A stretch of 64,000 bases of DNA, taken from positions 1 to 64,000 of the forward strand of contig CANGIU010000002.1 of the NCBI GenBank assembly GCA_947454255.1, written 5' to 3'. The notes under the pieces were generated by a model, which was given only the letters and a program-made list of their open reading frames with translations, did no database searches and was not told the origin of the DNA. This document shows positions 1-64,000 of this stretch, piece by piece; within the stretch, counting starts at the first letter, position 1, and every line of letters begins with the position of its first letter. Made by a program: the position numbers and the translations under genes. The stretch comes from Micrococcales bacterium (GTDB lineage: Bacteria; Actinomycetota; Actinomycetes; Actinomycetales; Microbacteriaceae).

Positions 1-779
1 CTGAATGGTTCCGGGGTTAAGAAAGGTGCATCTGTTTCAACAAGAATCAGTTCTTTTGGAAGCATCGCTAGTGCGTCACGAAGATATTGGTTTTTCTTAA
101 AAGTTACTGTTCCAGAAAATGATGCATACCAACCGTTCTCTATCAATATTTCAGCTAGCGAAGTATCGCCACTGAAGCAGTGAAAAACAGTTTTCATTGG
201 TGCACCGACTCTTAGTAAAGTTTCGACAACGTCTTCATGAGCATCTCGATCATGAATTTGTAAAGCAATGTTATTTTCTTTTGCGATTTCAATATGAGCT
301 TCAAAACTATGTTGTTGCAGAAAGAGTTTTTCTGGACCCGTTCTAAAGTAATCAAGACCAGTTTCACCCACTGCTCGAACTCTAGGTTCCTTCGCAAGTT
401 TGGCTATCTCGGCAATAGCGGCATCTAACTCTTGAATGGTTTCATATTCAGCTGCCACGTTTGGGTGAAGCGCAACAGCGGCTAGCAATCTTGGTTCAAT
501 AGCTGCGACTCTTGCTGACCATGCAGATGTCTCAACTGAGCCACCAACTTGGACGGCCCCAATAATTCCAGCTTGATTGGAAAGCTCTAGATGCTCTCGA
601 TAATCCATCGGATTCTCACCATCAGCTATTTCTAAATGAGTGTGATTGTCGTAGACGCCCATCTCTAGTGCTTCTGGGACCTCTGGGTAACTCAAGTCTC
701 TAGATCCGCCATCTTCTGACTTACGGTTGCGAACTCTGATGTAGTTCTCGCTTGGTAGATCCGATTGAGCCTCGCTCAT
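1..779 (-). CDS. tatD: TatD family metal-dependent hydrolase (3' part cut by window edge)
   Basis: Translating the complement from an ATG at 779 gives an open frame to the window edge, so the C-terminus is missing. The metal-binding HxH appears as DNHTH (His46, His48), followed by a VGETGLDYFR segment, an LQIHDRD segment, a VFHCFSG segment and VETDAPFLTP near the edge, all hallmark blocks of TatD-type TIM-barrel nucleases. The family acts as Mg-dependent 3'-5' DNA/RNA exonucleases. The first 40 residues are extra relative to a minimal TatD and may be a lineage-specific N-terminus. It starts 3 bp after the metG stop, so the two are almost certainly cotranscribed, a common actinobacterial pairing. 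Confidence 0.93.
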   Translation of the reverse strand, partial: MSEAQSDLPSENYIRVRNRKSEDGGSRDLSYPEVPEALEMGVYDNHTHLEIADGENPMDYREHLELSNQAGIIGAVQVGGSVETSAWSARVAAIEPRLLAAVALHPNVAAEYETIQELDAAIAEIAKLAKEPRVRAVGETGLDYFRTGPEKLFLQQHSFEAHIEIAKENNIALQIHDRDAHEDVVETLLRVGAPMKTVFHCFSGDTSLAEILIENGWYASFSGTVTFKKNQYLRDALAMLPKELILVETDAPFLTPEPF

Positions 780-782
780 GGT

Positions 783-2381
783 TTACTGAGCGCTTTCAGT
801 TTCAATTCTTGGAAAGAGAACATCAAGGTCACCGATGTTGGTGCCTGGAACCAATTGGTCCCAGTTAGCCGTTTCAGTTATTCTCTGGTCAGCCAGTTCA
901 CCCAGTTTGCCCTCAGTAAGTGCTGCCCAAAGCTTGGCAGTTGCCTTTGGGATAACAGGGTTTAGAAGCACCGATAGCACTCTCAGACCTTCAGAGGCAA
1001 CATAGAGCACTGTTGCAAGACGTTCTCTGTTTACTTCATCTTTAGCAAGCACCCAAGGCTCTTGAACGGTGATGTAGTTATTTAGTTCATCAACTAATGT
1101 CCAAGTGGCATTTATGGCTTCGTGGATAGCCACCTCGTCAATTGCTCGATCAGCATTTAGCACTGCAGTTCTAGCAACTTCGATTACATGGTTATCGGCT
1201 TCGGTGTATTGGCCAGGGGCTTCAAGCACTCCAGCAAAGTATCTTCTGACCATAGCCAAAGTTCTTGAAGCCAGGTTTCCAAAACCATTAGCAAGCTCCG
1301 ATTGGTATCTAGCAGATAAGTCTTCCCAACTGAATGAACCATCTTGGCCAAAAGCAATTGCTTTCATGAAGTAATACCTAAAAGCATCAGAGCCAAAGAT
1401 GTCAGTAATCTGATTTGGCGCAATACCGGTGAGCTTCGACTTTGACATCTTCTCGCCACCGACAAGTAACCAACCATGTCCAAAGATTTGCTGAGGTGGT
1501 TTGATGTCTGCCGCCATTAGCATGGCTGGCCAAATCACCGCATGGAATCGAAGAATGTCTTTACCCACAATCTGAACTGTCGCTGGCCAGCGCTTATTGA
1601 ATTCAACATCGTCCTGACCGTAGCCGATAGCGGTGATGTAGTTCAGTAGCGCATCAAACCAAACGTAGGTGATGTGTGAATCATCCCAAGGAATATCGAT
1701 TCCCCAGTCGAACTTCTCTTTAGATCTCGAAATAGAAAGATCATCAAGGCCACGCTTTACAAAAGAGACAACTTCGTTCTTTGCTGATTCAGGTTGAATG
1801 AAATTAGGGTTCTCTGCAAAGAAGTTTAGAAGTGGCTCTTCGAATTGACTTAGCTTGAAGAAGTAGTTGTTCTCTTCTAGTTGCTCAACTGGCTTTGAGT
1901 GAATGGCACAAACATCCTGGCCTTCGAATTCTCCTGTGCCATCAACAAGGTCTGCCTTGTTTTTGTATTCTTCACAACCTACGCAGTATGCCCCTTTGAA
2001 TGAGCCTTGATAGATAAAGCCAGTGTCATAGAGCTTCTGCATGAACTTTTGAACGTTGACCTCGTGTCTTGGTTCAGTAGTTCTAATGAAGTCCTGGTTA
2101 TCGATGTCAATTGTTTCAAGGAGTGGTAACCAAGAATCGTGAACTAGTTTGTCGGTCCATTCCTGAGCTGATTTCTTATTAGCTGCTGCTGTTCTAAGAA
2201 CCTTTTCACCATGTTCATCAGTACCAGTAAGTAGGAAGCTGTCTTCACCACGTTGACGGTGCCATCTGGCTAAGACATCTGCGGCTACCTCGGTATAGGC
2301 ATGCCCAATGTGCGGCGCATCATTCACATAGAAGATGGGTGTCGTCACATAAAACGACTGGCCTTGAGGGTTGGTTGACAT
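783..2381 (-). CDS. metG: Methionyl-tRNA synthetase
   Basis: Class I aminoacyl-tRNA synthetase that charges tRNA-Met in the cytoplasm. The HIGH signature is HIGH at residues 24-27 and the KMSKS loop is GGEKMSKSK at about residue 310. A zinc knuckle of the Cys-x2-Cys ... Cys-x2-His type (YCVGC ... VCAIH) resembles the Thermus-type enzyme. At 532 residues it has the catalytic and anticodon-binding domains (WVLAKDE block) but no C-terminal tRNA-binding EMAP/Trbp111 extension. It lies 24 bp downstream of rsmI and 3 bp before tatD, giving a rsmI-metG-tatD operon on the minus strand. Confidence 0.97.
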   Translation of the reverse strand: MSTNPQGQSFYVTTPIFYVNDAPHIGHAYTEVAADVLARWHRQRGEDSFLLTGTDEHGEKVLRTAAANKKSAQEWTDKLVHDSWLPLLETIDIDNQDFIRTTEPRHEVNVQKFMQKLYDTGFIYQGSFKGAYCVGCEEYKNKADLVDGTGEFEGQDVCAIHSKPVEQLEENNYFFKLSQFEEPLLNFFAENPNFIQPESAKNEVVSFVKRGLDDLSISRSKEKFDWGIDIPWDDSHITYVWFDALLNYITAIGYGQDDVEFNKRWPATVQIVGKDILRFHAVIWPAMLMAADIKPPQQIFGHGWLLVGGEKMSKSKLTGIAPNQITDIFGSDAFRYYFMKAIAFGQDGSFSWEDLSARYQSELANGFGNLASRTLAMVRRYFAGVLEAPGQYTEADNHVIEVARTAVLNADRAIDEVAIHEAINATWTLVDELNNYITVQEPWVLAKDEVNRERLATVLYVASEGLRVLSVLLNPVIPKATAKLWAALTEGKLGELADQRITETANWDQLVPGTNIGDLDVLFPRIETESAQ

Positions 2382-2405
2382 CTTTACAATCTTAACGCTT
2401 GGGTT

Positions 2406-3236
2406 TCAATCCTTGGCTCTGGCATCAAGGACTGCTTGATACAACTCACTCTTGCTCACTGAATGCTTGGCCGCAACCTCTGCTACCGATTGTTTCAGTG
2501 ATAGCCCTGAACTCTTGAGTGTCTCAACTTCGGTGAGCAGATCGACACTATGGACATCAGGGATGACTACCTCGGTTGCACCGGAGATCACTAGCACTAT
2601 CTCTCCCCTAGGTTCTTCTTCTGCCCAGATAGCTAGCTCAGTTAGAGTTCCACGAACTGTTTGTTCAAACTTCTTAGTTAGTTCTCTAGAGACACTTCCC
2701 CTTCTATCCCCGAAGACCGTTTGAGCATCTTTGAGGCTTTGACCAATGCGATGAGGCGATTCGAAGAATATGAGTGTTCTTGGATCACTGAGTAATTCTT
2801 GAAAGAGTTTCTTTCGTTCTCCTGCTTTTCGAGGCAGAAAACCTTCGAAACTAAATCGGTCGGTTGGCAGTCCTGAAACAGCCAAAGCTGCCAATACTGC
2901 AGAAGGCCCAGGAATGACTGTAACTTCAATTCCTGCCTCAATAGCCGCTCTAACTAAAACAAAGCCAGGATCTGAAACTGTGGGCATACCGGCATCACTG
3001 ACCACCAAGACATCTTCAGTAAGAGCTATCTCAAGGATTTGAGCTACTCGATCTGCCTCATTGTGTTCGTGCAAACTAAACAACTTGGCGTCTAAGGTGA
3101 CCTGGAGGCCCCTTGCCAGCTTCAGTAAGGTCCTTGTGTCCTCTGCGGCTATGTATTTGATTGTTCCCAGATGCTCGATGAGTCGAGCCGAGGCATCTGA
3201 GAGATTGCCGATAGGTGTTGCCGCCAAAATGAGCAT
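2406..3236 (-). CDS. rsmI: 16S rRNA (cytidine1402-2'-O)-methyltransferase RsmI
   Basis: SAM-dependent tetrapyrrole-methylase-fold enzyme that 2'-O-methylates C1402 in the decoding centre of 16S rRNA. Diagnostic blocks are LAATPIGNLSD at the N-terminus, AAEDTRT, VSDAGMPTVSDPG, VIPGPSAVLAAL and FFESPHRI. Its 276 residues are the normal family length. It is first in the minus-strand operon with metG and tatD. Only 30 bp separate its ATG from the divergent pmt GTG, so the two promoters must be compact or overlapping; the rsmI-pmt divergent arrangement is common in actinobacteria. Confidence 0.96.
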   Translation of the reverse strand: MLILAATPIGNLSDASARLIEHLGTIKYIAAEDTRTLLKLARGLQVTLDAKLFSLHEHNEADRVAQILEIALTEDVLVVSDAGMPTVSDPGFVLVRAAIEAGIEVTVIPGPSAVLAALAVSGLPTDRFSFEGFLPRKAGERKKLFQELLSDPRTLIFFESPHRIGQSLKDAQTVFGDRRGSVSRELTKKFEQTVRGTLTELAIWAEEEPRGEIVLVISGATEVVIPDVHSVDLLTEVETLKSSGLSLKQSVAEVAAKHSVSKSELYQAVLDARAKD

Positions 3237-3253
3237 GCTCTATTCTCGCAAAC

Positions 3254-3259
3254 TAACAT
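3254..3259 (+). promoter_or_regulatory. Candidate -10 box (TAACAT) for leaderless pmt transcript
   Basis: TAACAT fits the actinobacterial TANNNT -10 consensus and ends 7 nt before the GTG at 3267, the spacing expected if transcription starts at the start codon. The intergenic space is only 30 bp, leaving no room for a long leader. Assignment is inferred from position only. Confidence 0.4.
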
Positions 3260-3266
3260 AGAAGAA

Positions 3267-4754
3267 GTGCTAACACTTTTCTTAAGGCTTACGGCAAACC
3301 CAGCTAGATCAGCCTTGTTCAACCGCTGGGCGCCCATCCTCGTGTTGGTAATAGCCGCTGTGCTCAGGATTTACGACCTTGCTTACCCAAACACCTTGGT
3401 CTTCGATGAAACATACTATGTCAAAGACGCATACTCATTACTTCACAACGGCCACGAATCGACTTGGGGAACTGGCGCTGATGCTTCATTTGCCAATGGC
3501 AACCCAACGGGTCTTTCAAATGCACCTTCCTTTGTAGTTCATCCCCCTCTGGGTAAATGGCTAATCGGTCTTGGAATGCTGGTCTTCGGCAGTGGCAATC
3601 CTTTTGGTTGGCGCATCATGGTTGCTCTCGCTGGTGTCGGAGCCGTTTGGCTGACCATGGCTTGTGCCAAATTGATTTTCAAATCAACAGTCTGGGCAGT
3701 GCTTGCAGGATTGCTTTTTGCAATTGATGGTGTTGGCATTGTGCTGTCTAGAACAGCACTGCTAGATCAAATCTTGGGATTTTTTGTAATTCTTGGTTAC
3801 TACTTCTTCTTGAGAGACAGGGAATCTCTCTCAAGAAATTCCTGGCGAAGACCTTGGCTTGTTGCCATGGCTCTAGCTTTAGGATTTGCAACTGCAGTTA
3901 AATGGTCTGGCTTATATTTTGTTGCCGCGTTGCTAGCATTCATCATCATCAGTGAAGCCAACCAAAACTTCAGGATTCATCGCAAAATTGAAAAGCAATC
4001 TCAAGACAAGCTAGCTAAACGTCTTTGGATTTTGCCTTCCATCTCTCAGGCACTGAGATCAATTGTTTTAGTTATGGTTCCAGCAATCTTCGCCTACCTA
4101 CTCAGCTGGTCGGGTTGGCTATTCACCAAAGGTGGTTGGGATCGAAGTTGGGCGAGTGAACCCGGTAACGCTCTCACCGGTTGGCTTTCCTGGATTCCTA
4201 ATTCACTGCAATCCCTTTGGCATTACCACGTTGAGATGTATTCCTTCCATATCAATTTGCATGCGTCTCACCCCTATGCATCAAACCCATTTACCTGGCC
4301 ATTCATGCTCAGGCCAACTTCCTTTTTCTGGGACGACAAAGCTGGTGGAAAAGTTGTCTCTGCTATTACGGCACTAGGGAATCCAATCATCTGGTGGGCT
4401 GCAGTACTGGCAGTTGGTGTTCTTGTTTCTGCTTGGTTTAGAACCAGAGATAAGACCACAACAATTATTGGCATCGGGCTTGTTGCCGGTTACGTTCCGT
4501 GGCTAGCTCTTACCAACCGAACATTATTTGAGTTTTATGTGGTGGCATTTGAGCCTTGGCTTATTCTCTTGCTCGTTGCTGGTCTGAGATCTTGGTTTAG
4601 AAATACTGAATACCGGTATCGAACCGCTAACTTCATTGCTGGCTTTGCGGTATTGGCCATTATTTCCTCAACATTCTTCTACCCAATCTGGACTGGTGAA
4701 TGGTTGGGCTATGAGTTCTGGCGCTGGCGAATGTGGCTACCTTCCTGGATTTAG
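3267..4754 (+). CDS. pmt: Dolichyl-phosphate-mannose-protein mannosyltransferase (Pmt, GT39)
   Basis: Polytopic membrane glycosyltransferase of the actinobacterial Pmt family, which transfers mannose from polyprenyl-phosphate-mannose to Ser/Thr of Sec-exported proteins on the outer face of the membrane. The conserved acidic pair after the first helix is seen as VFDETYYVKDAY (Asp47, Glu48); HPPLGKWLI and FGWRIM blocks follow, then alternating hydrophobic helices and a C-terminal FYPIWTGEWL segment. Length (495) is normal. The GTG at 3267 is the only start that keeps the N-terminal cytoplasmic segment. The window encodes several lipoproteins and secreted proteins that could be substrates, which is inference. 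Confidence 0.92.
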   Translation: MLTLFLRLTANPARSALFNRWAPILVLVIAAVLRIYDLAYPNTLVFDETYYVKDAYSLLHNGHESTWGTGADASFANGNPTGLSNAPSFVVHPPLGKWLIGLGMLVFGSGNPFGWRIMVALAGVGAVWLTMACAKLIFKSTVWAVLAGLLFAIDGVGIVLSRTALLDQILGFFVILGYYFFLRDRESLSRNSWRRPWLVAMALALGFATAVKWSGLYFVAALLAFIIISEANQNFRIHRKIEKQSQDKLAKRLWILPSISQALRSIVLVMVPAIFAYLLSWSGWLFTKGGWDRSWASEPGNALTGWLSWIPNSLQSLWHYHVEMYSFHINLHASHPYASNPFTWPFMLRPTSFFWDDKAGGKVVSAITALGNPIIWWAAVLAVGVLVSAWFRTRDKTTTIIGIGLVAGYVPWLALTNRTLFEFYVVAFEPWLILLLVAGLRSWFRNTEYRYRTANFIAGFAVLAIISSTFFYPIWTGEWLGYEFWRWRMWLPSWI

Positions 4755-4782
4755 CCAAAATCTAGTTGTCTCTAGCCTCGGT

Positions 4783-4788
4783 TAGGCT
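4783..4788 (+). promoter_or_regulatory. Candidate -10 box (TAGGCT) upstream of MFS gene
   Basis: TAGGCT lies 8 nt upstream of the ATG at 4797 within the 42-bp pmt-MFS gap. It matches TANNNT and the same box seen before other genes in the window. No ribosome-binding site is visible between it and the ATG, consistent with a leaderless message. Confidence 0.45.
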
Positions 4789-4796
4789 TAAGACAA

Positions 4797-5978
4797 ATGC
4801 GCACCTATATCGAACTATTTAGAGTCCACGGCGTAGCAGTCGTGCTCTGGTCGCAACTACTAGCCAGATTCGCTTTTGGCATGCAAACAATTACTTTTGC
4901 CATCTTGCTGCAAAATAAGTTCGACAACTACACAGTCGCGGGTCTTGCGATCGGAGCAGCGACTTTAGGTAGCGCGATATCAGCTCCAATACTTGGCCGC
5001 TGGATGGCTGTGATCGGAATCAAGCCAGTAATTCTGGCAACGAGTGTCATAGCTTCAGTTTGTTATCTTTTGATAGGTTTTGCTCCAATCACTGAAACTA
5101 TTGCGATTGGAATTTCCCTAATCCTCGGACTTGGAAACCCTCCGATACAACCAGCGGCTCGCACCGTTTACCCGACTCTTGTTTCCGGTGAAGCCAAGAG
5201 AAATACTTTGTATTCGGTTGATGCAATCTTGCAAGAAGTCATCTGGATTCTTGGACCAGTTCTAGCCACAGTTTTGATTGCTACCACTAACACTTTGGTT
5301 CCCATTGTGGTTATGGCGGCCGTTCAGCTTTTTGGTGGTTTCTGGTTCGGCTTGCTCCCTATGGTTAAAGACGCTCCCATCCCGAGATCAACTAAACGTA
5401 TGGGTTCAGTGCTCAGGTCGAAACTGGTCAAGTTTCTAATCGTAATTAATCTGCTTTTTGTAGGCTCTTTCTCCGCTCTTGAAATCGGAGCAGTTGCTGC
5501 GGTTGGCCAAGCACAGGCTGGATTTGTTATTTCAATGCTTTCAGTTGGATCAGTTGTCGGAGGGCTGGCTTTCGGACATCGTGCTAGATCACCGCTTGCA
5601 CTTTCAAAGCAATTGGCTGTGGTGCTCTTGGGTGACCTTCTGATTTTCTTTAATGCATCCGATCCGATTTGGCTTGCTATCTGCTTGTTTATTTCAGGAA
5701 TTGGCGTTGCTACTGCTTTCGCAACAATGGGTTCAATCATCGGTAAAGCAGTCCAGCTCGATGAGACCACTGAGGTCTATGGCTGGATTGGCAGTGGGCA
5801 AAACATCGGATATGGAGCGGGAGCTGCTGTCGCCGGTATTGTTGTGGACAAAATAAACAGCACAACTTCTTTTGGTTTTGCAGCAGGCCTTGATCTATTC
5901 GCTCTACTGGTAGCTATCGCAGCAATTTCAATCACCCCAAGTTTCTTATCTAGCAAAAATGAAAAGGAAGAAAAATAG
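4797..5978 (+). CDS. MFS transporter
   Basis: A 393-residue polytopic protein with about 12 hydrophobic segments. Features typical of drug-efflux-like major facilitator permeases are GAATLGSAISAPILGRWMAVIG (the loop 2-3 region) and a GYGAGAAVAGIVVD segment in the second half. Substrate cannot be predicted. It is followed by a yciI-like gene overlapping by one base and then an epimerase gene with a four-base overlap, so the three are translationally coupled. The 3' end has an AAGGAAG run that can serve as RBS for the next gene. Confidence 0.88.
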   Translation: MRTYIELFRVHGVAVVLWSQLLARFAFGMQTITFAILLQNKFDNYTVAGLAIGAATLGSAISAPILGRWMAVIGIKPVILATSVIASVCYLLIGFAPITETIAIGISLILGLGNPPIQPAARTVYPTLVSGEAKRNTLYSVDAILQEVIWILGPVLATVLIATTNTLVPIVVMAAVQLFGGFWFGLLPMVKDAPIPRSTKRMGSVLRSKLVKFLIVINLLFVGSFSALEIGAVAAVGQAQAGFVISMLSVGSVVGGLAFGHRARSPLALSKQLAVVLLGDLLIFFNASDPIWLAICLFISGIGVATAFATMGSIIGKAVQLDETTEVYGWIGSGQNIGYGAGAAVAGIVVDKINSTTSFGFAAGLDLFALLVAIAAISITPSFLSSKNEKEEK

Positions 5979-6256
5979 TGAACACTTATGTTGTCACCTA
6001 CGGCTATGCCGCCGATCCAATCGAGCTAAACCAGGTTCGCCCTACCCACCGGGAGTGGCTTGCAATGTTGCTGGCTGAAGGAAAGCTGTTGGCAAGTGGG
6101 CCGATGGTTGATAGACCGTCAGCGCTACTAATCTTCAAAGCTGAATCCATCGAAGAACTAAACACTCTGTTGGATAGCGACCCTTTTGAACTAGCCGGCA
6201 TGATTGGTGAACGCACCATCGAAGCTTGGAACCCAGTCTTAGGTCCTTTCAATTGA
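5978..6256 (+). CDS. YciI family protein
   Basis: Ninety-two-residue ferredoxin-like-fold protein of the YciI/YCII family, recognisable from the VVTYGY N-terminus, the RPTHREWL segment with the conserved His, LASGPM, and the DPFELAGM block near the end. Biochemical role in the family is poorly defined (some members are dehalogenase-like). The GTG start overlaps the MFS stop (TAGTG), and the stop overlaps the TTG of the next gene, indicating an operon. Confidence 0.88.
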   Translation: MNTYVVTYGYAADPIELNQVRPTHREWLAMLLAEGKLLASGPMVDRPSALLIFKAESIEELNTLLDSDPFELAGMIGERTIEAWNPVLGPFN

Positions 6257-7149
6257 GAATTCTGATTTCGGGTGCAAGCGGTCTTATTGGAACAGAATTG
6301 CAGGCGCAACTAAAATCAGCTGGTCACACCCCCGTAGTTCTTGTTAGAAGAGCCGCAAGCTCACCCAATGAAATTGAGTGGGATCCAACAACAGGAAAAT
6401 TGGATCCTTCAGAACTTGAATCTATTGATGCGATTGTCAACCTAGCCGGCGCTACTACTGGAAAACTTCCCTGGACCAAGAACTACAAAAAGGAACTGAT
6501 CCAATCTCGAATTGATTCCACGAGGACAATCGTCCAGGCCATAAAAAACTGCAGCAACAAGCCGAAGGTTCTTATATCGGGCTCTGCTTCTGGCTTCTAT
6601 GGTGATACTGGAAATGCACTGCTTGCAGAAACTGCTCCAAACGGAAAAGGATTCCTTGCCGAACTTGCCAACTCTTGGGAACGTGAAGCCATGAAAGCCC
6701 CTTCAGGAGTTCGGGTAGTTCAAATCCGGACAACCATGGTGTTATCACGAACTAAAGGTGCGCTCGGTCGACTACTGCCCATTCTGCGTGCTGGTGTTGG
6801 TGGGAAACTCGGTAATGGCAAGCAGTGGTGGGCTTGGATTTCGCTGCCTGACCAAGCAAGAGCAATAATTCACCTAATCAACACTCCAACAGCAAGTGGC
6901 CCATACAACATCACCGCGCCTGAACCCGCTACTTGCAAGCAGCTAATTAGAGCTTTAGGAAAAGCGCTTCATCGCCCAACTTTAATTCCAGTTCCCGCCT
7001 TTGCGCTAAAACTCGCTTTTAGAGAAGGTGCACAAGAGCTATTGCTGTGTAGCCAGAAAATGAGTTCAGCCAGATTAGAGGCGACCGGATTTGTATTCCA
7101 GCACCCGACATTGCAATCAGCTTGCCAGTGGGTAGTTGGCAAAGACTAA
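6253..7149 (+). CDS. TIGR01777-type NAD-dependent epimerase/dehydratase (SDR39U1-like)
   Basis: Extended short-chain dehydrogenase with an N-terminal Rossmann motif LISGASGLIG and the TIGR01777 blocks VNLAGATTG, LISGSASGFYGD (in place of the usual YxxxK region), VRVVQIRTTMVLS and WWAWISLPD, then a DUF1731-like C-terminus. The frame is also open from a TTG at 6226, but the TTG at 6253 overlaps the yciI stop (TTGA) and gives MRILISGASG, the normal family start, so I use 6253 (298 residues). Substrate is unknown. The gene ends convergent with, and overlapping by 4 bp, the next MFS gene. Confidence 0.88.
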   Translation: MRILISGASGLIGTELQAQLKSAGHTPVVLVRRAASSPNEIEWDPTTGKLDPSELESIDAIVNLAGATTGKLPWTKNYKKELIQSRIDSTRTIVQAIKNCSNKPKVLISGSASGFYGDTGNALLAETAPNGKGFLAELANSWEREAMKAPSGVRVVQIRTTMVLSRTKGALGRLLPILRAGVGGKLGNGKQWWAWISLPDQARAIIHLINTPTASGPYNITAPEPATCKQLIRALGKALHRPTLIPVPAFALKLAFREGAQELLLCSQKMSSARLEATGFVFQHPTLQSACQWVVGKD

Positions 7150-8363
7150 GTCTGAATAGACCTGATAAAACGGATTGCACTTAGCGCTAATGCAGTCGCC
7201 ATGCTTCCACCGACAATAAGTGGCAAAGTGAGATCTTGCTTTGCCAAGAGTCCACCTAGTAACCCACCAACTGGCATTAGCCCCCAAACAATAGTTCTTC
7301 TAGCCCCGTGAATTCTTCCGAATATTTCATTAGGAATCATCGCGTGATAGGTGGACATGAGCAAAATGTTCCAATGGGCTATAAAGAAACCTTGCATGAA
7401 GCATGCAGCCATAAACCAAGACACATTTGGCGATAGGCCACAGAGTAAAAGTGATAGCGCTGATCCAGGCAGTGAAATGGAAAGTGCAGTACTTCTACCC
7501 AAGCGCTGTGAGAAGCGAGCTGAGGTAACAGCTCCTAGAAGTGCTCCGACCCCAAGTGGGACCAACACCCAACCATAATTAGCCTCAGGCACTTTGAGGT
7601 GGTCAAGGATGAATAGCACTTGGGTAGCGCCGCCCATTGAATAACAAAATCCGATGAAACCAGTGGTCAGTACTAGGCGAAGCAAAACCTTTTGCCTCCA
7701 TAGGTACTGCAAACCTTCCTTAATCTCGACTTTTAGTGGTGCTCGTTTCGGAGCTGCCGGATCAACCTTTGGCTGCAGCGCATCTCTAGAGATAGTAAGG
7801 ACCAGGAGTATCGCGACTAGGTAACAGGCAGAGACCCCTAGGAAAGGAATGAAGGCCATGAGCGCAAAGACGTATCCACCTAGAGGCACTCCAACAAAAC
7901 CTTGCATCACAGTGTCGGCTACCTGAAGTCTGGAATTACCTTTTTCTAACTGGTCGCCGTTGAGTAGTGAAGGAATAGCCGATTGTGTGGCTGTGTCGTA
8001 GACCACTTCTGAAACCCCAAAGACAAAAGTCAGTGAAGCTAACCAAATGAGGTTCATCTGTCCAGTGATAATCAAAGTAGCCAAAGCGGCCCCGATGATT
8101 ACTCGACTGGTCTGAACCATTAGCATCGCTGCCCTGCGATTAAGTCGATCAAGTAATGCCCCAATAGGGATAGCAAATATCAGCCAAGGTAGCATAAATA
8201 GATTTGCCTGGATAGCGATAAGGATTGGGTCTCTTGTGAGGGAAGCTGCTAGCAGCGGAATTGCTGCGCCGATTAGACCATCTGCAAATTTGCTAAACAT
8301 GGCCGCTGACCATATTTTGTTAAACGCACTACCCAGTTCTACTGTTGATTTGCTTCTCTGCAC
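7146..8363 (-). CDS. MFS transporter (second copy, minus strand)
   Basis: A 405-residue polytopic permease with the loop 2-3 motif region GALLDRLNRRAAM and a second-half repeat GALLGAVTSARFSQRLGRS, in the style of MFS members such as enterobactin-exporter-like or macrolide-efflux-like proteins. It shows no close likeness to the MFS at 4797. The GTG start at 8363 is preceded by a TAGGCT box six bases upstream and no RBS, so it is probably leaderless. Substrate unknown. Confidence 0.87.
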   Translation of the reverse strand: MQRSKSTVELGSAFNKIWSAAMFSKFADGLIGAAIPLLAASLTRDPILIAIQANLFMLPWLIFAIPIGALLDRLNRRAAMLMVQTSRVIIGAALATLIITGQMNLIWLASLTFVFGVSEVVYDTATQSAIPSLLNGDQLEKGNSRLQVADTVMQGFVGVPLGGYVFALMAFIPFLGVSACYLVAILLVLTISRDALQPKVDPAAPKRAPLKVEIKEGLQYLWRQKVLLRLVLTTGFIGFCYSMGGATQVLFILDHLKVPEANYGWVLVPLGVGALLGAVTSARFSQRLGRSTALSISLPGSALSLLLCGLSPNVSWFMAACFMQGFFIAHWNILLMSTYHAMIPNEIFGRIHGARRTIVWGLMPVGGLLGGLLAKQDLTLPLIVGGSMATALALSAIRFIRSIQT

Positions 8364-8369
8364 GTAAAT

Positions 8370-8375
8370 AGCCTA
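8370..8375 (-). promoter_or_regulatory. Candidate -10 box (TAGGCT) for leaderless MFS gene
   Basis: On the minus strand TAGGCT is followed by exactly six bases and then the GTG at 8363. It lies just downstream of the terminator for the H1-like gene, so the MFS gene needs its own promoter here. Confidence 0.5.
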
Positions 8376-8385
8376 GTCAAAAGAA

Positions 8386-8413
8386 AAGGCCCTGATCTTT
8401 CGACCAGGGCCTT
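8386..8413 (-). terminator. Intrinsic terminator of the H1-like gene
   Basis: A 9-bp perfect stem (AAGGCCCTG / CAGGGCCTT) with a short loop, followed on the minus strand by TTTTCTTTT. It lies 15 bp after the stop of the H1-like gene. Confidence 0.85.
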
Positions 8414-8428
8414 AGTGCAAAAAGAGAA

Positions 8429-9148
8429 TTACTTCTTCTTTGCAACAACCTTCTTTGCAGCAGGCTTGCGAGCTACAGTCTTCTTTGCAACAACCTTCTT
8501 CGGTGCTGCCTTCTTTACTGCAGGCTTGCGTGCAACAGTCTTCTTTGCAACAGCCTTCTTAGGTGCAGCCTTCTTAGCTACAGTCTTCTTTGCAACTGCC
8601 TTCTTAGGTGCAGCCTTCTTTACAGCAGGCTTGCGTGCAACAGTCTTCTTTGCAACAGCCTTCTTAGGTGCAGCCTTCTTAGCTACAGTCTTCTTTGCAA
8701 CTGCCTTCTTAGGTGCAGCCTTCTTTGCAACTGCAGCCTTCTTTACAGCAGGCTTGCGAGCTACAGTCTTCTTTGCAACTGCCTTCTTAGGTGCAGCCTT
8801 CTTTGCAACTGCAGCCTTCTTAGGTGCAGCCTTCTTTGCAACTGCAGCCTTCTTAGGTGCAGCCTTCTTAGCAGCAGGCTTCTTAGCCGCAGCTTTCTTT
8901 ACTGTTGTTGCCATTTGTTTCGCTCCTTTGTTTACGGTCTTTGCGACCTTAGCAGTAACAGCAGGTGTGCCTTTTTCAATGGCAGTCGCTGCTTTTACTA
9001 CACCTTTAATTGTTGCTTCCTTGGCGTCTTCAAACTTATCGTCGAGATCGTGCTTCTCGATAAATTGGTTAACGTCCTTGGTGATTTCCGCTGCAGCTTT
9101 TTTAGCCTTGCGGTTAGTTCCTCTTACGAGGTCGTCTAACAAGCCCAT
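8429..9148 (-). CDS. Lysine/alanine-rich histone H1-like protein with KAAPKK repeats
   Basis: 239 residues: residues 1-80 form a charged, probably helical N-terminal segment (MGLLDDLVRG start, DVNQFIEKHDLDDKF in the middle), then about 160 residues are almost only Lys, Ala, Pro, Val and Thr in repeats such as KKAAPKKAVAKKTVARKP. Such tails bind DNA or RNA in histone H1-like proteins and in actinobacterial HupB. There is no HU fold here; the N-terminus contains none of the HU signature. It may be a nucleoid-associated protein, but that is inference. A GGAAG stretch 5-7 bp before the ATG is a plausible RBS, and a strong terminator follows. The repeats also hold a long open frame on the opposite strand, which I regard as an artefact. 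Confidence 0.85.
   Translation of the reverse strand: MGLLDDLVRGTNRKAKKAAAEITKDVNQFIEKHDLDDKFEDAKEATIKGVVKAATAIEKGTPAVTAKVAKTVNKGAKQMATTVKKAAAKKPAAKKAAPKKAAVAKKAAPKKAAVAKKAAPKKAVAKKTVARKPAVKKAAVAKKAAPKKAVAKKTVAKKAAPKKAVAKKTVARKPAVKKAAPKKAVAKKTVAKKAAPKKAVAKKTVARKPAVKKAAPKKVVAKKTVARKPAAKKVVAKKK
8521..8726. repeat. 105-bp tandem duplication within the H1-like gene
   Basis: Bases 8521-8621 and 8626-8726 are identical over 101 nt as I read them, a 35-codon period. Smaller repeats of the KAAPKK-coding units flank it on both sides. The identity at third codon positions indicates recent expansion rather than selection on the protein alone. Confidence 0.85.
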
Positions 9149-9250
9149 GTGTCATCTTCCTTAAACTTAGGGTTAGTTAAAGATTAGTAGAACTTATAAA
9201 ACACACCTAGTCAAAAACAAGATTATTTTAGGGTGAGTTTTAATTATTTT

Positions 9251-9667
9251 TTAGCCATTTGAACGTCTTCGACGCATAATTTCGTCGAGATTTTCAGAAC
9301 TAATGTTCTCTTTTTCTTTACGTGCATCTTCGAGCTCGAGAATTTCGGCCCACTTAACACTTTCAATTTTGCCCAAACGAGCAGATAGCGGGTCTGGAAG
9401 TCGATTTACAACTGCCTTTTCTGCTACAGGTATTACTTCTGACAACGATTCCACTTCGCTAATCACTTCTTTTTCAAACCAGGGCGTAACTACTACCTTT
9501 GTTTCTTGTTTTTTAGCTTGAGCTACTGGAGCACGCCGACTTACTTTGCGATTTGCTCTAGCTTGATTGTGATCGTTGATGCCCCGTTTACCCGATGGAG
9601 TCATGAAGCCTAACCAGAGGACGGCAACGACAAGCAAGAGTATGCCACCGGTTCCAGTAAATTCCAT
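9251..9667 (-). CDS. Small membrane-anchored protein of unknown function
   Basis: 138 residues with one N-terminal transmembrane segment (GGILLLVVAVLWLGFM, about residues 7-22) and a basic, then acidic, cytoplasmic tail (KREARANRK-like basic patch, later DARKEKENISSENLDE, and a terminal MRRRRS). No enzymatic motif is visible. Single-span proteins with a long charged tail at this position are frequent in Microbacteriaceae, but I do not recognise a named family. It sits between the H1-like and GNAT genes, all on the minus strand, each with its own spacer. Confidence 0.75.
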   Translation of the reverse strand: MEFTGTGGILLLVVAVLWLGFMTPSGKRGINDHNQARANRKVSRRAPVAQAKKQETKVVVTPWFEKEVISEVESLSEVIPVAEKAVVNRLPDPLSARLGKIESVKWAEILELEDARKEKENISSENLDEIMRRRRSNG

Positions 9668-9733
9668 ACCTCTAGAGTATTTACCTAGTTGGAAATGGGT
9701 TGAGTGATAATGCGCGTGTCTAAAAGTGGTGTT

Positions 9734-10351
9734 TTAGTTATTTTTTGGAAAGTGATACAAAATTTTCGGAACTTTTTTCTGCAACCAACGATTTAGAACA
9801 CCATCTTTGACTTCGTCATAGGTTAAAGCAAATATGTAGTGATCTCTCCAGTCACCATTGATGTGAATGTAATTCTTCTTTACGCCTTCATACCTAAGAC
9901 CTAGCTTCTGAACGACGCGAATGCTGGCTCCGTTTTCAGGCCTGATATCTATCTCTACTCGATGGAGCCCAACTGCATTGAACATGTAGTCCATCGCTAG
10001 TGCAACCGCAGTTGGAGTAATTCCCAGCCCAGCCACTTCAGGTGCTATCCAGTAACCAATGACACAGGATGAGACGGAACCATGAAGAATATTTGCCACA
10101 TTTAGCTGTCCAACTATTTCTCCCTGATACAGAATTACAAATGGCATGCCATCACTTGATTCAAGTTGCCTAAGCAATGATCTGATTTGAGCTCTAAAGT
10201 CGAAGGAAATTGGCCCATGAGGATTTGTTGCCTCCCAAGGGCGGAGCCACTCACGGTTACCCAATACCAGGCGTTCAATTGACTTGGCATCTTTGGTTCT
10301 AATGATCCGAAGACTAATGTCTCCATGGGTCAGCATAAAAGAGTTGCTCAT
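9734..10351 (-). CDS. GNAT family N-acetyltransferase (RimJ/RimL type)
   Basis: 205 residues with the GNAT fold typical of RimJ-like ribosomal-protein N-terminal acetyltransferases: ISLRIIRTKDAKSIERL at the start, WLRPWEATNP, VIGYWIAPEVAGLGITPTAVAL (acetyl-CoA loop region) and VHRVEI-like/GASIRVVQKLGLRYEG near the end. The usual R/Q-x-x-G-x-G/A loop is recognisable but atypical (AGLGITPT). Substrate not predictable. It is divergent from the 5-formyl-THF cyclo-ligase gene; the actinobacterial pairing of these two genes is common. Confidence 0.88.
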   Translation of the reverse strand: MSNSFMLTHGDISLRIIRTKDAKSIERLVLGNREWLRPWEATNPHGPISFDFRAQIRSLLRQLESSDGMPFVILYQGEIVGQLNVANILHGSVSSCVIGYWIAPEVAGLGITPTAVALAMDYMFNAVGLHRVEIDIRPENGASIRVVQKLGLRYEGVKKNYIHINGDWRDHYIFALTYDEVKDGVLNRWLQKKVPKILYHFPKNN

Positions 10352-10358
10352 GCTGGCA

Positions 10359-10364
10359 AGATTA
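10359..10364 (-). promoter_or_regulatory. Candidate -10 box (TAATCT) for GNAT gene
   Basis: On the minus strand TAATCT precedes the ATG at 10351 by seven bases, consistent with a leaderless transcript. The divergent cyclo-ligase ATG is only 18 bp away, so space for control elements is minimal. Confidence 0.4.
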
Positions 10365-10369
10365 GTGGC

Positions 10370-10933
10370 ATGAATGATATTGCGCTTGCCAAGGCACAGC
10401 TACGAAGCAAAATACTTGCTGAACGCTCAAATCGCATAAGTTCAGAAGTTACTGAAATTGCTCTCACGCAGTTGCTACTAGAACTTGTTGAAAGGTCTAA
10501 GCCGACCAGAGTCGCAACATATATCTCATTCGGATCTGAACCCAGCACGCAGTTGTTCATCAATGAACTGATCACCCACAAGATCGAAGTGATAGTTCCT
10601 AAAGTAAGCGGAACAGACCTGAAGTGGTTTCGTTTTGATGGTCGTAGCACGGTTTATTCAGCTCTTGGAATGCAAGAGCCTGATATCGCTGCATTGGAAG
10701 AGGTGACACTTCTGCCAACAGATCTAATGATTATCCCAGCTCTTGCGGTGGACAGAATGGGGAACAGACTTGGTCGAGGTAAGGGATTCTTTGATAGAGC
10801 TTTGGCAGGTATGAGCAATCTGGTATTCGCTGTTTGTTTTGAAGCGGAGTATATAGAAACCTTGCCAAGTGAGGAGCACGATCGTAAGGTCCAGGGTCTG
10901 GTTACCGAACTGGCTATCCACGACTTAAACTAA
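10370..10933 (+). CDS. 5-formyltetrahydrofolate cyclo-ligase
   Basis: Converts 5-formyl-THF to 5,10-methenyl-THF using ATP in one-carbon metabolism. Recognised from the N-terminal KAQLRSKILAERS helix, the VATYISFGSEPST segment, and the C-terminal nucleotide-binding loop GNRLGRGKGFFDRAL. The frame is open from 10325, but that start lies inside the divergent GNAT gene; ATG 10370 gives MNDIALAKAQLR and a normal 187-residue protein. The fmdB gene follows after 4 bp, a conserved actinobacterial neighbour. Confidence 0.9.
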   Translation: MNDIALAKAQLRSKILAERSNRISSEVTEIALTQLLLELVERSKPTRVATYISFGSEPSTQLFINELITHKIEVIVPKVSGTDLKWFRFDGRSTVYSALGMQEPDIAALEEVTLLPTDLMIIPALAVDRMGNRLGRGKGFFDRALAGMSNLVFAVCFEAEYIETLPSEEHDRKVQGLVTELAIHDLN

Positions 10934-10937
10934 ATAC

Positions 10938-11141
10938 ATGCCTACCTATTCATACAAATGTGCCAGCTGTGCGCATGAGTTTGACATCCAGCAGTCGATT
11001 ACCGAGACAGCGAAGTCAGAATGTCCAGAATGTGGTGGCGAATTACAAAAAGTTTTCGGCAAAGTTGGTATCAGTTTCAAGGGAACTGGCTTTTATAGAA
11101 CTGACAACAATCAGAAACCGGCTGATCCTAAAACCGACTAA
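10938..11141 (+). CDS. FmdB family zinc-ribbon protein
   Basis: Sixty-seven residues beginning MPTYSYKC with two CxxC pairs (CASC, CPEC), followed by a glycine-rich FGKVGISFKGTGFYRTD segment and a disordered tail. This is the standard FmdB/putative regulatory zinc-ribbon layout; actual function unknown. It starts 4 bp after the cyclo-ligase stop, and its stop overlaps the convergent large gene by four bases. Confidence 0.92.
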   Translation: MPTYSYKCASCAHEFDIQQSITETAKSECPECGGELQKVFGKVGISFKGTGFYRTDNNQKPADPKTD

Positions 11142-14100
11142 CCCCAGTGTGGCGGTTTATCTTCTCTAAGCCTCTGGTCATTCGAGGTATTGGTATCCCC
11201 CCAGGCTGCGTCACTATCTTCAAATACTCTTGCCACAGGAACTGTGTTAAGCATTGTCGGAGTCACCTCGATACCAAACCTGGTGGCTATTCTTTCGGCA
11301 ACTGCCTGCGGGTCACTAAATACTTCGAATGAATACACCCTCTGGTAAGTCCAGCCAAGGGATTTCAAAAGAGCTGGCCTTAGCCTGATGCGCTCTGTGT
11401 AATTCAAATCAGAGTTAGACCAATCTGGTTCAACGACTAGGAATTGATTTCCATAAGAAGCAATCAGTGGGATTCGCTTACCAAAGCCTTCAACTACCCG
11501 AACCCCGAAGCGCTTTAGCCTTCTAGCCAAATCGGCAAGCATTGGATCGCTGTCAAAAGTGTCCGATTCGATTGATTCGTTATAGCTAGGTTTTAAAAGC
11601 GTTGGCAAATACTCAGTAGCGCCTTCATTCCTGATTTCAGGTAAGTCATATGAGCTGAAGCAGCTGACGATGGTCATCTTGTATCGAGCGCTTACCAACA
11701 TATTGGCTAACCAGCGTTTAGCCTCTGGTTCGTTGAGCAGTCCGAAATGGCTAAGTATTTTGCCCTGCGGGGTTTTGCCAAAACCGATACTGAAAATGAT
11801 TCGATCTGCTTGACGGTGATTTAGATCGGACAAGCTGGTTATCTCAAACCGCTCACGGCCATGTTTTTCAAAGAACTCTCTGAGATCGGGGTTTGCATCA
11901 AGAGCTACGTCCAGAGCATCACGGATTGCTTCAACTTCGATGCTGCTGGCGCTAACTACTAGTAACGACTGTTCTGGATTGTTGGAAACATGCCCAACTA
12001 CCAACTCGATTACTTTGTTCACTTCAGCAACGGGAGCTTCCGTGCTGGCAGTGACATTTCTATTAGAACGAGTATCGCCATCAACGATTATCAGTTCCAG
12101 GGAACTCTCACCATTAAACTCAGCGGCACTAGGTTCAATCTCTAACCTGCCTTGGTAGAACTCTTTGTTTATGAGAGGCCCAAACAACTGCCCCTTGCTT
12201 CGATAGGAGCGTCTTAGAGTTTCAACTCCGAACCGGCTAGCTATCATGTCATAAACACTTGGCGCTTCAGGAGCGCGCGGCTTAAGAGCTAATTGCCATT
12301 CAACTTCAAAGCCATTGGGATCTGCAATCACAGGATCACCAAAAACAACAACCTGCTTTGCTCTCACAAGAGCACTTAGGTTCTCGGCAACGGTAGTTCC
12401 AGCTGCATCAAGAACTAGGACAACATCGAAGTTAGTGTCCTTTTTTAGAATCTCCGCGACCTCGTAAGGAGAAACTCCAACGTGAGAGACCAACCGAGGC
12501 CAAATAATGCCAGCTCCGGTATTGAGCTCTAAGAATTTAGAAACACGTTGCTTCAACAATGCCCGCAAGCGCTCGGTTTCTTTAGGGAAGTCTTGGATAG
12601 CGGTTTTCCAACCATTTGCAGTCCGACTGGAAATCTCTTTCCTGGTTTCAGCTAGAACTAGCTGTTCAGCTTTGACGAAGTCTGCTTCTAGCTCAGCAAG
12701 AGACTCTGGGCTGTATTGAGCAAATGCGTTATCGCCTGCAAGCAGGTATTCAAGTGCTGATAGCCACCAGCACTGATCAAACTCTGCAACAAGGTGCTCA
12801 TTACGAGAATTACTCGCAGCAAGTGATTTTACTAGAGCGTCTAGCCCAAGTGCGCTCACCCGTTTACGAAGATCGTTTCTGACCACCATGTTTTCAAGTG
12901 GCGCAGTATCTTCGTTTAGTCTTTGTAATTTACTACCTAGCTCAGGCAGTGGAAGTTCCAATAGCCCTAAACGAGATTTTCCTTGGTCTAGATGTGAATC
13001 GAGTTTGATTAGGTCAGCCACCAAAGATTGGTAGGTAACCTGGGCATCTTCAATTCCAACTGGAACTACCGGCGCAATCTGTTGAGCACTTAGCAGCTTC
13101 CAAGCTTTAGCCTGCTCCGATATTTGCAATAGGGCTGAATGTATATCTCCAACTGAAACTCCAGGTCGGACATACTCTTTAGCATGTTTGCTTAGTGCTC
13201 GTCTGGTCTTCCCCGACATGCCAGTCTTATCTTTTCTTGGCGAAGTGGCAGCAATCAGATCATCCAGTGGGCGATCGAATACATCTGGTATGAATCGGTC
13301 AAGTGTTGACCTAATGCTTATCAGCAAGCGAATATATTCGCCCCATTGAGCCACATTTTGAGCTGCGGGGAAACCAACCTGCTCAATAAATACATCCAGC
13401 TTTACGCTTAGCTGAGGAAGAACATCTTCACTGAGTCTTCTGGTTAGAGCAGTGAGTTTTGGAATCTCATTCGTTTCATCAAACTGAGCGTTGAACCAAG
13501 GGCTGTCGTTGGTTGCTTTATCAAATTCTCCAAGCGAAACCGCTTCATTTAAAAGTGCTAGGGCGGCCGTCCTATTTCTGTTTTCAAATAGTGCTGGACC
13601 GGTAATTCGAGCACTAGTCTTAGGCGGTTTTGGAAGAGCACTTAGCTCCGCCAATTTAGCCAATGCATCATTGACGCTGATTCCTAGGACCGGGTGTTTT
13701 CTCTCTAGTGAATCGAAGTAGTGATCTAGTTTCTCTTCGATGCCCGCCTTGTTTGCTCTAGCGGCTGGAAGATTGGCAAAGGTGGCTTTCTCAAAGCGCG
13801 ATAGCGCATTCACGATATCCAGCCATGCATTATGAGTTCTAACTAACAAGCCGTTTAGACCCACCTGAGCAAGACGATTATTTAGTTCATTTAGAGTTTG
13901 CCTACGCGGAGCAACAACCAGAGCACGCTTATCAACTGCCGTTAGAGCCGCTAATAGATTTACTACAGTTTGGGTATACCCTGCACCTGGCAGCGTCTCA
14001 ACAGCGAAGCTTGAACCCTGAAGTGCTTTATTGAGAATCTCTAACTGCACTGAGTCAGCATCGGCGACTACCAAAACTTCATCACTGGATTTTGTAACTG

Positions 14101-14788
14101 GAAGATCAGAGTCTGGGTCAGCTATTGCTGCGGCTAATTTTGGGGCAACTTTAGGAAGTTCATTCAACATATAGGTTGGTGCGAGAGTGGCATTGGTCAG
14201 CACCAACGTTCTTTGTATTTCAAGATCTGGAATGCTCTTGGTGGCTTCTGAAACAAAGCTCAGCAAACTGATTGGCACAAGGTCTGTTGCCTCGATATAG
14301 ATTCTGGTTAGTCGAGCAGTATCTAGGCTCAATCCATAATGATTACGGAGAGTGAGAATTAGTTCTGGGTTGACAAATGGATCCCCAACTAGGCCAAGCT
14401 CATAATCTGACCCCTTGCGAATGAGTTCCGCTCTCCAGAGCATGACTGGGATTCTAAGATCAAGTTTTGCTGGATTGAAATCAACTGCACCGGCTAATAG
14501 GTAGAGAGTGTGAATCCCATAATTGTTCTGAAGTCTTTCGCTCTTGATTTTTACTCGCTTAGCTTCAGTTAGGGCTTTAGAGTATGCGATTGGATCGCGA
14601 ACAAGATTTGCTAGAAGCCCTCGATGGCTCTTGGTAAACATGGAAAGGCCAACTGGGTGGCAACGTTCAAGATTCACTAGCCCAAGAACATCGAGGTCAA
14701 GGTTGGTCAGCGGATTCGCACCGCCGATGCCTCGAATTTCTTCAAGCCAGCGCAAGTATTGTTCTTGGGGAGCAGTTGACTCGGTCAT
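11138..14788 (-). CDS. Degenerate SF1 helicase-like protein with C-terminal restriction-endonuclease-like domain
   Basis: 1216 residues. The start (WLEEIRGIGGANPLTN) resembles the DUF4011 region of actinobacterial helicase-nuclease proteins. At the Walker A position (about 266-272) I read PGAGYTQT where an active family member has GxGKT: the lysine is Tyr. At motif II (about 794) I read VLVLDAAGTT where DEA is expected. Later motifs survive in outline (VVFGDP; SIGFGKTPQGKILSHFG; ANMLVSARYKMTIVS, where VTRAR is expected). The last 120 residues (RRLKRFGVRVV, LKSLGWTYQRVYSFEVFSDP) resemble the MTES_1575-type nuclease domain, also lacking the first catalytic Asp (RIPLIA instead of a IDLAV-like strand). 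It is long, intact and codon-regular, so not an obvious pseudogene. Function unknown; a non-catalytic scaffold or decayed DNA-conflict protein are options. Confidence 0.78.
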   Translation of the reverse strand: MTESTAPQEQYLRWLEEIRGIGGANPLTNLDLDVLGLVNLERCHPVGLSMFTKSHRGLLANLVRDPIAYSKALTEAKRVKIKSERLQNNYGIHTLYLLAGAVDFNPAKLDLRIPVMLWRAELIRKGSDYELGLVGDPFVNPELILTLRNHYGLSLDTARLTRIYIEATDLVPISLLSFVSEATKSIPDLEIQRTLVLTNATLAPTYMLNELPKVAPKLAAAIADPDSDLPVTKSSDEVLVVADADSVQLEILNKALQGSSFAVETLPGAGYTQTVVNLLAALTAVDKRALVVAPRRQTLNELNNRLAQVGLNGLLVRTHNAWLDIVNALSRFEKATFANLPAARANKAGIEEKLDHYFDSLERKHPVLGISVNDALAKLAELSALPKPPKTSARITGPALFENRNRTAALALLNEAVSLGEFDKATNDSPWFNAQFDETNEIPKLTALTRRLSEDVLPQLSVKLDVFIEQVGFPAAQNVAQWGEYIRLLISIRSTLDRFIPDVFDRPLDDLIAATSPRKDKTGMSGKTRRALSKHAKEYVRPGVSVGDIHSALLQISEQAKAWKLLSAQQIAPVVPVGIEDAQVTYQSLVADLIKLDSHLDQGKSRLGLLELPLPELGSKLQRLNEDTAPLENMVVRNDLRKRVSALGLDALVKSLAASNSRNEHLVAEFDQCWWLSALEYLLAGDNAFAQYSPESLAELEADFVKAEQLVLAETRKEISSRTANGWKTAIQDFPKETERLRALLKQRVSKFLELNTGAGIIWPRLVSHVGVSPYEVAEILKKDTNFDVVLVLDAAGTTVAENLSALVRAKQVVVFGDPVIADPNGFEVEWQLALKPRAPEAPSVYDMIASRFGVETLRRSYRSKGQLFGPLINKEFYQGRLEIEPSAAEFNGESSLELIIVDGDTRSNRNVTASTEAPVAEVNKVIELVVGHVSNNPEQSLLVVSASSIEVEAIRDALDVALDANPDLREFFEKHGRERFEITSLSDLNHRQADRIIFSIGFGKTPQGKILSHFGLLNEPEAKRWLANMLVSARYKMTIVSCFSSYDLPEIRNEGATEYLPTLLKPSYNESIESDTFDSDPMLADLARRLKRFGVRVVEGFGKRIPLIASYGNQFLVVEPDWSNSDLNYTERIRLRPALLKSLGWTYQRVYSFEVFSDPQAVAERIATRFGIEVTPTMLNTVPVARVFEDSDAAWGDTNTSNDQRLREDKPPHWG

Positions 14789-14797
14789 TAGGGAACT

Positions 14798-14803
14798 AGC
14801 CTA
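14798..14803 (-). promoter_or_regulatory. Candidate -10 box (TAGGCT) for the helicase-like gene
   Basis: On the minus strand TAGGCT precedes the ATG at 14788 by nine bases, with no RBS in between. It is the same hexamer as before several other genes of the window. Confidence 0.4.
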
Positions 14804-14865
14804 ACTTTGCACCTTTACCTTCTCTCGTAGGCAAGGCTGGATTCGGGTAAGTTTGAGACTTGTAA

Positions 14866-14937
14866 GCCCTCGTAGCTCAGTGGATAGAGCAGTGGTTTCC
14901 TAAACCATGTGCGGAAGTTCGATTCTTCTCGGGGGCA
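14866..14937 (+). tRNA. tRNA-Arg (anticodon CCT)
   Basis: A full cloverleaf folds: acceptor GCCCTCG with CGGGGGC, D arm GCTC/GAGC, anticodon arm GTGGT-TTCCTAA-ACCAT with anticodon CCT, 4-nt variable loop, and T arm GGAAG-TTCGATT-CTTCT. The CCA end is not encoded. It reads AGG codons. The HNH gene ends convergently 2 bp downstream. Confidence 0.95.
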
Positions 14938-14939
14938 CC

Positions 14940-15443
14940 TTAGGCAGCGTTAGCTAAACGCAAATACTCATCCCATTCAGGTTCTACTCGTTCTGCTCCT
15001 CTAACCATCCAAGCGCTTCCGGTGGGCATCTTTGGAGTAAAGGCTAGGGTCCAGCCAATTTCATGCAGAGTTTTATCTCCCTTAATGTTGTTACAGCGAA
15101 GGCAACAAGCAACTAGGTTTTCCCAAGTATCTCTTCCGCCTCTTGATTTAGGTTGCACGTGATCAACTGTGTTAGCACTTCGTTGGCAGTATGCGCACCG
15201 GTGACTATCTCTGCGTAGGACCCCTCGGCGAGACAAGGGAACATTGCGGGTGCCAGGGATACGAACATATCTACTTAGCAGAATCACTGAAGGTAATTCA
15301 TACTCCCCCGTAGCGCTATGAACTTTTCTGGCAGCTGAACCTTCAAGCACAGTTGCCTTCTTATTTAGCACCAAGATGATGGCTCTCTTAAAAGAGACAA
15401 CAGCCAAAGGCTCATAGCCAGCGTTTAGAACTAGTGTTCTCAT
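14940..15443 (-). CDS. HNH endonuclease
   Basis: 167 residues from ATG 15443. The zinc-stabilised HNH core is clear: CAYCQ ... TVDHVQPKSRGG ... NLVACCLRCNNIKGDKT, with the catalytic DH pair in VDHV and two CxxC pairs. The N-terminal MRTLVLNAGYEPLAVV block is the standard start of this actinobacterial housekeeping HNH family, so I reject upstream in-frame starts; AAGGAAG seven bases before this ATG is a good RBS. The chromosomal, single-gene setting and wide conservation argue against a homing or restriction role; function is unknown. Confidence 0.9.
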   Translation of the reverse strand: MRTLVLNAGYEPLAVVSFKRAIILVLNKKATVLEGSAARKVHSATGEYELPSVILLSRYVRIPGTRNVPLSRRGVLRRDSHRCAYCQRSANTVDHVQPKSRGGRDTWENLVACCLRCNNIKGDKTLHEIGWTLAFTPKMPTGSAWMVRGAERVEPEWDEYLRLANAA

Positions 15444-15514
15444 GTTTCTTCCTTTCGAAATCACCTGCACGGATTGCAGGTTTTCGTGAAGCCACATCGG
15501 AGCACAAACAAAAA

Positions 15515-15540
15515 ACGCGCCACTATCTCTAGTGACGCGT
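15515..15540 (-). terminator. Intrinsic terminator between small ORF and HNH gene
   Basis: Stem of 11 bp with one mismatch (ACGCGCCACTA / TAGTGACGCGT, loop TCTC) followed on the minus strand by a run of T. It lies directly after the stop of the 26-codon ORF at 15541-15621 and 70 bp upstream of the HNH start, so it either ends the transcript from upstream or attenuates HNH expression. Confidence 0.75.
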
Positions 15541-15621
15541 CTAGGCTTGCCAAACTTGGCAAGGAAATATGGAATGACGATGCTGGAATTCGTGCTTGGA
15601 AGGCACCACTCTAGCTTTCAT
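15541..15621 (-). CDS. Candidate small protein or leader peptide (26 aa)
   Basis: ATG at 15621 is preceded by GAGGAG at good spacing, and the frame runs 26 codons to TAG at 15541: MKARVVPSKHEFQHRH, then SIFPCQVWQA. The last codons form a perfect 7-bp stem-loop (15546-15563), and an intrinsic terminator follows at once. The layout (short ORF, hairpin, terminator, downstream gene) could be a small protein gene with its own terminator or a leader that controls the HNH gene by attenuation. I recognise no family. The 289-bp interval 15444-15732 otherwise holds no gene I can support. Confidence 0.4.
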   Translation of the reverse strand: MKARVVPSKHEFQHRHSIFPCQVWQA

Positions 15622-15732
15622 TCTTCTCTCCTCTTCAAGGCACCTAAGTGACTTGGCAACAGGTTATTACTTAGTTGAGTCAAGTTAGATAAAACACACC
15701 GCAGATTTAGGTGAAGTTTTGGTGCCGTTTTA

Positions 15733-16623
15733 TTACTTGATTACGCGAGCAATGTAATAGGAGTCGGTGAAAATAGGCGCAAGTTTGACTCGGTCACCAG
15801 AGAACGGTGCGTGGAAGAACATACCTGGTCCAGCGTAAATACCCTCGTGACTGTGGTTATTGAGAATAACTAGGTCACCTGGCTGCGCTTCAGATCTAGG
15901 GATACGCCTTAGATGTGGATCGTGTGATTGAGCATTTACCGAGTGCGGAAGCAGAATTCCAAATTCTGCAAACACCAATCTGGTGTATCCAGAACAGTCA
16001 AGGCCGTTAGGGTTTTCTCCACCTAGAACATAAGGAACACCAACATACTTGGCGGCTACCTTCATAATGTCGTCTGGGTTTAGCTCTCCGTAGGTTGGGT
16101 TAGCTGCATAGTCAAATGCAGTTAAGCCTTTATAACCTAGGTAATTGTTCCTGTTGTTCATTCGTTCAAGATCTGATGCGGACATTACTCCGTAGGAACC
16201 ACGTTCGAAATCGATAGCACTCTGGCGCAGGATGGTGATGGTTTGTGAATCAGCTGGATCGAATGCACCGGTAAGGCCTGACATGGCAGTTACGGCTGGG
16301 GAGAATGCATAAGCCGGCAAAGCAGCACAAGCGATAAAACCTGCAGTGACGCTCATTACCAAGGTTGAGCGAACGGTACTGTTCTTCCGGAATGGAATGC
16401 GTTTCAAAGCTGGGATTACAGTTCCAGAGACCTGCTGGATTACCTGTGGGCTGGAGTTATTCTTACGAGCAAATTTTTCAGCTTTCTTTTGAGCTTTGCG
16501 ATCTGCTCTAGCTTGACGTTTTAGTTGGCTCTGACGAACTGAGCTACGACTGCGAATTTCAAAAGATTCTAAGAGATTAATCTGGACGTCAGCACGGCGT
16601 CTACCTGATGGCTTTTTAGTCAC
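15733..16623 (-). CDS. NlpC/P60 family peptidoglycan hydrolase
   Basis: Secreted or membrane-anchored cysteine peptidase acting on peptidoglycan stem peptides. A long basic cytoplasmic N-terminus (about 75 residues, rich in Arg/Lys) precedes a hydrophobic segment (STLVMSVTAGFIACAALPAYAF) that acts as a late signal or anchor. The C-terminal NlpC/P60 domain has the catalytic Cys in GLDCSGYT (Cys210), His in NNHSHEGIY and the third His in MFFHAPF. GTG 16623 has a strong RBS (AAGGAGGT). It ends close to the terminator region of the HNH leader, and its 220-bp upstream leader contains a stem-loop just before the RBS. Confidence 0.92.
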   Translation of the reverse strand: MTKKPSGRRRADVQINLLESFEIRSRSSVRQSQLKRQARADRKAQKKAEKFARKNNSSPQVIQQVSGTVIPALKRIPFRKNSTVRSTLVMSVTAGFIACAALPAYAFSPAVTAMSGLTGAFDPADSQTITILRQSAIDFERGSYGVMSASDLERMNNRNNYLGYKGLTAFDYAANPTYGELNPDDIMKVAAKYVGVPYVLGGENPNGLDCSGYTRLVFAEFGILLPHSVNAQSHDPHLRRIPRSEAQPGDLVILNNHSHEGIYAGPGMFFHAPFSGDRVKLAPIFTDSYYIARVIK

Positions 16624-16641
16624 ACTGACCTCCTTTCATCA

Positions 16642-16658
16642 TCGAATCAAAGATTCGA
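16642..16658 (-). promoter_or_regulatory. Stem-loop in the leader of the NlpC/P60 gene
   Basis: Perfect 7-bp inverted repeat TCGAATC-TTT-GATTCGA on the minus strand, ending 18 nt before the GTG and just upstream of the AAGGAGGT. It may modulate access to the RBS. The rest of 16659-16843 holds a weaker CTCACCCT/AGAGTGAG stem but no gene that I can see. Confidence 0.45.
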
Positions 16659-16843
16659 CCCTGGCGCGAAACATTTACAGTCAAAAGTTCTCACCGCAGG
16701 CACTTGGATTAGTGAAAACTCGCAACTCACTCTTCGGTTGAGGGTGAGATGGTTCAATTTTACCCTCTACCTTGCGTTATGGGGTGCTCTCATTGCACAC
16801 TTCAGAACGCCATTGACACCTAGTTCCCAGCAAATACGGGGCT

Positions 16844-17524
16844 TTAGAGGGGTTTTACGAATATATGGGCAACATCAAAGGCGGTGAGGCTAACTGAGCT
16901 TTGGCCATTTTGGGTTCGAACTTCAATCCGATCCGAAGCTTGGGTTGCCCTGACTATTGCGCCAGGGACTACTTCAGCAGAGGCAAGGTGGGCCAGGGCA
17001 TCTGGATAAGACTGCAATGGTTCAGCAATTCTGGCTACCTCAACATCAACGTTGAGTAACTCAATTAAAGGAACTACCTTTTCGGCTATCGCTGTAGATG
17101 GTCCCCGGCCGAGATGTTCCAATCCAGGAATTGGATTACCAAATGGGGACTTTTCAACTTCTGTGACTAGTTCAAGAATTTTGCGCTCTACTTGCTCACT
17201 CATGACATGCTCCCAGCGGCAAGCTTCTTCGTGCACAAGATGCCATTCCAGACCAATGATGTTAGCTAGCAGTAATTCGGCTAGTCGATGCTTACGCATG
17301 ACTTCAATAGCTAATGTGCGACCTTCACCGGTAAGTTCAAGATGGCGATCGCTACTTAGCGATACCAGACCATGCTTCTCCATTCGGGCAACAGTTTCAG
17401 AGACAGTTGGTCCAGAGTGATCAAGTCGTTCAGAGATTCTGGCGCGCATCGGAACGTGGCCTTCTTCTTCGAGTTCCAGAATGGTTCGAAGATACATCTC
17501 AGTGGTGTCAATTAAATCGGTCAC
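16844..17524 (-). CDS. ideR: DtxR/IdeR family metal-dependent transcriptional regulator
   Basis: 226 residues with the three DtxR domains: winged helix (TTEMYLRTILELEEEGHVPMRARISERL), dimerisation and metal-binding domain (VHEEACRWEHVMSEQVE, containing the Cys, Glu and His ligands of the ancillary/primary sites) and a C-terminal SH3-like domain. IdeR represses iron uptake genes with Fe(II) bound. MntR-type manganese regulators are shorter and lack the SH3 domain, so IdeR is favoured. GTG 17524 lies six bases after a TAGGCT box; serC is divergent. Confidence 0.9.
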   Translation of the reverse strand: MTDLIDTTEMYLRTILELEEEGHVPMRARISERLDHSGPTVSETVARMEKHGLVSLSSDRHLELTGEGRTLAIEVMRKHRLAELLLANIIGLEWHLVHEEACRWEHVMSEQVERKILELVTEVEKSPFGNPIPGLEHLGRGPSTAIAEKVVPLIELLNVDVEVARIAEPLQSYPDALAHLASAEVVPGAIVRATQASDRIEVRTQNGQSSVSLTAFDVAHIFVKPL

Positions 17525-17530
17525 GCACTA

Positions 17531-17536
17531 AGCCTA
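17531..17536 (-). promoter_or_regulatory. Candidate -10 box (TAGGCT) for ideR
   Basis: TAGGCT on the minus strand lies exactly six bases before the GTG at 17524, no RBS intervenes. Typical leaderless geometry. Confidence 0.5.
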
Positions 17537-17559
17537 AATCTTATGCAGTGCTAGTCGGC

Positions 17560-18690
<1,131 letters not shown>

Positions 18691-18696
18691 AACCAA

Positions 18697-18924
18697 ATGC
18701 GTTGGATAGCCAAAGATTCCGAAAGAAAGCCTGACCCGGAACCAATCAAAGGAACCGCGAAAATCGCAGTTTATTTTGGCATGAGTGCATTCTTATTGGC
18801 TTTGATTCTAATTTTGGTTTTCTATAACCAGATAGATAATCCACACAAGGTTTGGTATCCATACACCTGTGTAGTGGGATTACTTCTGGGCGTCTTCGCT
18901 TTGTTCAGAGTCGGCGACCGTTAG
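18697..18924 (+). CDS. DUF2530 small membrane protein
   Basis: Seventy-five residues: a charged N-terminus (ERKPDPEPIKG, the conserved DUF2530 motif) and two transmembrane helices (FGMSAFLLALILILVFY and YTCVVGLLLGVFALF). The family is actinobacterial and of unknown function. It directly follows serC. Its last 45 bp overlap the 3' end of the convergent DUF3027 gene. Confidence 0.85.
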   Translation: MRWIAKDSERKPDPEPIKGTAKIAVYFGMSAFLLALILILVFYNQIDNPHKVWYPYTCVVGLLLGVFALFRVGDR

Positions 18925-19335
18925 GTCTTCTTCAGTCTCTTCTTCAGCATCAAGAGCCGCTTGCTTTTCAAGCTCTGCTTGCAGTGCTTGATAATCAGCA
19001 AGGCGTTCTGACCAAGGAACCCACTTAGGTGCTGCAAGGGAATCTTCCCCGGCAATTAATACAACTTCACAGAGGGTTGGTTCGGAGCTTGGATCAATCT
19101 GTGAAACCGTCACACTCCAACGCCAACCAACATAACCAGGTTGGGTTGCATTCCAGAAGTAACTGGTTATGCCTTCGCCATCTTCGATGCTCTCAATGAA
19201 AGTGCCGAGGTCTTTTGGCAGAGCCGCTGCTTTTGCTGCTACTTCTGCAAACGCCTTCACATCAAATTTGTTCTTTACCGGTTTTTCCGGCTTTACTAAT
19301 TTGACGAACTTAGGAAGTTTCTTTATGCGTGCCAT
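18880..19335 (-). CDS. DUF3027 family protein
   Basis: 151 residues: a basic N-terminus (MARIKKLPKFVKLVKPEKP), then the DUF3027 core with FWNATQPGYVGWRWSVTVSQ, EVVLIAGEDSLAAPKWVPWSERL, and an acidic tail (EEETEEDLTVADSEQSED). DUF3027 is an actinobacterial family of unknown function commonly next to a cold-shock gene and DUF2530, as here. ATG overlaps the upstream cold-shock gene stop (TAATG), so translation is coupled. Confidence 0.87.
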   Translation of the reverse strand: MARIKKLPKFVKLVKPEKPVKNKFDVKAFAEVAAKAAALPKDLGTFIESIEDGEGITSYFWNATQPGYVGWRWSVTVSQIDPSSEPTLCEVVLIAGEDSLAAPKWVPWSERLADYQALQAELEKQAALDAEEETEEDLTVADSEQSEDAQK

Positions 19336-19730
19336 TAGCTGTGCAGTTGATCTGCCATAGTGCGAAGCAGTCTGGCTAGCTTCTCGGCTCCTGCACCTTC
19401 TGGAAGTCTGCCGTGTTCGATGCCAGGGCGGATGTTGTCCAAGGCTGAGATAAGACCTTCAACAAGGATTACTAGGTCCTCGTTCTTCATTCTTGAATTA
19501 GCGCGCTGCTTTTTCTCTAGGCTCTCAGGAACCTCAATAATGCGCATTGTCATCACCTGTGCGCCGCGCTTTGAGTCGACGATGCTGTATTCAATCCTTG
19601 TTCCAGGCTTGATGTCAGTAACTCCTTCGGGTAGGTTGCTGACATGAAGGAACGCTTCGGCTCCTTCATCTGATTGCACAAAGCCAAAGCCTTTGACGTT
19701 ATCAAAGAACTTTACGTGTCCTGTTGGCAT
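19335..19730 (-). CDS. Cold-shock-domain protein with C-terminal extension
   Basis: 131 residues from ATG 19730 (MPTGHVKFFDN). The S1-like cold-shock domain holds RNP1 KGFGFVQ and RNP2-like AFLHVSN. After about 65 residues there is an extra C-terminal domain of the same size (MKNEDLVILVEGLISALDNIRPGI, EKLARLLRTMADQL), predicted helical, that simple CspA proteins lack; this longer class is known in actinobacteria. The frame is open to 19760, but AGAGGT nine bases before ATG 19730 decides the start. It likely acts as an RNA chaperone. Confidence 0.88.
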   Translation of the reverse strand: MPTGHVKFFDNVKGFGFVQSDEGAEAFLHVSNLPEGVTDIKPGTRIEYSIVDSKRGAQVMTMRIIEVPESLEKKQRANSRMKNEDLVILVEGLISALDNIRPGIEHGRLPEGAGAEKLARLLRTMADQLHS

Positions 19731-19779
19731 ATCTACCTCTTTCATTACTGCAGGCTTCATTTTACTTTAGGTTTGCAAG

Positions 19780-19785
19780 TATCCT
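19780..19785 (+). promoter_or_regulatory. Candidate -10 box (TATCCT)
   Basis: TATCCT lies six bases before the ATG at 19792, opening the operon for the membrane protein and the XPB pair. The AAAAGG in between is too close to the ATG to be a normal RBS. Confidence 0.4.
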
Positions 19786-19791
19786 AAAAGG

Positions 19792-20061
19792 ATGGCTAAG
19801 AATAAGCAGACTAACCCACAATCAAGCACCGCTCGGATCGAAACTATCCTTGGCTTTGCCTTTATTGCCTGCGTGGGTCTAACCGTACTCGCAGTCTTGG
19901 TTATCTTGCTAGCTGCCTTTACAAATGGCTCTTGGGTGCCAGTTGGATTGGGCCTGGTGCCAATGCTGGCAATGCCACTTGGCTTCCTATTCTTGATTGC
20001 TTTACTGGTAACAAGCAGTAAAAGGCGAAAAGCCGAAAAGATTCAGTCGCCAACCAAATGA
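19792..20061 (+). CDS. Small two-helix membrane protein
   Basis: Eighty-nine residues with a polar start (MAKNKQTNPQSSTARIE), two hydrophobic segments (TILGFAFIACVGLTVLAVLVILLAAF and GLGLVPMLAMPLGFLFLIALLV) and a basic end. No family recognised. Its stop overlaps the ATG of the next gene by four bases, so it is expressed with the XPB partner genes; multidrug-type or repair function cannot be inferred from sequence. Confidence 0.75.
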   Translation: MAKNKQTNPQSSTARIETILGFAFIACVGLTVLAVLVILLAAFTNGSWVPVGLGLVPMLAMPLGFLFLIALLVTSSKRRKAEKIQSPTK

Positions 20062-21806
20062 GCGAGATTTTGCTTGTTGCCAAAGCGCTTAGCCAATCTA
20101 GCGATGAGGATTTAGTCCGAGTTGTTGGCATTCGATTGATGCCGACTGCAAATTTTGCTGACTTCTTTGATCTAGCAACGGCACTTATTAAACCGCAGAG
20201 CATAAATGGCGCCATTGCTGGTCTGACCAGATCTCAGCTAACTGCTTTTAAAAACCTTCTTGATGGAAAATCAACTACTAAAGACAAGCCATACCTAGAA
20301 GTCCTAGCAACACTTTTCCTAGTCTTGAAAAAAGTCACCGATGGGAAAACACAATATATCCCGTTGGAAAGTGCAGTTGAGGCTTTTAGACAGATTGCAG
20401 GAAAGGCCCAAGTTGGCAACGCATCTTCTCCAGAAGCTTTTCAAGTAGATCAAAAACTAGTAGATGCACAGGCTGGTATCGCTGCTTTCGAAACTGTTCA
20501 AGCACTTACCGAATTGCTTATCGATCTAGAGCAACGCTACGTTCGTGAGGTTGGACGTGCATCGGTGGGCTTACCTGAACTTAAGAGACTTGCTCTTCAC
20601 TTAGGCAGAGAAGTTGACTACGCAAAGGCTCTCTATTCCCTGGGACAAATGGCGGGATTGATTACCCTCAGCGATAAGCGTTGGCGAGTTGGGTCAGAGT
20701 ATTTAACTTGGTTACAGCAAGAACCGGCACAGCGCTGGCTAGTGCTCGCAACAACTTGGCGGATGCTATTAGGTGAACAGTCAGCTGCTGAATTTGTGAA
20801 TGCAAAGGCACTGGATGTCGCCATGAATGAGATATTCCCGCTGGCTAATGATGGCATTACATCTCACATGACTCGACTTGTTTCATTTGCCGAACTAATT
20901 GGTTTAAGTAGCGGCAATAAAACCTCTACTTGGTTTAATCCGTTGATGCAGGGTGATCTAAGTTCAGCCGCAAAACTGCTAACTGCATCACTACCTAAAA
21001 CCCAATCAAGAGTTATAGTTCAAGCAGATCTTTCAATCATTTCTGTGGGACCTCTTCCTACTAAAACAGAACTTGAACTACGAAGATTTGTTGAAACAGA
21101 GCGCATCGGAGTCGCCTCCACCTATCGCATCAACACCCTGAGCATCACTTACGGATTAGAAACAGGTTTGACAGAAGCCGCAATTAGAAAACTGCTTGCG
21201 GAGCTATCTGGAACAGCGCTACCCCAGCCAGTGGATTATCTGATTCGTGAAGCAGCCAGCAGGTTCGGCAGGTTAGTTCTAACCGATGGGGCAACTGGAA
21301 CATTGATTAGTTCCAACGATCAGGTTCTTCTAACCCACATACTCAACGACACCGCTTTACGGCCGATCTCCATTACTCGACTGGATGAAACCACCCTGCA
21401 GACCAGATTTGAACTAGATATCGTTTATTACCAACTTCGTGAGGGAAAGTATGCCGCAATCCGTAAGGATGCCCTGGGTGAAGTAATAAGTAATTGGTCC
21501 GCAGCAGGAGGAAGAAAGCAGGCAAGCAAACCTGGTAATTCTGTTTTGGTAGATATCAAGCGCTGGCGAGACCATGAGACGCGCTTAGGCGAGTCTCCTG
21601 AAGGAAGCGATATCGTCAGACAGTTGGAGCTTTGCATAAAGAGTAAGGGCAGCATCCAGGTGGCAGTCCTTATCAACAAAGTTCCGAGGGAGTTCCTTCT
21701 AGAACCTACTGGTTTGGCTAACGGGAGACTAAGAGGTAGAGACCGCAAAGCTGACTGTGAAAGAGTCATACCGCTTAGCAGTATTACCGGTGTTCGCTTA
21801 GGCTAG
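20058..21806 (+). CDS. Helicase-associated (XPB/Ssl2 N-terminal-like) protein
   Basis: 582 residues with a winged-helix-like N-terminus and a C-terminal region typical of the 'helicase-associated domain' proteins that accompany actinobacterial XPB: RVIVQADLSIISVGPLPTKTELELRRF and YRINTLSITYGLETGLTEAAIRKLL are recognisable blocks. No ATPase motif is present. It lies 4 bp before the XPB gene, and the pairing is conserved, suggesting the two form a complex, which is inference. Confidence 0.85.
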   Translation: MSEILLVAKALSQSSDEDLVRVVGIRLMPTANFADFFDLATALIKPQSINGAIAGLTRSQLTAFKNLLDGKSTTKDKPYLEVLATLFLVLKKVTDGKTQYIPLESAVEAFRQIAGKAQVGNASSPEAFQVDQKLVDAQAGIAAFETVQALTELLIDLEQRYVREVGRASVGLPELKRLALHLGREVDYAKALYSLGQMAGLITLSDKRWRVGSEYLTWLQQEPAQRWLVLATTWRMLLGEQSAAEFVNAKALDVAMNEIFPLANDGITSHMTRLVSFAELIGLSSGNKTSTWFNPLMQGDLSSAAKLLTASLPKTQSRVIVQADLSIISVGPLPTKTELELRRFVETERIGVASTYRINTLSITYGLETGLTEAAIRKLLAELSGTALPQPVDYLIREAASRFGRLVLTDGATGTLISSNDQVLLTHILNDTALRPISITRLDETTLQTRFELDIVYYQLREGKYAAIRKDALGEVISNWSAAGGRKQASKPGNSVLVDIKRWRDHETRLGESPEGSDIVRQLELCIKSKGSIQVAVLINKVPREFLLEPTGLANGRLRGRDRKADCERVIPLSSITGVRLG

Positions 21807-21810
21807 AAGG

Positions 21811-23445
21811 ATGTCTGGCGGACCATTAATCGTTCAAAGCGATAGAACAGCACTGCTTGAAGTTGATCACTATCAAGCAGCGGACGCTCGCCATGACCTA
21901 TCAGTCTTCGCTGAATTGGAACGTGCCCCTGAGCATGTCCATACTTACCGCATTACCAAGCTAGGGCTTTGGAATGCCAGGGCAGCTGGGCACGACAGTG
22001 ACTTCGTTCTAGGGGTCTTGGATAAATACAGTAAATTTCCAGTGCCGGCGAGCATCAGGGTAGACATTCAACAAACCATGTCTCGCTATGGCAGGTTGGT
22101 TATTCAAAAAGGGCAAGGCGGAGACCTGCAACTTTACTCGACAGAACCTGCAGTCTTGCTTGAGACAACTCGTCAAAGAAAAGTAAATGATTTACTCACT
22201 GGACGAATCGATGCCAACACTTGGCAGATTGCTGAATGGGCAAGAGGACAGATCAAACAAGAACTATTAAAACTTGGTTGGCCAGCAGAAGATCTTGCTG
22301 GATACACGCCAGGTAAACCGCATGAGATTGCTCTTGTCCAAGAGGGTTGGCAAATTAGGAATTATCAAGATGCCGCAGTGGAGAAGTTCTGGGAAGGTGG
22401 TTCCGGAGTTGTTGTCCTACCCTGTGGTGCGGGTAAGACAATTGTTGGAGCTGCCACCATGGCAGTAGCTAAAACTAATACTCTGATTTTGGTTACCAAC
22501 ACAGTTTCTGCAAGACAGTGGCGAACCGAAATATTGAAACGAACGAGTCTCACTGAAGAAGAAATTGGTGAATACAGCGGTTCGATGAAAGAGATAAAAC
22601 CGATCACTATCGCCACCTACCAAATCTTGACTACCAAACGTAAGGGTGAATACTCACACTTAGCCTTACTAAATGATCACGACTGGGGTTTGATTGTTTA
22701 CGATGAAGTGCATTTACTTCCAGCACCAATTTTTAAGATGACTGCGGACTTGCAAGCTAAGAGACGTTTGGGGCTAACTGCAACTTTGGTTCGAGAAGAC
22801 GGTAAAGAAGGAGATGTCTTTTCTCTTATTGGACCTAAACGCTTTGATGCTCCCTGGAAAGAAATCGAGGCACAAGGGTATATAGCTCCTGCAGCTTGCT
22901 ATGAAGTCAGAATTGATCTACCAGAGATTGAGCATCTTGAATATGCCATTGCGAATCAGGATGAAAAGTATCGACTGGCGGCTAGCTCTCCGATAAAGAT
23001 TCCTGTTATTCAGAAACTGTTGAAGAAACACCTTGGCGAGCCGACTCTGGTAATCGGTCAATACATCGACCAATTGCATGCTGTGGCTGGGGCCCTAAAT
23101 GCTCAGTTGATTACTGGGGATACCCCAGTGGATGAACGCGAGCGCTTGTTTGGTGAGTTTAGGGAAGGCCGTATTTCTGTCTTGGTTGTCTCTAAGGTTG
23201 CGAACTTCTCAATTGACTTGCCAGAGGCATCAGTAGCTATCCAGATTTCAGGTTCATACGGCTCAAGGCAAGAGGAAGCGCAGCGCTTGGGGAGATTGCT
23301 TAGACCGAAGGCGGATGGCCGAACAGCAAGCTTCTACACCTTGATTGCAAGAGATACCGTGGATCAGGATTTTGCTCAGAACAGGCAGCGCTTCCTCGCA
23401 GAGCAGGGCTATGCCTATGAAATCCTTGATGCAGTCGACCTTTAG
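21811..23445 (+). CDS. DNA repair helicase XPB
   Basis: SF2 ATPase of 544 residues. Motif I is PCGAGKTIVG, motif II is DEVH in YDEVHLLPAP, motif III LTATLVRED, and motif VI QRLGRLLRPKADGR. The N-terminal damage-recognition-like region and the RED motif (TLVRED) match bacterial and archaeal XPB. Bacterial XPB has 3'-5' helicase activity in vitro; its role in actinobacteria is not firmly known. Operon with the partner gene 4 bp upstream. Confidence 0.94.
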   Translation: MSGGPLIVQSDRTALLEVDHYQAADARHDLSVFAELERAPEHVHTYRITKLGLWNARAAGHDSDFVLGVLDKYSKFPVPASIRVDIQQTMSRYGRLVIQKGQGGDLQLYSTEPAVLLETTRQRKVNDLLTGRIDANTWQIAEWARGQIKQELLKLGWPAEDLAGYTPGKPHEIALVQEGWQIRNYQDAAVEKFWEGGSGVVVLPCGAGKTIVGAATMAVAKTNTLILVTNTVSARQWRTEILKRTSLTEEEIGEYSGSMKEIKPITIATYQILTTKRKGEYSHLALLNDHDWGLIVYDEVHLLPAPIFKMTADLQAKRRLGLTATLVREDGKEGDVFSLIGPKRFDAPWKEIEAQGYIAPAACYEVRIDLPEIEHLEYAIANQDEKYRLAASSPIKIPVIQKLLKKHLGEPTLVIGQYIDQLHAVAGALNAQLITGDTPVDERERLFGEFREGRISVLVVSKVANFSIDLPEASVAIQISGSYGSRQEEAQRLGRLLRPKADGRTASFYTLIARDTVDQDFAQNRQRFLAEQGYAYEILDAVDL

Positions 23446-23516
23446 GTTCAATTACTCTCAGGAAACACACAGCCAACCTTAAGGTTCTGGCTATCAACCA
23501 GTGGGATGGTTGAGGT

Positions 23517-24215
23517 ATGAAGAATCCAAGAGTACTAATCGTTGATGACGAGAAGAACATCAGAGATCTGCTTGAAGCAGGTCTGAAATTCGCCGGTTTC
23601 AGTGTCTATTCAGTTGGCACAGGAACAGAAGCTGTTGCAGTTGCCGAGAAGGCTAAACCCGACATCATGATTCTCGATGTCATGCTTCCTGATCAGAGCG
23701 GTTTCAGCGTCACAAAAAAGTTACGCTCGATGGACATCGATCTACCAGTGTTGTTCTTAAGCGCAAGAGATGATCGCGGTGACAAAGTAACCGGTCTTAC
23801 CGTTGGTGGCGATGATTACATGACTAAGCCGTTCAGCATTGATGAAGTTATCGCTCGCATTCAAGCTATTTTGCGAAGAACTAAGAAGCAGGATGTTGAA
23901 GATAGCATCATCGAAGTTGGGGAAATCAAAATCAACCAGGATGCCCACGAGGTATTTGTAAATGGAACAGAGATTGAACTATCCCCTACTGAATACAAAC
24001 TACTCAGATTCCTGATGGCTAACGCAAACAGAGTAATGAGCAAAGATCAGATTCTAGATCACGTTTGGGAGTATGACTTCAATGGTGAACAAGGAATCGT
24101 GGAAAGCTATGTTTCTTACCTTCGCAAGAAAATTGACCCGTTGAGCAAGAACCAACTTATTCAAACCAAGCGTGGTGTTGGATACATTTTCCGTGTAGCT
24201 AAGAACGAAGAGTAA
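23517..24215 (+). CDS. OmpR-family response regulator
   Basis: 232 residues: receiver with the acidic pair in VLIVDDEKN, phospho-acceptor Asp54 in MILDVMLPDQSG and Lys in MTKPFS, then a winged-helix effector (ELSPTEYKLLRFLM, YVSYLRKKI, RGVGYIFR). The closest described groups in actinobacteria are the TrcR/TcrX/MprA-like regulators; which one cannot be fixed here. The sensor kinase gene follows after 10 bp. The 71-bp gap upstream carries a perfect 12-bp palindrome, AACCTTAAGGTT, at 23475-23486. Confidence 0.93.
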   Translation: MKNPRVLIVDDEKNIRDLLEAGLKFAGFSVYSVGTGTEAVAVAEKAKPDIMILDVMLPDQSGFSVTKKLRSMDIDLPVLFLSARDDRGDKVTGLTVGGDDYMTKPFSIDEVIARIQAILRRTKKQDVEDSIIEVGEIKINQDAHEVFVNGTEIELSPTEYKLLRFLMANANRVMSKDQILDHVWEYDFNGEQGIVESYVSYLRKKIDPLSKNQLIQTKRGVGYIFRVAKNEE

Positions 24216-24225
24216 GGGTAGTAAA

Positions 24226-25701
24226 TTGCCTGCAGCTCAACCTAAAAGCGTGATTGGTAAAACTTGGTCGCGAATCTCTTTGCGCACCAGGCTAACTGTT
24301 ATTTCAGTTGGAGTAATCACCATGCTTTTGGGCATCAGCCTGCTTGGAACCGTTTCACTTCTAAAGACGTATTTGCAACAAAATACAGACAGCCTGCTGA
24401 TTCAAACGGCAAGTGTCTTAGCTCAAGAAGACCCAACAACTATTAATGCGAAGTTGGCAACCAACGAGGTTACGCTTCCCCCACTACCTAGCGACTACTA
24501 CATAGCGTTTCTAGATCCAGATGGAAAGATTTACCTTGGTTTAGTCTCAGCACCAGCCCAAAATAGTGCTGTGCCAAATTTGGCGCAATTCGATGTCGTC
24601 TCAGTTATTGCTACCCACGGCACTCCCTTCACCACTGAACTGGTTGATAAAAAGCACCCAACCCATAAATCTCAACCGTGGCGACTAGTAGCACTACCTG
24701 CGCCTTACCAATCTGGCTCAGTTGTGGTTGCTCTCCCGGTTGGTCTAAATAGCGCAATCGTGGGCCAATACCAAATCATCGGTCTAGGTTTCAGCGGATT
24801 GCTTCTTGCTATAAGTGGTTTAGCCCTATGGCTGACCATCTCTTCAGCCCTTCGACCACTTCGTGAAGTCTCAGCGGCAGCTGATTCTGTTCGCAGTGGA
24901 AAGTTAGATCGAAGACTTCCAGATGTCGCTGGTAAAACTGAGATAGCTCAGTTGAACCGTTCCCTCAATGAAATGTTGAGCTCGGTCGAAAGCTCCTTGA
25001 AGGCAAGAAATACAACATTAGATCGAATGCGACAGTTCATTGCTGATGCGAGCCACGAGCTTAGAACCCCTCTGGTTACTCTTAGAGGTTACGCAGAGCT
25101 TTATCGCAAAGGCGCCTTTAAATCCAAGGCTCAGGTAGATGACGCTATGCAGAGAATTGAAAGCGAAGCTATCAGGATGTCTTCCCTGGTTGAATCACTG
25201 CTAGCGCTAGCTCGGCTAGATGGAGATATCGAATTACAAATTGTTCCTGGCGATTTAGCTCAGGTAGCTAGATCGGTAGCGGTCAATGTCTGTACTGGTA
25301 ATCCAACAGCAGCGATAAGTGTTATCGACGCTAAAGGTAAGAAGATAAGCGGAGAACTATTCGCTTCCTTTGATGAACCGGCTATGAGACAAGTCTTCAC
25401 AAATTTACTTTTCAATGCGGTTAGCTTTGCTGGGGAAAAACCAATTGAGGTATTGCTAGACCAGACATCGGAAAACACAATCATTGAAATTAGAGACCAC
25501 GGTGAAGGAATTCCTAAGGAATTGCGAAAGAAGATTTTTGAGCGTTTCTATCGCAGCGACAATTCACGCAACCGTGATACCGGTGGGTCAGGTCTTGGAC
25601 TTGCAATCGTGAAGGGGATTATCGAGGGGCATAAAGGAACAATAGTTGCAACTGAAACCCCTGGTGGTGGCGCGACCTTCAAGATTGTAATCCCCAACTA
25701 A
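24226..25701 (+). CDS. Sensor histidine kinase
   Basis: 491 residues, partner of the preceding regulator. Two transmembrane helices (VISVGVITMLLGISLLGTVSLL and IIGLGFSGLLLAISGLALWLTI) flank an extracytoplasmic sensor of about 130 residues; a HAMP follows (LRPLREVSAAADSVRSGKLDRRL). The H-box is DASHELRTPLVTLRGYAEL, and the ATPase domain has N, G1 and G2 boxes (TNLLFNAV, DHGEGIP, GGSGLGLAIVK). TTG 24226 is the start compatible with operon spacing. Stimulus unknown. Confidence 0.93.
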   Translation: MPAAQPKSVIGKTWSRISLRTRLTVISVGVITMLLGISLLGTVSLLKTYLQQNTDSLLIQTASVLAQEDPTTINAKLATNEVTLPPLPSDYYIAFLDPDGKIYLGLVSAPAQNSAVPNLAQFDVVSVIATHGTPFTTELVDKKHPTHKSQPWRLVALPAPYQSGSVVVALPVGLNSAIVGQYQIIGLGFSGLLLAISGLALWLTISSALRPLREVSAAADSVRSGKLDRRLPDVAGKTEIAQLNRSLNEMLSSVESSLKARNTTLDRMRQFIADASHELRTPLVTLRGYAELYRKGAFKSKAQVDDAMQRIESEAIRMSSLVESLLALARLDGDIELQIVPGDLAQVARSVAVNVCTGNPTAAISVIDAKGKKISGELFASFDEPAMRQVFTNLLFNAVSFAGEKPIEVLLDQTSENTIIEIRDHGEGIPKELRKKIFERFYRSDNSRNRDTGGSGLGLAIVKGIIEGHKGTIVATETPGGGATFKIVIPN

Positions 25702-25792
25702 TTTTTGTTGGTACTTACCCACAGCTCTCAAGAGACCCGATTACTTGCGCTGTCATTACTGCCACGATGTTTACCGAAGGAGGTAGACAGAT

Positions 25793-26083
25793 ATGGCACA
25801 GATTCAAGTAGACAGCGAACACGTGTTAGCTGCTAACAGCACGATTCAAGCGACCATCGCGAAAGTCCAAGCAGAAGTAGATGGACTTCATGTTCAATTA
25901 CTCGGCTTGCAGGATGTTTGGCGTGGAAGCGCAGCTAGTAGTTTCCAAGAACTTGTAACGCGTTGGAAAGTCACAGCAACAACGGTTGACACTCAGCTTG
26001 GTGAACTAGGTCGAGCACTCTCAATTGCGGCAGCGCAATATAGTGAAATCGAACTAGCAAACCAGCGACTCTTCATTGGGTAA
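25793..26083 (+). CDS. WXG100 family protein (EsxA/EsxB-like)
   Basis: Ninety-six residues, all helical hairpin: VLAANSTIQATIAKVQAEVDGL, turn with WRGSAASSFQ (the WxG motif), then a second amphipathic helix to the end. WXG100 proteins are substrates of type VII (ESX) secretion. No EccC/EccD-type gene is in this window, so the secretion machinery, if any, is elsewhere. AAGGAGGT seven bases before the ATG is a strong RBS. Stands alone between a histidine kinase and groEL and is followed by a bidirectional terminator. Confidence 0.9.
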   Translation: MAQIQVDSEHVLAANSTIQATIAKVQAEVDGLHVQLLGLQDVWRGSAASSFQELVTRWKVTATTVDTQLGELGRALSIAAAQYSEIELANQRLFIG

Positions 26084-26097
26084 TCCTGGGTAAAGGT

Positions 26098-26132
26098 AAA
26101 GGGTTGGGACTCTAAACAAGTCCCAACCCTTT
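26098..26132. terminator. Bidirectional intrinsic terminator (WXG100 / groEL)
   Basis: Perfect 14-bp stem AAAGGGTTGGGACT / AGTCCCAACCCTTT with a 7-nt loop; A-run on one side and T-run on the other allow it to serve both convergent genes. Confidence 0.9.
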
Positions 26133-26156
26133 TAGCCGGAGCGATCAGGCTAAGTT

Positions 26157-27840
<1,684 letters not shown>

Positions 27841-27891
27841 TCCATTTTGGCACTTCACAGAGCAGAGTGCAAGTCTGCCTTAAATGACTAA

Positions 27892-27913
27892 AGCCACCCC
27901 CGAAGGGATGGCT
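27892..27913 (-). terminator. Likely terminator of cspA
   Basis: Stem AGCCA-x-CCC / GGG-x-TGGCT with a small loop and TTTAG on the minus strand, 20 bp after the cspA stop. The T-tract is short, so confidence is moderate. Confidence 0.6.
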
Positions 27914-27933
27914 CTAGTGGTTGAAAGTTGTTC

Positions 27934-28134
27934 TTAGAGAACGTGGACGTTGTCAGCCTGTGGGCCTTTGTCGCCATTCTTTACTTCAAACTCAACGCGC
28001 TGGTTCTCTTTAAGTTCCTTGTAACCCTCAGACTGAATAGCTGAGAAGTGTACGAATACGTCTGCTCCACCATCCTGTGTGATGAATCCAAAACCCTTTT
28101 CAGAGTTGAACCACTTTACGGTTCCTTGTGCCAT
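27934..28134 (-). CDS. cspA: Cold shock protein (CspA family)
   Basis: Sixty-six residues, a minimal cold-shock domain: [15 protein letters not shown] (RNP1) and VFVHFSAI (RNP2). Acts as an RNA/DNA-binding chaperone. The leader of about 190 bp (28135-28326) is long for such a compact chromosome, as in other cold-shock genes; it contains a CTATAAC/GTTATAG inverted repeat (28300-28319), though that may belong to the upstream gene end. Confidence 0.96.
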
Positions 28135-28326
28135 TTATTGCTCCTAATGCTTTTGAATCAGATCCGGTACTTCCTTCACTGCAGCCTCACCAGAGATTTG
28201 ACCCTCTAGTTTGATTTCGAGTGTTGTAGCAAACGAATCTTTTTCGACCTCGTTTAGTCTAGGGCTGTTTAGTACAAAGCGTGCAAGTCAATATTTGCCC
28301 TATAACGGGACTGTTATAGAGAGGAT

Positions 28327-28821
28327 TTAGCCCAGAGGGACGAAATCTAGGCCCAGCCTGACTTCTATTGGGTATTTGGCATCGAAATTGAGCTCAATTG
28401 GGATCTCTCCAAGGATTCGCTGCAAGCGCTTTGCGAGGGGTCTGTAGTCCTCTGATTTGATGTTGATCAAAGTTCTAGGCAACTTATTATCTAAAGTCCT
28501 TGAGTAAGGGACAACGTAGTTGGCATCAAGAAGAAGCTGACCTACGCTGGCTGCATACTTCCTGGTGCCAGTTCCATCCATAACGGTAATTGGAATAGAG
28601 ATATCTACACCTTTGACAATGATCTTCTCTGGCGCAGGAGACGCCAATTGATTTACTGCGTATTGGAGCCCCAATAGTCCCCCGGTCGAGACAACAGCTG
28701 ATGCGACAACAAGCCATAGCACTTCAACCCACCGCTGCTTGGCGGTTTTACGTGCACGGTGACGACCGACCTGCTCATAGTCTGCTTTTAGCAGATCTAG
28801 TGCATCAGTTTGCTTAGTCAT
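28327..28821 (-). CDS. LytR C-terminal-domain membrane protein
   Basis: 164 residues: a cytoplasmic N-terminus (LDLLKADYEQVGRHRARK), one transmembrane helix (VLWLVVASAVVSTGGLLGLQYAV, about 33-55) and an extracytoplasmic domain with the LytR_C pattern ITVMDGTGTRKYAASVGQLLL ... IPIELN. LytR_C domains accompany the phosphotransferases that attach polymers to peptidoglycan; here the catalytic LCP domain is absent. It may be an accessory cell-wall protein. Divergent from msrB with 80 bp between. Confidence 0.75.
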   Translation of the reverse strand: MTKQTDALDLLKADYEQVGRHRARKTAKQRWVEVLWLVVASAVVSTGGLLGLQYAVNQLASPAPEKIIVKGVDISIPITVMDGTGTRKYAASVGQLLLDANYVVPYSRTLDNKLPRTLINIKSEDYRPLAKRLQRILGEIPIELNFDAKYPIEVRLGLDFVPLG

Positions 28822-28901
28822 TTTTCTCCCGAGCTCTGAATGTATTCAGATAACTGTTCTATATTAGGTACCTAACCTGTGAGATTTCTGAAGAAGGACC
28901 A

Positions 28902-29303
28902 ATGACTGAACGTAAAGTTGAAAAAACTGAAGAGCAGTGGCGCGAAGAATTGACTGAATTTGAGTATCACGTCCTACGCGAGGCTGGCACAGAGCGCGCC
29001 TTTACTGGCGAACTGCTGGAAGAAGAGCGCACAGGAATCTTTCGCTGCCGCGGCTGTAATGCGGAGCTCTTTACTAGCACCACCAAGTTTGATTCACACT
29101 GTGGCTGGCCAAGCTTTTATGAGCCTAAAGAAGATCACGCAGTTGAGTTAAGAGAAGACAACAGTCACGGCATGAAAAGGGTTGAAGTGCTCTGCAGAGC
29201 TTGCGGCTCTCATCTTGGACATGTCTTTGAGGATGCCCCGCAGACCCCTACCGGAGACCGTTACTGCATTAACTCTGTGAGCATCACCTTTGAAGCACAA
29301 TAA
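28902..29303 (+). CDS. msrB: Peptide-methionine (R)-S-oxide reductase
   Basis: 133 residues. Repairs methionine-R-sulfoxide in proteins. Two zinc CxxC pairs (CRGC, CRAC), the SHCGWPSF block, and the catalytic Cys122 in DRYCINS are present. The GSHLGHVF motif is intact. The next gene starts within its last 14 bp (TTG at 29290), which implies translational coupling. Confidence 0.96.
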   Translation: MTERKVEKTEEQWREELTEFEYHVLREAGTERAFTGELLEEERTGIFRCRGCNAELFTSTTKFDSHCGWPSFYEPKEDHAVELREDNSHGMKRVEVLCRACGSHLGHVFEDAPQTPTGDRYCINSVSITFEAQ

Positions 29304-29859
29304 TCGAGCCCTCATCGTAATCGATGTCCAAAAAGGGTTTAGCGAATACGACATCAAGGGTGAGCGGAACAATCCAGCTTGTGAAGAAAACATCGGCAAA
29401 CTTATTGAGACTTGGCGATCAAATAACCTTCCCCTGGTTTATGTGAAACACAATTCGATTTTCGAAACATCGGTTCTTAGACCTAATCAACCCGGCAATG
29501 ATTTTAAAGACGTTATAAGTGGCGAGCCCGATCTTTTGGTAAACAAAACAGTTAACTCAGCCTTCTATGGGACTCCGGATCTTTATCAGTGGCTCAAAGA
29601 GAATCAGATTGATTCTGTTGCCATTTGTGGAATTCAGACAAACCTTTGCTGTGAGACAACAGCTCGTATGGCAGGCAATCTTGGCCTGGACACTTGGTTC
29701 ATCCTGGATGCCACTCACACATTCGCCAAGGAGTTCAACGGTAAGAAAATAAGTGCAGAAGAGCTGGCTCAAACCACTGCGGTCAACCTTTCTGGCGAGT
29801 TTACTGAAATACTAAGTACTGAAACAGCCATATCCAAGATCGAAAGAAAGTTAGGCTAA
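29290..29859 (+). CDS. Isochorismatase-like cysteine hydrolase
   Basis: 189 residues of the isochorismatase-like fold: the catalytic Asp in ALIVIDVQKGF, the Lys region near VYVKHNS, cis-peptide segment and nucleophile Cys in AICGIQTNLCCETTARM. Substrate may be nicotinamide-like or another amide; not determinable. The TTG start at 29290 lies inside msrB and gives the family start MKHNNRALIVID. Overlaps the following small gene by one base. Confidence 0.87.
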   Translation: MKHNNRALIVIDVQKGFSEYDIKGERNNPACEENIGKLIETWRSNNLPLVYVKHNSIFETSVLRPNQPGNDFKDVISGEPDLLVNKTVNSAFYGTPDLYQWLKENQIDSVAICGIQTNLCCETTARMAGNLGLDTWFILDATHTFAKEFNGKKISAEELAQTTAVNLSGEFTEILSTETAISKIERKLG

Positions 29860-30104
29860 TGACAGATTTTGACAGCAAAAAATTCAACAAGAAGCTGAAG
29901 AAGAAGATACAGAAGAGCGTAGGAAAAAACAAGAACTTGACCATCAAGACCAAGAGTGGTTTTTACTCACTCGGATTTATTGGAGCAGCTGTCTACTACG
30001 TATCAACTGCAACTGGGTTTTGGGTTGGTGTTCTAGGAATTCTCAAGGCAATTGTTTGGCCAGCATTCTTAGTATTTGAGGCTCTGCAAGCTTTAGCTGC
30101 GTAA
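29859..30104 (+). CDS. Small basic membrane protein
   Basis: Eighty-one residues: a lysine-rich cytoplasmic N-terminus (KKFNKKLKKKIQKSVGKNKNLTIKTK) and two hydrophobic segments (FYSLGFIGAAVYYVSTATGFWVGVLGILKAIVWPAFLVFEAL region). No family recognised. Overlaps the hydrolase stop (TAATG). The msrB-hydrolase-membrane protein set forms one operon. Confidence 0.7.
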   Translation: MTDFDSKKFNKKLKKKIQKSVGKNKNLTIKTKSGFYSLGFIGAAVYYVSTATGFWVGVLGILKAIVWPAFLVFEALQALAA

Positions 30105-30109
30105 ATAAC

Positions 30110-30185
30110 TGGAGCCGACCAGGGGACTCGAACCCCTAACCCTCGCATTACAAGTGCGATGCGCTACCAATTGCGCCAGGTCGGC
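30110..30185 (-). tRNA. tRNA-Thr (anticodon TGT), CCA encoded
   Basis: Minus-strand cloverleaf: acceptor GCCGACC/GGTCGGC, D arm GCGC/GCGC region, anticodon arm TCGCA-CTTGTAA-TGCGA with anticodon TGT, T arm AGGGG-TTCGAGT-CCCCT, discriminator T and encoded CCA. Reads ACA. Confidence 0.95.
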
Positions 30186-30265
30186 TTGGACAGTTGTCCG
30201 ATAAAAAGTTTAGCGGTGCAAGAGCACTCGTAAATCGATAATTCTAAAGTTCTTCAGATTAAAGC

Positions 30266-30293
30266 AAAACCGGGCCATTTCTGACCCGGTTTT
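30266..30293. terminator. Bidirectional intrinsic terminator
   Basis: Perfect 9-bp stem AAAACCGGG / CCCGGTTTT with a 10-nt loop, 15 bp after the stop of the minus-strand lipoprotein gene. Confidence 0.85.
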
Positions 30294-30307
30294 GACTATT
30301 TAAATCT

Positions 30308-30712
30308 TTACTTCTTAGCTGCGTACTCCAAGGAGATTTCGGCAGAAGTGAATGGACCGTAGTTCTTTGCAGAAATGGTTGCGCGGTACTTGTATGTTCC
30401 GGCTTCGGTCTTGATAAGAGCAAATCCAACGCTGCTTGAAGAAGTGCCGGCAGTGAACTTACGGAACTCAGTCCATGAACCACCAGGAGCCTGTTCTTCA
30501 ATTAGAACGTCAACTTTTGAGACCTTTGCATCTGCAAGATTTAGGTCACCGACGATGTTTGCACGCTCACCAATGGTGTATTTGCCAGTCTCAGTGCCTG
30601 ATGGGTGCAAGCTAATCTGCTTAGATCCAGCTGTTGATGAACAAGCGGCAAGGGTAAAGGCTAAAACTACTGCAACCGCTGCAGCGAATATATTCTTCTT
30701 CAAGGGGGTCAC
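30308..30712 (-). CDS. Lipoprotein of unknown function
   Basis: 134 residues with a lipoprotein signal peptide (NIFAAAVAVVLAFTLAACSS, lipobox LAAC) and a mature domain of beta-strand character (GERANIVGDLNL, VDVLIEEQAPGGSWTEFRKF, TYKYRATISA), which looks like an Ig/FN3-type fold. No partner is evident other than the DsbA-like gene 21 bp upstream on the same strand, which could help it fold or be a coincidence. Confidence 0.8.
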   Translation of the reverse strand: MTPLKKNIFAAAVAVVLAFTLAACSSTAGSKQISLHPSGTETGKYTIGERANIVGDLNLADAKVSKVDVLIEEQAPGGSWTEFRKFTAGTSSSSVGFALIKTEAGTYKYRATISAKNYGPFTSAEISLEYAAKK

Positions 30713-30733
30713 TTCTTCTTTCTTAGTTGATTA

Positions 30734-31573
30734 TTACTTTTGATTGCTTGCAAAGAACTGGGCGAACAGAGCTGGGTTAGTTAGATCAGAGTATTCCTTA
30801 AAATCATACAATGTCCCATTAACCAGAATGTATGGGGTTCCGCCTGGGATTGATGTACCCGAGACAGCAGGCTTAGATAACCCCTCTGTCGTGCGGTTTT
30901 CTATGAACTTGGCATATCTCTTTTCATCAATACAGTTATTAATCTCATCGTTGACGTCCACGCCCGCTCCAGAAAGAGTCGACTTGATATCGGCATCCGA
31001 AGGCCCTGAGGTATTTTCCTGAGGCTGGTTGGCGTATAGAGCAGTGTTGACATCAAAGAACTTATCCGGCTGAGAGTTAGCGACACAGAAGGCAGCGTTA
31101 GTAGCTCTAGATGAATAGTTGTTCAGAGAAGACCCATCAAGGAATGAAATTGGGTGGAATTCGACAGCCGCAAGACCAGACTGAGCCCAAGTCTTAATTT
31201 GGCTTGAGTTTGGCGATTCAAACATCTGACAAATTGGGCACTGGTAGTCCTGGTAAATCACAATGTGGTTGGTGGCTTTAACTTCAGCATCACTAACAAC
31301 CTTCAGATCCTTACCAATAATCACTCCACCGAGGGCAGTTACGTTGGCAGGTACTTTCTTAGCGTTGACTACCTTGTCATTTGGAGATGACATGGCAAGA
31401 ATTACTCCGCCGATAATTCCAACAACTACAGCTACGATACCGACTGAGATTCCGATAGTTTTCAGGGTCTTCTTTCGCTGATCGCCCTTAACTCGCTTCT
31501 CCCGAAGCTCTTTTGCCACTGCACGAGCTTGCTCACGCTGCTCGGAACGTGTTGGTCTTGGGGTGTTCGACAT
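30734..31573 (-). CDS. DsbA-family thioredoxin-fold protein, membrane-anchored
   Basis: 279 residues: a basic cytoplasmic N-terminus, one transmembrane helix (TIGISVGIVAVVVGIIGGVILAM, about 39-61) and an extracytoplasmic thioredoxin-fold domain with CPIC in YQDYQCPICQMFES and the cis-Pro loop GTPYILVNG. Likely a disulfide oxidoreductase for exported proteins, similar to mycobacterial DsbA-like proteins. First gene of the pair with the lipoprotein; its upstream region shares the 31574-31745 intergenic space with the ABC ATPase. Confidence 0.9.
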   Translation of the reverse strand: MSNTPRPTRSEQREQARAVAKELREKRVKGDQRKKTLKTIGISVGIVAVVVGIIGGVILAMSSPNDKVVNAKKVPANVTALGGVIIGKDLKVVSDAEVKATNHIVIYQDYQCPICQMFESPNSSQIKTWAQSGLAAVEFHPISFLDGSSLNNYSSRATNAAFCVANSQPDKFFDVNTALYANQPQENTSGPSDADIKSTLSGAGVDVNDEINNCIDEKRYAKFIENRTTEGLSKPAVSGTSIPGGTPYILVNGTLYDFKEYSDLTNPALFAQFFASNQK

Positions 31574-31630
31574 AATGCCCTACCTCTGGTATCTAAAATG
31601 GTATAAATTTTGCCCGCTGGGCTAGGTGTT

Positions 31631-31650
31631 TAAGTCTAAACGACTTAGAC
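31631..31650. promoter_or_regulatory. Overlapping inverted repeats upstream of the ABC ATPase gene
   Basis: TAAGTC-N5-GACTTA (31631-31647) overlaps GTCTAA-N5-TTAGAC (31634-31650). A -10-like GATAAT follows at 31658. The site occupies the -35 position, where a repressor would block the promoter. No specific regulator can be named. Confidence 0.45.
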
Positions 31651-31745
31651 AAAATGCGATAATAGAGGAACCTAGGGCACAAGCCCAAAGGCACTAATTC
31701 ACTACGGATCGTGCGGCTCGTTCCTGCCGCTGAAGGAGTTTCACC

Positions 31746-32969
31746 ATGGCATCAGTAACATTCAGTAAGGCCACCAGGCTTTACCCGGGCGGTACCCGCC
31801 CAGCAGTAAACCAGATTGAGCTACTCGTAAAAGACGGGGAATTCCTTGTTCTAGTAGGCCCATCTGGTTGTGGTAAGACCACAACCCTACGTATGCTTGC
31901 CGGCCTCGAAGAGGTCAACGAAGGAAGCATCCTCATCGGAGACCGCAACGTAACTCAGGTTCCACCTAAGGACCGCGACATTGCGATGGTTTTCCAAAAC
32001 TACGCCCTATACCCTCACATGACTGTTGCTGAGAACATGGGCTTCGCTCTAAAGATTGCTGGCGTTAAGAAAGAAGAGCGTGCAGCTCGCGTTCTTGAAG
32101 CAGCAAAACTTCTAGATCTAGAGCCATACCTAGAACGCAAGCCAAAGGCCCTCTCAGGTGGTCAGCGCCAACGTGTTGCAATGGGTCGTGCGATTGTTCG
32201 TAAGCCTAAGGTCTTCCTTATGGACGAACCACTATCTAACCTTGATGCCAAACTACGTGTTCAGACTAGAACTCAGATCGCCTCACTTCAGAGACGTCTA
32301 GGCGTTACAACTGTTTACGTAACCCACGACCAGGTTGAAGCTATGACCATGGGTGACCGCGTTGCCGTTATGAAGGATGGAGTTCTTCAGCAAGTTGACA
32401 CTCCTCGCGCGCTATACGAGCGCCCAGCAAACGTTTTCGTTGCTGGATTCATCGGTTCTCCTGCGATGAACTTGCTAGAACTAAAGATCGTTGCTGGCGG
32501 AGTTCATTTCGGAACAGGAACAATCAAGGTTGACTCTGCTGTTTTGGGTAAGACCAAAGCTAAGTCCGTAACCGTTGGTCTTCGTCCTGAAGACCTAGTC
32601 CTCACTACTAAGGGCAATGGAATCGCAGTTGAGATTCAGGTTATTGAAGAACTTGGTGCAGATGCTTTCCTTTATGGAAACACCACTATTGAAGGTAAGA
32701 AGGTTGACATCATCGCTCGCGTTGATGCCAAGAACCACCCAAGTGCTGGTCAAACCGTTCACCTAATCCCACAGGGTGGAATCACTCACCTGTTCGATGT
32801 CAACTCAGGTCTTCGTCTAAACAACGATGCTGCACCAAAGACAACAGCCGCAAAGGCACCAGCAGCTAAAAAGGCTGCTGCTAAGCCTGCGGCAAAGAAG
32901 GCTGCACCTAAGAAGGCTGTTGCAAAGCCTGTAGCTAAGAAGGCTGCACCAAAGAAGCCTGCTAAGTAA
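31746..32969 (+). CDS. Sugar-type ABC transporter ATP-binding protein with lysine-rich C-terminal tail
   Basis: 407 residues. A UgpC/MsmX/MalK-class ATPase: Walker A GPSGCGKT (38-45), Q-loop, signature LSGGQRQRVAMGRA, Walker B VFLMDEPLSNLD, then the MalK-type regulatory OB domain (VGLRPEDLVL). From about residue 362 there is an extra tail of 40-odd residues, almost all Lys, Ala and Pro (KTTAAKAPAAKK start, KAAPKK repeats), which MalK-type proteins do not carry. No permease gene is nearby, so it probably serves several importers, as MsmX-like ATPases do. RBS AAGGAG nine bases before the ATG. Confidence 0.92.
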   Translation: MASVTFSKATRLYPGGTRPAVNQIELLVKDGEFLVLVGPSGCGKTTTLRMLAGLEEVNEGSILIGDRNVTQVPPKDRDIAMVFQNYALYPHMTVAENMGFALKIAGVKKEERAARVLEAAKLLDLEPYLERKPKALSGGQRQRVAMGRAIVRKPKVFLMDEPLSNLDAKLRVQTRTQIASLQRRLGVTTVYVTHDQVEAMTMGDRVAVMKDGVLQQVDTPRALYERPANVFVAGFIGSPAMNLLELKIVAGGVHFGTGTIKVDSAVLGKTKAKSVTVGLRPEDLVLTTKGNGIAVEIQVIEELGADAFLYGNTTIEGKKVDIIARVDAKNHPSAGQTVHLIPQGGITHLFDVNSGLRLNNDAAPKTTAAKAPAAKKAAAKPAAKKAAPKKAVAKPVAKKAAPKKPAK

Positions 32970-32983
32970 CTTTCGCTTAAACA

Positions 32984-33017
32984 AATTCGACCCGGTCAGA
33001 AATGGCCGGGTCGAATT
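32984..33017. terminator. Bidirectional intrinsic terminator (ABC ATPase / rlmB)
   Basis: Perfect 12-bp stem AATTCGACCCGG / CCGGGTCGAATT, 10-nt loop, with GTTTT on the plus side and TTTG on the minus side. Placed between two convergent genes. Confidence 0.9.
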
Positions 33018-33028
33018 GTTTTAACTCT

Positions 33029-34099
33029 TTATTTAAGTCTTGCTTTAGCAACTTCGTATAGAGCCACCGAAGCTGCGATACCAGCGTTTAGTGATTCGGT
33101 TTCCTTGGCGATAGGGATCGACAAAATTGCATCACAGTTTTCTTGAACCAAACGTGAAAGACCTTTACCTTCGCTACCGATAACTAGCAGAAGTGGTTCG
33201 TTTCCAAGCTTGAAAGTTGGCAAGCTCATATCTCCGCCACCATCAAGCCCCACTACAAATAATCCACGCTTTTGGAATTCCTTGATTGTGGCATTTAGGT
33301 TGGCGGCAAGTGCGACTGGAATTCTAGAAGCAGCCCCAGCTGAAGTCTTCCAAGCAGATGCTGTCACTCCAACTGATCGACGTTGCGGAACAATGACTCC
33401 CTGACCACCAAAGGCAGCAACTGAACGAATAATTGCACCTAGGTTTCTAGGATCTGTTATTCCATCAAGTGCAACCAGAAGTGGCTTCTGTCCACGGCTA
33501 AGAATCTTGTCCAGTAATTCACTTGGGTGTTGGTAGTTATATGGAGGGACTTGAAGAGCAATGCCCTGATGAACAGCATCGTGTCCAGTCATACGATCAA
33601 TTTCTGGTCGTGTTATTTCGCCAACTGAAATACCCCGGGCATTAGCTAGCGAGATGGCCTCTTTAACTCGATCATCCATTTCGATTCTGGATGCAATGAA
33701 AAGCGCTGTTGCAGGCACTTTAGCTCTAAGCGCTTCAAGAACTGAGTTACGCCCAGATAAAACCTCGCTTGAATCGGCTGCCTTCTGAACACGGCGTCCA
33801 GTTCTAGCAGCACCTCCGGCGTTACCCGCAGTTCTAGTTCCAGGTGCTAAAAACTCGCCCTTCTTAGTTGTGGTTGCACCAGGCTTAGCCTTGGCGACCC
33901 TAGGACTAAGCGATGCTTTACGTTCTCTGAGGGCCTTTGCCTTAGCGGCTGGATGATACTTTCTATCTTCAGCCTTAGGTGTTGGGCCGCGGCCCTCTAG
34001 AGCCTGACGGCCTTTGCCACCGGTGCCAACCTTGGGTGCACCTTTAGAGCCACCCTTCTTAACACGTGCCGCGCCTGGGCGGCCTGGTTTCTTAGCCAT
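33029..34099 (-). CDS. rlmB: 23S rRNA (guanosine2251-2'-O)-methyltransferase RlmB
   Basis: 356 residues: about 110 disordered basic residues (GRPGAARVKKGGSKGAPK etc.), a substrate-binding domain (VLSGRNSVLEALRA), then a SPOUT methyltransferase with GITDPRNLGAIIRS, LVIGSEGKGLSRLV and SLNAGIAASVALYE. Modifies the P-loop G2251 of 23S rRNA. The actinobacterial basic N-terminal extension is present. Its start overlaps cysS by 8 bp in the carD-ispDF-cysS-rlmB operon. Confidence 0.94.
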   Translation of the reverse strand: MAKKPGRPGAARVKKGGSKGAPKVGTGGKGRQALEGRGPTPKAEDRKYHPAAKAKALRERKASLSPRVAKAKPGATTTKKGEFLAPGTRTAGNAGGAARTGRRVQKAADSSEVLSGRNSVLEALRAKVPATALFIASRIEMDDRVKEAISLANARGISVGEITRPEIDRMTGHDAVHQGIALQVPPYNYQHPSELLDKILSRGQKPLLVALDGITDPRNLGAIIRSVAAFGGQGVIVPQRRSVGVTASAWKTSAGAASRIPVALAANLNATIKEFQKRGLFVVGLDGGGDMSLPTFKLGNEPLLLVIGSEGKGLSRLVQENCDAILSIPIAKETESLNAGIAASVALYEVAKARLK

Positions 34100-35468
34100 T
34101 GATGCTCCATATCGTTTGGTTAGGTAAATCTTCTAAAGTCACACCAAAATCAGTCAGGGTTGCTCTGATTTGGTCTGCCTTAGCAAAGTCTTTGTTGAGC
34201 TTGGCTTCAGCCCTAAGTTCGATGAGTCCTTCAATTTTCGCAGTTAGCTCTGCTGATAATTCTTTAGGTTGCTCAAAGGTTAACCCTAAGACATCAACCA
34301 TAGCGACCACCTGAGCTAGATATCTGTTCAGCGATTCCATGTCTTGGGCATCCAGAGCAGTATTGCCTGACCGAACGCACTCATGGATTACTGCAATAGC
34401 AGCTGGAATATTTAGATCGGCGTTCATGGCTAAAACAAAATCTTCAGGGAATTCTGTTGAAGTGACGGATGTAATCAGCTTTGCGCGTCTGACAAAACCA
34501 CCGATTCTATCTAGTGCTGATTGAGCATCACGTAGTGAGTTCGCTGAGTAATCAAGATTAGATCGATATTGCGCACTTGATAACCAATACCTAATTGCTG
34601 ACCACGAACCTACTTCTAGTAGTGCAGCAACTGAAATTCCATTGCCTAAACTCTTCGACATCTTCTGGCCTTCAATAGTCACTAGGGCATTGTGTAACCA
34701 GTAGTTAGCGAAAGCATCTCCGTTAGCACTGGATTGTGCTAGTTCATTTTCATGATGTGGGAAGCGAAGATCTAAACCACCGCCGTGAATATCAAATGCA
34801 TTTCCCAAGAAATGTTTTGCCATCGCTGAACATTCAATATGCCAACCAGGTCTTGCCAACCCCCAAGGGGTTTGCCAGGCAGCAGATTCTGGCTCATCTG
34901 ATTTATGAGCCTTGAATAAAGCAAAGTCATTTACATTTCTTTTACCAAAACTAACCTCTGACTCACCTTCCATGTTCTCAGGTTTCTGGTTGGTGAGTGA
35001 ACCGTAGTTAGGCCAAGAAGAAGTGTCAAAGAACACATTTGCGCTGCCATCTTGCGCTTGGTAGGCGTGACCTTTACTTATCAAAGATTCAACCAGCGCA
35101 ATCATGTCTGCAATGTGCTCAGTTGCATGAGGCGAATGTGTTGGTTCTAATAAACCTAAAGCTGAGTAAGCGTCATTGAAAGTGTCCTCAACTTCAAGAG
35201 CAAATTCTTTCCAGTTACGTTTGGCCGCCTCAGCATTTACCAACACCTTGTCATCAATGTCAGTAACATTTCTAACCATGGTTACGGCATAGCCACTAGC
35301 TTCAAACCATCTCCTCAACAGGTCATATACCAAAGCACTTCTAAGATGTCCTAGGTGGGGAGCAGACTGCACTGTTGGTCCACAAACATACATTGAAACC
35401 TGGTGAGGTTTCAATGAAACGAACTCGCGCACTGTTTGAGTCTTTGAGTCAAAGAGTTCCAGTGCCAT
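34092..35468 (-). CDS. cysS: Cysteinyl-tRNA synthetase
   Basis: 458 residues. Zinc ligands appear in YVCGPTV, HIECSAM and FPHHENE; the HIGH-like motif is HLGHLRSAL and the KMSKS motif is KMSKSLGN. C-terminal DALR-type domain (LRAEAKLNKDFAKADQIRATL) completes it. Second last of the carD operon; ispDF is 2 bp upstream. Confidence 0.97.
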   Translation of the reverse strand: MALELFDSKTQTVREFVSLKPHQVSMYVCGPTVQSAPHLGHLRSALVYDLLRRWFEASGYAVTMVRNVTDIDDKVLVNAEAAKRNWKEFALEVEDTFNDAYSALGLLEPTHSPHATEHIADMIALVESLISKGHAYQAQDGSANVFFDTSSWPNYGSLTNQKPENMEGESEVSFGKRNVNDFALFKAHKSDEPESAAWQTPWGLARPGWHIECSAMAKHFLGNAFDIHGGGLDLRFPHHENELAQSSANGDAFANYWLHNALVTIEGQKMSKSLGNGISVAALLEVGSWSAIRYWLSSAQYRSNLDYSANSLRDAQSALDRIGGFVRRAKLITSVTSTEFPEDFVLAMNADLNIPAAIAVIHECVRSGNTALDAQDMESLNRYLAQVVAMVDVLGLTFEQPKELSAELTAKIEGLIELRAEAKLNKDFAKADQIRATLTDFGVTLEDLPNQTIWSING

Positions 35469-35470
35469 TT

Positions 35471-36634
35471 CTAGAGCCTACCTTTGGGCTTTTGAATAAG
35501 AGCGGTAGCAACGGCGGCAACACCTTCACTGGATCCAAGGAACCCCAAACCATCGGTGGTAGTTGCTCCAACGGTCACCGGTGCCCCTACTAAACCAGTG
35601 AGAGCGGCCTGTACTTCGTCTCGTCTTGGTGCAAGCTTTGGCTTATTTCCAATCAACTGAACTGAAACATTCAGAACTTCCCAACCTGCAGCATGCAAGA
35701 GCTCGAGTGCTCCTTTGATAAACACCGAACCGTTAGCACCTGAGTATTCGGGTCTGTCCACACCAAAATTAGAGCCAATATCTCCAAGACCTGCTGCCGA
35801 TAGCAGTGCGTCAACAACTGCATGAGCAATCGAGTCACCATCGCTGTGGCCAACAAGGCCTTGTTCATCTGGCCAAAGAATAGTTCCTAAATACAAAGGA
35901 GTTGGTGTGGTCGCAAAACGATGAACATCAGTTCCAATCCCACTTCGAAGTTCTTTCCCACTTCCAAGAAGCAGCTCTGCATATTCAAGATCTGCCGGAA
36001 CAGTTATCTTGAACGCCATTGCATCACCAGGAACGGATCTAATAACGACACCGGTTGACTGCAACAGGCTTGCATCATCAGTGAAATCTTCAGTCGCGTT
36101 TGTGTACGCACCTACTAATGAGTCCTTTGTAAAACCTTGAGGCGTTTGAGCGACTCTCAGTTCGTCTCGATCTACGGTGCCCAGCACAACGTCTAGTTTT
36201 ACTTGTTTGATGGTGTCCGCAACAGGGAGAACTGGAACAACGCCAAAACCTGTTTCTTGAACTGCCGCCGCCACTCGATCAAACACCACAGCTGGAGTAA
36301 AGCACCTAGCGGAATCATGGACTAGCACAACTGTTATTGAAGGATCCAACGCTGTCAGTGCATTTGCAATAGAGCCCTGCCTTGATAATCCACCTGGAGT
36401 AAAAGAAATGCTGATTTGATCGCCAACAGCTGCTTTCGCAATATCGCGGAATTCGTCAACTCGATCTTCATGAGAGGCAACGATGATCTGAGCTAGGTTC
36501 TTCACCTTAAGAATATTTGCCAAGGCATGCTCGAGAAGGGTTAGCTCACCAACTTTGGCCAAGGCTTTGGGGATTCCTGCGCCCAACCTTGCCCCATCAC
36601 CGGCGGCAACAAGAATGACGGCTATTTCGCTCAT
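35471..36634 (-). CDS. ispDF: Bifunctional IspD-IspF (MEP pathway)
   Basis: 387 residues. N-terminal cytidylyltransferase IspD (AAGDGARLGAGIPKAL pyrophosphate-type loop; VLVHDSARCF) joins the CDP-ME with CTP; the C-terminal IspF domain (GIGTDVHRF metal site, GHSDGDSIAHAVVDALL) makes the cyclic pyrophosphate. The two steps are separated by IspE, which is elsewhere. Fusion is known in several bacteria including actinobacteria. The frame starts TTGATG; AGGAGG at six bases before the ATG fixes 36634. Confidence 0.95.
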   Translation of the reverse strand: MSEIAVILVAAGDGARLGAGIPKALAKVGELTLLEHALANILKVKNLAQIIVASHEDRVDEFRDIAKAAVGDQISISFTPGGLSRQGSIANALTALDPSITVVLVHDSARCFTPAVVFDRVAAAVQETGFGVVPVLPVADTIKQVKLDVVLGTVDRDELRVAQTPQGFTKDSLVGAYTNATEDFTDDASLLQSTGVVIRSVPGDAMAFKITVPADLEYAELLLGSGKELRSGIGTDVHRFATTPTPLYLGTILWPDEQGLVGHSDGDSIAHAVVDALLSAAGLGDIGSNFGVDRPEYSGANGSVFIKGALELLHAAGWEVLNVSVQLIGNKPKLAPRRDEVQAALTGLVGAPVTVGATTTDGLGFLGSSEGVAAVATALIQKPKGRL

Positions 36635-36667
36635 CAAGTGCCTCCTACTAGGCGGAAATCTCTGGCT

Positions 36668-37162
36668 TTAGGCAATGCCCTTTGCAAGCACCTTCAAGAT
36701 ATGGGTTTCTGCCCCAGCATCATCAACTTTTAGGGCTAGCGCTAGTTCTGACACCAAGATCTGCATCGCCTTAGCAAGCATTCGCTTTTCACCAGCTGAC
36801 AGACCACGATCTTGCTGTCTACGCCAAAGGTCACGAACAATTTCAGAGACTTTCATAACATCTCCAGAAGCAAGCTTTTCCTGGTTGGCCTTGAATCTTC
36901 TTGACCAGTTGGTTGGTTCCTCAATAAATTCTTCTTTTAGGGTCTTTTCGACCTTTTTGACGCCCTTGGCATCGATGACATCGCGAACACCAACTTCAGA
37001 CTCAGCAGTGTCTGCAGGTACCCAAATGATTAGATTTCCTTGCTCAACTCTTAGCTTTAGGTAAAGCTTTTTCTCTCCACGGAACTCTTTTTTAGCTACT
37101 TCAAGAATTTCAGCTGCTCCGTGGTGTGGGTAGACAACTGTCAATCCCTTTTTGAATTCCAT
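36668..37162 (-). CDS. carD: CarD family transcription activator
   Basis: 164 residues. N-terminal RNAP-interaction domain ([38 protein letters not shown]) and a C-terminal helical DNA-binding domain with [16 protein letters not shown] and [22 protein letters not shown]. CarD stabilises the open promoter complex and regulates rRNA transcription. ATG 37162 is the family start; the open frame extends upstream to 37198 without reason. It heads the carD-ispDF-cysS-rlmB group; the divergent lipoprotein gene starts 89 bp away. Confidence 0.95.
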
Positions 37163-37251
37163 TATTGGTATTCCCTTCGCAAACCCTAAGTTTACCACAG
37201 GGCCCTCTAATTAGAGCCGATAGAATTGACTTGCAGTCAACAGGAGGAAAA

Positions 37252-37785
37252 GTGCACATTCGCCGCACAATCGTTGCAACTACCATAGCTCTAACAACTT
37301 TGCTAGGCACAACCGCCTGCAATCTAACCAGCCCAGTGGCTTCAATGGATTACTACGCTCCAAGTGATGGTGCTCAGGTAGATCTAGGAGCTCTAAAGGC
37401 CAGAAACGTCATGTATTTGGTTGTTGACGATGCCCACTGTGCTCTAGTCGGCTCATTCGCTAACTCATCTTCAGAGCCAATCACCTTTGCTCTCAAATTC
37501 ACAACTAAGAGCGGTGCAGATAGCTACCGTGAATACACAGTTGCTGGATTCAAAGTAAAGAGCTTCGGTTTTGAGAACCAACCGCTTTTGAAGACCAACC
37601 TCAAGGTTGAATCAAGTATCGACCCCAACAAACTTTCTGCTACCCCATCGCTTATCGGTGGTAGCTCAGTCCCAATCCTGATATACACAAACACCGATCA
37701 GGCTGAACTTAATATTCCTGTGATTACTCAGTCTTCAAACATCGTTACTTACGACGAGCTATTCGCTCGTCTAGCTAAGAACTAA
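37252..37785 (+). CDS. Lipoprotein, secreted, actinobacterial
   Basis: 177 residues from GTG 37252, which has a strong RBS (AGGAGG) directly before it; the open frame begins upstream at 37165 but without RBS. Signal peptide RRTIVATTIALTTLLGTTAC with lipobox TTAC (weak, -3 Thr) gives a lipid-anchored protein with a beta-rich mature domain (SSSEPITFALKFT, SSVPILIYTNTDQAEL). No catalytic motif. Lies between carD and regX3 and overlaps the regX3 3' end by 4 bp. Confidence 0.82.
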   Translation: MHIRRTIVATTIALTTLLGTTACNLTSPVASMDYYAPSDGAQVDLGALKARNVMYLVVDDAHCALVGSFANSSSEPITFALKFTTKSGADSYREYTVAGFKVKSFGFENQPLLKTNLKVESSIDPNKLSATPSLIGGSSVPILIYTNTDQAELNIPVITQSSNIVTYDELFARLAKN

Positions 37786-38462
37786 ACCTCGTATTTATAG
37801 CCAAGCCCACGCACAGTTAGTAAGTGCAGAGGTCTTGCTGGGTCATCTTCAATTTTTGAACGAAGACGCTTGATGTGAACATCCAAGGTCTTGGTGTCAC
37901 CAAAATAATTTGAACCCCAAACTCGGTCGATAATCTGACCACGAGTTAGAACTCTGTTTCTGTTTTCTAGAAGAAGCTCAAGTAATTCAAATTCTTTAAG
38001 CGGCATCGCCACTTTTTCACCATTGAAATAAACCAGGTGACGCTCAATGTCCATCTTCACCGGACCTGCTTCAAGAATTCCATTCTCAGCTTGACGAGGG
38101 CCCCCGTTGCGACGAAGCACAGCCTTCATTCTTGCTAGCAATTCGCTCTTTGAGTAAGGCTTGGTCACATAGTCGTCAGCGCCAATCTCAAAACCAATCA
38201 CTTTATCTATTTCGGTGTCTTTAGCAGTGAGCATGATGACCGGAACATCTGAAGTTAGACGAATCTGCTTACAGACCTCTTTACCGCTTAGTTTTGGCAG
38301 CATCAGGTCAAGCAGAATCAGATCTGCTCCATGTTTTTCAAACTGATTAATCGCTGCTGCACCGTCTTCAGCTTCAATAACCTCATAGCCTTCTGACTCA
38401 AGCAAGAAGACAAGTGTCTCCCTCATGTTTTGCTCATCTTCGACTAGCAGAATCTTGGTCAT
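37782..38462 (-). CDS. regX3: Response regulator RegX3 (phosphate regulon)
   Basis: 226 residues. Receiver with ILLVEDEQN, Asp52 in ILLDLMLPKLSG, Lys in VTKPYSK; winged helix with LKEFELLELLLENRNRVLTRG and VHIKRLRSKIEDDP, RGLGYKYE. Together with SenX3 it senses phosphate limitation and activates phosphate uptake genes. Its ATG lies 2 bp after the senX3 stop, so they are cotranscribed. Confidence 0.93.
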   Translation of the reverse strand: MTKILLVEDEQNMRETLVFLLESEGYEVIEAEDGAAAINQFEKHGADLILLDLMLPKLSGKEVCKQIRLTSDVPVIMLTAKDTEIDKVIGFEIGADDYVTKPYSKSELLARMKAVLRRNGGPRQAENGILEAGPVKMDIERHLVYFNGEKVAMPLKEFELLELLLENRNRVLTRGQIIDRVWGSNYFGDTKTLDVHIKRLRSKIEDDPARPLHLLTVRGLGYKYEV

Positions 38463-38464
38463 TA

Positions 38465-39613
38465 TTAGCCCTCTCCAGAACTGTTCTCGTCGATTGTGTA
38501 TAGCGGTAAGCGAAGCGTAAAGGTTGACCCTAAGCCAACTCTTGAGAATACGTTGACATCGCCACCGTGGTTTAGAGCTGCGTGTTTGACGATGCTGAGG
38601 CCAAGACCTGTGCCACCTGTTTCCCTAGAGCGAGATGGATCGACGCGGTAGAAGCGCTCGAAGATACGTTCCTGCTGATCCAATGGAATACCTAGACCGT
38701 TATCCGAAACAGTAATCTCAGCAAAATTATCAACCTCTTTGATACCGATACCAACTTGAGTATCTTCATTGCTATAAACAATTGCATTTTCAATTAGGTT
38801 TTTCATCGCCATGGTCAACAATTCAGAATCACCAAGGACCACTAGACCTTCGGGAGCATTCACATTTAACTTGATGTTCTTGGCATCGGCCTGGAATTGG
38901 TTTAGATCAACCGCTTCAGAAATTACTGAACTCACATCAACTGGAGCAACTGTTGCTGCTAAATCTCCACCTTGAATACGAGAAAGTTGAATGATTTCCT
39001 TAACCAATGAACCAAGTCGTTTTGATTCACGTTGCAGGTTCTTCGCAAACTTCTTTACCTGTTCTGGATTATCAATAGCTACCTGAAGTGCCTCAGAAAG
39101 GAGTGAGATTGAACTAATCGGAGTCTTAAGTTCATGAGAGATGTTCTCAACGAAGTCTCGTCTAGTCTCGTCAAGACGTTTTGCCTCAGTTCTATCTTCA
39201 ACAACGAGAATGATGTGTGAATCATCAAGTGCTGTGGCTTTAACCGAGAGTTCAACCTTTGCAGTGCGAAGGTTACGAGCAAAACTTATTTCCTCTGTGA
39301 GGGTTTCACCTGCTGACCTAGCTCTAACGGCCAAGTCCTTTAGCTCGTCACTGGTTAGGTGGCCGTATTCAACTAGGCCCATCTCGTTTGCAATTTCGGT
39401 ATTGACGACCACCTTGTTCAGTCTGTCCAGTACTACACCGGCAACTGAGAGAACTTCTAGAAAGGCGATGGCATCGGCAGGAGATGTCTTGAGTGCAACT
39501 GTGGTTGGCACTTGATCCTCTCGCTTCCTGTCTCTCGTGAGCATGAACAAAATCAACCAGGCTATGGCTGCACCGATGCAGATACCTAGAATCAAGGTCT
39601 GAATATTGTTCAC
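38465..39613 (-). CDS. senX3: Sensor histidine kinase SenX3 (phosphate)
   Basis: 382 residues: a single N-terminal transmembrane segment (TLILGICIGAAIAWLILFML), a PAS-like region (AIAFLEVLSVAGVVLDRLNK), the H-box SHELKTPISSISLLSEAL, and ATPase boxes TMAMKNLIENAIVY, DNGLGIP, GGTGLGLSIVK. GTG 39613 is preceded by a TAGTCT box seven bases away. Divergent from phoU. Confidence 0.93.
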   Translation of the reverse strand: MNNIQTLILGICIGAAIAWLILFMLTRDRKREDQVPTTVALKTSPADAIAFLEVLSVAGVVLDRLNKVVVNTEIANEMGLVEYGHLTSDELKDLAVRARSAGETLTEEISFARNLRTAKVELSVKATALDDSHIILVVEDRTEAKRLDETRRDFVENISHELKTPISSISLLSEALQVAIDNPEQVKKFAKNLQRESKRLGSLVKEIIQLSRIQGGDLAATVAPVDVSSVISEAVDLNQFQADAKNIKLNVNAPEGLVVLGDSELLTMAMKNLIENAIVYSNEDTQVGIGIKEVDNFAEITVSDNGLGIPLDQQERIFERFYRVDPSRSRETGGTGLGLSIVKHAALNHGGDVNVFSRVGLGSTFTLRLPLYTIDENSSGEG

Positions 39614-39684
39614 ATGGTTAAGACTATTTCATTCTCACAGAACCTAGAATTAGAGCCAGAGGTAAAGGGGCTCGCTCCTTTAGT

Positions 39685-39717
39685 GTTCACTTAGTCTTCC
39701 CAATTGGTTAACTTCTA
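39685..39717 (+). promoter_or_regulatory. Candidate PHO-box-like repeats upstream of phoU
   Basis: Three 11-nt units can be read: GTTCACTTAGT, CTTCCCAATTG, GTTAACTTCTA, the first and third similar and spaced 22 bp, the geometry of PhoP/RegX3-type direct repeats (GTTCACC-like). It lies between senX3 and phoU, where autoregulation would be expected. The middle unit is poor. Confidence 0.4.
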
Positions 39718-39752
39718 ACTGAAAAGGTTGCCTGAAAGAAAGTAGTCCGAAA

Positions 39753-40406
39753 ATGAACGAGATTTTCCGCAGCGACCTAGCCGAAGTGCAGGTAAGGCTA
39801 GTTGACCTATCTGAGCAAGTTACCGAGATCATGGAGAAGGCATCGATGGCCTTCCTGAACTCAGATGTTCGCAAGGCCGATGAAGCTATCGCCCTAGCCG
39901 AAGTTAATGAGGAAAAAGCTCTAGCAATTGACGAACTTGCAATCAGAATCCTGGGCAGGCAGTCTCCTGTTGCTAGAGATCTAAGAGTTTTGGTTTCAGC
40001 TCTTCGAATCAGCGCATCTCTTGAGCGCATGGGTGCGCTTGCCGGACACATTGCGACCATCTCTAGATTCCGCCACCCTGAATCAGCAGTTCCTGAAGCA
40101 CTACGCAAGACTTTCAGTGAGATGGGTGCTTTGGACTGTGCTCTATCTCGCAAACTAACCCAACTGCTTAGAAACCCAGATGTTGATCTAGCCAAGAGCA
40201 TTCAGGGCGAAGATGCCAGAGTTGACGAATTACACCGCTCAGTGTTTGAGGTTGTTCTAAACCCGAGCTGGAAAGAAAACGCGATGTATACCGTGGATGT
40301 GACTCTAGCTAGCCGTTACCACGAGAGATTTGCAGATCACGTTGTGGATATCTCCGCTAAGGTCGCTTACCTGACTACTGGCGACTGGTCAGAAATCGAA
40401 GCTTAA
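39753..40406 (+). CDS. phoU: Phosphate signalling complex protein PhoU
   Basis: 217 residues, three-helix-bundle repeats with the PhoU metal motifs: EADEAIALAEVNEEKALAID, VARDLRVLVSALRISASLERMG (ARDLR core), then a second half VDELHRSVFEV with ERFADHVVDISAKVAYLTTG. It modulates SenX3 activity. Its stop is 3 bp from the end of the convergent gpmA gene. Confidence 0.95.
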   Translation: MNEIFRSDLAEVQVRLVDLSEQVTEIMEKASMAFLNSDVRKADEAIALAEVNEEKALAIDELAIRILGRQSPVARDLRVLVSALRISASLERMGALAGHIATISRFRHPESAVPEALRKTFSEMGALDCALSRKLTQLLRNPDVDLAKSIQGEDARVDELHRSVFEVVLNPSWKENAMYTVDVTLASRYHERFADHVVDISAKVAYLTTGDWSEIEA

Positions 40407-40409
40407 GAA

Positions 40410-41159
40410 CTACTTCTTACCTTGATTAGCAACTGCTGCTGCACCTGCAGCTGCTGCCTCTGGATCTAAATACTCTCCGCCTGGAACAAGCGGCTTGAAA
40501 TTAGCGTCTAATTTATAAACCAATGGAATGCCAGTTGGAATATTTAGTTCAGCGATCTCGTCATCACTAACCCCATCAAGATGCTTTACCAATGCGCGCA
40601 AAGAATTACCGTGTGCTGTTACCAAAACAGTTTTGCCCGTAACCAAATCCTGACTAATTTCTTTTTCCCAAAGCGGCATCATTCGAATCAAGACATCTTT
40701 TAGACACTCAGTTTTAGGAAGAGCTGTTCCTAGATCTGCATATCTTTCATCGTGCGCTTGAGAGTACTGGTCATTGTCGTCAATCGGCGGTGGCGGAACA
40801 TCAAATGATCTACGCCAGATTTGGAATTGTTCTGGTCCGTATTCAGCCAAAGTTTGAGCTTTATCTTTACCCTGCAAAGCACCGTAGTGACGTTCGTTTA
40901 GTCTCCAGTCACGTTTGACATCTATCCATGATCGATTGGCAGCATCAAGAGCGATATTCGCGGTATTGATCGCACGCTTAAGTCTTGATGTGTATAGCAG
41001 GTCTGGCTTTAGGCCAGACGCAGCTAGTAACTCACCTGCACGTTTAGCCTCCTGGCGACCTAGGTCACTTAGGTCAACATCAACCCAACCGGTGAACAGG
41101 TTCTCCTGATTCCAAACCGAATTGCCGTGACGTAAGAGGATGAGTGTGTATTCAGACAT
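40410..41159 (-). CDS. gpmA: 2,3-bisphosphoglycerate-dependent phosphoglycerate mutase
   Basis: 249 residues. Glycolytic interconversion of 3- and 2-phosphoglycerate. Catalytic His11 in [10 protein letters not shown], second His in [19 protein letters not shown], and the C-terminal VPLVYKLD. A short alanine-rich tail ([14 protein letters not shown]) is typical for actinobacterial homologs. Neighbourhood phoU-gpm is conserved in actinobacteria. Confidence 0.96.
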
Positions 41160-41205
41160 AGTCTCAAGTTTACCGAGTCCAGCAACAAGTTCACTTTAGG
41201 TTAGT

Positions 41206-41211
41206 TAGCCT
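41206..41211 (+). promoter_or_regulatory. Candidate -10 box (TAGCCT) for methyltransferase gene
   Basis: TAGCCT ends seven bases before GTG 41219, matching the other leaderless-type sites. The surrounding TAGGTTA-GT-TAGCCTA is an imperfect palindrome that also resembles half of a DtxR iron box, see rejected list. Confidence 0.4.
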
Positions 41212-41218
41212 AGATAGC

Positions 41219-42025
41219 GTGCAGAGCAAGAAACCGATTGGGACCATAACTCGAGGGACCACTAACCCCAATCGACTAAGAAGAGTTGATAGATATATCG
41301 CTAACCTTCCAGAGCTTCGGACTGCAACCGAACCCATAGTGGTAGATCTTGGGTTTGGGGCTAATCCAACCACGGCAATCGAGATGCTCGAACGATTGTC
41401 TTCAGTTCAACCAAATATCACTGTTGTCGGCATTGAGATTGATCGTGAAAGAGTTACCAAAGCTCTTCCATTTCAAAAAACCAACCTCCTATTTGGTCTT
41501 GGTGGTTTTGAAGTTCCACTTCCTAGCCCACTCAAAGCCACAGAGAAAGTAACCGTCATACGTGCCTTGAATGTGCTTCGCCAATACGACGAGAGCGAAG
41601 TAAAGGGTGCTTGGGAATTGATGCAAGCGAGACTTACCGAGAAAGGCTCAATTATCGAGGGAACCTGTGATGAGATTGGGCGAATTGCAGCTTGGGTAAC
41701 TTTGAACCAATCTGGTCCGAAACTATTCACTATTTCTTTGAAGCTTCGTGGACTGAATAAGCCGTCTAAAGTCGCAGAGCGATTACCTAAAGTTTTGATT
41801 CATCACAATGTTGAGGGGGAATCGATACATCGATTGCTTACCGATTTGGATGCCGCTTGGGCAACACATGCACCTTTAGGAATTTTCTCACCAGCACAAC
41901 GCTTTGTTGCCTGTGCTCAGGATTTAAAAGCAAAAGGGTGGCCGGTAACACCTGAACCTAAACGTTGGCGACTTGGCGAACTAACTTTGAGCTGGGAAAG
42001 CGTTGCTCCCCTAAACTTCAGGTAA
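41219..42025 (+). CDS. Class I SAM-dependent methyltransferase-like protein
   Basis: 268 residues. Motif I-like VVDLGFGANPTTAIEM, an acidic strand end in VVGIEIDRERV, then MQARLTEKGSIIEGTCDEIGR. Homologs sit near phoU/gpm in actinobacteria, but I do not know a substrate. The GTG at 41219 has no RBS but a -10 box close upstream. Ends 15 bp inside the convergent FUSC gene. Confidence 0.8.
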   Translation: MQSKKPIGTITRGTTNPNRLRRVDRYIANLPELRTATEPIVVDLGFGANPTTAIEMLERLSSVQPNITVVGIEIDRERVTKALPFQKTNLLFGLGGFEVPLPSPLKATEKVTVIRALNVLRQYDESEVKGAWELMQARLTEKGSIIEGTCDEIGRIAAWVTLNQSGPKLFTISLKLRGLNKPSKVAERLPKVLIHHNVEGESIHRLLTDLDAAWATHAPLGIFSPAQRFVACAQDLKAKGWPVTPEPKRWRLGELTLSWESVAPLNFR

Positions 42026-43096
42026 TTCAGCCCTGGCATCATCTTCAGACATTCCTGAAGCACAGAGTAAATCAACAACCAATGGGCGAAGCAATAGCAA
42101 GACTGATGCTTCACGAATCTGATCGGCAATACCAAAGCGTTTTGGATCTAATTGCCTAATTATTTCCAACAGTTCTTGTTCTGCATTCTCGAGTGCTTCT
42201 GAATCATTTAGTCCTTCACGCATGAGCGACACAGCGGAATGTAATTGATCACAGAGGTCGGCAAGATAAGCCCTGGGGGTTCCGTCTTTGAGCAGGAAGT
42301 CGACTCGTCTAACAATTACCCTTAGGTTTCTGGTTGCTAGATCCATGCCACGCATTAGCCTGACCTGCCCTTTTAGTTCATCACGATATTTATTTAGAAA
42401 TGGACTTATTCTGCTGATAGCAACTGCGCTATCAAGTGACATTCTCCAGTTATCGATCAATGGCTGTGATTTACGAACCTTTCTCAATGCATCATCAGCG
42501 ACATCCATGTTCACATCTCTTAGCGCTAGACGCAATGAATCCAAGCTTTCAATAAAGAAATCAAAGAGCTTGTTGGCATCAGTTCTAGCAAGACCTCTAG
42601 GGTCTCTAGGGATTAGAGCGGTGACAATGATTGCTAGTAATCCGCCAATGAGTCCATCAGAAGTTCTGATAAAAACTCCACCCGGGGGAACTGGCAACAA
42701 CTGCACCAACATGGCTTGGATTCCTGCAGTTAGTGCAAAGGCAGAACTACCAGAAATAAACCTTGCTGATAGTAAGACCACAATGAGAACTAAACCAAGC
42801 TGCCAAACCCCATTACCTAAAACCGATAAGGCTATGTCGCTTATCGCAACTCCAACAACCATTCCAATTGCTGTCTGCAATATTCTCCGTGGTCTTGCAT
42901 CTCTTGAGAAACCTAGCGATGTAATGCAAACCGTTATGGCAAGAAGTGGTGTCTGATGACCAAAAATGTAGTGCGCTAAAGAGTAAGCCAACAGAGCGCC
43001 GACGGTGATCTGAATTGCAGGAGCAATAGATTCGATTACCCGCCGGGTTGACTCTTTGAGACTCCAATGCAAAGAGTTCTTAGTTTTCTTTGCCAC
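42011..43096 (-). CDS. FUSC-family (aromatic acid exporter-like) membrane protein
   Basis: 361 residues: an N-terminal membrane half with several helices (TVGALLAYSLAHYIFGH, LLAITVCITSLGFSRDARPRRI) containing the FUSC pattern TPLLAITVCI, and a C-terminal cytoplasmic helical half (VDFLLKDGTPRAYLADLCDQLHSAVSLM). Half-size FUSC proteins relate to aromatic acid exporter AaeB; substrate unknown. Its ATG overlaps the ygfZ 3' end by 17 bp. Confidence 0.85.
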   Translation of the reverse strand: MAKKTKNSLHWSLKESTRRVIESIAPAIQITVGALLAYSLAHYIFGHQTPLLAITVCITSLGFSRDARPRRILQTAIGMVVGVAISDIALSVLGNGVWQLGLVLIVVLLSARFISGSSAFALTAGIQAMLVQLLPVPPGGVFIRTSDGLIGGLLAIIVTALIPRDPRGLARTDANKLFDFFIESLDSLRLALRDVNMDVADDALRKVRKSQPLIDNWRMSLDSAVAISRISPFLNKYRDELKGQVRLMRGMDLATRNLRVIVRRVDFLLKDGTPRAYLADLCDQLHSAVSLMREGLNDSEALENAEQELLEIIRQLDPKRFGIADQIREASVLLLLRPLVVDLLCASGMSEDDARAELPEV

Positions 43097-44090
43097 GCTT
43101 AGCCCTAAACTCTCCTAAGTCAACAACTGCTCCTGCAGACGCCGGAACAATCTCTTCCTGGTGTGCTGAAAGTTTCTCACCACTATTTAGACAATGAACC
43201 ATTAGCACGTCCGAAATAGGAACATTTCTCTTTACCAAGGCAAGTGCTATTGGTCCCATCTCATAGTGCTGACCTACTGTAGTGATCTTGCCAATTAGAT
43301 TCTCAGCCTGGTAAAGCTCATCACCTATTTCTGGAAGCGCATGACCTGAACCATCTAAGTGAAGTAAGACCAATCTCCTTGGTGGATGCCCTAGGTTGTG
43401 AATCTTGGCAACAGCTTCCTGCCCCCTGTAACAACCCTTGCTCAAGTGAACCGCGGTTGCTAACCAGTCGTACTCGTGAGGCAAAGACTTTTCATCAATC
43501 TCATTAGGGCCAGTAGGTCGGTGACTTGCTACCCGCAAAGCATCAATGACCATTGTTCCTGCTTTACCAAAGTGATTCCAAACGTTTTCAGAATCAGCAA
43601 GCGGAATTAGGCTCTCTCGATAAAGCCAGCTCTCTTCACTTCCTTGCCCATAGCGGTAACCACCAGAAGTGATTTCTGGCCAAGGGTCAACCCACTGCAA
43701 TGCAGAGCCTTGGACAGCTGTATTCCAGGTGGCTATTACGGCAAAATCTGCCGAACAATCAGCAATAACTACCTTCGCCCTGAAAACCATTCGTTGGAGT
43801 TGCGTGAGCAGCTCTTCAAACCCAGTTTTGAAAGTTATTAGCCAAGCTTTCTCACCATCATCAACAATATGAAAATCTCTAACAATATGTCCTTGTGGAT
43901 CTAACCAAAGTGCCTCGACTGATTCGCCAAGCAATAACTCATCAAGTTTTTGAGAGAAAAGATCATTAAGCCAAGTCAACCGGTCTTCACCTGAGACAGT
44001 AAAGACAACTTTCTCTGATAGCAGGACCGCGCTCTTGCCAGCTAAGAATTCACGCTGTTCAACTAAGGGGTTAGCGAAACTCTGTGTCAT
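43080..44090 (-). CDS. ygfZ: Folate-binding YgfZ/GcvT-like protein
   Basis: 336 residues. The signature KGCYRGQE (Cys-containing) is present as SKGCYRGQEAVAKI, along with HPPRRLV. YgfZ/Iba57 proteins bind tetrahydrofolate and assist Fe-S enzyme maturation or repair. Translationally coupled to the nitrobindin-like gene (1-bp overlap) and to FUSC. Confidence 0.92.
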   Translation of the reverse strand: MTQSFANPLVEQREFLAGKSAVLLSEKVVFTVSGEDRLTWLNDLFSQKLDELLLGESVEALWLDPQGHIVRDFHIVDDGEKAWLITFKTGFEELLTQLQRMVFRAKVVIADCSADFAVIATWNTAVQGSALQWVDPWPEITSGGYRYGQGSEESWLYRESLIPLADSENVWNHFGKAGTMVIDALRVASHRPTGPNEIDEKSLPHEYDWLATAVHLSKGCYRGQEAVAKIHNLGHPPRRLVLLHLDGSGHALPEIGDELYQAENLIGKITTVGQHYEMGPIALALVKRNVPISDVLMVHCLNSGEKLSAHQEEIVPASAGAVVDLGEFRAKRGKEN

Positions 44091-44737
44091 TAGGAGATTC
44101 GTTCTAATTCAACCGACACCAGAGGAACCAAAGGCTCTCTAACACTTGCGGCGACTTCCATAACCCAAAGTAAGTTGTTGACGCCTTCTTTAGTTAGTGT
44201 TCCATATAATCTTTCGGCGTAACCCCAGCTCTTACCCGCTTCAACAAGATGGTTCGGCATATGTGAGCCGGCAACCGTGCGTAAATCAATTCGCCCAGCT
44301 TTGACTTGACCTGAGTAAAACTCATAAGCACCACTTGGATGAATAATTGACGCTTCAATATCAAAACCACCACGCTCATTGCGAAGCTTCTCTAGATCTT
44401 CAGCTGTTTTGATTGTTGGGGAACCAGTTCCAGGAAGCAATGAAGGTCCGTGATCAGCAGACTCTGTATCTCTAACTAACCGCCAAAATCCAAGCTCCGC
44501 TGGAAGTTCGATATCCTCTGAGCCATCCGATGTATTTCCTAGCAATCTAGAGGTTGCGTGATAGGTGAGGTAATTACCGGTGCCATAAGAGAAAGTAACC
44601 TGCTGTTGCAGTTTCTGCTCAACCGACTCTTCTTTGCTTACAAACTTATTTGAGACGACCCCAACGCCCTGCCATGATCCAACTAGGAAGGCCAGTGGAG
44701 TTAATTCAACTGGTAGCCCCTCGGGTAAGGTGAACAA
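44090..44737 (-). CDS. Nitrobindin/FABP-like protein lacking the heme histidine
   Basis: 215 residues. The beta-barrel motif GxWxGxG is present as FLVGSWQGVGV. Nitrobindins bind heme by a His near the C-terminus in a PxHxSAxL context; here the matching segment reads LVPLVSVELERI with Leu where that His is expected. So heme binding as in Mycobacterium Rv2717c is doubtful. TTG start directly after the stop of the 34-codon upstream ORF. Cotranscribed with ygfZ; may handle a lipid or other hydrophobic ligand. Confidence 0.82.
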   Translation of the reverse strand: MFTLPEGLPVELTPLAFLVGSWQGVGVVSNKFVSKEESVEQKLQQQVTFSYGTGNYLTYHATSRLLGNTSDGSEDIELPAELGFWRLVRDTESADHGPSLLPGTGSPTIKTAEDLEKLRNERGGFDIEASIIHPSGAYEFYSGQVKAGRIDLRTVAGSHMPNHLVEAGKSWGYAERLYGTLTKEGVNNLLWVMEVAASVREPLVPLVSVELERIS

Positions 44738-44842
44738 CTAGCGCTGACCCTTAAAGAGCTTGTATAGAACGAGGATGCTAACCGCACCAATGGCAAGACC
44801 TGCGATTACAAGCAGTCCTAAAAAGAAGATATCTAGAGGCAT
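44738..44842 (-). CDS. Candidate 34-residue single-span membrane protein
   Basis: ATG 44842 to TAG 44738: MPLDIFFLGLLVIAGLAIG, then AVSILVLYKLFKGQR. One transmembrane helix followed by a basic end, positive-inside. It sits tightly between two same-strand genes (9 bp after the upstream gene's stop, touching the next start), which supports a coding role, though no clear RBS is seen. Confidence 0.5.
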   Translation of the reverse strand: MPLDIFFLGLLVIAGLAIGAVSILVLYKLFKGQR

Positions 44843-44851
44843 GGTTCAAGT

Positions 44852-45121
44852 TTATGGGGTGAGGAAAATATACAGACCGGCAACAGCCAAAATCGCGTAA
44901 GTGCCACCCGCTGTGTATATGAGTCTTCTGACAATGCCTTCAGCGTGGCTAGTAAAGAGGTTAATCAAAGAAACTAGTCCGATACCGCCAGCAGCTAAGA
45001 CTCCAAAGGCTCTGATGGCATCGTTCTTTTCCAGGACGATGATGGCAAGAACTGCCCCAACGCTAACGAACCCCCAGACCAGGGCAATATAAAGCCAGTC
45101 TTTCTTCACAAATCCCATCAT
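44852..45121 (-). CDS. Small three-helix membrane protein
   Basis: Eighty-nine residues with three hydrophobic segments (WLYIALVWGFVSVGAVLAIIVL, GVLAAGGIGLVSLINLF, AGGTYAILAVAGLYIFL). Starts ATGATG. No known family. First of a minus-strand run with the 34-residue ORF, nitrobindin, ygfZ and FUSC. Confidence 0.7.
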   Translation of the reverse strand: MMGFVKKDWLYIALVWGFVSVGAVLAIIVLEKNDAIRAFGVLAAGGIGLVSLINLFTSHAEGIVRRLIYTAGGTYAILAVAGLYIFLTP

Positions 45122-45164
45122 GCCCTATGGCAGGTAGGATTTAAGAACTAAAACAGGAGGCAAA

Positions 45165-45848
45165 TTGGCACATTTGCTAGTTATATCTGAGCAGGCGGAG
45201 AACACCATCCTCCCCTCGCTAGCACTGCTGAGCCATAAGGTTCGCCAGATTAGCGCCGAGCCTGCCGCTCTCATGAACGCACCAGTTGCCGATCTCATCC
45301 TCCTAGATGCTCGTAAAGATTTAGTCGCTGCCAAATCTTTAGCCACTTTGCTAAAGACCACAGGGCTATCAAGCCCTATGTTCCTAGTCCTAAGTGAAGG
45401 TGGCTTAGCAGCCATCTCCAGCGACTGGGGTGCAGACGACTTTTTGCTTGATTCAGCCGGACCTGCTGAAATTGATGCTCGTATTCGACTAGCGCTGACT
45501 AAAACCACCAAGAGTGAATCCGGTAACAAAATCCAGGCTTCCGGCATCACCATTGACGAGGTCTCTTACTCAGCTAAGTGTCATGGTCAACCGATGGACC
45601 TTACCTATAAGGAATTCGAATTGCTAAAGTTCCTTGTGCAACAGCCAGGTCGAGTATTTACGCGCGATCAACTTCTGAGTGAAGTCTGGGGTTACGACTA
45701 CTTTGGTGGTACTAGAACAGTTGATGTCCATATTCGAAGGCTTCGAGCCAAATTGGGCGATCTAGAAAGCTTGATTGGGACTGTTAGAAACGTTGGGTAT
45801 CGATTCAACTCTGTAGCAGAATCAGATTCGGTGCAGGGTAGTTACTAA
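45165..45848 (+). CDS. glnR: GlnR-like orphan response regulator
   Basis: 227 residues. The receiver has Asp48 in [16 protein letters not shown] but lacks the paired acidic residues of a phosphorylatable site (LLVISEQ in place of xxVDDxx), as in actinobacterial Gln[37 protein letters not shown] matches the GlnR core; the winged helix has [18 protein letters not shown]. GlnR is the global nitrogen regulator in Streptomyces and Mycobacterium. TTG 45165 with AGGAGG. No cognate kinase. It precedes ppk by 42 bp. Confidence 0.8.
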
Positions 45849-45890
45849 CTGTTCACCAACTAGCAAACAATTACTGCGAGGATAAAGAGC

Positions 45891-48011
45891 ATGTCTGAAG
45901 AGACCATGGGAATCACATTGCCGCCAACCGGCCATGATCTTCCCGTCGACCGTTTCTTGGATAGAGAACTCTCTTGGTTGTCCTTCAATGAACGTGTTCT
46001 TGAACTTGCTGAGGATGAATCACTTCCACTTTTAGAGCGAGTGAACTTCATGGGCATCTTTGCCTCCAACCTTGATGAATTCTTCATGGTTAGAGTTGCA
46101 GGTCTTAAGCGCAGAATCGCAACCGGTCTAGCAGTCACCTCTACATCGGGATTAGAACCTCAAGAAGTGCTTACCCAGATTAGCCAGTCTGCTCACAAGC
46201 TTCAGCAGCGTCACTCTCAGTTGTTTATTAAGACAATCGAACCTTCGTTAGAACAAGCTCGGATTAGCATCACTCGTTGGGCAAACCTTGATGAAACAGA
46301 GAAAAATACTCTTTCTGCTTACTACTCTTCACAAATTTTCCCAGTTCTCACTCCGCTGGCTGTTGATCCTGCTCACCCTTTTCCATACATCTCAGGGCTC
46401 TCACTTAACATCGCAGTAATGGTTAAGCACCCAGAACATGAAGACAAACTTTTTGCACGTCTAAAGGTTCCACCAACGCTGCCAAGATTCGTTAGAGTCC
46501 CAGGAGCAAGCTCTGGAGTCAAGTTTGTTACTTTGGAAGAAATTATCGGTGAACACCTAGGTTCACTCTTTGAGGGCATGGAAGTTCTTCAGCACCACAC
46601 CTTCAGAGTTACCCGTAACGAAGATCTAGATGTTGATGAAGACGAAGCAGAAAACCTTCTAAAAGCTCTAGAAGAAGAATTAAAGCGCAGACGCTTTGGC
46701 CCTGCTGTCCGCCTTGAAGTTTCCAGCACGATTGATTCAGAAGTTCTAGATCTGCTCAAGCAAGAATTGGATATCGAATCTGAGGATGTTTATTCACTAG
46801 AGGGGCCTCTTGATCTAACTGGGCTTAGTGATATTGCGTTTATGAGACGTCCGGAACTTCACTACCCACCACACCAAATTATTACTAATCGTCAGTTGCA
46901 GTCAGCAAACGATGAGGGCAGAAGCATTTTCAGCGCTATGCGCCAAAAGGACATATTGCTGCACCATCCTTATGAATCATTTGCAACCAGCGTTCAGGCC
47001 TTTATCGAACAAGCAGCTACTGACCCTAAAGTCTTTGCCATCAAGCAGACTCTGTATCGCACTAGCGGTAACTCGCCAATTATCGATGCACTTATTAGCG
47101 CGGCTCGAGCTGGTAAACAGGTTCTAGTGCTGGTTGAAATCAAAGCACGCTTTGATGAAGAAAATAACATTGGCTGGGCGAGAAAGCTAGAGCAGGCTGG
47201 CGTTCATGTGGTTTACGGAATCGTGGGACTAAAGACTCACTGCAAACTTGCCATGGTTATCCGCCAAGAAGAAGGCAGACTCAAGCGTTACTGTCACATT
47301 GGAACAGGTAACTACAACCCGAAGACCGCTAGGTTCTATGAAGACTACGGACTACTTACCAGCCGTGACGAAGTCGGTGAAGACATCGCCAAACTCTTCA
47401 ACCGACTTTCTGCTTATGCGGAAGATCTTTCATTCAAAGAACTTTTGGTTTCACCTGTTGGAGTCCGTCAGGGACTGACCGAACTTATTGAAGCAGAAGC
47501 GGCTAATGCTAAGGCCGGTAAAGCTTCTGGTATCCAGATTAAGTTGAACTCACTTGTTGATGAACAGATTATTGATTCCCTGTATCGCGCTTCTCAAGCA
47601 GGAGTGCCAATTGAGATCCTTGTTCGTGGCATGTGTTCTCTTCGACCTGGAGTTCCAGCCTTAAGTGAAACCATCAAAGTTAGATCAGTTCTTGGCAGGT
47701 ACCTAGAACACTCTCGAGTCTTTAGATTTGAAAATGAAGGCGATGCGATCGTATACATAGGTTCAGCCGACATGATGCATAGAAACCTGGACAGAAGAGT
47801 TGAAACACTGGTTCGACTCCGTCAAGCAGACCACCTTGCTGAGATGAAGAATCTCTTTACCCTTGGTCTTTCTGATACCTCTCATTCTTGGCATCTATAC
47901 CCTGAAGGTAATTGGTTGAAAAATGGTGGTAAGCAAGCCACTGCTGAATATATCGATGTGCAAGATCAAATTATGCGGAATGTCCTCTCCAAGAGAAGTG
48001 GCAGCAATTAA
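45891..48011 (+). CDS. ppk: Polyphosphate kinase (PPK1)
   Basis: 706 residues. Polymerises ATP gamma-phosphate into polyphosphate. PPK1 blocks are seen: DRFLDRELSWLSFNERVLE, FMGIFASNLDEFFMVRVAG, the autophosphorylated His region THCKLAMVI, RYCHIGTGNYNPKTARFYEDY, MCSLRPGVP, and GSADMMHRNLDRRVE. Followed with a 1-bp overlap by the Nudix-SixA gene (TAATG), an actinobacterial pairing. Confidence 0.97.
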   Translation: MSEETMGITLPPTGHDLPVDRFLDRELSWLSFNERVLELAEDESLPLLERVNFMGIFASNLDEFFMVRVAGLKRRIATGLAVTSTSGLEPQEVLTQISQSAHKLQQRHSQLFIKTIEPSLEQARISITRWANLDETEKNTLSAYYSSQIFPVLTPLAVDPAHPFPYISGLSLNIAVMVKHPEHEDKLFARLKVPPTLPRFVRVPGASSGVKFVTLEEIIGEHLGSLFEGMEVLQHHTFRVTRNEDLDVDEDEAENLLKALEEELKRRRFGPAVRLEVSSTIDSEVLDLLKQELDIESEDVYSLEGPLDLTGLSDIAFMRRPELHYPPHQIITNRQLQSANDEGRSIFSAMRQKDILLHHPYESFATSVQAFIEQAATDPKVFAIKQTLYRTSGNSPIIDALISAARAGKQVLVLVEIKARFDEENNIGWARKLEQAGVHVVYGIVGLKTHCKLAMVIRQEEGRLKRYCHIGTGNYNPKTARFYEDYGLLTSRDEVGEDIAKLFNRLSAYAEDLSFKELLVSPVGVRQGLTELIEAEAANAKAGKASGIQIKLNSLVDEQIIDSLYRASQAGVPIEILVRGMCSLRPGVPALSETIKVRSVLGRYLEHSRVFRFENEGDAIVYIGSADMMHRNLDRRVETLVRLRQADHLAEMKNLFTLGLSDTSHSWHLYPEGNWLKNGGKQATAEYIDVQDQIMRNVLSKRSGSN

Positions 48012-48949
48012 TGATTGTTGTTGCTGCAGGCGCTTTGTTGTGGCGTCGTGAAAATGGTGTGCTCAAAGTCCTAGTTATTCATCGGGAAAGATACGATGAC
48101 TGGAGTTGGCCTAAGGGCAAGCTTGACAAGGGTGAAAGCATAAGTGAAGCAGCCGTTAGAGAGATAAGAGAAGAAACAGGTCTTTCTGTTGCCCTAGGGG
48201 TGAAGCTTTACGAGCTGGAATACAAAATCGAACATGGCAATCGCAAGGTAGTGCACTACTGGGCAGCTCATGTCACAGATAAAATTTTGGCTCAACAAAA
48301 CTTCGTTCCAGATGAAGAGGTTGCTGCTCTCGAATGGTTGAGCGTTCCAGAAGCTAAGAAACGCCTTTCATACAAGCACGATATTGATCCGTTGAAACTT
48401 CTGCAAAATTTAGACGAGAGTGAGCAACTAGACACCAAGCCACTGATTGTCTTACGTCACGCCAAAGCAACTCCAAGATCTGATTGGCCAAGGGGCGAAT
48501 CGTCTAGACCACTGCTACCTATTGGCAGAATCCAAGCTGCAATTTTGACTAACATCTTGGCTGCCTACGGACCTAAGACAGTTCTGACCAGCCGCTGGTT
48601 ACGCTGCACAGATACTGTTGCCCCGTTCATCTCTAACAATGAGGTAAGGGTCGTTCAGCGCTCTCTCTTGAGTGAAAGAGGAGCAAAACTCAGCCCAAAG
48701 CGGACTGCAAAGTTAGTGAGAAAATTTGCGAAGCGAAAGGGAGGGGTAGTTATTTGTAGTCATCGGCCAGCCCTCCCAACTATCTTGAATGCCATAAGTG
48801 CTTTCGGCGATGAGGAACAACAGGGCCTTCTAAAACAAGCCCAAGCCATGAAGCCAGGCGAGCTGTATGTGATTCATCTTGCGAAAAAACAAGCCGCTGG
48901 GTCGTCCATAGTCGCTATAGAGAGCCACATGCCACTATTTGAGGATTAG
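48011..48949 (+). CDS. Nudix hydrolase fused to SixA-type phosphatase (MutT1-like)
   Basis: 312 residues. The Nudix box is complete (GKLDKGESISEAAVREIREETGLS). The second half resembles SixA/histidine phosphatase (LIVLRHAKATPRSDW, with Arg-His-Ala-Lys instead of RHG). This fusion matches mycobacterial MutT1, which hydrolyses 8-oxo-dGTP and diadenosine polyphosphates. Cotranscribed with ppk. Confidence 0.9.
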   Translation: MIVVAAGALLWRRENGVLKVLVIHRERYDDWSWPKGKLDKGESISEAAVREIREETGLSVALGVKLYELEYKIEHGNRKVVHYWAAHVTDKILAQQNFVPDEEVAALEWLSVPEAKKRLSYKHDIDPLKLLQNLDESEQLDTKPLIVLRHAKATPRSDWPRGESSRPLLPIGRIQAAILTNILAAYGPKTVLTSRWLRCTDTVAPFISNNEVRVVQRSLLSERGAKLSPKRTAKLVRKFAKRKGGVVICSHRPALPTILNAISAFGDEEQQGLLKQAQAMKPGELYVIHLAKKQAAGSSIVAIESHMPLFED

Positions 48950-48952
48950 TCT
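48947..48952 (+). promoter_or_regulatory. Candidate -10 box (TAGTCT)
   Basis: Six bases before the ATG at 48959, partly inside the Nudix stop codon region. Matches the leaderless motif; could be an internal promoter for the DUF1684 gene. Confidence 0.35.
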
Positions 48953-48958
48953 TTTCTA

Positions 48959-49741
48959 ATGAACAATATTCCTCAAGCATGGTCCGAATGGGTTGACTCT
49001 AGAAACAGAATCTTCTCAAACCCAACTGGTTTTCTATCCGTAACAAATCTGGTTTGGCTAACTAACGAACCTCAAGAAATCGCAGGCATTACTGGCCATT
49101 GGTGGGCTGATGGTGACACAGTCCATGTCAAAGATTCGAGTACCGGTGAACATGCCTGGACTATTCAACCTAGGGCTGAAATGACTTTTGACTTTGATGA
49201 AATCAAAGTTGAATTAGCCTCCCGCGCCGGCCAGTTGGTGGTGCGACCTAGAGATCCAAACTCCCCAATGCTGAAGAGCTTTGAATCTGTTTTGACTTTT
49301 GACTACGACTCTAATTTCAGGGTAAAAGCAACCCTTGAACTAAACAATGCGCCGAGTGAAGTTGTTGTGGGTTCAGTAGTTGAGGGCATGACTCACGCGT
49401 ACATCTCTCCTGGCTCGCTGGTTTTTGAACTATTTGGTACTCCATGCAAACTGACCGCTTTTGATAAAGCGAATAGTGAAGACCTAACTGTCTACTTCAA
49501 AGATTCAACGAGCGGTGGTACTACTTATGGAACTGGTAGATCAGTTATAGCAACCCATCAAGCTGATGGTTCATACATTCTTGATTTCAACTTTTCAGGT
49601 AACTTCCCTTGCTCATACACTGACTTTGCCACCTGTCCTGTAGCACCATTTGAGAATAAGTTGACAGTTGAAGTGAATGCCGGTGAAATGAAGCCGATCT
49701 ATCGTGTAACAGCAGATGGCATCAAATCGCAGGTGTCTTAA
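48959..49741 (+). CDS. DUF1684 family protein
   Basis: 260 residues, beta-rich. The DUF1684 core is clear: WSEWVDSRNRIFSNPTGFLSV at the N-terminus, TTYGTGRSVIA, ILDFNFSGNFPCSYTDFATCPVAPFENKLTVEVNAGE at the end, including the conserved Cys residues. Function of the family unknown. The next gene starts immediately after its stop, so the two are coupled. Confidence 0.87.
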   Translation: MNNIPQAWSEWVDSRNRIFSNPTGFLSVTNLVWLTNEPQEIAGITGHWWADGDTVHVKDSSTGEHAWTIQPRAEMTFDFDEIKVELASRAGQLVVRPRDPNSPMLKSFESVLTFDYDSNFRVKATLELNNAPSEVVVGSVVEGMTHAYISPGSLVFELFGTPCKLTAFDKANSEDLTVYFKDSTSGGTTYGTGRSVIATHQADGSYILDFNFSGNFPCSYTDFATCPVAPFENKLTVEVNAGEMKPIYRVTADGIKSQVS

Positions 49742-51265
49742 ATGCATGAAGACATCACAAAAGGGCTGCCTTTAGCCGTAGGCAAAGATGGTAAACCTGC
49801 GCTGTGTCTAGTTACCGGTGCAACTGGTTACATTGGTGGTCGTCTAGTTCGTGAGCTTCTTAGGCATGGCTACCGAGTGCGAGTGCTTGCCAGACATGTT
49901 GAACGTCTGACGAATTACCCTTGGTTCTCCCAGGTTGAAATAGTCGAAGGTGACGCTAGTGACAAAGCAGCGATTGCTAAAGCTTTAAAAGATGTCGACG
50001 TTGCTTACTACCTCCTCCACGCCCTAATGGTTGCAGATGATTTTGTGCAGTTAGAACGTGAATGGGCAACTACCTTTGGTGAGTGCGCAAAAGCTGCCGG
50101 AGTTAGTCGAATCATTTACCTAGGTGGCATGGCGGAAACAAAGGTTAAGCTCAGCGCTCACTTATCTTCTAGAGAAGAAACCGGTGAGATTCTCCGAGCA
50201 TCAGGAGTTCCAACCATTGAACTTAGAGCTGGAGTTGTGATTGGCTCAGGCTCAGCCTCATTTGAAATGCTCAGATATCTAACCGAGCGACTTCCGGTGA
50301 TGGTGACCCCGAAGTGGGTAACTGTTCGAATTCAGCCAATTGCTGTGAGAGATGTGCTGCGTTACCTAGTAGGTGCTGCTGGAGTTAAAGAGAAACTAAA
50401 CCGAGATTTTGATATTGGTGGGCCAGAGGTTTTCACCTATAAAGAAATGATGATTCAGTATGCAGAGGCAGCTGGGCTACGAAAGCGATTCATCCTGCCG
50501 CTTCCAGTGCTTACTCCAAGACTTTCAAGTGGCTGGGTTGGGCTGGTAACACCTGTGCCCATCACACTAGCTAGACGTTTAATTGACAGCTTAAGAAATG
50601 AAGTAGTGGCAAGAGATGAAAGTATCAAGGAATACATTCCAGATCCTGCTGAAGGATTGACTACATTTAGGCGTGCAGTTTCCCTAGCTCTAACCAGAAT
50701 CAAAGAAGCAAACGTCGAAACACGTTGGAGCAACGCTTCAATGCCTGGCACTCCTAGCGAACCGCTACCGACTGACCCTAAGTGGGCAGGCGGTTCGCTA
50801 TACACAGACATTAGAACTGAAATTACAACAGACCCTATTGAAACTGTTTGGAAGAGAATCGAGTCCATCGGTGGCGATAACGGTTATTCAACTGCTACCT
50901 GGGCTTGGGAATTACGCGGATTACAGGATCGTTTGGTCGGTGGAGTTGGCTTGCGTCGAGGAAGGCGTGACCCATATTTCCTGCTAGAAGGTGAAGCTCT
51001 CGATTTCTGGAGAGTCGAAGCTTTAGAGCGCCCGCATCTTCTAAGACTTAGAGCTGAAATGAAGATGCCCGGGCTTGCTTGGCTTGAGTTCAATGCAGAG
51101 GAAACCAAAGATGGTGGAACCAAGGTAACCCAGCGGGCAATCTTTGTTCCGAGAGGGCTCTTGGGTCAGATCTATTGGTGGACTGTTTTCCCAATGCATG
51201 GCTTGGTTTTCCCAAGCATGGTTCGTCACGTAGCCCACGGCACACGAATCAAACGTGGCAAATAG
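49742..51265 (+). CDS. SDR family NAD(P)-binding protein with DUF2867 domain
   Basis: 507 residues. N-terminal Rossmann domain with LVTGATGYIGGRLV and YYLLHALM; RIIYLGGMAE in place of YxxxK. C-terminal DUF2867 (WAWELRGLQDRLVGGVGLRRGRRD; PGLAWLEF; RGLLGQIYWWTVFPMHGLVF). Related to YbjT-type NAD(P)H-binding proteins; possibly a lipid or quinone-associated reductase. Immediately downstream of DUF1684. Confidence 0.88.
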   Translation: MHEDITKGLPLAVGKDGKPALCLVTGATGYIGGRLVRELLRHGYRVRVLARHVERLTNYPWFSQVEIVEGDASDKAAIAKALKDVDVAYYLLHALMVADDFVQLEREWATTFGECAKAAGVSRIIYLGGMAETKVKLSAHLSSREETGEILRASGVPTIELRAGVVIGSGSASFEMLRYLTERLPVMVTPKWVTVRIQPIAVRDVLRYLVGAAGVKEKLNRDFDIGGPEVFTYKEMMIQYAEAAGLRKRFILPLPVLTPRLSSGWVGLVTPVPITLARRLIDSLRNEVVARDESIKEYIPDPAEGLTTFRRAVSLALTRIKEANVETRWSNASMPGTPSEPLPTDPKWAGGSLYTDIRTEITTDPIETVWKRIESIGGDNGYSTATWAWELRGLQDRLVGGVGLRRGRRDPYFLLEGEALDFWRVEALERPHLLRLRAEMKMPGLAWLEFNAEETKDGGTKVTQRAIFVPRGLLGQIYWWTVFPMHGLVFPSMVRHVAHGTRIKRGK

Positions 51266-51268
51266 ACT
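51263..51268 (+). promoter_or_regulatory. Candidate -10 box (TAGACT)
   Basis: Overlaps the SDR stop codon and lies six bases before GTG 51275, same geometry as the other TANNNT sites. Confidence 0.4.
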
Positions 51269-51274
51269 TAGTCA

Positions 51275-52162
51275 GTGAAACGTAATGGTTTAGGTGTTGC
51301 AGCCCTATTGGTTGTAACGATTGCTTGGGGTGCATCATTTGTGGCTATGAAACCTGCCATGGACAAATCTCCAGTATTCGATTTTCTAGCGATCAGATTT
51401 ACCATTGCTGCGCTTTTGATGATCATCGCCAAACCTAAAGTCCTAAAGGCTTTTAGAGGGAAAACACTTTTCTATGGAATTATCCTCGGAGTGATTCTGG
51501 GATTCTCTTATATCACTCAGACAATCGGCCTCACTCTTTCAACTGCAGCAATCACAAGTTTCATAACTGGGCTTTATGTAATCCTCACCCCATTACTAGT
51601 CTGGGCAATTTTCAAAAAGAAGCCTCGAGGAATCGTGGCAATCGGTGCAATCCTGGCAACTGTCGGTTTAGGTTTCATTACTATCAAAGATGCTTCATTC
51701 GACTTTGGACAAATCTGGACCATACTCTGTGCCTTGGGCTTTGCTTTTCACATTGTTGGACTGGGCAGATGGTCTCCCGGCAAAGATGTCTATGCCCTAA
51801 CAGTGATTCAACTCGCAACAGTTGCTGTGGTTTGTTGGATCGGGGCTATCCCTAACGGAATCCAGCAACCAGTTGATGGAGAGGTATGGTTCGCAATTCT
51901 CTTCACGGCAGTATTTGCAACAGCACTAGCTTTCTTCATTCAGACCTGGGCGCAATCCATCATGGATGCTTCACGAGTTGCCATAATTTTGACTATGGAA
52001 GTAGTCTTTGCAGCATTAACATCTGTTGCTGTTGGTCAAGAAGTATTGTCTTTCCAAGTAATCTTTGGTGGATCTCTGATGCTAGCTGCGATGTTGCTTA
52101 TTGAATGGCCACGAAAAGATTCAACTGCTGAAGATGTGATTTACGAACCGATGGCCCACTAA
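51275..52162 (+). CDS. EamA/DMT family transporter
   Basis: 295 residues and ten hydrophobic segments in two EamA repeats: VTIAWGASFVAMKPAM at the start of the first and FILSFIQTWAQSIMDASRVAIILTMEVVFAAL in the second. Substrate unknown; DMT permeases often export amino acids or metabolites. GTG start; glpK ATG overlaps the stop by one base. Confidence 0.88.
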   Translation: MKRNGLGVAALLVVTIAWGASFVAMKPAMDKSPVFDFLAIRFTIAALLMIIAKPKVLKAFRGKTLFYGIILGVILGFSYITQTIGLTLSTAAITSFITGLYVILTPLLVWAIFKKKPRGIVAIGAILATVGLGFITIKDASFDFGQIWTILCALGFAFHIVGLGRWSPGKDVYALTVIQLATVAVVCWIGAIPNGIQQPVDGEVWFAILFTAVFATALAFFIQTWAQSIMDASRVAIILTMEVVFAALTSVAVGQEVLSFQVIFGGSLMLAAMLLIEWPRKDSTAEDVIYEPMAH

Positions 52163-53625
52163 TGATTCTCGCTATAGATGCAGGAACTACAGGGGTAACC
52201 GCAATAGCGGTAGATGAGCAAGGCAGGATTGTTGCTCGAGGCTATCAAGAATTCCCGCAACATTTTCCGCAACCTGGTTGGGTGGAGCACGACCTTGAGG
52301 AGATCTGGAGTGCTGTTAAATCTTCTGTTCAACAAGTCATTGATGCTGCGGGTAAAGATTTCAAAGCTTTAGGTATTACTAACCAGAGAGAAACGGTTGG
52401 ACTCTGGAAAAAGGAAACCCTGAAGTCCCCAAGAAATGCAATCGTCTGGCAAGACCGAAGAACAACTGGAGTTCTGAAAGGTCTTGAGAATCACGCAACC
52501 TATGCAAAAGTCCAATCACTTACCGGTTTACCTTTAGACCCATACTTCTCTGCGGCAAAACTGCGTTGGATTTCTATCAACGAACCAGAGATCTGGAGTG
52601 ATGTTCGCAATGGCACCACTGTTGTTGGAACAATCGACTCATACGTAATCGCAAGGGCAACCAATGGCGCTCACATTACTGATGCATCTAACGCCTCTAG
52701 AACTCAGCTCTACGACATTCATTCAGGTAACTGGTCCAACGAACTTCTGGAACTCTTCAACATTCCACTAAGAGCTTTACCTTCCATCGTTGACTCAAGC
52801 GGTGAAGTTGCAAGAACTAACCCTGCGTCTTTCTTTGGGCTGTCTATTCCAGTAGCGGGTATTGCAGGTGATCAACAAGCAGCGCTTTTTGGTCAGACGC
52901 AGTTTGATATAGGTGGAGCTAAATGCACTTATGGAACAGGTGCGTTCATCCTCCAGAACACTGGAACAACACCAGTAGTTCAAACTAATGGCCTAATCAC
53001 GACCGTTGCCTGGCAGCTGAACGGAGTGAGAACTTATGCCAGTGAAGGTTCGGTGTTTGTTGCAGGGGCAGCTGTGCAATGGCTTAGAGACGAATTACAA
53101 CTCTTCTCCTCTTCAGATGAAATAGAAGTCTTAGCAAGATCTGTTCCAGATAGTGCCGGAGTAGTTTTTGTTCCAGCTCTAACCGGTCTTGGAGCTCCTT
53201 ATTGGAAGCCAGAGGCCAGAGGATCTCTTCATGGCTTAACTAGAGGCACTAGTAAAGCTCACATCGCTAGAGCGACATTAGAGGCCCTTGCTTTTCAAGT
53301 TAGAGACATATTCGATGCCATGGAATCAACTGGCATAAAGCTATCCAAACTCCGAGTCGATGGTGGAGCATCCGAGAACAACCTGCTACTTCAAATGCAA
53401 GCAGATCAGCTGGGAGTGCGCATCGAAAGACCAGTCAACATAGACTCAACAGCCCTAGGCGCTGCCTATCTGGCTGGTCTTGGCATTGGGGTCTGGGAAG
53501 ACCTAGCGGCACTTAGAGAATTGAACCCAATCGCTCAATCCTTCACCAAAGAAGAAGAGGGTGAAGATGCTTATAAGGCTTGGAAACGGGCGGTTAGAGC
53601 AACTATTGCCTTCACTGAGAAATAG
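52162..53625 (+). CDS. glpK: Glycerol kinase (FGGY family)
   Basis: 487 residues. FGGY blocks: ILAIDAGTTGVTAIAVDEQG (phosphate-1), GWVEHDLEEIWS, ITNQRETVGLW, DASNASRTQLYDI, GIAGDQQAALFGQ, CTYGTGAFIL, and the ATP-binding VDGGASENNLLLQMQAD. GNFxN-type features support glycerol as substrate, forming glycerol-3-phosphate. TAATG overlap with the transporter. tRNA-Lys follows after 45 bp. Confidence 0.93.
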   Translation: MILAIDAGTTGVTAIAVDEQGRIVARGYQEFPQHFPQPGWVEHDLEEIWSAVKSSVQQVIDAAGKDFKALGITNQRETVGLWKKETLKSPRNAIVWQDRRTTGVLKGLENHATYAKVQSLTGLPLDPYFSAAKLRWISINEPEIWSDVRNGTTVVGTIDSYVIARATNGAHITDASNASRTQLYDIHSGNWSNELLELFNIPLRALPSIVDSSGEVARTNPASFFGLSIPVAGIAGDQQAALFGQTQFDIGGAKCTYGTGAFILQNTGTTPVVQTNGLITTVAWQLNGVRTYASEGSVFVAGAAVQWLRDELQLFSSSDEIEVLARSVPDSAGVVFVPALTGLGAPYWKPEARGSLHGLTRGTSKAHIARATLEALAFQVRDIFDAMESTGIKLSKLRVDGGASENNLLLQMQADQLGVRIERPVNIDSTALGAAYLAGLGIGVWEDLAALRELNPIAQSFTKEEEGEDAYKAWKRAVRATIAFTEK

Positions 53626-53670
53626 TAGGCAAGTAAAAGTTAGAATAGTATTTCTGCCTAAAGCAGATCA

Positions 53671-53744
53671 GGGCCTCTAGCTCAGTTGGTTAGAGCAACG
53701 GACTTTTAATCCGTGGGTCGTCGGTTCGATCCCGACGGGGCCTA
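53671..53744 (+). tRNA. tRNA-Lys (anticodon TTT)
   Basis: Cloverleaf: acceptor GGGCCTC with GGGGCCT, D arm GCTC/GAGC, anticodon arm ACGGA-CTTTTAA-TCCGT with anticodon TTT, 5-nt variable loop, T arm GTCGG-TTCGATC-CCGAC, discriminator A. CCA not encoded. Confidence 0.96.
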
Positions 53745-53746
53745 CT

Positions 53747-53774
53747 AGAACCTCACCCTCCACGGTGGGGTTCT
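53747..53774 (+). terminator. Terminator after tRNA-Lys
   Basis: 11-bp stem AGAACCTCACC / GGTGGGGTTCT with one wobble and a short loop, two bases after the tRNA; TTTCATTT follows on the plus strand. Also ahead of the FKBP stop. Confidence 0.75.
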
Positions 53775-53786
53775 TTCATTTAAGGA

Positions 53787-54155
53787 CTACTTGACTTCAA
53801 GTAAATCGATAACGAATACCAAAGTTCTTCCAGACAACTGGTGGCCTGAGCCCTTAGGGCCGTAAGCAACTTCAGGTGGACAGATCAGCATTCTTCTTCC
53901 ACCGACCTTCATGCCAGGGATGCCATCTTGCCAACCCTTGATCAGGCGGTTCAGTGGAAACTCTATTGACTCCCCACGACCCCAGGATGAATCAAATTCT
54001 TCACCGGTTTCATAGTCAACACCTAGGTAGTGAACTTTGACAACTGAATTGGCAGGAGCTTCGTCACCGTCACCGATGATGATCTCTTTGGTGGTCAGCA
54101 CGGTAGGTGCTGGCTCTAGCATTGGTTCGATTTCTGGGCGGTCTAAATTACTCAT
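53787..54155 (-). CDS. FKBP-type peptidyl-prolyl cis-trans isomerase
   Basis: 122 residues. FKBP domain of EIIIGDGDEAPANSVVKVHYLGVDYETGEEFDSSWGRGES, GWQDGIPGMKVGGRRMLICPPEVAYGPKGSG and LVFVIDLLEVK. Catalyses prolyl isomerisation of proteins; no signal peptide, so cytoplasmic. TATGCT box 8 bases before the ATG. Confidence 0.93.
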   Translation of the reverse strand: MSNLDRPEIEPMLEPAPTVLTTKEIIIGDGDEAPANSVVKVHYLGVDYETGEEFDSSWGRGESIEFPLNRLIKGWQDGIPGMKVGGRRMLICPPEVAYGPKGSGHQLSGRTLVFVIDLLEVK

Positions 54156-54378
54156 AGTAAAAAAGCATACCTAACCTGGCCACTTGCTAATCGAGCCCCC
54201 CAGAGTCAAAGAGAATAGCGGTAAAAAACGTAGATGGAGGCGAATAGCGACCTTAAGTAAAAAATCATGATACAAACTGGGAATCTCAGAATTCAAATTT
54301 CTTAGAATCTCCAAGTCCTAATTGAGGGAAGGCTTTCCTACTGCTATTCTGTTCCCAAATTTTAAATGAGAGGTCCAG

Positions 54379-54729
54379 ATGAATAAGACTGCCCTAGTGA
54401 TAACTTGCGCTCTGCCACTTTTGCTAGGGGGATGCGCTCCAGCGACCCATGAGAAGGCAGACAACGAGTTTCGTGATTACTGCAATAGCATCTCTGAGAA
54501 GTCGACTACATGGGAACGAATGGAAGCCGCAACTTCTTATACCTCGCCAGAAGATGCAGATTTTCAAAAATATTGGAGCGACATAGTTTCAACAACAAGC
54601 AGCTATTTCATTGACATCACCTCAGGTGAATTCCAGGACGCTGATTCAAGTGACCCCGCCTACTCTGATTTTCTAAAGGCTTGCAAATCTGTTGGTGTAG
54701 AGGTTAGCTCTACCATCAGATTCTTTTAG
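54379..54729 (+). CDS. Small lipoprotein, no family recognised
   Basis: 116 residues with signal peptide (ALVITCALPLLLGGCAP, lipobox LGGC) and a mature part with several acidic residues (DEDADFQKYWSDIV-like, DADSSDPAYSDF) and two Cys (SDFLKACKS). Preceded by a 223-bp AT-rich interval (54156-54378) that holds only promoter-like sequence and no gene I can see. RBS GAGAGGT before the ATG. Confidence 0.75.
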   Translation: MNKTALVITCALPLLLGGCAPATHEKADNEFRDYCNSISEKSTTWERMEAATSYTSPEDADFQKYWSDIVSTTSSYFIDITSGEFQDADSSDPAYSDFLKACKSVGVEVSSTIRFF

Positions 54730-54745
54730 AGGGCTGAAGGTTTCC

Positions 54746-55090
54746 ATGCCTAGATACATAATCTCTTTCAATGATGGTGACATGAAGTTTCCTATGGATG
54801 AGTTGCCACAAGTTGCTGATGAATCACATGCTGTCGTTCGTGAGGCGAAGGCAGCCGGAGTGTGGATTTTCGGCGGTGGCTTCTTCGAAGATAAGCCAGT
54901 TGTCGTTAATGAACACGGAGAAATAAAGCCAGGACCAATTAAAGCCAGCGAAGTCAGGCTAGGTGGGTTCTCAATTCTTGAAGTTGCAAATGCTGAAGAA
55001 GCGTATTTCTGGGCAGCAAAAATAGCGAAGTCTTGCCGGTGCGATCAAGAAGTTCGCGAACTGATAGATGACCCGGAGTCAGTTAACTAA
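54746..55090 (+). CDS. YCII-related (DGPF-type) domain protein
   Basis: 114 residues: MPRYIISFNDGDMKF, FGGGFFED, GPIKASEVRLGGFSILEVANAEEAYFWAAKIAKSC, matching YCII-related/PhnB-like small dimeric proteins. Family function unclear. 3' end overlaps the convergent DUF998 gene by 8 bp. Confidence 0.82.
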   Translation: MPRYIISFNDGDMKFPMDELPQVADESHAVVREAKAAGVWIFGGGFFEDKPVVVNEHGEIKPGPIKASEVRLGGFSILEVANAEEAYFWAAKIAKSCRCDQEVRELIDDPESVN

Positions 55091-55679
55091 CTTTTCTTTG
55101 TTGGCTCAGGTAGATAGAGACAACAACCCAGGTTGCATATGCCGCCTGTGAAACAGCGACTACTCTCTCCCAGATTCCAACATTTGTTGCAGCTGGGTCA
55201 GTCCAAGTACTTAGGAACCAAAGGGCAAGAGCTGCCTGGACACTTGTTCCAATGATTGTTGCTAGCGGGCGGATTGCAAATGGTGCGTCTTTAGATTTCC
55301 TCATGGCAAGTAGTGGCCAACCAGCAGAAATAGCAAAGGATGCAATAGCGAAAACTCTATGCATGGTTGAATACCCAATCAGAGGTGTCGGGAATATTGT
55401 TAGTCCGAATGTGCACAGCGCTGATACAAAAAGTGCGATGCGACCTGGCATTGCAAGTGTTCGAGCGTAGATTGCAACGATAAGAGTCAGGATTCCACCG
55501 AAGACGAAGAATGAAGACATGATCTCTTTGACTGGAGACTCAGGCGAAGCAAGTTCACTAATGGTTTGTCGAGCCTGGTCATATCCTGGCCACATAGATC
55601 CTGCGATGATCCAACCCAGCGCTGACTGTATTGGTCCAATGATTGCAGCATAGAAAGCTATTTTTGCAACTGGCTTCAT
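55083..55679 (-). CDS. DUF998 membrane protein
   Basis: 198 residues, six hydrophobic segments, with the DUF998 start ALGWIIAGSMWPGYDQARQTISELASPESP and a SFFVFGGILTLIVAI segment. Function unknown. Standalone, between YCII and UbiA genes. Confidence 0.87.
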   Translation of the reverse strand: MKPVAKIAFYAAIIGPIQSALGWIIAGSMWPGYDQARQTISELASPESPVKEIMSSFFVFGGILTLIVAIYARTLAMPGRIALFVSALCTFGLTIFPTPLIGYSTMHRVFAIASFAISAGWPLLAMRKSKDAPFAIRPLATIIGTSVQAALALWFLSTWTDPAATNVGIWERVVAVSQAAYATWVVVSIYLSQQRKVS

Positions 55680-55742
55680 GGTTCTACCCTTCGACGGTGG
55701 TCTTCATTTAGAGACTACCAACTGGGAAACATATAACTGTGA

Positions 55743-56423
55743 TTAGCGAGTGAGCCACAGATTTACCAATAACCCAAGAATCAAAGCAGACAAAACTGCT
55801 GCGAGAGCAAGTGCTCTTGATTTACCAAGCGAGATCACAAAGCCTCCCAGGTTTGACCTTTGATCAATATCGATATCTGGTAAAGCATTAAAAATATGAG
55901 CTATGACTCCAACACTTATCGCAATGACCACAACTTGCCAGCTTGGCCAGAGGGCTAATGAGCTTGACTGCGTAACAAAGATGGAAAGTAAACCAAAGGA
56001 AACTGCATAGGGCAACCATGACCAAATGGTTCTAGCTAGATACAGGTTGTATAGCTGAGCACTGAATACTGCCAATATGTGGGCCAGGCCGCCCATGAAA
56101 CCGGCTGCCAAGAATGAAAATGGAACCATAAAGGCCAGCGCAAGAATTATTGGAGTCTTTAGATCTTTCTGCCCTAAGCCAAACCTAACCACTGGTTTCT
56201 GGTTTCTATTTAGAGCTTTATCGTTTTCGTAATCGAGATAGTCATTTACCCAACCGATGGACGCTTGTCCTGATGCAACAGCCAAGAAAACAAAGAATAA
56301 GCCTGAACCGTGTTGCCCATAAAGCCAGCTAGCTGACAAGGTGAGCAAGACCATGGCAAGGGCTTGAGGGAAATGGGTGGCCAGCAATAGCGCCCTGAAC
56401 ACTGTTCTATTCTGCTTAGCCAT
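55743..56423 (-). CDS. UbiA family prenyltransferase
   Basis: 226 residues, about eight hydrophobic segments. First aspartate-rich motif WVNDYLDYENDKALNR; second motif region ALPDIDIDQRSNLGG, as in UbiA enzymes that bind Mg-prenyl diphosphate. The short length fits the SCO-type UbiA of actinobacteria that acts on an unknown acceptor. ATG 56423 chosen over a TTG at 56444 since an AAGGGA stretch precedes it. Confidence 0.88.
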   Translation of the reverse strand: MAKQNRTVFRALLLATHFPQALAMVLLTLSASWLYGQHGSGLFFVFLAVASGQASIGWVNDYLDYENDKALNRNQKPVVRFGLGQKDLKTPIILALAFMVPFSFLAAGFMGGLAHILAVFSAQLYNLYLARTIWSWLPYAVSFGLLSIFVTQSSSLALWPSWQVVVIAISVGVIAHIFNALPDIDIDQRSNLGGFVISLGKSRALALAAVLSALILGLLVNLWLTR

Positions 56424-56548
56424 TTGACCCAATCCCTTAGCCAAAGCCTATTAGGGACTTCTGGGGTTCTAGCCAACGGGCTAATAGAGGCTCTGATTAG
56501 TAAAATGGGGAGGAAACCTTCCCACTTCTCAAACTAAAGGCAAGCCTG

Positions 56549-59125
56549 ATGAAATATCCAAAAATTCTGAACAAATACATCTGGGCGCTCGCCAAGGTTC
56601 CTGTTCCGTTGCCGCTTCAAAAGATCCTGGACCTTAGGGCTGCCAAGGCGACTATCAATGCGAACAGCCAAACCATAACTATGCTTCGTGACAAAGTGGA
56701 GAACCCTCCTGTGGTCGCTCTCGTGGCAAAGGGTGGGAGTTTTGAGCAGGGAGTTGTTGAATACGCAAGAACTGTGACAGGTGCGGACCGTCAGATTGCT
56801 AGGTCTTTTTTCCAATCCCTATCGGTTGATCCAGAATTCAAAGAAGTTGGATCGATAGCGTTTGCAGTGATGCTTTGGCAGTATGGCTTGGTTGAATCCA
56901 CCTTCCATTACCTACAAGAAGTTGATCGCGACCGAGCGATTCGCCTTGCCCCGTTGGAGTATTTTGACAGCGTCTTCCATGACAACAGGGAAACAGGTCG
57001 CAAGGAACTGGCTGCCCACCTCGATAAGTATCGTGGCGAGTTAGCACCGGATGTGAAGATGTCGCTAATGAAGCTTTTGGCTAAATACGATCAAATTGCC
57101 GAACTGCGTAAAGAAACCGCAGAGCTTTTGGCAAGTGACACTAAATCTGCACTTTCAGAAGAGGATCTGGAACTTCTTACCTGGTTTAATACACAGCTCA
57201 ACCACAAGGATGCAGTTGCTAAGTCATTGCCTGACACAATCAACATCGCTGTTATGGATTACAAACTTCTTGACCGTTCTAGGACTTCACGTAACCGCGG
57301 TGACTATGTTCAGACTTTGGCCGCCTTGTCGAACCTTCTTCGTTTCCAGGATGTTGACTACGTTGGGGATACCAAGCTTTCTAACTACTTGAATAACTTA
57401 AAGAAGGAAATTCACCCAGACCGTAAGATTTCTGGAACAAAGGTAAAGGTCCAACCAATCGCTATCGATAGAGATTTCTCTAGCGGTCGTGAATACCCAG
57501 AGAACACTTGGCTCATTAGCAACGGTTGGTTCATGCACCGAAACTTCAACGGTCCCGTTGATTTTCCATATCCTAAGAACGTCAAGCCCTTGATGATCTC
57601 ATTCCACATCCAAGATCCAGATGTGCTAACTGAAGATGTTGTTGCAGAACTCAAGCGCATTGAGCCAATTGGTTGCCGTGACTGGACGACTCTGTATCGC
57701 CTGCGTGATTTTGGTGTCAAGGCATTCTTCTCTGGTTGTGTCACAACTACTGTTGGCCAAGTGCTGCCTAAGGCGACTGGCACCAAGGCCAAGAAGCTGG
57801 CTCTAGTTGAAACTGCCTGGAACCAGCGCAAGTATGGAGATTGGCAAGTAGACCGCTTCATCCAAATTGGTGAGTACGTTAGAGATCTAGATCTTGTTGA
57901 TGGCATCGAAGATGCTAGACAGATGCTCTCTGAGTATGTCGACTACCAGGTTGTTGCAACCTCACGTCTGCACTGCTACCTTCCTGCTCGCTCAATGGGA
58001 CTGCCGGTGGACTTCTCCCCAAAGAACCTCTCAGATGTTCGCTTTGAAGGTCTTATCAATCTTGATGAAGTTGCTTTCAACAAGATTAGAAATGGCATCG
58101 AGGACAAGCTAGAGATTACTTTGAAGGCCATTCTTGATGGTCAGTCCGAAGAGCAGGTTAGAAAGCTTTGGGCTGAAATCTGTGAGCCAGAGGTTCAGTT
58201 TGCTGAGACCTACGCAACCACTTTCTCTGCTTATACCGAATCAAATATCGATGTGGCTGCAAACGTGGCGGCTCTTGAAAAATCAAAGATCACTTTGGGC
58301 AATAACCCAAGAGGTAAGAATGCTGTTGATGTTGCACTTGCCCTTGACCAGAACTTAGAAGCGATGATTCCTGTGGTTCTTCAATCGTTGGTTGATCACA
58401 CTACAAGAGAAATTAACGCCCATGTTATGACTCGTGGTCTGGGTAAAGAATTCCGTGAACGGATGGCAAAGCTTTTCCCTGAGATTAATTTCACTTTCTA
58501 TAACTTTGATGATGTTTCTTACGGTGACGACATTGCTCTTCTAGCCCACATCTCTGTTTCGACTATGGACAGATTGTTCCTGCCTGAAATCCTCAAGGAT
58601 CTAGACAAGGTGGTCTACCTAGACATCGACATCTTGATTCAAGGCGATGTCGGTTACCTTTACGATCTAGAACTTGGTGAAAATGTCTTCGCTGGTAAGA
58701 GAACCAAGCTAAAGACCTGGGCAAACATGATTCGTCCAATCACCAGAGCAACATTGAAGTTTGAGCCAGCAAAGGCCTGGGACATCAGAAGAAGATTGCA
58801 CTCAGTTGCTGACCTAAAGTCAAGAACATTCAATGCGGGTATCCTCTCGCTAAACCTAAGAGTCATGAGAGAAGAGAACTTCACCTTCACTCACATGTAT
58901 TTGGTTGAGCAGTGCAAGATGAATGACCAGGATGTCTTTAACATCTACTCACGTGACCGTGTTGTTGAAATTGGAACTGAGTGGAACCACGTTCCTTCTC
59001 AAGATTTCAATGCTGAACCGAAGATCATTCACTGGGCAGGGCCAGCTAAGCCATGGCTGCCAAACTATGTCCTACTCAAGGAACGCTTTGAAGCTACTAA
59101 AGCTAAGGTTGAGTCAAGACTCTAA
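56549..59125 (+). CDS. Polysaccharide pyruvyl transferase-like domain fused to GT8 glycosyltransferase
   Basis: 858 residues. Residues 1-230 are helical with no known motif. From about 230 the pyruvyl-transferase pattern begins: NIAVMDYKLLDRS, NRGDYVQTLAAL, then CRDWTTLYRL and SRLHCYLPARSMGLPVDF (about 470). From about 604 comes a GT8 domain: IPVVLQSLVDHTTREI, DxD motif in VVYLDIDILIQGD (about 689) and IIHWAGPAKPW near the end. No transmembrane helix. GT8 enzymes use UDP-hexoses; pyruvyl transferases add pyruvate ketals to surface sugars. Whether both domains act on one polymer is unknown. Monocistronic with a start context AAGGCAAGCCTG before ATG, and the acyltransferase gene 32 bp downstream. 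Confidence 0.85.
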   Translation: MKYPKILNKYIWALAKVPVPLPLQKILDLRAAKATINANSQTITMLRDKVENPPVVALVAKGGSFEQGVVEYARTVTGADRQIARSFFQSLSVDPEFKEVGSIAFAVMLWQYGLVESTFHYLQEVDRDRAIRLAPLEYFDSVFHDNRETGRKELAAHLDKYRGELAPDVKMSLMKLLAKYDQIAELRKETAELLASDTKSALSEEDLELLTWFNTQLNHKDAVAKSLPDTINIAVMDYKLLDRSRTSRNRGDYVQTLAALSNLLRFQDVDYVGDTKLSNYLNNLKKEIHPDRKISGTKVKVQPIAIDRDFSSGREYPENTWLISNGWFMHRNFNGPVDFPYPKNVKPLMISFHIQDPDVLTEDVVAELKRIEPIGCRDWTTLYRLRDFGVKAFFSGCVTTTVGQVLPKATGTKAKKLALVETAWNQRKYGDWQVDRFIQIGEYVRDLDLVDGIEDARQMLSEYVDYQVVATSRLHCYLPARSMGLPVDFSPKNLSDVRFEGLINLDEVAFNKIRNGIEDKLEITLKAILDGQSEEQVRKLWAEICEPEVQFAETYATTFSAYTESNIDVAANVAALEKSKITLGNNPRGKNAVDVALALDQNLEAMIPVVLQSLVDHTTREINAHVMTRGLGKEFRERMAKLFPEINFTFYNFDDVSYGDDIALLAHISVSTMDRLFLPEILKDLDKVVYLDIDILIQGDVGYLYDLELGENVFAGKRTKLKTWANMIRPITRATLKFEPAKAWDIRRRLHSVADLKSRTFNAGILSLNLRVMREENFTFTHMYLVEQCKMNDQDVFNIYSRDRVVEIGTEWNHVPSQDFNAEPKIIHWAGPAKPWLPNYVLLKERFEATKAKVESRL

Positions 59126-59157
59126 CTAGTCACCAAGAACGCCCTGAAAGGTCGGTC

Positions 59158-60306
59158 ATGGATCAGAGCTTCAATGTGTCATCGGTAGCAGAACGCAGTT
59201 CTAGCTTTAGGGCAGACATCCAAGGGCTAAGAGCATTGGCCATTGTTCTGGTTATTGCACTGCATATGAACCTAACCGGCTTTAGTGCTGGCTTCATTGG
59301 CGTTGACATGTTCTTTGTTATAAGTGGTTACGTAATTACCCAGTCGCTCACTAGGCAGCCAGCGAAGCACACTTGGGCTAATTTAGGTAAGTTTTGGAGT
59401 TCTAGGTTTATCAGAATCTTCCCCGCAGCAGCTTTGGTCATTGTCGCAACTATTGTGGCCGCCTACTTTCTCCAAGGCCAGGCTTTCAACTCAGATCTAA
59501 TTACTGATGCGAGGTGGGCAACCTTTTATGCAACCAACCTTCGACTAATTGATTCAGGAGCAAATTATTTTATTCAAGGCTTAGATCAATCGCTGCTAAC
59601 TCATTACTGGGCACTAGCTGTTGAACAGCAGTTTTACCTCATATTTCCTGTTCTAGTTTTTGCATTGACTTGGTTGAGTGCGGAGAAATATAGAAAGCAA
59701 TTGCTTCAGATGCTCCTAGTCATTGTGGTTATCGGTTCAGCAGTCTGGAGTGTTTTAGAAACTCAAGCCAATCCTGTTAGCGCATACTTCTCCCCCCTTA
59801 CCAGATTCTGGGAACTTGGGTTTGGCGCATTGGTAGCAACTTTTGGAACGACTAGGTTCAAGAGTTTGGGTTACGCAGGCCTAGTAATACTTTTGGTCTG
59901 CATGTTTACTTTCAACTCACAGACTGCTTATCCTGGCTACCTGGCTTGGCTACCGGTATTAGCCACAGGCATACTGCTTTACTCTCCGTTGCCAGCTTTA
60001 GGAGTTCGCCCACTTAGATACATTGGGGATATTTCCTACTCGCTTTACCTTTGGCATTTCCTTTGGTTAGTACTGCCTACCCAAACAGAAGAGCCCCTTA
60101 CCGATGGCTTCTGGCCTTGGCTATTCTTGCTCGGTGCGATAGTTACCGCAGTCATCTCTTACCACTTTGTTGAGCGACCAATCCATCGCTCCATAAAGCT
60201 TAGAAACGATAGGTATTCAACTTTTATGATCGGGGCAATCTGTATTGTTGGAGCGCTGCTCGCAATTGCAGTAATTGAAAATCTTTACTTGCGTTCTATT
60301 TCTTGA
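59158..60306 (+). CDS. Acyltransferase-3 family membrane protein (OafA/YrhL-like, no SGNH domain)
   Basis: 382 residues, about ten helices. The family start RADIQGLRALAIVLVIALHMN with the catalytic His, and GFIGVDMFFVISGYVIT are clear. It O-acylates surface polysaccharides. The C-terminal SGNH esterase that many OafA proteins carry is absent; a separate secreted SGNH protein is encoded convergently 3' of it. Start ATG fixed by AAAGG spacing. Confidence 0.9.
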   Translation: MDQSFNVSSVAERSSSFRADIQGLRALAIVLVIALHMNLTGFSAGFIGVDMFFVISGYVITQSLTRQPAKHTWANLGKFWSSRFIRIFPAAALVIVATIVAAYFLQGQAFNSDLITDARWATFYATNLRLIDSGANYFIQGLDQSLLTHYWALAVEQQFYLIFPVLVFALTWLSAEKYRKQLLQMLLVIVVIGSAVWSVLETQANPVSAYFSPLTRFWELGFGALVATFGTTRFKSLGYAGLVILLVCMFTFNSQTAYPGYLAWLPVLATGILLYSPLPALGVRPLRYIGDISYSLYLWHFLWLVLPTQTEEPLTDGFWPWLFLLGAIVTAVISYHFVERPIHRSIKLRNDRYSTFMIGAICIVGALLAIAVIENLYLRSIS

Positions 60307-61234
60307 TATACCAAGAAATATTCGGGGTCAGCTTGACGTGAAATAGTCGGTTGATTTTATTGATCGTGTATGTGGCGATAACCTCTTGCCCAACTGAAGA
60401 GAAATGTATTCCATCCCCACCTCTAAAGACTTGGTATTTTCCGTTGATTATTGCGCTCTGCTGATATTTACCGGAACCATCTGCAGTCAATTCTCTAAGC
60501 GAAATATATTGCGCTCCAGTTGTCTTTGGCACTGCTGCCGCAATCAACTGATCAATTAGAGTTTCACCTTTTGCATAGTTATAAGGTTTCATGATTGGAA
60601 GCCCTACCCAGAGCACATACGCTCCAGATGCCGTTGCTGCAGAGGCAAGTCTGGTGACATTACTCTGATAGGTCTTTTGCCAATCTAGATTGCCGAAGGT
60701 CTGGATCTTGCCATTGACGACAAAGTTCTGTCGATCATTTGCCCCCATCAAGACAATGACGAGGTTGGGTTTATAGGTTTTGATAAATGCAGCTTGGTTG
60801 ACATGCCAGTTGTAGAACCAAGCATTTGATAAACCGGTAGAAGCTTTAGCTTTCATGGTGACTGTAAGGCCCGGTTTGTTTCGAAGCTGTCCCAGTAATC
60901 CATAGCCTAAGTTTTGCCCTAGCGAATCACCGATGACTAAGACTTTACAAGTTCCTAAATCGTGTTGAGTGGCAGTCGGTGAAGCATTTAGGTTGCAACC
61001 ATCAGCTAGAAGTTTCTGAGTGATTGGGTCAGTTGGTGGAGTATCAACAGCAGGTGGATCTATTTCTGCAGGAATATCAATTGGCGGATCAATCGGAGTT
61101 TGTGCAACCGGGATTAGCGCATTCGCTAACTCTGAGTTCTGAATTTGGATAGCAGTTGTTGCAACAATTAGCAGAGAAAGAGCGCTGCCCAAGAAAATTC
61201 TTCGTTTTCTAGTGCTGGAATCGATGTTTTTCAT
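60296..61234 (-). CDS. SGNH/GDSL hydrolase, secreted
   Basis: 312 residues from ATG 61234. N-terminal signal anchor (RRIFLGSALSLLIVATTAI), a Pro-rich linker (PIDPPIDIPAEIDPP), then an SGNH domain: GDSL in VLVIGDSLGQN (Ser104), GAND in VLMGANDRQN, and DGIHFS with the catalytic pair near the C-terminus. RBS AGGAG before the ATG. Convergent with, and overlapping by 11 bp, the acyltransferase gene, suggesting a split form of the OafA-SGNH architecture; this pairing is inference. Confidence 0.87.
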   Translation of the reverse strand: MKNIDSSTRKRRIFLGSALSLLIVATTAIQIQNSELANALIPVAQTPIDPPIDIPAEIDPPAVDTPPTDPITQKLLADGCNLNASPTATQHDLGTCKVLVIGDSLGQNLGYGLLGQLRNKPGLTVTMKAKASTGLSNAWFYNWHVNQAAFIKTYKPNLVIVLMGANDRQNFVVNGKIQTFGNLDWQKTYQSNVTRLASAATASGAYVLWVGLPIMKPYNYAKGETLIDQLIAAAVPKTTGAQYISLRELTADGSGKYQQSAIINGKYQVFRGGDGIHFSSVGQEVIATYTINKINRLFHVKLTPNISWYIKK

Positions 61235-61332
61235 GTTGCTCCTCACTTAAAGGCTATATGCCAGCGGCATAACATTTACCTGATAGTTGGCTGAAGACGG
61301 TAAAAGCGCTTTCACGGGACCACCTACAGGCT

Positions 61333-61338
61333 TAGGCT
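61333..61338 (+). promoter_or_regulatory. Candidate -10 box (TAGGCT) for the GH16 gene
   Basis: TAGGCT followed by exactly six bases and the ATG at 61345, no RBS. One of the clearest examples of the motif. Confidence 0.5.
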
Positions 61339-61344
61339 AAGAAC

Positions 61345-63294
61345 ATGAAGACTTCTCGCAAGCGTATGTTCACTCTTTCTTTAGCCCTAATGATGGGCTT
61401 TGGTGCAACCTTGCAGGCACAAGCTGTCACTATCCCAACCACCACCATTACCTTCGCCCCGCTTACCAAGGTGACGTATGGGAACCCAGATATTTCTCTA
61501 ACTATTACCCAGAGTGCTGGAGTGACCACAACTACCAGCGTTACTCCTACCATTTGCTCTTTGGTCAATAACACGACTGTCCACATCATCACCTCAGGCA
61601 TCTGCAAGATCACAGCTAGCAACCCAGGTGACCTAACCCACAAGCCTGCCAGAGATGTCACTCGTTCATTCACTATCGCAAAAGCCGCAAACCTACTTAC
61701 TATCTCTGATTTCAGTTGGCTTTCGCTGGCAAACCCAACTGCAGATCTAACTACCACCCAAACCGCCGGACTAACAACCCTAAGCACCCTTTCAACCAAG
61801 TACTGCACCCTTATCGGTAACCGAGTAACCGCAATCAAGGTTGGAACTTGTACTATCAGGGCAACTAATCCAGGCACTGCCAACTACCTTCCTGCCAAGA
61901 CCGTTTCTGTGGCCGTAAAGATTGCTTTGACTTCAACTGTTGCCCCTCCTGTTGTTCCACCGGTAACCCCGCCAACTACTTACGTCGGCCCTTGGAAAAT
62001 CAAGCAGACCACTTTTGACGACTCAAACTCATTCAACGATGTGAACAATGCCAACAGTTGGGTTGCCAACAACTGGTACCACGCAGGACTTAGATTCCAG
62101 ATTGCTCAAGTAATGGCTAAGTCCACTACCCACATCAGCTACCTGGTCACAGACAGCCTTAACCGTCCTACCCCTAACAAAGTAGTCAACTTCAGCGTGG
62201 GTAAGCGCGACGGTGGGTCGAATGCAAAGGTTCAAGTTGGCACTCAAACTACTACTGGTATCGACAGAAGTCCTCAAGATCAGCTGCTTGTAACTGGGAC
62301 CACAGACTCTAACGGTGTAGTTAGCTTTGATGTTATTGGCCTTGATGCAACTGCTAGGGGCGGTCTATACACCCAGCTAGCAGCTTGGATCACTGACCTA
62401 GGTGTTGACACCATTGACATCACCAACCTTGAATACAGCATCCCTGTTGGGGGCTCAAACGGTGGTGGTGTTGTTACTCCTCCAGCTCCGAATACCAGAA
62501 CACTGCTCTGGTCAGATGAATTTGACGGTGCCCTTGGAAGCGCTCCTAGCAGTGCTAACTGGAGCCCAGACCTAGGAGATGGCTGTAATAACCCTGCCGG
62601 TTGTGGGTGGGGTAACGGCGAAGCAGAGGCTTACGCGGCCTGTGCTAACAAGGCTGACGGTGCTGGCTCAATGATCATCACAGCCTCTACTACAGCTGGT
62701 GATGCCACCTGTACTAGCAATAAGACTTGGACTAGCGGTAAGTTCACTAGCTACGGTAAGAAGCACTTTAGCTACGGATACTTCGAGGCAAGACTAAAGA
62801 TGCCTTCAGGTGGAGGCACTTGGCCTGCATTCTGGACACTTGGCTCAAACATCAACTCTGTCCCATGGCCAGGCTGTGGAGAGCTCGATATCGTTGAGTA
62901 TGCAGGTAACAGCCCCTTCATCAATACTGCTGCAGCGCATTACCCAAACACCAGCGGTGTGCATGACTACCAGATGGGTGCTCTAAACAGCACAACAGTT
63001 CTCTCTGCCGGTTACCACACCTACGCCTTGCTTTGGTTGCCAACTGAAGTAACCTTCTTCATCGATGACCGTCAAGTGGCTAACATCAAGAAGTCAGATC
63101 TAGGGCTTACTTACTGGCCATTTGGACCAAACGCTTCTGGCGTTGCCCCAAAGATGTATGTCATCTTCAACCTAGCAATGGGTGGCAGCTACGGTGGCGG
63201 AATTGCAAACGGACTAACCAAGGCTCAGTTCAGCATTGACTACTTCCGTTACTATAGTGCCAACGGTTACGGTTCAGCTCCTACCAACAACTAA
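61345..63294 (+). CDS. Secreted GH16 beta-glucanase with N-terminal repeat modules
   Basis: 649 residues. Signal peptide MKTSRKRMFTLSLALMMGFG to AQA. Residues about 30-200 hold two MBG-like beta repeats with Cys pairs (VTPTICSLV...GICKITASNPG; STKYCTLIG...GTCTIRATNPG). About 210-375 is an Ig-like domain (HISYLVTDSLNRPTPNKVVNFSVG). About 388-640 is GH16: LWSDEFDGALG, GYFEARLKMPSGGGTWPAFW, catalytic GELDIVEYAG (Glu513, Asp515, Glu518), FSIDYFRYYS end. The motif E-x-D-x-x-E fits laminarinase-type beta-1,3-glucanases. Secreted, free or wall-bound. It may digest algal laminarin or remodel the cell's own polymer. Confidence 0.92.
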   Translation: MKTSRKRMFTLSLALMMGFGATLQAQAVTIPTTTITFAPLTKVTYGNPDISLTITQSAGVTTTTSVTPTICSLVNNTTVHIITSGICKITASNPGDLTHKPARDVTRSFTIAKAANLLTISDFSWLSLANPTADLTTTQTAGLTTLSTLSTKYCTLIGNRVTAIKVGTCTIRATNPGTANYLPAKTVSVAVKIALTSTVAPPVVPPVTPPTTYVGPWKIKQTTFDDSNSFNDVNNANSWVANNWYHAGLRFQIAQVMAKSTTHISYLVTDSLNRPTPNKVVNFSVGKRDGGSNAKVQVGTQTTTGIDRSPQDQLLVTGTTDSNGVVSFDVIGLDATARGGLYTQLAAWITDLGVDTIDITNLEYSIPVGGSNGGGVVTPPAPNTRTLLWSDEFDGALGSAPSSANWSPDLGDGCNNPAGCGWGNGEAEAYAACANKADGAGSMIITASTTAGDATCTSNKTWTSGKFTSYGKKHFSYGYFEARLKMPSGGGTWPAFWTLGSNINSVPWPGCGELDIVEYAGNSPFINTAAAHYPNTSGVHDYQMGALNSTTVLSAGYHTYALLWLPTEVTFFIDDRQVANIKKSDLGLTYWPFGPNASGVAPKMYVIFNLAMGGSYGGGIANGLTKAQFSIDYFRYYSANGYGSAPTNN

Positions 63295-63302
63295 TCGGTA
63301 AG

Positions 63303-63320
63303 CCTGAGGCGAACCTCAGG
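63303..63320. other. Stem-loop between GH16 and rmuC
   Basis: Perfect 7-bp stem CCTGAGG-CGAA-CCTCAGG, with a GNRA-like tetraloop, 8 bp after the GH16 stop. No T-run follows, so it is not a classical intrinsic terminator; it may protect the mRNA end or be a factor-dependent stop. Confidence 0.6.
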
Positions 63321-63388
63321 AAGAATATGTCATCTCCTAGGCTTAGTGTTGCTGTGTGCATCCAACGCGCACCTGAGCATGGAGAACT

Positions 63389-64000
63389 ATGGAAACCACA
63401 ACACTATTTCTGATCATCAACCTGGTAGCAACACTAGGTTTACTGTTTGTAGTCATCACCCGCAAGGGTAATTCACCTTCAATGGACATCTCAAAGGATC
63501 TCCTCACGCACCGAGATGAATTGAGAGCATCCATCTCAGCAAATCACGAAGTTATCGAGAAACGTCTAACTGCCATTAGAGATGCCTCTGATGCATCGGC
63601 TAAGAGCAACCGTGAAGAGGCAACACAAAGTCGCCTTGAGCTGCAGAAGTCACTAGGCGAATCTCTAAAATCTCTAGAATCTAAGGTTTCCGAACTGACA
63701 GATTCCAATGCCAAGAAACTTCAGGAAATCCAAGTCACCCTGCAATCAGAGATGGAAAAGATGCGCAAGGGCAACGAGGAGAAGCTAGAAAAGATGCGCG
63801 AAACCGTTGATGAGAAGCTTCAGGGAACCCTGGAAAAGCGACTTGGTGAGTCCTTCAAGCTTGTCAGCGAGAATCTAGAAGCCGTCCAACGAGGTCTTGG
63901 TGAGATGAAAAACCTAGCTACCGATGTTGGCAGTTTGCAGAAGGTTCTCTCCAATGTGAAAAGCCGTGGTGGCTGGGGTGAAGTCCAGCTAGAGCGTCAG
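63389..64000 (+). CDS. rmuC: DNA recombination protein RmuC (5' part)
   Basis: Open frame from ATG 63389 to the window edge (204 codons): an N-terminal transmembrane helix (TTLFLIINLVATLGLLFVVIT), a long coiled coil (KLQEIQVTLQSEMEKMRKG, EKLEKMRETVDEKLQGTLEKR), then the RmuC core start LEAVQRGLGEMKNLATDVGSLQKVLSNVKSRGGWGEVQL. RmuC-type proteins restrain inverted-repeat recombination. 3' end is outside the window. Confidence 0.92.
   Translation, partial: METTTLFLIINLVATLGLLFVVITRKGNSPSMDISKDLLTHRDELRASISANHEVIEKRLTAIRDASDASAKSNREEATQSRLELQKSLGESLKSLESKVSELTDSNAKKLQEIQVTLQSEMEKMRKGNEEKLEKMRETVDEKLQGTLEKRLGESFKLVSENLEAVQRGLGEMKNLATDVGSLQKVLSNVKSRGGWGEVQLERQ

Follow-up and report, generated by a model that had tools for sequence, protein, structure and literature searches.

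To our knowledge, there are few examples of an entire bacterial family in which a large helicase persists solely as a catalytically dead protein. According to published accounts, RecC and AddB contain inactivated SF1 helicase domains, which serve in Chi scanning and non-catalytic DNA recognition (PMC4824097), and PriA of D. radiodurans, whose Walker motifs fit the consensus poorly throughout the lineage and whose Walker A Lys is changed to Arg, binds DNA and has no ATPase activity (PMC4504706). Another account describes Microbacterium testaceum MTES_1575, after which a Vsr-type REase domain is named, as a single protein that combines an SF1 helicase with a Vsr REase; it also has HEPN, transglutaminase and wHTH domains and is at least 2,161 residues long (PMC3710099). 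Moreover, the DUF4011-SF1-MTES_1575 helicase-nucleases (PADLOC PDC-S37; NCBIfam ProA and Hhe) have the same domain order as the intact orthologues of the protein analysed here, namely DUF4011, AAA_11, AAA_12 and Vsr-type REase.

This protein resembles RecC and AddB in retaining a dead SF1 helicase fold. It is, however, Upf1-like with no motor partner known, whereas RecC and AddB are UvrD-like and belong to a motor complex as subunits. It is also like D. radiodurans PriA, as a presumed housekeeping helicase with Walker motifs degraded lineage-wide, but the two belong to unrelated helicase families, and the Walker A Lys is Arg in PriA and an uncharged residue here. With MTES_1575, as described, it would share the SF1 helicase and Vsr REase parts. 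From the DUF4011-SF1-MTES_1575 helicase-nucleases it differs in the lost catalytic Lys, Asp/Glu and nuclease Asp, and as a near-universal one-locus gene of its family. No published account of it was found in the open-access literature searched.

The protein is encoded in the window, which is the whole stretch of 64,000 nt that was analysed (positions 1 to 64,000 of contig CANGIU010000002.1, assembly GCA_947454255.1, Micrococcales bacterium, Microbacteriaceae), by an ORF read as a helicase of SF1 (Upf1-like) whose N-terminus is DUF4011-like and whose C-terminus is a Vsr-type nuclease. The features of the locus are as follows:

9734..10351 (-), GNAT acetyltransferase gene of the conserved locus, PF13302
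10325..10933 (+), 5-formyltetrahydrofolate cyclo-ligase (5-FCL) gene, PF01812, part of the conserved locus
10938..11141 (+), gene of the conserved locus for an FmdB-type zinc-ribbon protein of 67 aa, PF09723
11138..14788 (-), pseudohelicase-nuclease ORF, 1216 aa, ATG start, stop at 11138-11140, no internal stop
11141..11233 (-), C-terminal PPHW peptide, residues 1186-1216, which matches a mini-protein with its own gene elsewhere
11264..11536 (-), Vsr-type (MTES_1575) nuclease domain, residues 1085-1175, from PF18741 and motif alignment
11609..12268 (-), second RecA-like domain, residues 841-1060, best-scored part of the second model and Foldseek
11681..11695 (-), motif VI remnant VSARY, residues 1032-1036, first Arg of TRAR changed to Ser
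12392..12430 (-), motif II (Walker B) remnant FDVVLVLDAAGTT, residues 787-799, D793L and E794D
12449..13828 (-), long, largely helical insert from motif I/Ia to motif II, residues 321-780, from secondary structure in a low-confidence model
13967..13990 (-), motif I (Walker A) remnant PGAGYTQT, residues 267-274, Tyr271 (13976-13978) in place of Lys
14069..14788 (-), DUF4011-like N-terminal region, residues 1-240, PF13195 matches in orthologues
14940..15497 (-), HNH endonuclease gene, PF01844, upstream of the pseudohelicase

The residues of an active SF1 helicase, the Walker A Lys and the Walker B Asp-Glu, are absent from this protein, with Y271, L793 and D794 in their places. The register of motif I comes from a profile of 31 relatives, which aligned without gaps inside the motif to PGTGKTTT of IGHMBP2 (4b3f/4b3g; E about 8e-6) and also matched Nam7/Upf1, these two making up the only five PDB sequences matched at E <= 0.01. 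The register of motif II was set by alignment to the intact orthologues, which read FDVVIFDEASQ, and the PDB alignment concurs, with a segment that is non-significant alone (3.3 bits). A sequence-only reading of this DNA had rightly described an intact frame of 1216 codons, a Walker A Lys replaced by Tyr and an altered motif VI, in which Arg1033 is Ser and the second Arg (1035) is retained. Its Walker B change from DE to DA was correct in that the pair is altered, but its register was one residue off, because A795 is ancestral and the pair DE reads LD, with the metal-binding D793 replaced by L and the catalytic E794 by D. A true Walker A Lys elsewhere in the protein was sought by pattern, and there is no GxxxxGK[ST]. 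Three bare GK[ST] occur, among them GFGKT at residues 1002-1006, which was rejected as a substitute for the P-loop Lys, as it falls in the region of motif V, and the intact copies are similar there; K264 was rejected as well, several intact copies reading VVKGPPGTGK.

The nuclease, which the sequence-only reading had left unmentioned, also looks disarmed in this protein, judging from its residues. The IDL Asp and the E-x-D-G of the intact orthologues, by which an active Vsr REase is recognised, read Pro1107 and EPDW, respectively, the latter with W1123 in the Gly position and with E1120 and D1122 kept. PF18741 scores 18.3 bits here (cut-off 38.2) versus 71.7-121.6 bits in the intact orthologues. 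As well, PF13195 (DUF4011; cut-off 22.2) has no match in the genome's own copy; it matches three of three intact orthologues tested (28.8-47.5 bits) and, among dead orthologues, gives 23.0 bits for L125, 32.4 for L128 and 20.3 for L117; L109 has no match. Elsewhere in the genome, a 1208-aa frame has a PDDEXK_1 match of 22 bits, at the cut-off.

Two AlphaFold models, of window proteins with 10 relatives, were weak (mean pLDDT 50.4 and 47.8) and therefore served just to show topology and to run a single Foldseek search. That search placed Senataxin, IGHMBP2, Dna2 and Upf1 among the first 12 matches at low TM-scores (query TM 0.19-0.28 in the rows listed). The PDB profile matches, together with the Foldseek matches, point to a Upf1-type fold.

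The sequence-only reading had made its interpretation conditional on the motif loss being general to the lineage, and the loss is found in all family copies read. A match is present in 297 of 299 sampled family genomes, its own genome included, and in 85 of 85 genera, with 1-3 matches per genome among the matches listed in the family search; the gene is also retained in a single-contig genome of the family with a size of 0.93 Mb (L165). In the order, 194 of 198 genomes carry a match, among which a paralogue is possible. Motifs were tallied over 148 unique rows, a non-random set of best-scoring loci or loci picked to cover families, in which a few genes, divided between search pieces or contigs, are represented by two rows. 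At site 271, Lys is found in none of the 81 unique family rows with a letter (G34, Y25, A8, S5, V4, L3, I2), and DE is found at sites 793-794 in none of the 82 family rows with letters, of which two genes are counted twice (L161/L172 and L156/L174); 81 rows have another residue followed by D and one has LG, with D793 changed to V, L, M or A. The motif loss is therefore not due to chance. The rest of motif I (PGxGxTQT) is near-invariant in the f1 rows with letters (G268 72/72, G270 71/72, Q273 71/72, P267 67/72), so that chiefly the Lys was removed. In related families, this Lys is changed to R, Q or A, or most of the loop is eroded; the P-loop is mostly eroded in f3, f4, f9, f14 and f20, where it is therefore dispensable. 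The f5, f18 and f45 rows are intact, and the nuclease Asp is kept in most rows of f6, f7 and f16.

According to full-length alignment and trees, built from 74 chosen rows (first) and 54 chosen rows (second), the protein is orthologous to intact members of the DUF4011-SF1-Vsr helicase-nucleases. The search for conserved neighbours in other genomes yielded a common locus, MscL-SAF-FmdB-5-FCL, which is mostly common to intact and dead copies, and the intact orthologues L111-L114 lie at the same locus as the dead ones; because they mostly occupy one locus, the copies look like orthologues disarmed in place. In the window, the FmdB-type gene is convergent with the pseudohelicase, and its end overlaps the helicase stop by 4 bases. 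In the rooted tree, a branch with support 75 and an open fork separates off the dead rows, so that a single loss would suffice; the tree without outgroup requires two changes, and a minimum of two losses under irreversibility was rejected as too strong a claim. The dN/dS of the four computable pairs out of nine is 0.026-0.049, the others being saturated, which indicates purifying selection. Compared with L039, identity is 88.6% for the pseudohelicase, 95.2% for HNH, 93.7% for GNAT, 91.2% for NlpC and 68.6% for 5-FCL, and the pseudohelicase thus diverges faster than three of the four neighbours compared. The protein qualifies as a pseudohelicase by its descent from active-type helicases, its loss of the catalytic motifs and the maintenance of its gene, and it would lack ATPase and unwinding activity.

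Because the catalytic residues are lost and the gene is kept nearly everywhere in the same neighbourhood, a useful non-enzymatic role is probable, and its survival in the 0.93 Mb genome makes a basic role probable. We consider it moderately probable, from the sequence comparisons, that the protein is a housekeeping pseudohelicase, an orthologue of the actinobacterial DUF4011-SF1-Vsr helicase-nuclease that was disarmed with its fold and gene kept. The earlier proposal of a protein kept in non-catalytic form agrees with the near-universal match, the low dN/dS and the common locus. It would have been inherited vertically from an active helicase-nuclease, with loss of the ATPase and, in this family, also the nuclease residues, and would neither hydrolyse ATP nor cut DNA. 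Single-stranded nucleic acid might, less certainly, still bind in the groove between the two RecA domains, or alternatively the P-loop might bind a ligand without hydrolysis. By analogy with RecC/AddB and D. radiodurans PriA, the protein may serve housekeeping DNA metabolism by scanning, clamping or recruiting without catalysis. Related families, with orthologues at one locus that range from intact through half-dead to eroded, offer a natural series for the ATP-free function of a helicase fold.

Another role, raised in the sequence-only reading, is that of an antiphage or DNA-conflict sensor, in which the dead helicase would detect invading or damaged DNA and signal via another effector. It is in line with the nearest profile families, which are antiphage (ProA 203.3 bits, Hhe 118.4 bits, PDC-S37 254 bits), with the HNH nuclease gene, a possible effector, which is adjacent in 9 of the 10 Rhodoluna-type loci, and with Hachiman, which reportedly uses a helicase as sensor. 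However, a filing as ProA or Hhe was rejected, as the NCBIfam equivalog cut-offs (1500 and 2000, respectively) are far from reached here and are also missed by three intact orthologues; the HNH gene adjoins only 1 of 39 other loci, and the gene is near-universal at the MscL/5-FCL locus, in contrast to the patchy occurrence of defence genes, and persists in a reduced genome. A sensor is accordingly thought unlikely. An RNA rather than DNA target, with the Upf1/Senataxin-like fold acting as an RNA-binding regulator, would suit the structural relatives Senataxin, IGHMBP2 and Upf1, but it appears less likely still, given that Dna2 is also among these relatives, that no RNA-specific domain was matched in the domain searches, and that DNA is indicated by the Vsr-type nuclease domain and by the relationship to antiphage DNA systems.

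Residual ATP use at an unusual site, with E794D as the catalytic acid and another residue in place of the Lys, could draw on the preserved PGxGxTQT loop and on position 794, which is Asp in 81 of the 82 family rows and for which some acidic function is conceivable. It is nevertheless very unlikely, since the P-loop Lys and the metal-binding Asp are both gone, the motif VI Arg is also lost, and K264, ancestral in many relatives and Glu in this clade, is therefore no substitute; PriA of D. radiodurans, in which the Lys underwent the milder change to Arg, has no ATPase activity (PMC4504706). That the gene is a slowly decaying pseudogene kept by chance, as its missing catalytic residues and the further erosion in f4 and f10 might suggest, is hardly credible beside the low dN/dS and the near-invariant remainder of motif I; at least eight listed matches with a stop reach query positions 1182-1204, and six stop-containing matches in another search reach 1177-1182, both consistent with alignments running past the gene end.

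Finally, the C-terminal 31 residues of the pseudohelicase match a mini-protein from the neighbourhood that ends in PPHW and is found in 115 of 197 genomes of the class by a 33-position model (E <= 0.01 per genome, a threshold at which roughly two of these matches may be due to chance). The model misses true cases, such as G106 and G258, which have a PPHY frame, and no Pfam match was obtained for the peptide in three examples. Its class-wide presence points to a putative common partner, to which the tail, a mini-protein fused here, would dock the pseudohelicase. As a tentative and more speculative picture, the two might form an actinobacterial housekeeping module, in which a core gene disarmed in place in many families provides a nucleic-acid scanner with a Lys-less P-loop, and the repeatedly fused PPHW mini-protein docks a conserved partner. 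The mini-protein was rejected as an exclusive partner of the helicase: among eight stretches around tail matches without a helicase (L131-L138), seven, all except L136, carry such a frame, and five of these seven have neighbours of the locus, with none in L133 and L134.

The pseudohelicase has lost its catalytic motifs, and the gene is general in its family, constrained in sequence and placed in a common locus. It is encoded as follows.

11138-14788, reverse strand: pseudohelicase ORF, 1216 residues, unbroken frame

Walker A carries Tyr at K271, and a motif scan of the whole protein found no other complete P-loop. Aligned in the register of FDVVIFDEASQ, the form seen in intact copies, the protein has Leu-Asp in place of the Walker B pair D793-E794; the Ala after the pair is ancestral in the alignment with those copies. 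The first Arg of the motif VI TRAR (1033) is Ser in the window protein, and it is retained in 55 of the 73 rows with letters there from its own family, Microbacteriaceae (f1). In the C-terminal nuclease, the IDL Asp is replaced by Pro and the Gly of E-x-D-G by Trp, with the Glu and second Asp still present. We infer that the protein has neither ATPase nor nuclease activity.

Alone, the pseudohelicase scores below the Pfam cut-offs for AAA_11 (22 bits, cut-off 27) and the MTES_1575 REase (18.3, cut-off 38.2); the full DUF4011 - AAA_11 - AAA_12 - MTES_1575 architecture was detected by Pfam in all three intact orthologues tested (loci L111, L114 and L130 from relatives). Against the PDB, a 31-relative profile aligned motif I gap-free with IGHMBP2 and also matched Nam7/Upf1. 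As well, Senataxin, IGHMBP2, Dna2 and Upf1, together with XPB, spliceosome entries and Avs3, were within the Foldseek top 12 for a low-confidence model of residues 781-1190, the models being too weak for inspecting the ATP site. These profile matches and structural relatives point to a Upf1-type SF1B fold as the most likely one.

The gene was matched in 297 of 299 family genomes, its own included, and in 85/85 genera, with Rhodoluna records among its nearest named relatives. The two remaining genomes are G094 (82% complete) and G184 (94% complete). With a more sensitive search, G094 showed just weak similarity to the ATPase part, G184 still had no match, and G124 yielded just a gene fragment plus the tail. 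Site 271 carries a letter in 81 unique family rows and is Lys in none; site 793-794 reads xD in 81 of 82 rows, LG in one and DE in none. A 0.93 Mb one-contig family genome, presumably Tropheryma-like in view of its size and family, retains a 1172-aa version (TTPGAQVTQ and VLGAGELSI), and the examined flank of its gene has no PPHW frame. Apart from the Lys, the P-loop is nearly invariant across family rows, a pattern that suggests a loop retained for its shape or to bind without hydrolysing. dN/dS is 0.026-0.049 (four of nine pairs computable, dS near saturation). Identity to L039, a locus assigned to Microbacteriaceae, is 88.6%, with 5-FCL well below (68.6%) and HNH (95.2%), GNAT (93.7%) and NlpC (91.2%) all above.

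Order-wide, 194 of 198 genomes gave a match, among which paralogues may be included. In the rows read, the residue that replaces Lys varies with the family: f6 has Q, f7 has A or N, both f38 and f25 have R, both f2 and f8 have A, and f16 has L or A; in f3, f4, f9, f14 and f20 most of the P-loop is eroded. Motifs are intact in f18 (6/6 unique rows), f5 (2/2) and f45 (1/1). The nuclease Asp is mostly retained in f6 (10/11), f7 (4/5) and f16 (2/3), an indication that the ATPase can be lost before the nuclease. Dead-ATPase orthologues with the nuclease Asp and E-x-D-G mostly intact are found at L055-L064 and L066 (f6), L065, L067 and L070 (f7), and L108, L109 and L116 (f16), and possibly represent a motor-less nuclease state. 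Erosion is extreme at L096 and L097 (f4), yet frames of >1,200 codons persist; in L096 the P-loop reads EQTGRHSADD, the motif III Asp is His and motif VI is gone.

At least one of MscL, SAF, FmdB, 5-FCL (5-formyltetrahydrofolate cyclo-ligase), GalU and GNAT lies near the gene in 33 of 39 loci (L091-L130 minus the 10-base L120; neighbours counted within the stretch examined), and 5-FCL plus GNAT in 10/10 Rhodoluna-type loci. Pfam backs the names 5-FCL, FmdB-type zinc ribbon, GNAT, HNH, SAF and MscL, and matches the gene called GalU as a nucleotidyl transferase; FmdB and GalU are presumed names. The neighbours are common to intact (L111-L114) and dead copies, and are missing at L103, L104, L110, L115, L129 and the intact L130. 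Intact and dead copies look like the same gene, not a paralogue. In a tree rooted on L175-L181, intact relatives of a longer, defence-like kind, intact L130 is basal, which is compatible with one loss or several.

The last 31 residues of the pseudohelicase (11141-11233, reverse strand) match WG[DE]...NDxRLxx[DE][KR]PPHW, a motif that in other genomes ends a mini-protein encoded separately. This mini-protein (L016, L050, L073, L131-L135, L137, L138 and others) has about 50-80 aa, ends in PPHW or PPHY and often lies beside MscL/SAF/FmdB; three examples matched no Pfam family. A search of 197 class genomes gave tail matches in 115, and a PPHW-ending frame lies in or beside the helicase in 69 of 90 loci including flanks (strict pattern, duplicate loci counted). 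Among helicase-less stretches with such a frame, it adjoins same-locus members in five of seven (L131, L132, L135, L137, L138) and has no same-locus neighbours in L133 and L134. Thus, the mini-protein usually belongs to the locus. Of the 74 rows in the tree, 19 carry the fusion, 17 of them dead and two intact, and this requires at least 11 changes of state on that tree. Capture of the mini-protein by the helicase seems to have happened repeatedly.

In ordinary DNA metabolism, the pseudohelicase may have a non-catalytic role on nucleic acid, as a scanner, clamp or recruiter. This type of mechanism is supported by precedents: AddB and RecC have inactivated SF1 domains that PMC4824097 describes as co-opted 'scanners' for ssDNA sequence, and D. 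radiodurans PriA, according to PMC4504706, binds DNA without ATPase activity. Such a housekeeping reading is weakened by the antiphage nature of the nearest profile families and by an HNH nuclease gene that adjoins the pseudohelicase in this genus. Core status of the DUF4011 domain is not unique, since PMC10250203 gives a DUF4011 gene as a core gene flanking a defence hotspot in P. aeruginosa.

Two further features were identified in the window.

14866-14939, forward strand: tRNA-Arg (anticodon CCT), flanked by the pseudohelicase and HNH genes, both on the other strand
8429-9148, reverse strand: match to histone H1-like nucleoprotein HC2, 239 aa (Pfam 66 bits, cut-off 40)

The 239-aa protein has a long Lys/Ala/Pro repeat tail.
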